In this document: positions 1 through 33,585 of the stretch, piece after piece | Position numbering within the stretch: the first letter of the stretch is position 1 | How the letters are laid out: the number at the start of each line of letters is the position of its first letter | Notes under the pieces: generated by a model | The model's database searches: none | The model's input: the letters and a program-made list of their open reading frames with translations, nothing else | Told to the model about the DNA's origin: nothing | Translations under genes and position numbers: made by a program | Origin: Verrucomicrobiota bacterium | Lineage (GTDB): Bacteria > Verrucomicrobiota > Verrucomicrobiia > Limisphaerales > SIBE01 | DNA: 33,585 nt | Direction: 5' to 3' | Assembly (NCBI GenBank): GCA_021733945.1 | Contig: JAIPJX010000043.1 | Span: forward strand, 1-33,585

Positions 1-121
1 TGGCAGCCAGGGCTTCCGAGGCGGACACCGCACGCACCAATTCAAACGCTTCAAGGGCGTCTTCATAGATTTCATACTGAAAATCGTCGTCCTCAACGAC
101 GAGGATGCGGGGCTTGTTCAT
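1..121 (-). CDS. Response regulator receiver domain, N-terminal fragment cut by window edge
   Basis: Reading leftwards from the ATG at 121-119, the first 40 codons give a receiver-domain start: a hydrophobic beta strand (PRILVVEDD) followed by the acidic pair that binds Mg2+ in CheY-like domains, then a helix. The phospho-acceptor aspartate lies beyond the window. The gene follows the histidine kinase (ends at 313) on the same strand, so the two probably form a sensor-regulator pair; 191 bp containing a palindrome separate them. The output domain cannot be seen. Confidence 0.8.
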   Translation of the reverse strand, partial: MNKPRILVVEDDDFQYEIYEDALEAFELVRAVSASEALAA

Positions 122-215
122 AACCAGTGCCGAGGTTCAAGTTCATTTAACACCACAGACCCGTCGGCTTCAAGCACGCACCGCCCCACGGCAACCGTCG
201 ATTTGGCCCGTTCGT

Positions 216-275
216 AGTCCCGGTTTGAACCGGTTTGAACTTGCGGATCGGCACCAACCGGCTGAAGCCGGGACT
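216..275. repeat. Palindromic intergenic element between kinase and regulator genes
   Basis: AGTCCCGG at 216-223 is the reverse complement of CCGGGACT at 268-275. Between them is a directly repeated CCGGTTTGAAC-like stretch and an AACCGG/CCGGTT pairing. It resembles the short dispersed palindromes seen elsewhere in this window, but no second copy is visible here. It could also act as an intercistronic RNA hairpin. Confidence 0.45.
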
Positions 276-312
276 CCGGGCGAAACTTCAACCGTTGCCT
301 GAATCCAGTGCC

Positions 313-3300
313 TCAGGAAGTTCCTTTCAACGGGTCGGCGACCGGAGCGACGATCGTGAAGGCGGTTCCCCGACCCACTTGGGAATCGACGTGCAAACCA
401 TACTGAAGTTCCTTGGCAAGTTCATACACCATGCTCAAGCCCAGGCCGGTGCCACGCCGCGTGGACAGCGCCTTCGTGGTGAAGAAAGGTTCAAAGATCC
501 GTTGTTGAATCTCTTCGGGAATGCCACATCCGGAGTCGCGAACGGTTACGCAGACGTACTGCGATCCTTCGGCGGGTGACAGTGCCGGGTTGGGCGGTGG
601 CCGCGTCGTCAGCGACGTTCGGATCTGGATGTCTCCGCCATCCGGCATGGCGTCCACCGCATTGATCAGCAGATTCAGCAAAATCTGCTGGATCATCTCG
701 TTCACGCCACGCACCCGGGGCAAATCCGCTGCGGGTTCGAACCGGACCTGCGCGCCCCGGAGGAATTCATCCCCAAGCACCCGCAGTGTTTCCTCCGTCA
801 GAGCGTTCAGATCGCACAGGCCCAGTCCCTGTTCCGCCACCCGGCTCAGGCCGAGGATCGATTTCACGATGCCGCTGCCTTGATCGACCATGGTCTTGAT
901 CCTGCCGACGCGCGTCAGGATTTTCTCCTTGTCATCGATATGGTTCTCAATGATCTGCGCGGATCCCTTGATGATGGAAAGAATGCTGTTGAAATCGTGG
1001 GAAATTCCAGCCGCCAGCGTGCCCAGGGCGCGCATCTTCTGGCTTTGCACGAGCTCAGCGGTGGCTTTCTCAAGTTCCCGCGTTCGGATACCGACGATCT
1101 TTTCCACCTCGGCATAACTTCGAATGAGCTGCAGATGCCGGTTCACCGCCAGACCGGCGAAAAAGAGCACCAGCACCAGACCACTCACCAGAACCACCAG
1201 GATGCGCGGTTCCTTGTGCCAGGGTGTGACCACGGAGAAATCGAAGAACGTGGTGACAATGTCCTGATTCCAGTTGCGGTCCATCGATCGCACCTCAAAC
1301 CGGTGTTTTCCGGCGCGCAGATTTTCAAACGACGCCGTGGTGGTGTTCGTATACGCGGCCCAGGAACCTTCATCGATCCGGAAGGAAAACAGCAGGCGTT
1401 CGGGACGCGTATAATCCCATTTGTCGATCGCCCGGAGCCGAAACCGCGCTGTTCCCTGAGGGCTCGTTCCGTCTGAATCATCCATTTCAGGAGACAACGT
1501 TTCGGGCGGGCTCAGATCCGCCTCCGGCTGGTGGAGACTCAGTCCCCGCGTGGTCCCCACCCAAAGCCTGCCCCGGCGGTCCTCGAACACCTCGGTCGCC
1601 ACCTGGCTGGGCAACCCCTCCTCAACGCCGTTGGAAACCCAGCTGCCCCCGAAGTAGGCGTAAATTCCGTCCGAGGCCGCCACCCAGACCTTTCCCGAGC
1701 TGGAATGGATCATGCGGCTCACCCGGTCCAGTCCGGTCCGGATCACGCTCCACTCCGCCCCGTCGAACTGCAGGATCCGACCCCCACCCGCAAACCAAAT
1801 TCGTGTGTCATCGATTTCCATCACGCAGGAAGCCTGGTACCCGTAAAACCCTTCCGACTCACCGTAGGTTTCGATCTGTCCGTTACGAATTCGGGTGAGT
1901 GCTCCGGTACTTCCAAACCATTGATCTCCATTCCGGCTTGTGAAAACGAAATCCAGTTCCCGTGTCCGATCAATGGCCGGGTAGAGCTCCAGCGGGAGAA
2001 ACGTGTCTCCGTCAAACTGTTCCAGGCGGTGTGAATTCGGTGCGTCCGGAGAACCCAGGCTGGTCTGCGTCCAAAGCGTCCCGTCAGGCCGGGCACCCAG
2101 AATTCTGATCCGTCGTCCTTCAGGGTGCGGCACCTGCTCGAACCGGGCCGTGTTCGGACGAAACAGAAGCGCCTGCTCACCCCCTGTGATGACAAGGCGG
2201 CCGTCCGCCAGTTCGTACATTTTGGCAGGTGTTTGGGAATCCGGATCAAACCCCGCAGGCCAGCCAACGGATTCGAAGTGGTCGCCTCTCAGACTGAGCA
2301 GACCGTCGGAGAGAACAAACCAAACGGTGCCATCGCCCGACTCGAACACGGTGTGAACAACCGACGGATCCGGGTCGGCCGACCGGGGACTGCGCCAGAG
2401 ATAGGGAGCATGCCGGGCGACCCCCTCGGAAGTCGCCAACCAGAACGCTCCGCTGGGTTCGACGATCACATCCCGATACTGCCCCATCCAGGTGGGATCC
2501 TTCGATTGTTCGAACGGGACACCCTCCTCAAACCGGAGCAGCGCGTTGATGGTGTGGGCCCAGGGATTGCCATCCCAGCCCGGCCAGGCCTGGAGGAGGT
2601 TTTTTCCGGGTGCCCGTTCTTTTCTCCAACTCACTCCGTCAAACTCCAGCAGAAGGCGTTGACCCGCCTCCCCCTCTTCCGTGGCCACGGTTACCATCGA
2701 TCCATTGGCACCCTCGAAAGGTCGCTGCAGGTTGACCACCCCGAGCGATTCCTGGAGATTCTCGATCCGCCACTCGGATTTGTTGGAAATCTGGCGCAAC
2801 GGACCCTCGACTTTCGCCAGACCATTCGCACCCGTGATCCACAGCCCTCCGTCCCGCGCCTCCGCCATTTCGATGAACCGTCCCAGCCCGGTCTCGTTCA
2901 CCCGCTTGAGGACCAGCGCGCGTTTGCCCGAGACAAATTCCATCAGCTGATCCGAGAGCAGGAACAACACGCGGTTGTGCTCGGCCGGCAGGAGCGGGAT
3001 CTGACGGACCCGACGCAGCATGTGCGACTGAATTTCCGCGCGTATCTCCGGCACATAGTGATGGTCCCAGCCTTTGGCCACGTATTGGGCCAGGCCGTCG
3101 GGATACAGAGACCACAATTGCCCGGTGCGGCTTTCATAAATCCGGTAGCTGTCACGTCCGGGGGAAGGAAGCCTCTGGATGCTGTATCCGTCCATCACCG
3201 AGATCTGATCGCCGTCCCGATGTTTCACCCAGACATTGCCCCGGGGACTCCAGGTGATGGACATTGCGTAGGAATCACTCAGTCCATCAGCCGCACTGAA

Positions 3301-3429
3301 GACGCTCAAATGAACCGGTGAATCGGCCGCGCTCGGAAGGATCCCACCACCCAGGAGGAAGATCCCCAACACGCACTGGAGTCGTTTGACGCCGGATCGG
3401 AGCCGGGTGCTGTGTGAAGAAGGCTTCAT
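313..3429 (-). CDS. Membrane sensor histidine kinase with two-component-regulator propeller
   Basis: This 1038-aa protein has a signal-like N-terminus (about residues 15-35), a long periplasmic part with Reg_prop propeller repeats (for example EDRRGRLWVGTTRGLSL), a Y_Y_Y domain (about 660-735), one membrane helix (about 741-763) and a cytoplasmic kinase. The H-box is ISHDFNS with His811 as the expected phosphorylation site. The ATPase domain shows the N-box (LLNLLINAVDAMPDGG), DSGCGIP, FEPFFTTK and GTGLGLSMV motifs, so it should be active. There is no receiver domain on the protein; the response regulator gene follows downstream. Propeller-type sensors of this family often sense extracellular carbohydrate or envelope signals; the ligand here is unknown. 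Confidence 0.93.
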   Translation of the reverse strand: MKPSSHSTRLRSGVKRLQCVLGIFLLGGGILPSAADSPVHLSVFSAADGLSDSYAMSITWSPRGNVWVKHRDGDQISVMDGYSIQRLPSPGRDSYRIYESRTGQLWSLYPDGLAQYVAKGWDHHYVPEIRAEIQSHMLRRVRQIPLLPAEHNRVLFLLSDQLMEFVSGKRALVLKRVNETGLGRFIEMAEARDGGLWITGANGLAKVEGPLRQISNKSEWRIENLQESLGVVNLQRPFEGANGSMVTVATEEGEAGQRLLLEFDGVSWRKERAPGKNLLQAWPGWDGNPWAHTINALLRFEEGVPFEQSKDPTWMGQYRDVIVEPSGAFWLATSEGVARHAPYLWRSPRSADPDPSVVHTVFESGDGTVWFVLSDGLLSLRGDHFESVGWPAGFDPDSQTPAKMYELADGRLVITGGEQALLFRPNTARFEQVPHPEGRRIRILGARPDGTLWTQTSLGSPDAPNSHRLEQFDGDTFLPLELYPAIDRTRELDFVFTSRNGDQWFGSTGALTRIRNGQIETYGESEGFYGYQASCVMEIDDTRIWFAGGGRILQFDGAEWSVIRTGLDRVSRMIHSSSGKVWVAASDGIYAYFGGSWVSNGVEEGLPSQVATEVFEDRRGRLWVGTTRGLSLHQPEADLSPPETLSPEMDDSDGTSPQGTARFRLRAIDKWDYTRPERLLFSFRIDEGSWAAYTNTTTASFENLRAGKHRFEVRSMDRNWNQDIVTTFFDFSVVTPWHKEPRILVVLVSGLVLVLFFAGLAVNRHLQLIRSYAEVEKIVGIRTRELEKATAELVQSQKMRALGTLAAGISHDFNSILSIIKGSAQIIENHIDDKEKILTRVGRIKTMVDQGSGIVKSILGLSRVAEQGLGLCDLNALTEETLRVLGDEFLRGAQVRFEPAADLPRVRGVNEMIQQILLNLLINAVDAMPDGGDIQIRTSLTTRPPPNPALSPAEGSQYVCVTVRDSGCGIPEEIQQRIFEPFFTTKALSTRRGTGLGLSMVYELAKELQYGLHVDSQVGRGTAFTIVAPVADPLKGTS

Positions 3430-3536
3430 TCTCGGGATCCACGGTCAGCCCGAATCTAGTTGACCCGGTCCCGAATGGCGAGCTCAACCGGGAAGGGACC
3501 CGTGCGGGCCACCGTATTCCCGGATGCGGAGCCGGC

Positions 3537-5360
<1,824 letters not shown>

Positions 5361-5648
5361 AATTCCAAAAGCGGTGTCCAGTCCAAACGCAGTGACGTAA
5401 CACGACCCGTCCGGGAATGTCGAGTGTCGATTGATCCCGGCCGGCCGAAGAAGATGCCCTCAAAAGGGCCATGGGATTACCCCGCAAAGGCAGGGGGGCT
5501 ATGGCGGCAGCTTTTCCTTGAAAAACGCTGCGGCCTCGGAATTGAAGCTGTGAAAATTGGTTGGAGTCGCCATTCCAACGGCCGCCTGTACATCGGTGGA
5601 AGCGCCTTTGTTTCCACCGTCTCCCTCGAGTTCCGGAATTCCCGGGGC

Positions 5649-6878
5649 TCAGGATCGATTGCTCCGCCAGATCAATGCCGCGCCCCCTGCCTGGAACACC
5701 AGATTCGGGATCCAGAGGATCAGGTGGGGATGGAATTCCGCGTGAGTGTCCAGCGATTGGGCGAGAATTAAAAAACCGTAATAAAACAGGACCAGAACCA
5801 GCGCGATGGCTATGCCAACCGAAGTCTCACGCCGGTGCGCCCGGATTCCCAGAGGGATCCCGATCAGCGTGAACCCGATACTCGCGAACGAGAAGGCCAC
5901 CTGCCGGTGCAGCTGCACCCTGGCCGGAGTGGGATCGACTCCGCTGGCTTCCAGCGCCTTGATCTCCGTGAGGAGCTCCCGGAAACTCATCCAGCTGAGT
6001 CGCGGCTTGCCGATTTCCCTGGCGGACGCGCGCAAGGGGAACGGACCCAGCCGAAACGCTTTCATCTTCACAACGTGCCATTCCACCCGATTGCCTTCGG
6101 CATCCAGTCGAAACACGGGTTCAACCCGGACGGCAGCCATTTCGGTATCGAGGTTTTCCTCCTCGTCGACCGATCCGCCCCCACGCCCCGGCGACGTGAC
6201 ATTTCGCCTCTCCATGATCACGTTCCTCAAATCCAGGTTGGCCGATTCGCTGCCCGCGTCGATCGTCAAAGTTCCTTCCGAGGCGGAGATTTTCTTCACG
6301 GTCACCTCGTCCTCCAGCTCGTAGATCAGGACATCCTTGAGAAGGTTTCCCTCGCGTTCCCCCACGTAGAGGATGTAACCCGGAAGGGAATCCACAAACT
6401 GGTCTTCGGGCAGAAAGGTTGCGGCCCGCTCCAAACCCGCCCGGTAAAGAAGCTCCTTGTAGAGCACCCGGCATTTCGGAGCAATCTCCAGCGTCATCAA
6501 CGCGCTCAAGCCGCTGACAAAGATGCTCATCAGGACCACGGGCATGATCAGCGAAACCAGACTCACGCCTCCCGCCCGCGCCGCCGTCAGCTCCTGGTCC
6601 GCACTGAATCTCCCGAACACCAGCAGGCTGGCCGTCAACATTCCCATCGGCAGGGCAAATGCCAGCACATACGGCATGAGCAGGGCGACGGCCTTGAGAA
6701 GGGTGCCGAACGAGGCCTGCTGGTTGACCAGCAGCACCATGATCTCCTTGAGCACGTTGCCAAGCAGCAGCACAAACGTGAACACTGCGATGGTCATCAA
6801 CAGTGCGGCCACGGTCTGCTTCGCCAAATAGAGATGCAACGTTCTCACGCCTGATTCGATCGTCCGTTCCACGCCCAC
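5649..6878 (-). CDS. LptF/LptG (YjgP/YjgQ) family lipopolysaccharide export permease
   Basis: The protein has the family layout: three membrane helices at the N-terminus (about residues 25-130), a soluble periplasmic beta-rich domain (about 140-300) and three more helices at the C-terminus. The stretch FALPMGMLTASLLVFGRFSADQE is typical of the family, whose members form the membrane core of the LptB2FG transporter that extracts LPS from the inner membrane. Whether it is F or G cannot be decided, and no partner or LptB is nearby. The longest frame starts at GTG 6878 (409 aa); a second GTG at 6848 gives VRTLHLYLAKQ, closer to usual family N-termini, and may be the real start. Neither has a strong ribosome site. 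Confidence 0.9.
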   Translation of the reverse strand: MGVERTIESGVRTLHLYLAKQTVAALLMTIAVFTFVLLLGNVLKEIMVLLVNQQASFGTLLKAVALLMPYVLAFALPMGMLTASLLVFGRFSADQELTAARAGGVSLVSLIMPVVLMSIFVSGLSALMTLEIAPKCRVLYKELLYRAGLERAATFLPEDQFVDSLPGYILYVGEREGNLLKDVLIYELEDEVTVKKISASEGTLTIDAGSESANLDLRNVIMERRNVTSPGRGGGSVDEEENLDTEMAAVRVEPVFRLDAEGNRVEWHVVKMKAFRLGPFPLRASAREIGKPRLSWMSFRELLTEIKALEASGVDPTPARVQLHRQVAFSFASIGFTLIGIPLGIRAHRRETSVGIAIALVLVLFYYGFLILAQSLDTHAEFHPHLILWIPNLVFQAGGAALIWRSNRS

Positions 6879-7074
6879 GAGGTGACGCAGCTGTTTGAAA
6901 GCCCCGGAATAAGCAATCCTCCGTCGGCCCGCTTGTTCAGAAGGGTCGAATCTCCGAGATTACCGAGTCATCCGTCAAGAGGAATCCCGGAGGCTGAAAC
7001 CGGGTGCCTTTCACCAACACCCGGAAATCGCCGAACTCGACAATTGCGGCGGGGCTTTTCAGATTAGCTGGAGC

Positions 7075-7875
7075 ATGCATTCTTCCATCCAGCACAACCG
7101 CCGCGCCTGGGACGACCGGGTCCACCGAAAGGACTGGTACATCGACACCGCGACGGAATCCGATTTCAACGATCCCTGGGCGGTCCTGGATCCATGTGGC
7201 TGGCTGGAGCGGGACTGGGACGGCCGTCAGGTGTTGTGCCTGGCTGCGGGAGGCGGACGCCACGGCGTTCTGTTCGCGTCCCTGGGTGCCCGGGTGACCG
7301 TCGTGGACCTCAGCCCCGCCATGCTGGCGCTGGACCAAAAGCTCGCCACGGAACGTGGTCTGAACGTGCGGTTGATCGAATCGTCCATGGACAATCTCTC
7401 CGAGCTGGGCGATTCGACGTTCGATTTGGTATTTCAGCCCGTCAGCACATGCTACGTGCCGGACATCGCGCCGGTGTACCGCGAAGTGGCCCGGGTCACG
7501 CGTCCAGGTGCCCTCTACATCAGCCAGCACAAACAGCCCCTGAACCTGCAGGCCGGCAGCACACCCACCGCCCAGGGCTACCCGGTTGGTGAACCCTACC
7601 ATCGCTCGGGGCCCCTGCCGCCCGCACCGCACGGCTCGTGGCACCGGGAATCAGGCACCGTGGAGTTTCTCCATCGCTGGGATCAGTTGCTCGGAGGTCT
7701 CTGCACCGCGGGATTCGTCATCGAAAACGTCGCCGAACCCCGGCATGGCGATCCGCTGGCGACACCCGGGAGCTTCGCCCACCGCAGCGCCTACATCCCC
7801 CCCTACATCCGCCTCAAAGCCCGCCGCACTTCAGCACCTCCGGAAAATGCCGCGCCAAAGCTCTGGGTTCCGTGA
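7075..7875 (+). CDS. Class I SAM-dependent methyltransferase
   Basis: The 266-aa protein has a Rossmann-type methyltransferase core: motif I (VLCLAAGGGRHGVLFASLG, about residues 54-72) binds S-adenosylmethionine, motif II ends in the acidic VVDLSPAML, and DLVFQPVSTCYVPD with the following helix fits motifs IV-V. The C-terminal part contains HRWDQLLGGLCTAGF, a segment common in this broad family. The substrate cannot be told. A GGAG lies just before the ATG at 7075. It is transcribed away from the permease gene, so 6879-7074 must hold two divergent promoters; no convincing -35/-10 pair is visible there. The uracil-DNA glycosylase gene follows 142 bp later on the same strand. Confidence 0.88.
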   Translation: MHSSIQHNRRAWDDRVHRKDWYIDTATESDFNDPWAVLDPCGWLERDWDGRQVLCLAAGGGRHGVLFASLGARVTVVDLSPAMLALDQKLATERGLNVRLIESSMDNLSELGDSTFDLVFQPVSTCYVPDIAPVYREVARVTRPGALYISQHKQPLNLQAGSTPTAQGYPVGEPYHRSGPLPPAPHGSWHRESGTVEFLHRWDQLLGGLCTAGFVIENVAEPRHGDPLATPGSFAHRSAYIPPYIRLKARRTSAPPENAAPKLWVP

Positions 7876-8017
7876 ACGGATCGCTCCGGAGCCGCCCCAC
7901 AATCCCCTTTCACGGGGAGGGGGGCGGGCATGGCATTGGTCTGCGGCTTTGGTCTTTCCAGTGGGGCCGGTTCCCACGATACTTCGCCGCTGTGAAATCA
8001 ACACGCCCCTACGCATC

Positions 8018-8701
8018 ATGACGGATCGACGCCCAGCAGCCACCCTGTCTCCCCTCGAGAAACACGTGCGCCGTCTGCATGCCTGTCGTCGCTGTGACCT
8101 CATGCACAAGCCGGTGGTATCGGGCGGTCCGGTGCAAAGCAAAGTCCTGCTGATCGGCCAGGCACCGGGCGACAAGGAACCAGTCCTCGGAAGGCCCTTC
8201 GCGTGGACTGCGGGGAAAACCCTGTTCCGATGGTTTGCGGAAGCGACCGGGATCAGCGAGGAACAGTTTCGCGCCCGGGTTTACATGGCGGCCGTCTGCC
8301 GGTGTTTTCCCGGAAAAAAAGAGACCGGAGGCGACCGTGTGCCCACCCGGGAGGAGATTTCCAATTGCAGTGCCTGGCTGGAAGCGGAGTTTTCGCTGCT
8401 GAAACCCACCCTGGTGATTCCCGTGGGCAAACTCGCCATCGGACAGTTCCTGGCGGAACCCAGGCTCGACCGGGTGATCGGCCGACAGTTTCAGGCGCGT
8501 GGGTTTGGGCGGCGATTTGATCTGATCCCGCTGCCGCATCCTTCGGGTGCCTCTCCGTGGCATCGCATGGAGCCCGGTCGCTCCCTGCTCAACGAGGCAC
8601 TGGGGCGGGTGGCCGTCCACCCGGCGTATGCCGCGCTCACCAGCCCTGGATCTCGGGCCACAACACCTCCAGATCGTCGTCGCGCAGCGCCATCTGCCTG
8701 A
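8018..8701 (+). CDS. Uracil-DNA glycosylase family protein (family 4/5-like)
   Basis: A 227-aa protein starting MTDRRPAATLS. Residues 21-28 hold CRRC (Cys23, Cys26), and further cysteines occur near AAVCRCFPG and EEISNCSAW, consistent with a 4Fe-4S cluster as in family 4/5 enzymes. The motif GQAPGDKEPVLGRPF corresponds to the catalytic-water loop, and LPHPSGASPWHR to the C-terminal DNA-minor-groove loop. Such enzymes remove uracil from DNA in base-excision repair. The open frame runs back to 7586, but that part is antiparallel-looking sequence overlapping the methyltransferase gene; the ATG at 8018 begins the conserved region. The last 19 or so codons overlap the convergent gene at 8637-9140 and look like non-conserved tail. 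Confidence 0.87.
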   Translation: MTDRRPAATLSPLEKHVRRLHACRRCDLMHKPVVSGGPVQSKVLLIGQAPGDKEPVLGRPFAWTAGKTLFRWFAEATGISEEQFRARVYMAAVCRCFPGKKETGGDRVPTREEISNCSAWLEAEFSLLKPTLVIPVGKLAIGQFLAEPRLDRVIGRQFQARGFGRRFDLIPLPHPSGASPWHRMEPGRSLLNEALGRVAVHPAYAALTSPGSRATTPPDRRRAAPSA

Positions 8702-9140
8702 TGCTGCCCTTGCTGCCGGATTCGATCGAACGCCGAAGCCAGTCCCGGGCGTCATCCAATCGCAGCATCTGGCAGGCGTAACAGGAGAGATTGTACGGGA
8801 TGATTGCGTCCTGCGGAAACAGCGCGGCTGCAGGCAGCAGGGCATCCCATGCCTTCTCCAACCCGCCTCCCGGGACACGCCGCAAGGCATAAGCCCTGTG
8901 CAGCCAGCCACTCGCGCGGCCGGGGGAATTCTCGACCAGGAGTTGTGCGACCTCCAGCCCCAACGTCCATTGGTTGTCCTGTGCATGCATCAACCAGCGC
9001 ACTTCCAGGACGTCGGGATGCTCCCATACTTCCCTGGGGAGATGCGACAACTCAAGCGCGGCCTCGGCCGGGTTGCCCAGCTCCAGCCAACCCACTGCCG
9101 ACGAAAGAATATGATGATTTGGACTGTCGAACTCGTTCAT
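8637..9140 (-). CDS. TPR-like repeat protein of unknown function
   Basis: From the ATG at 9140 (MNEFDSPNHHILSSAVGWLELGN) the frame gives 167 aa of paired helices with TPR character: AVGWLELGNPAEAALELSHLP, then VAQLLVENSPGRASGWLHRAYAL, then IPYNLSCYACQMLRLDDARDWLRRS. Proteins of this size and start are common as stand-alone tetratricopeptide scaffolds; no partner is evident. The frame is open up to 9200, but the added residues have no helix pattern. Its 3' end overlaps the glycosylase gene by 65 bp in convergent orientation. No signal peptide, so probably cytoplasmic. Confidence 0.75.
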   Translation of the reverse strand: MNEFDSPNHHILSSAVGWLELGNPAEAALELSHLPREVWEHPDVLEVRWLMHAQDNQWTLGLEVAQLLVENSPGRASGWLHRAYALRRVPGGGLEKAWDALLPAAALFPQDAIIPYNLSCYACQMLRLDDARDWLRRSIESGSKGSIRQMALRDDDLEVLWPEIQGW

Positions 9141-9280
9141 CCTTCTAAAGCCTAACGACCGGATTCGATTTTGAAAACCAACATTCACAGGCAAACCCAT
9201 CGTCGTTCGCCTGGTTTCCCCACCCGTTCCGGAGGAAATCGGACAAAATCTAAGTCAACGGGGTGTGGCCGAGCCCGCCA

Positions 9281-9430
9281 ACGGGTAGCGTTTGTCGCGC
9301 TGCGACAAACCCGGCCGCGTTCAGCGGACGGTCCCGGTGGCATCACCGGGTTTCGCGGGCTTGGGTTCTCCCTCGGTTTGTTGTGTCGCTGGACGCGGCA
9401 CCTGTCTGTCGCAGCGCGACAGACTCCACC
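9281..9430. repeat. REP-like unit, copy 1 (two palindromes 94 bp apart)
   Basis: The unit begins with the palindrome TTTGTCGCGCTGCGACAAA (9290-9310 with flanking G/C) and ends with TCTGTCGCAGCGCGACAGA (9404-9424) followed by CTCCACC. Both hairpins share the core TGTCGC-N2/3-GCGACA. The region 9141-9280 before it holds no gene or other signal that I can see. The unit is repeated exactly 200 bp later with three mismatches in 150 bases. Confidence 0.85.
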
Positions 9431-9480
9431 ATGGTTGGCGGCTCCCTGGACCAGGGATCCATGGTGCACCCAGGTCGTTC

Positions 9481-9630
9481 ACGGGTAGCGTTTGTCGCGC
9501 TGCGACAAACCTGGCCGCGTTCAGCGGACGGTCCCGGTGGCATCACCCGGTTTCGCGGGCTTGGGTTCTCCCTCGGTTTGTTGTGCCGCTGGACGCGGCA
9601 CCTGTCTGTCGCAGCGCGACAGACTCCACC
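9481..9630. repeat. REP-like unit, copy 2
   Basis: Near-identical to the unit at 9281-9430 (hairpins at 9490-9510 and 9604-9624). Between the two copies is a linker (9431-9480) containing GGATCCATGGTGCACC that also occurs, slightly changed, at 10533-10590. The exact 200-bp period shows a recent tandem duplication. Confidence 0.85.
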
Positions 9631-9663
9631 CTAACTCCACCCTAACTCCACCCTAACTCCACC
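9631..9663. repeat. 11-bp tandem repeat, three copies
   Basis: Three perfect head-to-tail copies of CTAACTCCACC directly abut the REP unit, whose own last bases (ACTCCACC) look like the seed of the repeat. The same array occurs with seven copies downstream of the transposase gene. Confidence 0.9.
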
Positions 9664-9757
9664 TTCTTCCTCAATCGTCGGTTTGTCGGGAATCGAGCAC
9701 TGTTTTCTGAAAGGCCCGGGTGTTGCAGAAAACCCGGATGCCTGGTAACTTCAGGCC

Positions 9758-10231
9758 ATGTCCCGGCGGAGAATTCGGCACCTTCCGCACGAGGTCCCCT
9801 TGTGGGTGGATCCGAACAAGGAAACCTATTTCATCACGATCAACTGCCGCACACGCGGACTGAACCAGCTGGCTCGGAACGATGTCGCCGCATTCTTGTT
9901 TGAAACAGTGCGCCACCGGCAGCAAGCGTCTTTCTGGTGGCCCTGGCTGTTTCTTCTCATGCCCGATCACCTCCACGCCCTGCTTTCGTTCCCTCTTCCG
10001 GGGAAGCCGTTTCGTGGGGTGATCAGCAAGTGGAAGGAGTGGACGGCCAAACAAGTGGGCATTGACTGGCAGCTCGATTTCTTCGAACACCGGCTGCGTC
10101 GCGATGAAAGTCGGCGGGCAAAAGCCGACTACATTTTGGCCAATCCGGTCCGGGCCGGATTGGTGGCACGGCCTGAGGACTGGCCTTTTGTGTATTTCGC
10201 CGATGGGAGGAAACCGGAGTTCGCGGAATAA
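9758..10231 (+). CDS. REP-associated tyrosine transposase (RAYT, IS200-like Y1 HUH family)
   Basis: The 157-aa protein carries the HUH-type metal motif MPDHLHALLSF (His71, His73) and the tyrosine motif DYILANPVRAGLV, with Tyr125 as the likely nucleophile. Its length and the NPVRAGL signature match RAYT proteins, single-copy domesticated relatives of IS200/IS605 transposases that act on REP hairpins. The N-terminal RHLPHEVPLWV...YFITINC segment is typical of the group. It is framed on both sides by the hairpin units described here (copies 1-2 at left, copies 3-4 at right), as expected if these are its substrates. No ribosome site stands out at the ATG. All key residues are present, so the enzyme is probably functional. 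Confidence 0.92.
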   Translation: MSRRRIRHLPHEVPLWVDPNKETYFITINCRTRGLNQLARNDVAAFLFETVRHRQQASFWWPWLFLLMPDHLHALLSFPLPGKPFRGVISKWKEWTAKQVGIDWQLDFFEHRLRRDESRRAKADYILANPVRAGLVARPEDWPFVYFADGRKPEFAE

Positions 10232-10265
10232 TCTTCTGGGGATCGATTCCTCGCATCAGAACAGG

Positions 10266-10415
10266 TACGGGAGGGTTTGTCGCGCTGCGACAAACCTGTC
10301 CGCGTTCAGCGGACGGTCCCGGCGGCATCACCCGGTTTCGCGGGCTTGGGTTCTCCCTCGGTTTGTTGTGCCGCTGGACGCGGCACCTGTCTGTCGCAGC
10401 GCGACAGACTCCACC
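10266..10415. repeat. REP-like unit, copy 3
   Basis: Starts 34 bp after the transposase stop. Hairpins at 10275-10295 and 10389-10409 are identical to those of copies 1 and 2; only a few bases between them differ. Same orientation as the left-hand copies. Confidence 0.85.
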
Positions 10416-10492
10416 CTAACTCCACCCTAACTCCACCCTAACTCCACCCTAACTCCACCCTAACTCCACCCTAACTCCACCCTAACTCCACC
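10416..10492. repeat. 11-bp tandem repeat, seven copies
   Basis: Seven perfect copies of CTAACTCCACC follow REP unit copy 3, then a degenerate CTCCTCCACAC. The same repeat is present in three copies at 9631-9663. The difference points to slippage or to active copy-number change. Confidence 0.92.
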
Positions 10493-10509
10493 CTCCTCCA
10501 CACCCACTT

Positions 10510-10616
10510 GTCTGTCGCAGCGCGACAGACTCTACCATGGTTGGCGGCTCGCTCGGCCAGGGATCCATGGTGCACCGAAATCGTTCGCGGGTAGGGTTTG
10601 TCGCGCTGCGACAAAC
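10510..10616. repeat. REP-like hairpin pair, copy 4 (hairpin order reversed)
   Basis: Here the TCTGTCGCAGCGCGACAGA hairpin (10510-10530) comes first, then the linker with GGATCCATGGTGCACC, then the TTTGTCGCGCTGCGACAAA hairpin (10596-10616). This equals the junction between copies 1 and 2, so the whole locus is an alternating series of the two hairpin types. It ends 34 bp from the stop of the convergent gene at 10650 and could serve as its terminator. Confidence 0.85.
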
Positions 10617-10649
10617 CCACCGGGGACAGGGCACCATCGATTCGGAAGA

Positions 10650-11675
10650 CTAACCGCTGCTCGAAGCGCGCGCAATCCGGTCCCGCACTCCGTGCCATTC
10701 GGCGTCCGGCGGGACGGATTCAACCACGATCAACTCCGCACCAGCTGCGTCGCACTGATGGAGTTGAGCGTAGAAGGCCCGGGCGTAGGCCTCCGAGTCG
10801 TGGGGCAGGACGCAGACGTGGGCCAGCTTTCCGCCGGTCAGAATGATTCCGTGCGCGATCACATGGCAGGCGGAGAAAGCAATGCCCGTGGCCGCGACCT
10901 GACGCTCCAGATCTCCCGCATCCCGCCAGGTCCAGGCCACGAGCCTGGCTTTCGGGGCATAATGTTTGGACAGCTGCCCCGGGCTGCGCAACGGACCCGG
11001 TCCGGATCCCGACTGTCCCGAATGCAGGTCGATGTCTCCGGCCACCGCGATGAGGGATTCGAGCCTGATCATGCCGGGGCGAAGCACGCGGGCCGGCGTG
11101 ACGGTCAGGTCCAGCACGGTTGATTCAATGCCAACCTGAGACTGGCCGCCATCCACGATCAGGAGCGTTGGATCGTCCCACTGACCTCGGACATGCTCCG
11201 GGTGGGTGGGCGAGATCTGGTTGGAACGATTGGCACTGGGGGCGGCCAGAGGAAATCCGCACCGCCGAATCACCGCCTGAATAAACGGATGTAGGGGCCA
11301 CCGGATCCCGACCGTATCGCCCCCGGCGGTGACGATGGCCGGGATCCGTTCGGAACGGCGCAACACCAGGGTGAGCGGTCCCGGCCAGAACGCCTCGGCG
11401 AGTCGTTGAGCCTGGAGGGGCCAGTCCGCCACACAGGCACGGGCCATTTCCAGATCCGCCACATGCACAATCACCGGATTGGACGGCGGGCGACCCTTGA
11501 GGGCATAGATCCGGGCCACGGCAGCAGGATCAAACGCATTAGCAGCAAGGCCGTAGACGGTCTCGGTCGGGAGCGCCGCGACGTCCCCGGCCTTCAACCG
11601 TGCGCACACCGCTTCCACCGCAGCCTCGAAAGCGTCGCGGGTTTCGATCGATAAGATGTTGCCGGAATTGTCCAT
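10650..11675 (-). CDS. tsaC: L-threonylcarbamoyladenylate synthase (Sua5/YwlC/TsaC type)
   Basis: The 341-aa protein contains the YrdC domain (about residues 15-200) with ALPTETVYGLAANAFDP, IYALKGRPPSNPVIVHV, FWPGPLTLVLRR, GIRWPLHPFIQAVI, PLAAPSANRSNQISPT and GIESTVLDL, followed by the C-terminal Sua5 domain (SPGQLSKHYAPKARLV onward). It makes threonylcarbamoyl-AMP from threonine, bicarbonate and ATP, the first step of the universal t6A37 tRNA modification. The two-domain length fits Sua5/YwlC rather than short TsaC. The ATG at 11675 (MDNSGNILSIETRDAF) is chosen; another ATG at 11705 adds ten residues without conservation. It is divergent from trpD. Confidence 0.92.
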   Translation of the reverse strand: MDNSGNILSIETRDAFEAAVEAVCARLKAGDVAALPTETVYGLAANAFDPAAVARIYALKGRPPSNPVIVHVADLEMARACVADWPLQAQRLAEAFWPGPLTLVLRRSERIPAIVTAGGDTVGIRWPLHPFIQAVIRRCGFPLAAPSANRSNQISPTHPEHVRGQWDDPTLLIVDGGQSQVGIESTVLDLTVTPARVLRPGMIRLESLIAVAGDIDLHSGQSGSGPGPLRSPGQLSKHYAPKARLVAWTWRDAGDLERQVAATGIAFSACHVIAHGIILTGGKLAHVCVLPHDSEAYARAFYAQLHQCDAAGAELIVVESVPPDAEWHGVRDRIARASSSG

Positions 11676-11819
11676 CGTTGTGCCGGGATCCCGCCCGGGT
11701 GTCATTGGTTGGATCGGGTTGGCCGCCTCCCCGGAAAACGTCCGGACTCTAGCCGCAGAGCAGGAGCCGTGTCAAAATCCAGCTTTGAACTTTTTGTTCC
11801 GCCAGCCTAGCCTGCGGTT

Positions 11820-12863
11820 GTGTTTGCTGAACTGATCACCCGCCTGTCCCATGGGACCGAACTGACCGGATCCGAAACGAGTCAGGCGGTCGAACTGCTG
11901 GTCCGCGAGGATATTCCCGTGGAATTGAAGTCCGATTTCCTTTCGGCGCTGGCGCGCAAGGGAGAAACCGTCCGGGAAATCGCCGCGTTTGCCCGCGAGC
12001 TTCGGGGCAAATCATTGGAACCGGAGCTCCACCCGGCGACCCGCGCCCGGGAGATCCTTGATGTGTGCGGCACCGGAGGGGATCACCAGAACACGTTCAA
12101 CATCTCGACAACCGTTGCCCTGGTTGCGGCTTCGGCCGGCATCCCGGTGGCCAAACACGGCAACCGGGCGGTTACCTCGAAGTCGGGCAGCGCGGATGTG
12201 CTTGAAGCGCTCGGCATCGCGACCAACCTGAAACCCGAGGAAGCCGCGGAATCGCTTCGGGCCCACGATTTCGCCTTTTTCTTTGCACCCTTGTATCATC
12301 CGGCCTTCAAACACATCGCCCCGGCGCGAAAGCTGTGCGCCTCCCGGGGACAACGGACGATCTTCAATTTTCTGGGGCCGCTCCTGAATCCGGCGCGACC
12401 CACGGCTCAGTTGATCGGTGTGCCTCTGGCCTCCCTTTGCGACCCGATTGCCCAGGTCCTGCAGTCGCTGGGTCTCCGGCGGGGCATGGTGGTGAGTGGC
12501 CGGTTCGGAGAGGGCTCGATCGACGAGCTGTCGACCCTCGGTGAGAACACGGTGGCGGAGTTTTACCACGACAAAGGGTTTTCGAGCTCCGTGCTTTCCC
12601 CGGAACATTTCGGGTTTTCCAAAGCTCAGCCGTCGGATCTGGAGGGTGGGGACAGCCAGCGCAACGCCGCCATCATCCGATCCATTCTCGACGGCTCGGA
12701 GCGCGGACCGATGCGGGACGCGGTGGTGTTCAATTCGGCGGCCGCCCTGATGGTCGCCGGTGCCTGCCCCTCGCTGACGGAAGGCATGGAGCTCGCAGGC
12801 GAGCTTCTGGACAAGGGCCTGGCAGCAGCCAAACTGGAAGCGCTTGCCGGGTTCAAGCCGTAA
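11820..12863 (+). CDS. trpD: Anthranilate phosphoribosyltransferase
   Basis: The 347-aa protein has the family's helical N-terminal domain, then DVCGTGGDHQNTFNISTT (PRPP-binding, about residues 81-98), AKHGNRAVTSKSGSADVLEALG (anthranilate and PRPP contacts) and RTIFNFLGPLLNPARP. It joins anthranilate to PRPP in the second step of tryptophan synthesis. The usual length is about 340 aa, so it is complete. The start is GTG at 11820; the preceding bases give no strong ribosome site. It stands alone: no other trp genes are near, which is common in this phylum where the pathway is scattered. It is convergent with the small gene at 12931. Confidence 0.95.
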   Translation: MFAELITRLSHGTELTGSETSQAVELLVREDIPVELKSDFLSALARKGETVREIAAFARELRGKSLEPELHPATRAREILDVCGTGGDHQNTFNISTTVALVAASAGIPVAKHGNRAVTSKSGSADVLEALGIATNLKPEEAAESLRAHDFAFFFAPLYHPAFKHIAPARKLCASRGQRTIFNFLGPLLNPARPTAQLIGVPLASLCDPIAQVLQSLGLRRGMVVSGRFGEGSIDELSTLGENTVAEFYHDKGFSSSVLSPEHFGFSKAQPSDLEGGDSQRNAAIIRSILDGSERGPMRDAVVFNSAAALMVAGACPSLTEGMELAGELLDKGLAAAKLEALAGFKP

Positions 12864-12930
12864 ACTCCCAGGACCAGGATCGGACATCGTCAACCACCGG
12901 CGCACCGATTCCGTGGGAGTGGGACCGCGT

Positions 12931-13485
12931 TCAATTCGCGAATTCGATGTCCGTGATCGCCGTTCGCACACGCCCGCCGGTCCAGCGTTCGGGCACATCC
13001 GTCACGCGCACTTCGAATTTTCGCTCCTTTTTCCCGCCCAACACGCTTTCACCCAGGATCGGAATGTTTTTGTCGAAGATAATGTCGGTTTCACCCATGA
13101 AATAGACCGTGACAGAGACGCTTTGGAGCGTCTGGTCGCCTGAGTTTTGCACCTGGCCACGGATGATCGCCACGTTTCCAAGGGATGGGTCCATCTGGGC
13201 CTGAACCCCCAACAGGAGCAGGGACTCGCGGATGTATCCCGTTTTATCAGGCGGTGGCGGCCGACTGGGAACCGAGGGCGGCGGAACCGGCGGGCCTGCG
13301 GGACTGGCCGACTCGGGGTCGGGGGCCATGGAAGGCAGCAGTTCACGCAATCGCTGATCCGCCTGGGAGGCGAACCGGGAAAGGGTCGAAGTGAGCTGAG
13401 CGCGGGTCTCCTCGCGGGCCAGGCCGAATCCGGCGGCGACGCCCAAGACAAAACCAAACAGGAACAAGAACCAGCGACTCTTCAT
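12931..13485 (-). CDS. Membrane-anchored protein with proline-rich linker and FxLYD-like domain
   Basis: The 184-aa protein begins with one hydrophobic helix (about residues 4-22), probably an anchor or uncleaved signal. A charged coiled segment follows, then a proline-rich linker (about 60-80: PVPPPSVPSRPPPPDKTG), and then a beta-sandwich of about 90 residues with VAIIRGQVQNSGDQTLQSVSV, the pattern of FxLYD-type domains found in extracytoplasmic proteins. The function is unknown. The gene is convergent with trpD and divergent from the HU-like gene. Confidence 0.75.
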   Translation of the reverse strand: MKSRWFLFLFGFVLGVAAGFGLAREETRAQLTSTLSRFASQADQRLRELLPSMAPDPESASPAGPPVPPPSVPSRPPPPDKTGYIRESLLLLGVQAQMDPSLGNVAIIRGQVQNSGDQTLQSVSVTVYFMGETDIIFDKNIPILGESVLGGKKERKFEVRVTDVPERWTGGRVRTAITDIEFAN

Positions 13486-13590
13486 GTGATCCCATTTGAT
13501 CTAACGGGATTCGGTTTTCAGCAAGTACAATTCCCGGAAGCCGCTCCTCCGGCAGAACACGACCTGCTCCTCCGCGCACTAGTTCTCTTG

Positions 13591-13596
13591 TATAAT
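13591..13596 (+). promoter_or_regulatory. Candidate -10 box for the HU-like gene
   Basis: A perfect TATAAT lies in an AT-rich island 84 bp before the ATG at 13680. The expected -35 position (around 13568) is only TCCTCC, so support rests on the -10 box and on the local drop in GC. Confidence 0.4.
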
Positions 13597-13679
13597 TTCA
13601 AAATCTCAGCTCTCTTAGGAACGGTCAGGCATTTACAAAACGCCTTTTCGAAACAAACAAACTCAAAAAAACCAGTTTT

Positions 13680-14009
13680 ATGGCAAAACAACCGAAAAGC
13701 TTAACCGCGAAATACAACAAGACTCAAATCCTCGATCATATCGCCGAGCAGACCGAACTCACGCGTAAACAAGTCGGTGCCGTTTTGGATGAGCTGGGCA
13801 ATGTCATCCAGGCCCATATCAACAAAAAGTCGGTCGGCGAATTTGTCCTCCCCGGCATTCTCAAGATTCAGACGATTCGCAAACCAGCCACCAAGGCTCG
13901 CAAGGGCATCAACCCGTTCACGAAGGAAGAGGTCATGTTCAAGGCAAAGCCGGCCTCCACGGCAGTGAAGGTGCGCCCTCTCAAAAAACTCAAGGAGATG
14001 GTCCTGTAA
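13680..14009 (+). CDS. HU/IHF family DNA-binding protein
   Basis: The 109-aa protein matches the histone-like fold: helices KTQILDHIAEQTELTRKQVGAVLDELG, then beta strands with EFVLPGILKIQTIRKPATKARKGINPFTKEE, which form the DNA-bending arm (the usual tip is GRNPxTGE; here it is KGINPFTKEE), then VKVRPLKKLKEMV. A basic N-terminal tail of about 15 residues and a longer C-terminus make it larger than classical HU (about 90 aa). It should bind and bend DNA as a nucleoid protein. The leader is A-rich without a Shine-Dalgarno site (CTCAAAAAAACCAGTTTT). A strong terminator follows. Confidence 0.93.
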   Translation: MAKQPKSLTAKYNKTQILDHIAEQTELTRKQVGAVLDELGNVIQAHINKKSVGEFVLPGILKIQTIRKPATKARKGINPFTKEEVMFKAKPASTAVKVRPLKKLKEMVL

Positions 14010-14033
14010 CATTCGGTGAAAGTGGGTTCTCGG

Positions 14034-14061
14034 GCTGCCCCTTGCGGGGGGCAGCTTCTTT
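14034..14061 (+). terminator. Rho-independent terminator of the HU-like gene
   Basis: GCTGCCCC (14034-14041) pairs perfectly with GGGGCAGC (14048-14055) across a six-base loop and is followed by TTCTTT. It lies 25 bp after the HU-like stop codon, just before the convergent gene end at 14067. Confidence 0.85.
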
Positions 14062-14066
14062 GCTAA

Positions 14067-14876
14067 TCAGACACGCTCCGACTGTGAAATACGAGGCTCA
14101 ATTGGTGTAAGGGGGCTTCCAGGAATTCCATGCCCACGCGTGGGGCGTTTCTCATTGTCACACGGAACCCGCGGGGGCTCACAACTCGGAGTGGAAGTGA
14201 TCCCGCTGGGATTATTGGCTGCGGAGTTGGAAGAATCCGGCGGCGGCGGACGCCGGTATGTCCAGCTGGTCGAGTAGACGTCAGTGGGTCGTCGCGCATC
14301 CCAGGCACTGAGCTTGATCCTGTTGCCGATGGTTTCGAACTGGAGGACAACTTCGCTGTCAACCGGCTTCAAAGGAGTTTTCACCGAGTGCCGCGCACCG
14401 CCGAAGCTGCTCACGGAGATTTCACCGTCGGGAAACATATTTCCCACGTAAGCACCCCCGTCCCCGGATCCATCTTGGGCTCGTGTGTAGATCCCGACAA
14501 AAGAGTTGGGGTTGCCCAGCTTGATCACGGCCTGAATCGAGGTGTCCTTGACCATGATGCGACGGCCATCTTTCCAGACTTCATTCAGTCCCAGGGCAAG
14601 CTCGGGACCGAGCGGAATAGGGTCTGAGAGGATCAGGTGGCCGTCTTGAGTGGCCATCGTGATTTGCCAGGAGTTCTTCCAGGTCACCGGATTATCGTCC
14701 TCGATGGATCCGTCGAAGTTGTCCGCAAAGGATGCATATGGAAAAAACAGTGTGGGAGCCCAGTTTGCATTCGCGATTCGGGGAACCAGGAACACTCCCA
14801 GCGTGAGGATGAATGCGAGCGCTGTAAAACGTCCGTCGATCCGAACCATGGTTTTCGGTGTGATGGTGGTTTTCAT
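14067..14876 (-). CDS. Secreted protein with concanavalin/DUF1080-like fold, proline-rich tail
   Basis: From the ATG at 14876 (MKTTITPKTMVRIDGRF) the frame gives 269 aa with a clear signal peptide (hydrophobic FTALAFILTLGVFLVP, ending near ANA-NW). The mature part starts SFADNFDG, continues with WQITMATQDGHLILSDP and ends with IGNRIKLSAWDARRP; this resembles jelly-roll domains of the LamG/DUF1080 kind that bind carbohydrate. The last 60 residues (RRPPPPDSSNSAANNPSG onward) are low-complexity, without hydrophobic pattern, and may be a shifted frame. An AGAGAG precedes the start. A 38-nt element shared with the kinase gene lies 90 bp upstream, so it may belong to the ECF regulon. Confidence 0.7.
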   Translation of the reverse strand: MKTTITPKTMVRIDGRFTALAFILTLGVFLVPRIANANWAPTLFFPYASFADNFDGSIEDDNPVTWKNSWQITMATQDGHLILSDPIPLGPELALGLNEVWKDGRRIMVKDTSIQAVIKLGNPNSFVGIYTRAQDGSGDGGAYVGNMFPDGEISVSSFGGARHSVKTPLKPVDSEVVLQFETIGNRIKLSAWDARRPTDVYSTSWTYRRPPPPDSSNSAANNPSGITSTPSCEPPRVPCDNEKRPTRGHGIPGSPLTPIEPRISQSERV

Positions 14877-14965
14877 ATGTCTTTTCTCTCTTGTGATTTG
14901 GTGCTTGGATGCTCGTCTCGAAACACCGGGCTTCGATCTCCCCAGGCGATGCTGGCAAATCATTC

Positions 14966-15003
14966 CATACCATCTGGCGACACTCGGAGGTCAGAACGGA
15001 CAT
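14966..15003 (-). promoter_or_regulatory. Candidate ECF-sigma promoter upstream of secreted protein gene
   Basis: Read leftwards, ATGTCCGTTCTG is followed, after 11 bases, by TCGCCAGAT. The same 38-nt block occurs without gaps (29 of 38 identical) at 19264-19301 in front of the kinase gene. Both conserved blocks sit about 20 bp apart, like -35 and -10 elements. The rest of 14877-15230 shows no gene. Confidence 0.55.
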
Positions 15004-15230
15004 TTATTTTAAGAGAAAGGGCCGAGGTTCCTTTCGGTCAATCGCCGGACTGTCTCGTCTTTTGGCGGACAAGCCGTGTTGGCTCTCAAAAGAAATTCCA
15101 GGTTAATCACCGGCCTGGCAGAGACGCTGTGCAGCGCGCTGTCTCTGTGGTCGAAATCCCCCCGATGAACTGTCGTTCCGCCCCTGATTCTCCCTCTCCA
15201 TGAACCGGAAGGAGCGAATGCCCTCGTGGC

Positions 15231-15270
15231 GCAGACTGGCAGTCTGCGATACGGCCGATTACCAATCGGC
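15231..15270. repeat. Twin-hairpin dispersed repeat, copy A
   Basis: Two perfect 17-bp hairpins, GCAGACTGGCAGTCTGC (15231-15247) and GCCGATTACCAATCGGC (15254-15270), are separated by GATACG. The same arrangement with the same spacing is at 25681-25720. This copy lies about 80 bp beyond the stop of the WD40 gene, in the gap 15004-15350, which otherwise holds no gene. Confidence 0.8.
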
Positions 15271-15350
15271 GCTGCGGGCTGCGGAGCTGCCGTGCACGGC
15301 GGTTTGTGTCAACTCGGCTGGCGTCTTCCCCGCCCTTGAACCGCGGAGTT

Positions 15351-17012
15351 TCAGGGCTGCCTGTCCTCCGCGTTGTTCTGCGCCTCTGCGGCGGTGATTT
15401 CCTCCCAGGACGGCGCGGCCCAAGCCTGCAGACCTTCGCCTGCAAGGATTCCGCCGGCATCCGGCTGCGGACCGCCGACAAGAATCACATCGCCATCGGC
15501 GGTCCAGTAACCACGCCCCGCGACGCCATCCAAGGTCAGCAGCTCCTGCCGCGTGCCCACGTCCCAGAGTCTGACCGTTTCTTTCGCGGCACCACTCGTC
15601 GAAATCATCCGCTGTCCATCGGGTGAAAAGGCGGAACTGTTGACGGCGCTCTTGTGCCCGTGAATGGAATCAACCAGGTCCCCGGTGGCGGCATCCCACA
15701 ACCGCACCTCGCCGCCGAGCGTATTACCAGCCACCAGCCGCCCATCCGGCGTCACCGCCAGCGTCCAGCATGGATACTTCCCCTTGAGGCGGCGGGGTGG
15801 CGGGTTCGGATGGTTTAAATCAAAGAACAGGGTATCGTTACCCGCCTGCAGGCTCATGAACAGCGCCCGCCCGCCCGCAGCAAAGGTTGCCGCGGTGATC
15901 CACTCATTGACGGAAACCACGATCTGACCGGTTTCGACGTTCCAAACACGTGCGCCCTGCGTTTTTCCGTCCAGGGTTCGGGCCGCCAAATGGTTTCCGT
16001 CCTCACTGAAGAACATGGAAACCACCTCACCGGCATTGCTCTTCAGCTCTATCCGCCGGCCCGGTGCGGTGAGCGTCGCGAGATAAACGGAGTTTGGGGA
16101 GGACGATTCGGTCCAGGCCAGGAGTTGGCTTGCGGGGTTGTAGGCGAACGCCCCCGGTCGCCGTCCGGGTTCCACCGTGATTTCTCCGAGGAGCACGAAG
16201 TCCGCGCCCTGCAGTTCGCGGACGAGAATCTGATTTGTTCCGTTCCAAGTGAACAGGAGATTGCTGGCGGAATAGTCCAGCACATGGGTGGAAGGGCCAA
16301 GCTCGGGCAGTGGCACAGGGGCGGAATTGCGTTTGAGATCAATGATTTGAGGCGAATGATCCTGCGGCAGCAACAACACGCGCGAATGGTCCAGCGGAAC
16401 GAATCGATCGTTGCCCGTTCCTTTCGGCAGTCGGATGTATCCGCTGGCGCGGTTCTGTTCGTCGGTATTCCAGAGCATGAGGTCGCCGTTCATGGCGGCA
16501 CTGGCGACCAGTCCCGCGCTCTGCGAGATCGCGACGTCAAAAACCGGGGCGTTGTGGCCGAACCGCACGCGAGTTTCGGTCCAGGTGTCCGTATCCCAGA
16601 TGCGAAGGGTTTGGTCGGCCGAGGCGGAGGTCAAGTGCCGCCCGTCTTCGGAAAATGCCAGTCCGCAGATCCGGGCATTGTGTCCTTCGAGTTGGCGCAG
16701 GAACCGGCCGGTCGAGGCCTCCCAGAGCCGGATGCTACGGTCACCATATCCCGATCCCGAAGCCAGAACACGCCCGTCCGGCGAGACCGCCAGGGTCCCC
16801 AACGCATCATCCGTTTGCAGTTCCGTCTGCCAAAGTTCGCGGTCCGACTCGAGATCGAGGCACTGGATGCGGTAGCCGTTGTTCGAAGGTTCGGAACGTG
16901 AAAGATAGAGGCGCTGGCCATCGGGAGACAACTGGGCGGCCCCAAGCCACCACGAAATGGGACAAACGGTAGGGTAGCGCTTTTGAATTTTGCCCGAGGA
17001 CACATGAACCAC
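15351..17012 (-). CDS. WD40-repeat protein, separated from the upstream kinase only by a TAG
   Basis: The 553-aa frame is almost entirely WD40 blades: LAVSPDGRVLASGSGYGDRSIRLWEASTG, LAFSEDGRHLTSASADQTLRIWDTDT, LAVTPDGRLVAGNTLGGEVRLWDAATG, AFSPDGQRMISTSG...VRLWDVGT. It has no signal or membrane segment. It starts with GTG immediately after the amber stop of the kinase gene and in the same frame, and blades 1-2 of the propeller lie before that stop. It is therefore best seen as the C-terminal half of one kinase-WD40 protein; the paralogue at 21487 has both parts in one frame. It could be made by read-through, by restart at the adjacent GTG, or not at all. Confidence 0.85.
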   Translation of the reverse strand: MVHVSSGKIQKRYPTVCPISWWLGAAQLSPDGQRLYLSRSEPSNNGYRIQCLDLESDRELWQTELQTDDALGTLAVSPDGRVLASGSGYGDRSIRLWEASTGRFLRQLEGHNARICGLAFSEDGRHLTSASADQTLRIWDTDTWTETRVRFGHNAPVFDVAISQSAGLVASAAMNGDLMLWNTDEQNRASGYIRLPKGTGNDRFVPLDHSRVLLLPQDHSPQIIDLKRNSAPVPLPELGPSTHVLDYSASNLLFTWNGTNQILVRELQGADFVLLGEITVEPGRRPGAFAYNPASQLLAWTESSSPNSVYLATLTAPGRRIELKSNAGEVVSMFFSEDGNHLAARTLDGKTQGARVWNVETGQIVVSVNEWITAATFAAGGRALFMSLQAGNDTLFFDLNHPNPPPRRLKGKYPCWTLAVTPDGRLVAGNTLGGEVRLWDAATGDLVDSIHGHKSAVNSSAFSPDGQRMISTSGAAKETVRLWDVGTRQELLTLDGVAGRGYWTADGDVILVGGPQPDAGGILAGEGLQAWAAPSWEEITAAEAQNNAEDRQP

Positions 17013-17015
17013 CTA
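17013..17015 (-). other. In-frame amber codon dividing the kinase-WD40 reading frame
   Basis: Read leftwards, the codons are GCT GTC TAG GTG GTT CAT GTG, with open, conserved WD40 coding on both sides. A single C-to-T change from CAG (Gln) would produce it (AVQVVHVSSGKI is a normal blade sequence). Confidence 0.9.
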
Positions 17016-19241
17016 GACAGCGGCACCGCGGTTGGGGCTGGACCCTGCATAGATGGCCAGCTTGGAACCGTCCCGTGAAAACGACAGATCGCGGACGCTC
17101 CACCAACCTTCCTCGGGTGCCTGCCACAGGATTGATTCCCGACCCGAATCCAGGTCGTACAAGGAGAGCGTCTTGTAGGCGGTGGTGGCGGCGAGAAGGT
17201 TGCGAACCGGCGAAAAGACCGCGCGCCCCTGATAGTTGGGATGGCCGGGGCTGGGATTCCCGCGATCCTCCCACGAGCGAACCAGCCGCCGGCTCGGGAC
17301 ATCCCACAAATCCACCTGTGGATTGCCGGAACCCTCGGCCCAGCCCGCGGCGAGGTGCTTGCCATCCGGAGAGAAACTGACAGAGAAACCCATCGTCGGC
17401 TTGTTGGTGAGCGTGACCAGGGCGCTGCTGCGGGTCAGCTGCCAGAGATAACGCCATTCCCAGCCGCGGAGGTCTTCCTCGCCGCGTTGCGGCCGATGCC
17501 GATCGAGCAGGCTGCGCGCCCGGCCCAGATTGTTCTGCTTGAATGACTGTTGGGCGAGATTCATGTCCGCCGCATAGAGCAACCGTTGGGATCGCCGCTG
17601 GTTTTCGACGGCCTTGAGTGCCTGCGCGTCGGCACGCTCATGCTCGATCTCGGCGATTTTTCGTTGCGCCGTTTCACTCTCCAACGCCTGGACCGCCACT
17701 TCGCGCAGACTGTTCTGCTCCCGCTCCGCCCGCGTGGCCCGGATCGCCTGCCAGGTGCTGACCGCGGCACCGATCATCAATGCTGCCGCCACGGCCGCCG
17801 CCGCCATGAACACGAGCTTGTTTCGGCGCAGGGTTTTCCGGAACCGGTAGGCCGCGCTGGGCGGCCGGGCGGTGACGGGCTCGCACTGCAGGTGCCTCTC
17901 GATGTCCGACGCAAGGCCGTTGGCCGTCTCGTAACGCCGCGCCCGGTCTTTCTCCAGGCACTTCATCACAATCCAATCCAGGTCGCCCTGAAGCTGCGAG
18001 ATCGTTTCCTTGAGGCGTAGGAGCCGACGTGAGGAGGCTCTGACATCCTCCTCGGAACCCCGGGTATCCGTCGAACCAGATTTGAGCCTCCTGACGCCGG
18101 CTCCTGCAAGCGTCTTGCTTAGCCGTGTGCTCGGGCGAACCGGTTCCGTCTGTCGGATCGTCTTGCGCATCGCCTCGATTCCCATCGACACGAGTTCTTT
18201 GCCGTCAAACGGGGGCGCGCCCACCAGCAATTCGTACAGCAACACCCCCAGGCTGTAGATGTCGCTGCGGGTATCGATATCCAACCCGCTCATCTCGGCT
18301 TGTTCCGGACTCATATACGCCGGGGTGCCAATAAACTGGTGCCATTGCGTGTAAACGGTCGCGTCTGTCAGACGGCCTTCGGTGGCTTTGGCGATTCCGA
18401 AATCAATGACCTTTGGTACGGGCACGCCGTCATGGAGCGTGACGAGGATGTTCGACGGCTTGATGTCGCGGTGAATGATGCCCTTCTGGTGTGCGTGCTG
18501 GATGGCGTGGCAAACCGGAATAAACAGTTCGAGCCGTTCCTGGGTCGAGAGTCTGTTGTTGTCGCAGTACTCGGTGATCGGCACGCCGCGCACCAGTTCC
18601 ATGACGAAATAGGGACGGCCGGCACCGATTCCATTCCAGCTGCGGGCGGACAGACGGCCCTCTCCAGGGTGGGCCCTGTGGTGGGGTCCGTGGCAGGGCC
18701 TGTCGCGTTGCGACAGGCCAGGTTGTCGCAGCGCAACACCCTCCACCTTGGATTCAGGGGCATCCTGTGCCGGGGACTCTTGATCCAGGCTGAAGCCATT
18801 TTCCGTTGCTCCGGCATCCAGCACTTTGGCGATGTTGGGATGGTCCATCATGGCCAGAGCCTGCCGCTCCGCCTCGAAGCGCGCGACGACCGCCCTGGTG
18901 TCCATGCCCAGCTTGATGACTTTCAAGGCCACTCGACGACGGACGGGCTCGGTCTGTTCCGCCACATAGACCACGCCGCAGCCGCCTTCGCCGATCTGCT
19001 CCAGCAGTTTATAGCGACCGACCAGCGTGCCGACGCTTTCCGGAGCAGGCGACGCCATGGTCGGGGCTTCCTCCAGAAAGATGCGGTCCGGAGTCTCGTG
19101 GCTCGCGAGGAGGGATTCCACTTCCCGGCGCAACTCGGGATCGGGGCACGACCGGCTCAGGTAGTCCGCCCGCTGCGCCTCGGTCTCCAAGGCCACGGCG
19201 GCTTCGAAAATGGCTTCGATCTTGTCGAAAGGACTGCTCAT
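17013..19241 (-). CDS. Ser/Thr protein kinase with membrane helix and start of WD40 propeller
   Basis: This 742-aa protein has a helical N-terminal segment (about 1-70), then a PknB-type kinase with IGEGGCGVVYVAEQ, Lys107 (VALKVIKLG), HRDIKPSN (Asp259), DFG (Asp280) and GTPAYMSPEQA; all catalytic residues are present. A membrane helix (about 474-497) and a coiled coil (about 500-570) follow, then the first WD40 blades. It should sit in the inner membrane and phosphorylate unknown targets. The gene follows the ECF sigma gene by 77 bp, the usual partnership in this phylum. Two stretches, residues 149-207 and about 379-409, are absent from the paralogue and are encoded by dispersed repeats; the first lies between the N-lobe and the hinge, so activity may be affected. 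Confidence 0.9.
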   Translation of the reverse strand: MSSPFDKIEAIFEAAVALETEAQRADYLSRSCPDPELRREVESLLASHETPDRIFLEEAPTMASPAPESVGTLVGRYKLLEQIGEGGCGVVYVAEQTEPVRRRVALKVIKLGMDTRAVVARFEAERQALAMMDHPNIAKVLDAGATENGFSLDQESPAQDAPESKVEGVALRQPGLSQRDRPCHGPHHRAHPGEGRLSARSWNGIGAGRPYFVMELVRGVPITEYCDNNRLSTQERLELFIPVCHAIQHAHQKGIIHRDIKPSNILVTLHDGVPVPKVIDFGIAKATEGRLTDATVYTQWHQFIGTPAYMSPEQAEMSGLDIDTRSDIYSLGVLLYELLVGAPPFDGKELVSMGIEAMRKTIRQTEPVRPSTRLSKTLAGAGVRRLKSGSTDTRGSEEDVRASSRRLLRLKETISQLQGDLDWIVMKCLEKDRARRYETANGLASDIERHLQCEPVTARPPSAAYRFRKTLRRNKLVFMAAAAVAAALMIGAAVSTWQAIRATRAEREQNSLREVAVQALESETAQRKIAEIEHERADAQALKAVENQRRSQRLLYAADMNLAQQSFKQNNLGRARSLLDRHRPQRGEEDLRGWEWRYLWQLTRSSALVTLTNKPTMGFSVSFSPDGKHLAAGWAEGSGNPQVDLWDVPSRRLVRSWEDRGNPSPGHPNYQGRAVFSPVRNLLAATTAYKTLSLYDLDSGRESILWQAPEEGWWSVRDLSFSRDGSKLAIYAGSSPNRGAAV
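18017..18107. repeat. 91-bp palindromic repeat inside the kinase gene
   Basis: The ends, 18017-18040 and 18084-18107, are inverted repeats (21 of 24 bases) starting GTAGGAGCCGACGT. The element matches in ends, length and internal CCTCGGAA the 89-bp palindromes of the array at the window's right end (for example 32872-32960). It is translated as about 30 residues in place of about 13 in the paralogue. Confidence 0.8.
18621..18797. repeat. 177-bp in-frame insertion carrying REP-like hairpins, inside the kinase gene
   Basis: The paralogue reads GATETGRPFFAMELV; here GATEN and GRPYFVMELV are split by 59 codons. The insert contains the hairpin CCTGTCGCGTTGCGACAGG (within 18697-18719), then GTTGTCGCAGCGCAACAC and CTCCACC. 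These are the same TGTCGC/GCGACA cores and the same trailing heptamer as in the units at 9281-10616. Confidence 0.8.
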
Positions 19242-19263
19242 TTGCGCGTGCGGTTCATCGCGT

Positions 19264-19301
19264 CACACTATCTGGCGATATTCGCGGGGCAAAACAGACA
19301 T
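19264..19301 (-). promoter_or_regulatory. Candidate ECF-sigma promoter upstream of the kinase gene
   Basis: Read leftwards, ATGTCTGTTTTG is followed, after 11 bases, by TCGCCAGAT, ending 23 bp before the kinase ATG at 19241. It is the partner of the block at 14966-15003. It lies between the sigma gene and the kinase gene, so the kinase could be transcribed separately by that sigma factor. Confidence 0.55.
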
Positions 19302-19318
19302 CTGATTAGAAAAATTTA

Positions 19319-19873
19319 TCAGCTCCTCAGGAGCTCGCGGGATAGCCACGCTTTGGCGAAGGTCCAGTCCCGTTGAACCGTTTTTTCGGAAGCATCGAGG
19401 GCCGAGGCAATCTCCTGAATTTCCAGGCCAACGAAAATGCGCATCTTCACCACGTCCGCTTTTCTGGGATCGACCTCTGCCAAACGCTCAAGAGCTTCGT
19501 TCACCTGGAGGCACTTTTCGTCGTCCGCGGCGATGGGTAGGTTGATCACTTCATAGTCAACCCGTTCGAACTGACCGCCGTGGCGAAGCCGCAGCTTGCG
19601 TCTCGCGTTTTCCACGAGGATTCGGCGCATGGCCTCGGCGGCGGCGCTGAAGAAGTGCTCCCGCCCGCGCCAGCTCTGGCGATTGGACTGGTTCAGGCGC
19701 AACCACGCTTCATGGACGAGTGCGGTCGGCTGCAGGGTGTGGTTGGAGCGCTCCAGGAACATCTTGTGCGCCGCCAGCCTTCGCAACTCCTCGTACACCA
19801 GAGGCATCAATTCCGCCGTCGCGCGGGAGTCGCCTTGCTCGACAAGCTGAAGAACGCGGGTGATGTCGCTCAT
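19319..19873 (-). CDS. ECF-type RNA polymerase sigma factor (Sig-70_X6-like)
   Basis: The 184-aa protein contains region 2 (LMPLVYEELRRLAAHKM, then ALVHEAWLRL and HFFSAAAEAMRRILVENARRK) and region 4 (LAEVDPRKADVVKMRIFVGLEIQEIASALDASEKTVQRDW, with a helix-turn-helix). The NHTLQPTALVHEAWLRL signature is typical of the large group of ECF factors in Planctomycetes and Verrucomicrobia that sit beside protein kinases. The kinase gene follows directly. No anti-sigma gene is seen; in this group the kinase is thought to take the controlling role. The divergent gap 19874-20106 separates it from the oxidoreductase gene. Confidence 0.93.
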   Translation of the reverse strand: MSDITRVLQLVEQGDSRATAELMPLVYEELRRLAAHKMFLERSNHTLQPTALVHEAWLRLNQSNRQSWRGREHFFSAAAEAMRRILVENARRKLRLRHGGQFERVDYEVINLPIAADDEKCLQVNEALERLAEVDPRKADVVKMRIFVGLEIQEIASALDASEKTVQRDWTFAKAWLSRELLRS

Positions 19874-20027
19874 GCTTTGAAAGTAATGGAGAATCTCGCA
19901 GCTTGCCAGCGTGAAAGATCAGGACGACGCCGGGCAACGACGAAACGACGCCGGATCACGTGCCATTGTTTCGTCGCCGTTCAACCGATACCCACATCAG
20001 GACCCGGTTGGCGCTGCCTTGTTCCCG

Positions 20028-20056
20028 TTGACCTCCATACCGATTGCCCCTATAAA
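20028..20056 (+). promoter_or_regulatory. Sigma70-like promoter of the oxidoreductase gene
   Basis: TTGACC (20028-20033) and TATAAA (20051-20056) are separated by exactly 17 bp. A start near 20063 would give a leader of about 44 nt before the ATG at 20107. Confidence 0.6.
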
Positions 20057-20106
20057 CGGCCAGATATCAATTGACAATTTCCAAACAAACAATCACGCAC
20101 AAGTAT

Positions 20107-21270
20107 ATGAGCAGAAAAATTCGTTTCGGCATGGTGGGCGGCGGACAGGGCGCCTTCATCGGCGGCGTGCATCGCATCGCGGCGGGCATTGACGGACAGA
20201 TAGAACTCGTTTGCGGCGCGTTCTCGTCCGATCCCAAGAAGTCCCGGGCCAGTGGCGGGGACCTCTTTCTCCCGCCAAACCGCTGCTACGGGAGCTACCA
20301 GGAGATGTTCGAGAAGGAAGCTCAACTGCCCGAGGGCGAGCGCATGGATTTCGTTTCGATCGTTACGCCGAATCACATGCACTTTCCGCCGGCCAAGATG
20401 GCACTGGAAAACGGTTTTCACGTGCTGAGCGACAAGCCCGCGACGTTCGATCTCGCCGAGTCGAAGGCGCTGGGAAAGATCGTCAAGCAGAGCAAACTGC
20501 TCTACGGGCTCACACACAATTACACCGGCTATCCCCTGGTGAAGCAGGCCCGGGACATGATCCGCGCCGGCAAACTCGGCAAGATCCGCAAGGTCGTGGT
20601 CGAGTATCCCCAGGGCTGGCTGGCGACGCGGCTCGAGGAGTCCGGCCAGAAGCAGGCTTCCTGGCGCACCGATCCCAAGCGATCCGGCGCCGCCGGCAGC
20701 ATCGGCGACATCGGCACCCACGCGGAGAATCTGGCCGAGTACATTTCCGGCCTGCAGATCAAGGAACTGGCGGCGGACATCACGGCCTTTGTTCCCGGCC
20801 GGAAACTGGATGACGACGCCAATGTGCTGCTTCGGTTCAAAGGGGGTGCCAAGGGCATTCTCCACTGCTCGCAAATTTCTGTCGGCGAAGAAAACAACCT
20901 GAACATCCGCGTCTACGGCGAGATCGGCGGCATCGAATGGCATCAGAACGAGCCGAACACAATGCTCGTGAAATGGCTCGACCAGCCCATGCAGGTGTTC
21001 CGCACGGGCAATGGTTACCTCGGTGCGAATGCCGCCGCTGCAACCCGCACCCCGCCATCGCATCCGGAAGGCTACCTGGAAGCCTTTGCGAACATTTACA
21101 GGAATTTCGCCGCACACATCCGGTCGAAGATCGAGAAGACAAAACTCGCGAAGGACGATCCGGCGCTGGATTACCCGACGATCACGGACGGCATCCGCGG
21201 CATGGCCTTCATCGAGGCCGTCGTCAAGTCATCGAAAGCAAACGCCCGCTGGACACCGCTGAAGGTATAG
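20107..21270 (+). CDS. Gfo/Idh/MocA family NAD(P)-dependent oxidoreductase
   Basis: The 387-aa protein starts [23 protein letters not shown], a Rossmann dinucleotide-binding motif. [30 protein letters not shown] contains the family's conserved EKP-like lysine motif (here DKP), and the second domain has [16 protein letters not shown], where the catalytic histidine lies in GTH. The family oxidises sugars, inositols or related polyols; the substrate cannot be told. The frame is open 12 codons further upstream, but the ATG at 20107 fits the family start and the promoter. There is no Tat or Sec signal, so it is cytoplasmic. It has its own promoter and terminator, so it is probably monocistronic. 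Confidence 0.93.
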
Positions 21271-21288
21271 CGGCGGGACGCGGCACGG

Positions 21289-21318
21289 AAAGGCAGGCGG
21301 CCATCGTTGCCTGCTTTT
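21289..21318 (+). terminator. Rho-independent terminator of the oxidoreductase gene
   Basis: GCAGGC (21293-21298) pairs with GCCTGC (21309-21314) across a ten-base loop, extended by AAAG/TTTT flanks, 20 bp after the stop codon. The remaining 21319-21486 up to the kinase gene is GC-rich with no clear promoter. Confidence 0.6.
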
Positions 21319-21486
21319 CCCAAAATCCCGGCTTGAATGCGGGCACCCGTCAACCCGGAAAACCCACCGGATAGACCGCCGGTGCAACCCCTCCGTCACC
21401 GTCCGACCCTCCCGGCGGGGGCGGTGTGTATTCGACGCCGGGCCCGATGATGGACCGGGTGACCTGTCATTCTCAAGAGCCCAGCC

Positions 21487-25524
<4,038 letters not shown>

Positions 25525-25547
25525 TATTCCCGCAGTGGGGGCCAACG

Positions 25548-25577
25548 CACGGCCGGAGTGCACGGTGCGGAGCCGTG
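25548..25577 (+). other. Hairpin after the second kinase gene
   Basis: CACGGC (25548-25553) pairs with GCCGTG (25572-25577), 23 bp after the kinase stop. No T-run follows, so it is a weak terminator at best; it may be another dispersed palindrome. The gap 25525-25828 otherwise holds only the twin-hairpin repeat. Confidence 0.35.
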
Positions 25578-25680
25578 GAACCCGGAAGACCGGATTTTTA
25601 TTTGAGCAACGATGTTAAGTCGCACAGCGTGGTCGCGCTTTGGGATTCTGGAGTGGCGTTGAGTGGACTGCAAGCGGGAT

Positions 25681-25720
25681 GCGGATTACCAATCCGCGAT
25701 ACGGCCGATTGCCAATCGGC
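25681..25720. repeat. Twin-hairpin dispersed repeat, copy B
   Basis: GCGGATTACCAATCCGC (25681-25697), then GATACG, then GCCGATTGCCAATCGGC (25704-25720), with the same 23-bp register as copy A at 15231-15270. Each copy lies just past the 3' end of a kinase-WD40 gene. Confidence 0.8.
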
Positions 25721-25828
25721 GTTACGTCGTTACGGGACTACCGGACTACGCGGCACGCGGGCGAAACGCCATCCTTTGCCCTGAGAAGTCCGCTTTTTTT
25801 CCGAACGCGCATCGTCGGGCGCTGTGAT

Positions 25829-27208
25829 TCACAATGAGTATTTACATCCGAACCAGATCAGATGCCTTGTGAATTCGCGGCCGTCCGTCATGGCCACCCG
25901 GCTTTGAGACCAATCGTAGGAATAACCGATCTCACCCTTCCCATGAGGGCTGATCGCGAAGGTGAACGACGCGCTGGGAGTAAAAATCCAGTCATCCCGC
26001 GCCACCGGAGCCATCCAATCGGCCTGATACGCGCGGAAACCCATTGTGGAACCGAGACCGGGACCAAGGCCGTGCCGCCAGGACAGATCGTAACTGGTGT
26101 CCCGGTAAACGGAACAACTGGCAAACGCAGGTTGTTCGAACTGCCGGATTTTGAGGGTGATCGCATCACGATCGGTCGGTTTGAGAGAAACGAACGAGTC
26201 CACATACAAAACGACATGATCCGCTTCGGAGCGAGGGTCGATGTTCGGGCCGAATCTCCGGAAATCAGGGCCAAGGGAAATTCCAAGCTCCATCCAGGAG
26301 ACGGGTTTGCCTTCCAAACCGACCAGCAGGCGCTGGTATGTGTTGTCGTATTCAAACGGTACCCCGATCAACCGGCCCTCATCCTGATAACCGTTGCGAT
26401 ACCCGAAAACAAAGTCCGTGTGAGGAAGAACGCGATAGCCGGCATCGAAGCCGCCGTTGAAATCGCTCCGATCCACGTAGTTCAGATAACCGCGGTTTTC
26501 AGGAAGCCGCGTGTCCAGCTGCTTTGTGAAAAAATGGTGAAGGAACACGCTGCCGATCGGCCTGAAGAACCATTCGCCGAACTTCAGGGTGATTTCGAAT
26601 CCGCCCCGATAGAGGAAGGCCGCACGCCGATCCCGTATTGGAATTCCGCCAATCGCGGGGGCACCGCCCGGTCCTCCGAAGAACAGCCCCAGGTCACTTC
26701 CATCGATCCACGTGACGTGGTTGGGCAACTCCCATGCGGCATCGCGAATCGTGCCTCCCAAGCGCAGCATGCCCCGGTGGGTCACATGATCTTCGGAGGA
26801 TTCCGAGTGGTAAAAAACGACTTCCGGCTCGTAACCTGCCGCCAGATGAACCATCGGGTTTGGAGTGAGGGTGAAGCCCAGATGAGGGACCACGGAAGTC
26901 ACCCAGGAACCCTGCCTGGATGGCGCGGCCTTCGGCACGAGATCAAGATCCGGTTTCAAGTCCTGCAAATAGACATTGCTGTCGAACGCCTCACGCAAGG
27001 CGATCTCCGCCTTATAAGTGAAGTTGCTGGAGAATGGATTCAGAGTGGATGCGGTCCCGGGCACAAGCCATCCCAGTGACAACAGGATCAAAAGAATGCG
27101 CTTCAGAGTACCAGGATCAAGGAACTGAGAGCCCGGCGTGGGTGGTGGCGCGAGGCGGAATGTTTCACTGCTTAACCCCGGGCTCGGATTCGTGACCGAA
27201 TGGTGCAT
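25829..27208 (-). CDS. Putative outer-membrane beta-barrel protein
   Basis: From the ATG at 27208 the frame gives 459 aa. A signal-like helix (LKRILLILLSLGWLVPGTAS) lies at residues 35-54, after an unusually long leader; a CTG at 27106 directly before it might be the true start. The rest alternates hydrophobic and polar residues in many strands with aromatic girdles (FTYKAEIALREAFDSNVYL, VHLAAGYEPEVVFYHS, HTDFVFGYRNGYQDEG, KGEIGYSYDWSQSRVAM), as in DUF560- or BBP2-like barrels. It ends with WFGCKYSL. The gene starts 58 bp after the acs stop on the same strand, so the two may be cotranscribed. No transport substrate can be named. Confidence 0.75.
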   Translation of the reverse strand: MHHSVTNPSPGLSSETFRLAPPPTPGSQFLDPGTLKRILLILLSLGWLVPGTASTLNPFSSNFTYKAEIALREAFDSNVYLQDLKPDLDLVPKAAPSRQGSWVTSVVPHLGFTLTPNPMVHLAAGYEPEVVFYHSESSEDHVTHRGMLRLGGTIRDAAWELPNHVTWIDGSDLGLFFGGPGGAPAIGGIPIRDRRAAFLYRGGFEITLKFGEWFFRPIGSVFLHHFFTKQLDTRLPENRGYLNYVDRSDFNGGFDAGYRVLPHTDFVFGYRNGYQDEGRLIGVPFEYDNTYQRLLVGLEGKPVSWMELGISLGPDFRRFGPNIDPRSEADHVVLYVDSFVSLKPTDRDAITLKIRQFEQPAFASCSVYRDTSYDLSWRHGLGPGLGSTMGFRAYQADWMAPVARDDWIFTPSASFTFAISPHGKGEIGYSYDWSQSRVAMTDGREFTRHLIWFGCKYSL

Positions 27209-27266
27209 GGTGCCTGGCGGAGTTTGGTTTCCACAGGAACACTCCGCGGATGACGGGAACTCCAGT

Positions 27267-29249
27267 CTACTGCCGTCCCCGTACGAGCGCGTCCACAACC
27301 TGGGGTTCGGCCAGGGTCGTGGTGTCGCCGATCTGCTCGGATTGGCCTTCGGCGATCTTGCGCAGAATACGCCGCATGATTTTTCCGGACCGGGTTTTCG
27401 GAAGCGCCGGCGCAAACTGGATCCTATCCGGCACTGCGATCGGGCCGATCTCCCTGCGGACATGGAGAGCCAGCTCCCTTTTCAGATCATCGCTGGGATG
27501 CACTCCGTCCTTCAAGGTGACAAAGGCATAGAGAGATTGCCCCTTGATATCGTGGGGCATGGGTGCGACCGCGGCTTCTGCCACCTTCGGATGACTCACA
27601 AACGCGCTCTCCACCTCGGCAGTGCCGATCCGGTGACCCGAAACGTTGACGACATCGTCGATGCGTCCCATGAGCCAATAATCAGAATCCGGATCCACGC
27701 GGCATCCGTCCCCGGTGAAGTAGAGATTCGGGAACATTGTGAAGTAGGTTTCGACAAACCGGTCGTGATCCCCCCACATGGATCGCGCCATTCCGGGCCA
27801 GGGTTTTTTGATGCACAATTTGCCACCCTCGTTTGGGGCGCATTCCGAGCCGTCATCCCGCAGGACAACAGGTTCGACCCCGAAAAAGGGTTTGTTCGCA
27901 CTGCCCGGCTTCAGCGTATGCACCCCCGGGAGCGGCGAGATCAGAATGCCGCCGGTTTCGGTTTGCCACCAGGTATCGACGATTGGGCATCGGCCTTTTC
28001 CAATCACACGGTGATACCACAACCACGCTTCTGGATTGATGGGTTCCCCAACCGTTCCCAGGATGCGGAGCGTGCTTAAGTCCTGTTTTTCGGGCCATGC
28101 GTCGCCGAGCCGGATCAGGGAACGGATGGCGGTCGGCGCGGTGTAGAAAATCGTCACCCGATGTTTTGCCGCCACCTGCCAGAACCGGTCGGGTTGCGGA
28201 TACGTCGGAACGCCCTCGAACATCACGCTGGTGGCACCGTTGCAGAGCGGACCATAGACGATGTAGCTGTGGCCCGTGACCCAACCGATATCGGCGGTGC
28301 ACCAGTAGATGTCTTCCTCGTGCACATCGAAGACGTATTTGTGCGTGATGCTGGCGTACAAAAGATATCCGGCCGTTGTATGAAGGAGACCCTTGGGTTT
28401 GCCGGTGGAGCCGGAGGTGTACAGGATGAACAACGGATCTTCCGCATTCATGACGGCGGGAGCGCACTCGGCGGGAGCGCCCGCCATCAGGTCATGGTAC
28501 CAGACGTCGCGGTTCGGGACCATGGAGCATGGGGACTCGTTGCGCCTGACGACGACGACTTTTTCGATGCCCGGGGTGTGCTTCAGGGCTTCATCCGAAA
28601 GCGCCTTGAGAGGGATTTGTTTGCCGGCCCGCAGGGAGACGTTGGACGTGATCAAGAGCCGGCAGGTGGAGTCGTTGATCCGATCGGCCAGCGCCTCGGC
28701 GCTGAACCCACCAAAGACCACGGAATGAATCGCGCCGATACGCGCGCAGGCCAGCATCACGATTGGCAGTTCGGGAATCATGGGGAGGTAAACAGCCACG
28801 CGATCGCCCTTGTGCACGCCCAGTGACTTCAACCCATTGGCGAACCTGCAAACCTGCGCGTGCAGTTCCTCGTAGCTCAGGATGCGAGTCTCTTCATCCG
28901 GTTCACCCTGCCAAACGAGCGCGGGCTTTGTCCTGCGATCGGTTTGGAGATGCCGGTCGAGACAATTCACGCTGGCGTTGAGCTGTCCGTTCTCAAACCA
29001 CGCGTGCTGAATGCGACGATCGACGGTGTCCCAGACATACCGCCGGCCGCGCGTGGGCACCTTCATCCAGGCCAGGGTTTTTGCCTGCTCGAGCCAGAAC
29101 CCGTTGGGGTCGTGAATCGACCGTTGATACCATTCCTTGTATTGCGCCTCATTGAGGAGGGCGTTTTGCCGCACCTGATCGGATGGCGGAAACGTGCGTG
29201 TTTCCTGCATCAACGAGTCGGTGGATTGAATTGGGGATGAAGCACTCAT
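27267..29249 (-). CDS. acs: Acetyl-CoA synthetase (AMP-forming)
   Basis: The 660-aa protein (usual length about 650) has the ACS N-terminal segment ([14 protein letters not shown]), the AMP-binding motif [89 protein letters not shown], and the C-terminal [15 protein letters not shown] with Lys623, the lysine acetylated in Salmonella Acs. It activates acetate to acetyl-CoA through acetyl-AMP. The ATG at 29249 is preferred over one at 29330, because the 27 extra residues are encoded by a palindromic element. A weak AGG precedes the start. Confidence 0.96.
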
Positions 29250-29257
29250 GGCACCTG

Positions 29258-29334
29258 GGAGTTGTAGCGGCACCCGGGCTCGGTCTCCGGCGAAAGCCTT
29301 CGACCGGTCGAAGACCTGGGCCGGTGACAACTCC
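29258..29334. repeat. Palindromic element in the acs leader
   Basis: GGAGTTGT (29258-29265) and ACAACTCC (29327-29334) form the ends, and a perfect 16-bp palindrome CTTCGACCGGTCGAAG (29298-29313) lies off-centre; GCACCCGGG/CCTGGGCCGG stretches pair in part. It starts nine bases before the acs ATG, so its RNA form would fold over the ribosome site. No second copy is in the window. Confidence 0.55.
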
Positions 29335-29508
29335 GACCCTGTCGGTGCAGGCGTTGCCGTTGCATTGGTACGGACTGATGCAGTTGGACTTGTCGGTCAT
29401 CGCGTTGGTTGCCCTGTTTTAGCCAACCTCCATAAGCCGGATCCACCGTGCTCGCCGAATCGTGGCAATCACTACACGTTTATTGATGGGGATTTTTTGG
29501 AAGGTCCG

Positions 29509-29561
29509 GTTCCCAGAGCGTTTCAAGGTGGCACCGGCGTCCCGAGCTGGAGCCTGGGAAC
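29509..29561. repeat. Inverted repeat in the metX-acs gap
   Basis: GTTCCCAG (29509-29516) and CTGGGAAC (29554-29561) are reverse complements. The sequence GAGCTGGAGCCTGGGAAC resembles a widespread class of short bacterial dispersed repeats. The gap 29335-29675 has no gene; leftward of metX, an AGCCC/GGGCT hairpin near 29600 without a T-run is the only terminator-like feature. Confidence 0.4.
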
Positions 29562-29675
29562 GGAGGGTTCCCGGTATGGGCGAACGCGAAGCAAGCCCTT
29601 CAGGGGGCTCCGGAACCAAGATCACGGCACAACCCTGAACACGCCCTGTCTCAACTCATCAAACGGTGCGATTGT

Positions 29676-30860
29676 TCAAAACCCATTGTTCTCCGAAAGG
29701 AAGGCGCGGAGATACGCCTGAAAGAGCGTGGGCTCAAGCAGGAACGCATCGTGTCCCTTGTCGGAATGAACGGTGATCCGGGTTGCATCGACTCCGGCAT
29801 TCTTCAGATGTTCCGCCAGCAGAGCCTGTTCTTCGGGATAAAAACAGACATCGGAATCAATGGAGAAAATCAGGAATTTCTGCCCCCGGCATCGCACGAA
29901 CGCGTCCTCCAGCGAAGCGGTCCGGCAGTCCGCAGCCAGATCGAACCGCTGCCAGGCGCTGATGATCCTCAGGTAGGTATTGGCATCAAATCGTCTCGTG
30001 AACTTTTGAGCCTGATGAAGCATGTAGGATTCGAGCGTGCTCGAGAGTTGATACCAGGCCAGGTTGTCTGCTGGAGAAACAAGCTCATCGCGCGCGCGTT
30101 CCTGCATCGCCGTGAGGGACACATAGGTCTTGTGCCCGATCATGCGCGCGACGGCCAGACCGCGATTGGGTTGGGCGGCCGGATCATAATCCCCACCGTT
30201 GAACGCGGGATCGTTTTCGATGGCATATACCTGCTCGAAGTTGTGGATCCGTTGCAGCGGGGTCGTGGTGGCGCCGGTCGCGATCTGAACCACTTTCGCC
30301 ACCCGGTCCGGATAACGCGTCGCCAGGTTCAATGCGAGAATGCCTCCCAGGGAAGCGCCGACTGCGGCATGGAGCTTTTGAATTCCCAACTGGTCGAGCA
30401 GACGCATCTGGGAGCCGACAATGTCGGAGAATGTGATTCTCGGAAACCCGGCGCCATAGGGCCGGTTGGTTTCAGGGTTGATCGAACTCGGGCCGGTCGA
30501 TCCATAGCACCCGCCCAGGTAATTGCAGCAGATGACAAAGAAGGAATCCGTGTCGATTGCTTTGTCCGGTCCCACAAAGTCGTTCCACCAACCGGTCTGG
30601 CATTCGTCGGTCCAGCGCTCGCCCAATCCTTCGACTGCGGGATTCCAGCCGGCCGCATGCTGGCTTCCGCTCAGGGCGTGGAACACAAGCAGGGCGTTGG
30701 AACGCGCCTCGTTGAGTTGACCGTACGTCTCGTACGCGAGCACACCCTCGGACAACGAATCGCCTCCGGCCAACGGGAATGGTTCGTCGGGGGTCGCGAA
30801 TTTGAGGAATCTGGTTTCGGCGTTGTGCAATGGCGAAGGAGTCCGGTTGGGCTTTTGCAC
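29676..30860 (-). CDS. metX: Homoserine O-acetyltransferase (MetX family)
   Basis: The 394-aa alpha/beta hydrolase has HALSGSQHAAG near the oxyanion region, the family stretch WWNDFVGPDKAIDTDSFFVICCNYLGGCYGSTGPSS, and the triad Ser170 (GASLGG), Asp337 (DSDVCFYP) and His370 (KGHDAFLLE). The nucleophile motif is GASLGG instead of the common GGSMGG. It acylates homoserine with acetyl-CoA (succinyl-CoA is possible in some relatives) for methionine synthesis. It follows metY by 27 bp on the same strand, and the two enzymes act in sequence: MetX makes O-acetylhomoserine and MetY sulphurates it. Confidence 0.95.
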   Translation of the reverse strand: MQKPNRTPSPLHNAETRFLKFATPDEPFPLAGGDSLSEGVLAYETYGQLNEARSNALLVFHALSGSQHAAGWNPAVEGLGERWTDECQTGWWNDFVGPDKAIDTDSFFVICCNYLGGCYGSTGPSSINPETNRPYGAGFPRITFSDIVGSQMRLLDQLGIQKLHAAVGASLGGILALNLATRYPDRVAKVVQIATGATTTPLQRIHNFEQVYAIENDPAFNGGDYDPAAQPNRGLAVARMIGHKTYVSLTAMQERARDELVSPADNLAWYQLSSTLESYMLHQAQKFTRRFDANTYLRIISAWQRFDLAADCRTASLEDAFVRCRGQKFLIFSIDSDVCFYPEEQALLAEHLKNAGVDATRITVHSDKGHDAFLLEPTLFQAYLRAFLSENNGF

Positions 30861-30887
30861 CAGCCGGTTTTTTTTGTGACTGATTTC

Positions 30888-32177
30888 TCAGGCTTGAGCT
30901 GCCCGCAACGCCTGTTCGAGATCGGCGATGATATCCTGTGGATCTTCGATGCCGACACTCAGTCGCACCATTTCGGGAGTGATCCCGGCGTCCCGCTGCT
31001 GGGTTTCGTTCAACTGCGAATGGGTGGTGGTGGCAGGATGAATGGCGAGACTTTTCGCATCACCGACATTCGCCAGGTGCGAGAACAACTTCAGGCCTTC
31101 GATGAACCGGCTTCCAGCGACTTTGCCACCCTTGATGCCGAAGATCACCATCGCCCCGCCCTTGCCCTTGAGGTACTTTTGATTCAGCGCGAACATCGGA
31201 TCGTCCTCGAGTCCGGGAAAACGAACCCATTCGACATCCGAATGCGCCTTCAGGTATCGGGCCACGGCGTTTGCGTTCTGACAGTGTTTCTCCATCCGGA
31301 GCGGCAGGGTTTCGATGCCCTGCAGGAACATCCAGGAGTTGTCCGGGGCGATGCAGGCACCGAGGTTTCTCAATGGCACGGTCCGCATCCGCAGGATGAA
31401 CGCGAGCGGCGCAAGTTCTGCCGGCAGATCATGCCCCCATCGCAAACCGTGATAGGAGGTGTCGGGTTCGTCAAAAAGCGGATGTTTGCCCGTGTTCCAT
31501 TTGAAGCGACCGCTGTCGACGACAATGCCGCCCAGGCCCGTGCCGTGTCCGCCAAACCATTTGGTCAGGGAATGCACCACAATGTCCGCGCCGTGCGCGA
31601 TGGGTTGCGTCAGGTAGGGCGTTGAGAACGTCGAATCCACAATCAGGGGAATTCCCGCGTCGTGGGCAACCTTGGCCACGGCTTCCAGATCGACAATTTC
31701 GAGGGCCGGATTGGATACGGATTCGCAGAAGACCGCGCGTGTCTTTTCGTCAATCGCGCCAGCGAAATTCTGCGGATCATTCGAATCCACAAGTTTCACC
31801 GTGATCCCGAGTTTGGGGAGGATGTCGTTGAACTGGGTGTAGGACCCGCCGTACAGATTTCTTGCACTGACAATGTTATCGCCCGCCTGAGCCAGGTTGA
31901 TGATTGAGTAAAACACCGCGCTGGTTCCCGAGGCCAGACCCAGGCCGCCCATCTCGTGGGCTCCCTCCAGCATGGCCACCCGCTTTTCCAGGACATCCGT
32001 CGTCGGGTTCATCAGCCGCGTGTACACGTTGCCCAGTTCCTTGAGCGCAAACAGATTGGCGGCGCGTTCCGTGCTGGGAAATTGAAATGCAGCGGTACGG
32101 TAAATGGGCACCGCCCGGGCGGTGGTGGTGGGATCCGCCTGTTGTCCCCCGTGGAGACAGACTGTATCGAATTTCAT
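30888..32177 (-). CDS. metY: O-acetylhomoserine sulfhydrylase (MetY, PLP-dependent)
   Basis: The 429-aa protein belongs to the Cys/Met-metabolism PLP family: FDTVCLHGGQQADPTTTARAVPIYRT at the N-terminus, GNVYTRLMNPTTDVLEKRVA, the PLP aspartate in LIVDSTFSTPYL, and VHSLTKWFGGHG with Lys206 as the Schiff-base lysine. The near-C-terminal HPATTTHSQL is typical of MetY rather than cystathionine synthases. It uses sulfide to turn O-acetylhomoserine into homocysteine. The ATG at 32177 (MKFDTVCLHGG) is chosen; the frame is open to 32219, but those residues are not conserved. It is first in a metY-metX operon. Confidence 0.96.
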   Translation of the reverse strand: MKFDTVCLHGGQQADPTTTARAVPIYRTAAFQFPSTERAANLFALKELGNVYTRLMNPTTDVLEKRVAMLEGAHEMGGLGLASGTSAVFYSIINLAQAGDNIVSARNLYGGSYTQFNDILPKLGITVKLVDSNDPQNFAGAIDEKTRAVFCESVSNPALEIVDLEAVAKVAHDAGIPLIVDSTFSTPYLTQPIAHGADIVVHSLTKWFGGHGTGLGGIVVDSGRFKWNTGKHPLFDEPDTSYHGLRWGHDLPAELAPLAFILRMRTVPLRNLGACIAPDNSWMFLQGIETLPLRMEKHCQNANAVARYLKAHSDVEWVRFPGLEDDPMFALNQKYLKGKGGAMVIFGIKGGKVAGSRFIEGLKLFSHLANVGDAKSLAIHPATTTHSQLNETQQRDAGITPEMVRLSVGIEDPQDIIADLEQALRAAQA

Positions 32178-32466
32178 GTGTCTATTGTTAAACGGTTCAA
32201 AGTCTCGTTGCAGGATCATGACAGAACAGGCAATTAGGGCAAGCCCACGAACCGGACCGCGTCACGGGCTAGGATCCTCAAGTCCCCTTTGCGAAGCGAA
32301 CCCATCGTTCTTCCCACCAACGTCTGCGGGTTCTGTCGCGAACAATCAGGATGCCGGACGGGCCTCTCGTCGGATCAGGAATATCCGCGCGAACCGTCCC
32401 TGCATTTTTTCCCGATTGTGATCGTCCCTGAAAGACGGCACAGCCTGGACCGACGTTTACCCGAAA
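32178..32466 (-). other. Leader region of metY, some base-pairing, no known riboswitch recognised
   Basis: This 289-bp divergent gap serves metY (leftward) and the pseudogene at 32467. Leftward, a segment with AGCCCG...GTGGGCT pairing lies inside GGATC/GATCC arms, 40-110 bp before the metY start. I could not match it to SAM-I, SAM-II or SAH aptamer consensus by eye. No clear -35/-10 pair is visible on either strand. Confidence 0.3.
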
Positions 32467-32751
32467 ATGATACTCACTGCACGATGGCTTTTGATGGGAT
32501 GGATCCTTGGATTTGCCGTCCTTCAGACAGGTGCGGCTCCGGCGGATCCTGTTCGGGACTTCGTTCTGAAGTATTGTTCCGACTGCCACGAGAGCGAAGT
32601 CAGCAAGGGCGGATTGAACCTGGTTGAGGAAGACGGCGAAACGCTGCTGGATCGCACCATGATCCTCTACGGTTCAAACCTCGGCAATGCCAACACCCAC
32701 GTGACCACGAATTTGCCACCCAACTCCCAAACGGACGAATCAGGTAAGTGA
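32467..32751 (+). pseudogene. Chimeric remnant: start of planctomycete-type cytochrome c gene fused to end of a DUF1552 gene
   Basis: The 94-aa frame begins with a signal peptide ([20 protein letters not shown]) and [26 protein letters not shown], whose YCSDCH (Cys37, Cys40, His41) is the haem-binding start of DUF1592-type planctomycete cytochrome proteins (usually over 700 aa). At about residue 52 it switches to [22 protein letters not shown]...NLP, which is the C-terminal signature of DUF1552 proteins, normally encoded by the next gene. A deletion of several kb joining the two is the simplest reading. The frame then runs into the tandem array, which supplies the last residues and stop. It is unlikely to be functional. 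Confidence 0.75.
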
Positions 32752-33585
32752 AGGGTTCTCCCGCAGAGGCGCAGAGACGCAGAGGGGGGAGTGGATTTTT
32801 TCTCTCTGCGTCTCCGCGTCTCTGCGGGATATATTCCTTCTCAGGGCCTGTCTGAAAATTCCAATCCCATGGTAGGAGCCGATGTGACGAGGCTCCATAT
32901 GCCTCGGAAAACGCCCGGTTTGAATGCTGAAGAAGAGGACCTTCTGACGTCGGCTCCTACTTTTCAAACACGCTCAGGATTCAAGAAGCGGGGGGATACG
33001 GTGTTCGATCATCCGTGGGCAGTGACTCGCAACGAACGCCCCCCCAAAATCCAAAACGGACGAATCAGGTAAGTGAAGGGTTCTCCCGCAGAGGCGCAGA
33101 GACGCAGAGGGGGGAGTGGATTTTTTCTCTCCGCGTCTCCGCGTCTCTGCGGGATATATTCCTTCTCAGGGCCTGGCTGAGAATTCCAATCACCCTGGTA
33201 GGTGCCGAGGTGACGAGGCTCCATATGCCTCGGAAAACGCCCGGTTTGAAAGCTGAAGGAGAGAGCCTTCTGACGTCGGCTCCTACTTTTCAAACACGCT
33301 CAGGATTCAAGAAGCGGGGGGATACGGTGTTCGATCATCCGCGGGCAGTGACTCACAACGAACGCCCCCCCCAACTCCCAAACGGACCAATCAGATAAGT
33401 GAAGGGTTCTCCCGCAGAGGCGCAGAGACGCAGAGGGGGGAGTGGATTTTTTCTCTGCGTCTCCGCGTCTCTGCGGGATATATTCCTTCTCAGGGCCTGG
33501 CTGAGAATTCCAATCACCCTGGTAGGTGCCGAGGTGACGAGGCTCCATATGCCTCGGAAAACGCCCGGTTTGAAAGCTGAAGGAG
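32719..33585. repeat. Tandem array of about 325-bp units, at least 2.6 copies, leaving the window
   Basis: The landmark AAGGGTTCTCCCGCAGAGGC starts at 32751, 33076 and 33402, so the period is 325-326 bp. Each unit has two palindromes: a 69-bp one (in unit 1, arms 32760-32784 and 32804-32828, 23 of 25 bases paired, built from CGCAGAG and CTCTGCG) and an 89-bp one (32872-32960; 33198-33286; third copy from 33524, cut by the window edge) starting GTAGG and ending CGTCGGCTCCTAC. Short open frames here repeat the same peptides and have no coding character. No gene is present in 32752-33585. Confidence 0.92.

Follow-up and report, generated by a model that had tools for sequence, protein, structure and literature searches.

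A RAYT gene framed by eight perfect hairpins

RAYT-REP pairs are a known bacterial kind of system, described as "domesticated transposases". The window, a 33,585-nt stretch of DNA from an uncultured Verrucomicrobiota bacterium, constitutes one entire contig (G000:C215) of a 5.4-Mb draft genome and contains one such gene surrounded by hairpin repeats:

9284..9430, no strand assigned: REPIN unit 1, with hairpin A at 9290-9310 (+) and inverted hairpin b at 9404-9424 (-), GTGG foot at 9426-9429
9484..9630, no strand assigned: REPIN unit 2, with hairpin A at 9490-9510 (+) and hairpin b at 9604-9624 (-)
9758..10231, + strand: RAYT / TnpA-REP gene, 157 aa, by profile, structure search and alignment
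10269..10415, no strand assigned: REPIN unit 3, with hairpin A at 10275-10295 (+), degenerate foot GGAG at 10270-10273, and hairpin b at 10389-10409 (-)
10505..10617, no strand assigned: inter-REPIN spacer copy, 113 bp, with hairpin b at 10510-10530 (-), foot GTAG at 10532-10535, the spacer, and hairpin A at 10596-10616 (+), foot GTAG at 10591-10594; repeat family D3, 91%

The open reading frame at 9758-10231 is a genuine RAYT among small hairpin repeats. It scored 88.9 bits against the NCBIfam profile NF047646 (REP-associated tyrosine transposase; cut-off 80), and its top match was 4er8, the structure of E. coli TnpA-REP with a bound REP hairpin, both by sequence (E 3e-11) and by the fold of a structure model with a pLDDT of 81 (E 5e-7, with IS200/IS605 transposases next). 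The HUH motif is H71-L-H73, in MPDHLH, and the catalytic tyrosine is Tyr125, in DYILANPVRAG; H71, H73, W104 and Y125 are without change across an alignment of 15 RAYT homologues. With hairpins on both sides of the gene, these results bear out the original prediction of a complete RAYT locus with intact HUH and tyrosine motifs. A Pfam search with the protein gave no match, and a plasmid search returned distant relatives only (approximately 30% identical). An IS200/IS605 insertion sequence was rejected as an identity for the element, since Y125 is followed by N129 without a Y...Q tyrosine motif and the element is single-copy: the gene occurs once in its own genome, where the next-closest sequence is 46% identical.

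The eight hairpins framing the gene are perfect, with 9-bp stems and the loop GCT, and all are present where they had been predicted: TTTGTCGCGCTGCGACAAA at 9291, 9491, 10276 and 10597, and TCTGTCGCAGCGCGACAGA at 9405, 9605, 10390 and 10511. End A reads GTAG-n-GTTTGTCGC-GCT-GCGACAAAC, while end b, on the opposite strand, reads GTGG-A-GTCTGTCGC-GCT-GCGACAGAC. The REPIN unit is thus an asymmetric 147 bp with two unlike ends (GTAG/TTTG and GTGG/TCTG), and the order of elements along the locus is A-b, A-b, RAYT, A-b, b-A. Three of the four alternating hairpin pairs originally proposed are A-b REPINs, but the fourth is a copied spacer (b-hairpin, spacer, A-hairpin), in which 10510-10616 differs from 9404-9510 at 9 of 107 positions. 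The three REPIN units, expected to be almost identical over 150 bp, are indeed 95-98% identical to each other, though over 147 bp, with 3 differences between units 1 and 2, 7 between units 1 and 3, and 4 between units 2 and 3; the left pair repeats with a period of exactly 200 bp, but is not the perfect duplication that had been claimed. Nor does the CTCCACC tail represent a departure, as had been supposed. Read on the other strand it becomes GGTGGAG, which contains the GTGG form of the canonical GT[AG]G foot, and the GTGG and GTAG of opposite ends share exact register.

The hairpin family is dispersed across the genome

Genome counts were obtained by whole-genome searches and from individually retrieved stretches. 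The hairpins do occur elsewhere in the genome, as the original prediction required: allowing 2 mismatches, 54 sites were found against 0 for a reversed-pattern control, and the core TCGCGCTGCGA was present in 158 copies against 1 for the corresponding control. A covariance model of one REP end gave at least 115 matches, a lower bound obtained from 150 scored candidates. The eight hairpins and the dispersed family are not due to chance. Many of the dispersed sites are inverted pairs containing the interior of the window REPIN unit, i.e. two inverted REPs dispersed as a unit with a shared interior, and the full-length 147-bp copies are 70-84% identical to the window units. A compact subfamily also exists (GTCGGTCGCGCTGCGACCGAC, 3 bp, inverted GTGCCTCGCGCTGCGAGGCAC). 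Given these full-length identities, the dispersed set is older than the local one, and REPIN dispersal may have finished. Of the recent or ongoing activity originally proposed, the near-identity of the local units stands, but the dispersed copies do not share it, and tandem duplication or gene conversion would explain local near-identity equally well.

The hairpins lie mainly between genes, only 2 of 78 testable ones falling within predicted genes compared to 47% of random positions at the same loci, figures which are approximate because genes were predicted by a simple codon score. Such extragenic, strongly folding hairpins could also be ordinary elements of the host, acting as terminators or in RNA stability, with the RAYT merely situated among some of them. 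This is extremely improbable, however, given that the GT[AG]G foot is strand-specific, occurring within 12 nt of the core hairpin on the 5' side in 95 and on the 3' side in 2 of 112 distinct hairpins at the retrieved loci. The 147-bp units moreover have a conserved interior sequence, and an Rfam search with the hairpin repeats found no family.

Two further repeat features were seen in the window. A decayed compact REPIN of the family lies at 18691..18748, in frame within a kinase gene (CDS 17013-19241, - strand), where a stretch of approximately 60 inserted residues in the Ser/Thr kinase domain parts ...DAGATENG from RPYFVMELVRG. At 32725-33585, 2.6 copies of a 326-bp repeat stand in tandem; its CGCAGAGACGCAGAG / CTCTGCGTCTCTGCG arms are inverted, and this motif recurs beside REPs elsewhere in the genome (e.g. 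at loci L011, L017 and L076).

RAYT clade and hairpin apex are matched across relatives

When the R1 model was run across 58 genomes, the own genome gave 85 matches, G045 gave 46 and the others 0-6. G045, from the same order as the window, encodes a RAYT 68% identical to that of the window. In G001, from the same genus but with no close RAYT (best match E 1.7e-10), the repeats are near absent and the model gave 0 matches, so this relative without the gene does not carry the hairpins, a finding in keeping with the original prediction. In the core census, the genomes other than the own one that carry a RAYT of the same clade (G045, G040 and G024) exceeded the rest (Mann-Whitney p = 0.004).

At least 13 RAYT homologues, 56-71% identical, are accompanied by GT[AG]G hairpins that share the CGC-GCT-GCG apex and whose outer stems covary. 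For a census of 26 RAYT loci, cores were chosen by their apex only, because choosing perfectly complementary hairpins would have made the covariation circular. Within 1 kb of the 26 homologues in the named genomes, 54 apex cores were found: the 15 homologues with an identity of at least 57% account for 53, and the 11 distant homologues for one. The GT[AG]G foot was present at 50 of the 54, and outer stem pairs switch between G-C, T-A and C-G on both sides. Of the close loci, L099 and L104 each have a single core within the 1-kb range, and neither has one that passes a strict hairpin-plus-foot filter. The GTAG hairpins of more distant RAYTs have different apices. The foot and apex thus stay constant and the outer stem varies through compensatory changes, and this comparative evidence suggests that foot and apex are read, whereas the outer stem would merely need to pair. 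The same reading has been reported for group 3 enzymes from in-vitro selection (PMC8266576).

The co-occurrence of RAYT and REP is strong but not strict, since G049 (97% complete) lacks a RAYT of this clade yet carries same-apex REPs: 57 cores (control 2) that are REP-like and have a GGTAG foot. Its sole RAYT is of the distant type, with no same-apex REP beside it. In this distant RAYT (C12:147618-148118; L275, L279), a repetitive stretch of low complexity (RRRSQSAAAEGAAAAAVCDRRSPDRRL) is inserted between the HUH motif and the tyrosine. G037 (30 against 8 in the core census) was rejected as a second counter-example, as its cores lack foot or stem and are attributable to chance.

The near absence of the hairpins in G001 and the matching of apex to RAYT clade both count against ordinary host elements, an explanation that foot polarity and RAYT-apex matching already disfavour. 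The G049 case could instead favour the 147-bp units being MITEs of another transposase with the RAYT as a passenger, as could the 16 RAYT/Y1-like genes of the own genome and the fact that the whole unit forms a long imperfect inverted repeat. Nevertheless, the densest array sits at the window RAYT locus, RAYTs of the same clade adjoin same-apex hairpins in at least 13 other genomes, and a second RAYT of the own genome likewise lies among its own, different REPs, which makes a passenger role very unlikely.

This second RAYT (C24:24614-25033; L032, L086) is 46% identical to that of the window. Its REP family, GTAGGGCGAAGCGTCCCGCTGAGC, has 132 genome copies (control 0) and is unrelated to the window family; GGTAGCGGGGGA-type repeats occur at its REP. 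Two separate RAYT-REP systems apparently coexist in one genome, providing a natural specificity test. A third family member (C148) lacks GT[AG]G hairpins in the stretch examined and sits among other repeats. The 16 NF047646 matches in the genome include many longer genes (frames of 287-486 aa), mostly matching the C-terminal half of the model, which presumably belong to other Y1 subclasses.

Proposed mechanism

Taken together, the locus is very probably a REPtron, in which one RAYT gene, encoding an HUH/Y1 single-strand transposase, lies among the REP/REPIN copies that its product would recognise. This reading draws on the family and fold, the intact catalytic residues and the feet in register at both ends, as well as on the extragenic inverted pairs throughout the genome and the matching of RAYT clade to hairpin apex across many genomes. 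In the single-stranded state (e.g. on the lagging-strand template), a REP would fold into GT[AG]G plus a perfect hairpin. The RAYT would then read the invariant CGC-GCT-GCG apex along with the foot, tolerating any outer stem that pairs, and Tyr125 would cut beside the hairpin with the metal held by H71 and H73. Strand transfer could subsequently spread REPIN units to extragenic sites. The RAYT probably moves the surrounding hairpin repeats, and we infer that the protein is still active.

Place among known systems

Judged by the features tested, the locus is a REPtron with REPINs, and it offers a clear RAYT-REP pair outside proteobacteria in which comparison across genomes points to the features read by the enzyme. 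It resembles the E. coli REPtron (4er8; group 2 / subclass 2.2) in the RAYT fold, HUH plus Tyr, the GT[AG]G foot and inverted REP pairs around one gene, and residues W94, Q95, E100, H101 and R104 of E. coli TnpA-REP correspond to W104, Q105, E110, H111 and R114 of the window RAYT. The two proteins are, however, only approximately 30% identical, and the window hairpins are short, unbulged perfect palindromes with the fixed CGC-GCT-GCG apex. Assignment to group 2 / subclass 2.2 (long bulged hairpins, WE, YIHYNP) was rejected, the window having perfect 9-bp stems, WQ and YILANP.

Subclass 2.5 / group 3 is characterised by DH[LF]H, WQ, YI[VI]ANP and short perfect hairpins (Table 1, PMC6006769). 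The REPtrons of this group in Stenotrophomonas, Pseudomonas and Marinomonas Mb (PMC8266576, PMC6006769) share with the window DHLH, WQ, YI.ANP and a length of approximately 150 aa, as well as short perfect hairpins, a foot one nucleotide from the stem and loop conservation. In contrast, the window RAYT has E at the E100 position where subclass 2.5 has D, its host is a Verrucomicrobiota bacterium, and each end contains a second hairpin. Judged by motifs alone, the RAYT would fit subclass 2.5 best, but not fully. The REPINs of Pseudomonas fluorescens (PMC3116915) likewise consist of two REPs in inverted orientation that move together as a miniature element and are dispersed between genes, whereas the window unit is distinguished by its 147-bp length, its asymmetry and its GTAG/TTTG and GTGG/TCTG ends.

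Within the phylum, GTAG REP families have already been described in Opitutus terrae (PMC3733652), which also has GTAG/GTGG-footed REPs, intragenic copies and RAYT genes. The Opitutaceae RAYTs found here use another apex, GGGTC..GACCC. The distinct family originally suggested therefore holds at the level of the REP sequence, whose CGC-GCT-GCG apex is common to other Verrucomicrobiota RAYTs, but not as a distinct kind of system. No description of a REP family with this apex was found in the literature text; published family sequences stand in figures, which leaves its newness unproven.

Second hairpins and guide-side arrays

Two less usual features were observed, namely a second hairpin within each REP end and tandem arrays on the guide side:

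9311..9331, + strand: inner hairpin of end A, CCGC-GTTCA-GCGG, recurring in the remaining A ends
9583..9601, - strand: inner hairpin of end b, GTGCCGC-GTCCA-GCGGCAC, recurring in the remaining b ends of REPINs
9623..9663, - strand: guide-side array (TTAGGGTGGAG) x 3.7, directly adjoining the 5' foot of unit 2 hairpin b
10408..10494, - strand: guide-side array (TTAGGGTGGAG) x 7.9, directly adjoining the 5' foot of unit 3 hairpin b

DNA folding of each REPIN end was stronger than that of all 200 dinucleotide shuffles, with z-scores of -3.3 and -4.5 for the two-hairpin ends. The first stem was 100% paired in 22 sequences, with both partners substituted in two of the pairs, and the full 147-nt unit can be folded as a single long imperfect inverted repeat with its ends pairing together.

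Of 112 hairpins, 13 had a perfect tandem array immediately beside the 5' foot and none had one at the 3' foot (Fisher p = 0.0002), a p-value that is optimistic because several 9-nt arrays are related copies of one subfamily and not all independent. With mismatches allowed, the numbers were 18/112 (16%) and 1/112 (1%), the sole 3'-foot array being the neighbouring REP's own. Array periods range from 8 to 17 nt and lengths reach 85 nt (100 nt examined), with one guide per unit. At other RAYT loci, 2 of 90 REPs had arrays, both in other Verrucomicrobiota, and none were seen at the REPs of G045 and other relatives (0/36 and 0/41). The RAYT/REP papers examined contained no report of such arrays, although this does not prove that none exists.

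The arrays probably arose by simple slippage during replication of the G-rich foot at the hairpin, with no role for the RAYT. Their units are uniform within a locus but differ between loci (14 distinct units in 21 arrays), as local slippage predicts, and five arrays meet a G-quadruplex pattern. Slippage accounts less readily for their restriction to the foot side, although this comparison is confounded by the 3' side lying inside the REPIN and possibly being constrained, or for their rarity at other hairpins (2/57, both poly-A) and absence at GGTGGA sites away from cores (0/201). It is doubtful that the RAYT itself makes or keeps the arrays by repeated nicking and rejoining, with the two-hairpin ends forming a recognition architecture peculiar to this Verrucomicrobiota RAYT clade. 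If it did, the arrays would be a record of transposase action and would present the RAYT with a series of guides and cut sites to choose from. Should guide-side arrays prove general, they would serve as a new and inexpensive marker of REP processing.

Probable insertion site

The REPtron of the window is located between a Sua5 gene (10650-11705; Sua5 by Pfam) and a neighbouring gene starting at 9140. The gene arrangement around Sua5 differs in G004. In G001, the same two genes are 57 bp apart without a RAYT, and in other members of the family (G007, G005, G003 and G002) they are likewise close together with the RAYT absent. As the flanking genes are adjacent in relatives, the simplest reading is that the RAYT locus was probably gained at the Sua5 site in the lineage of the window.
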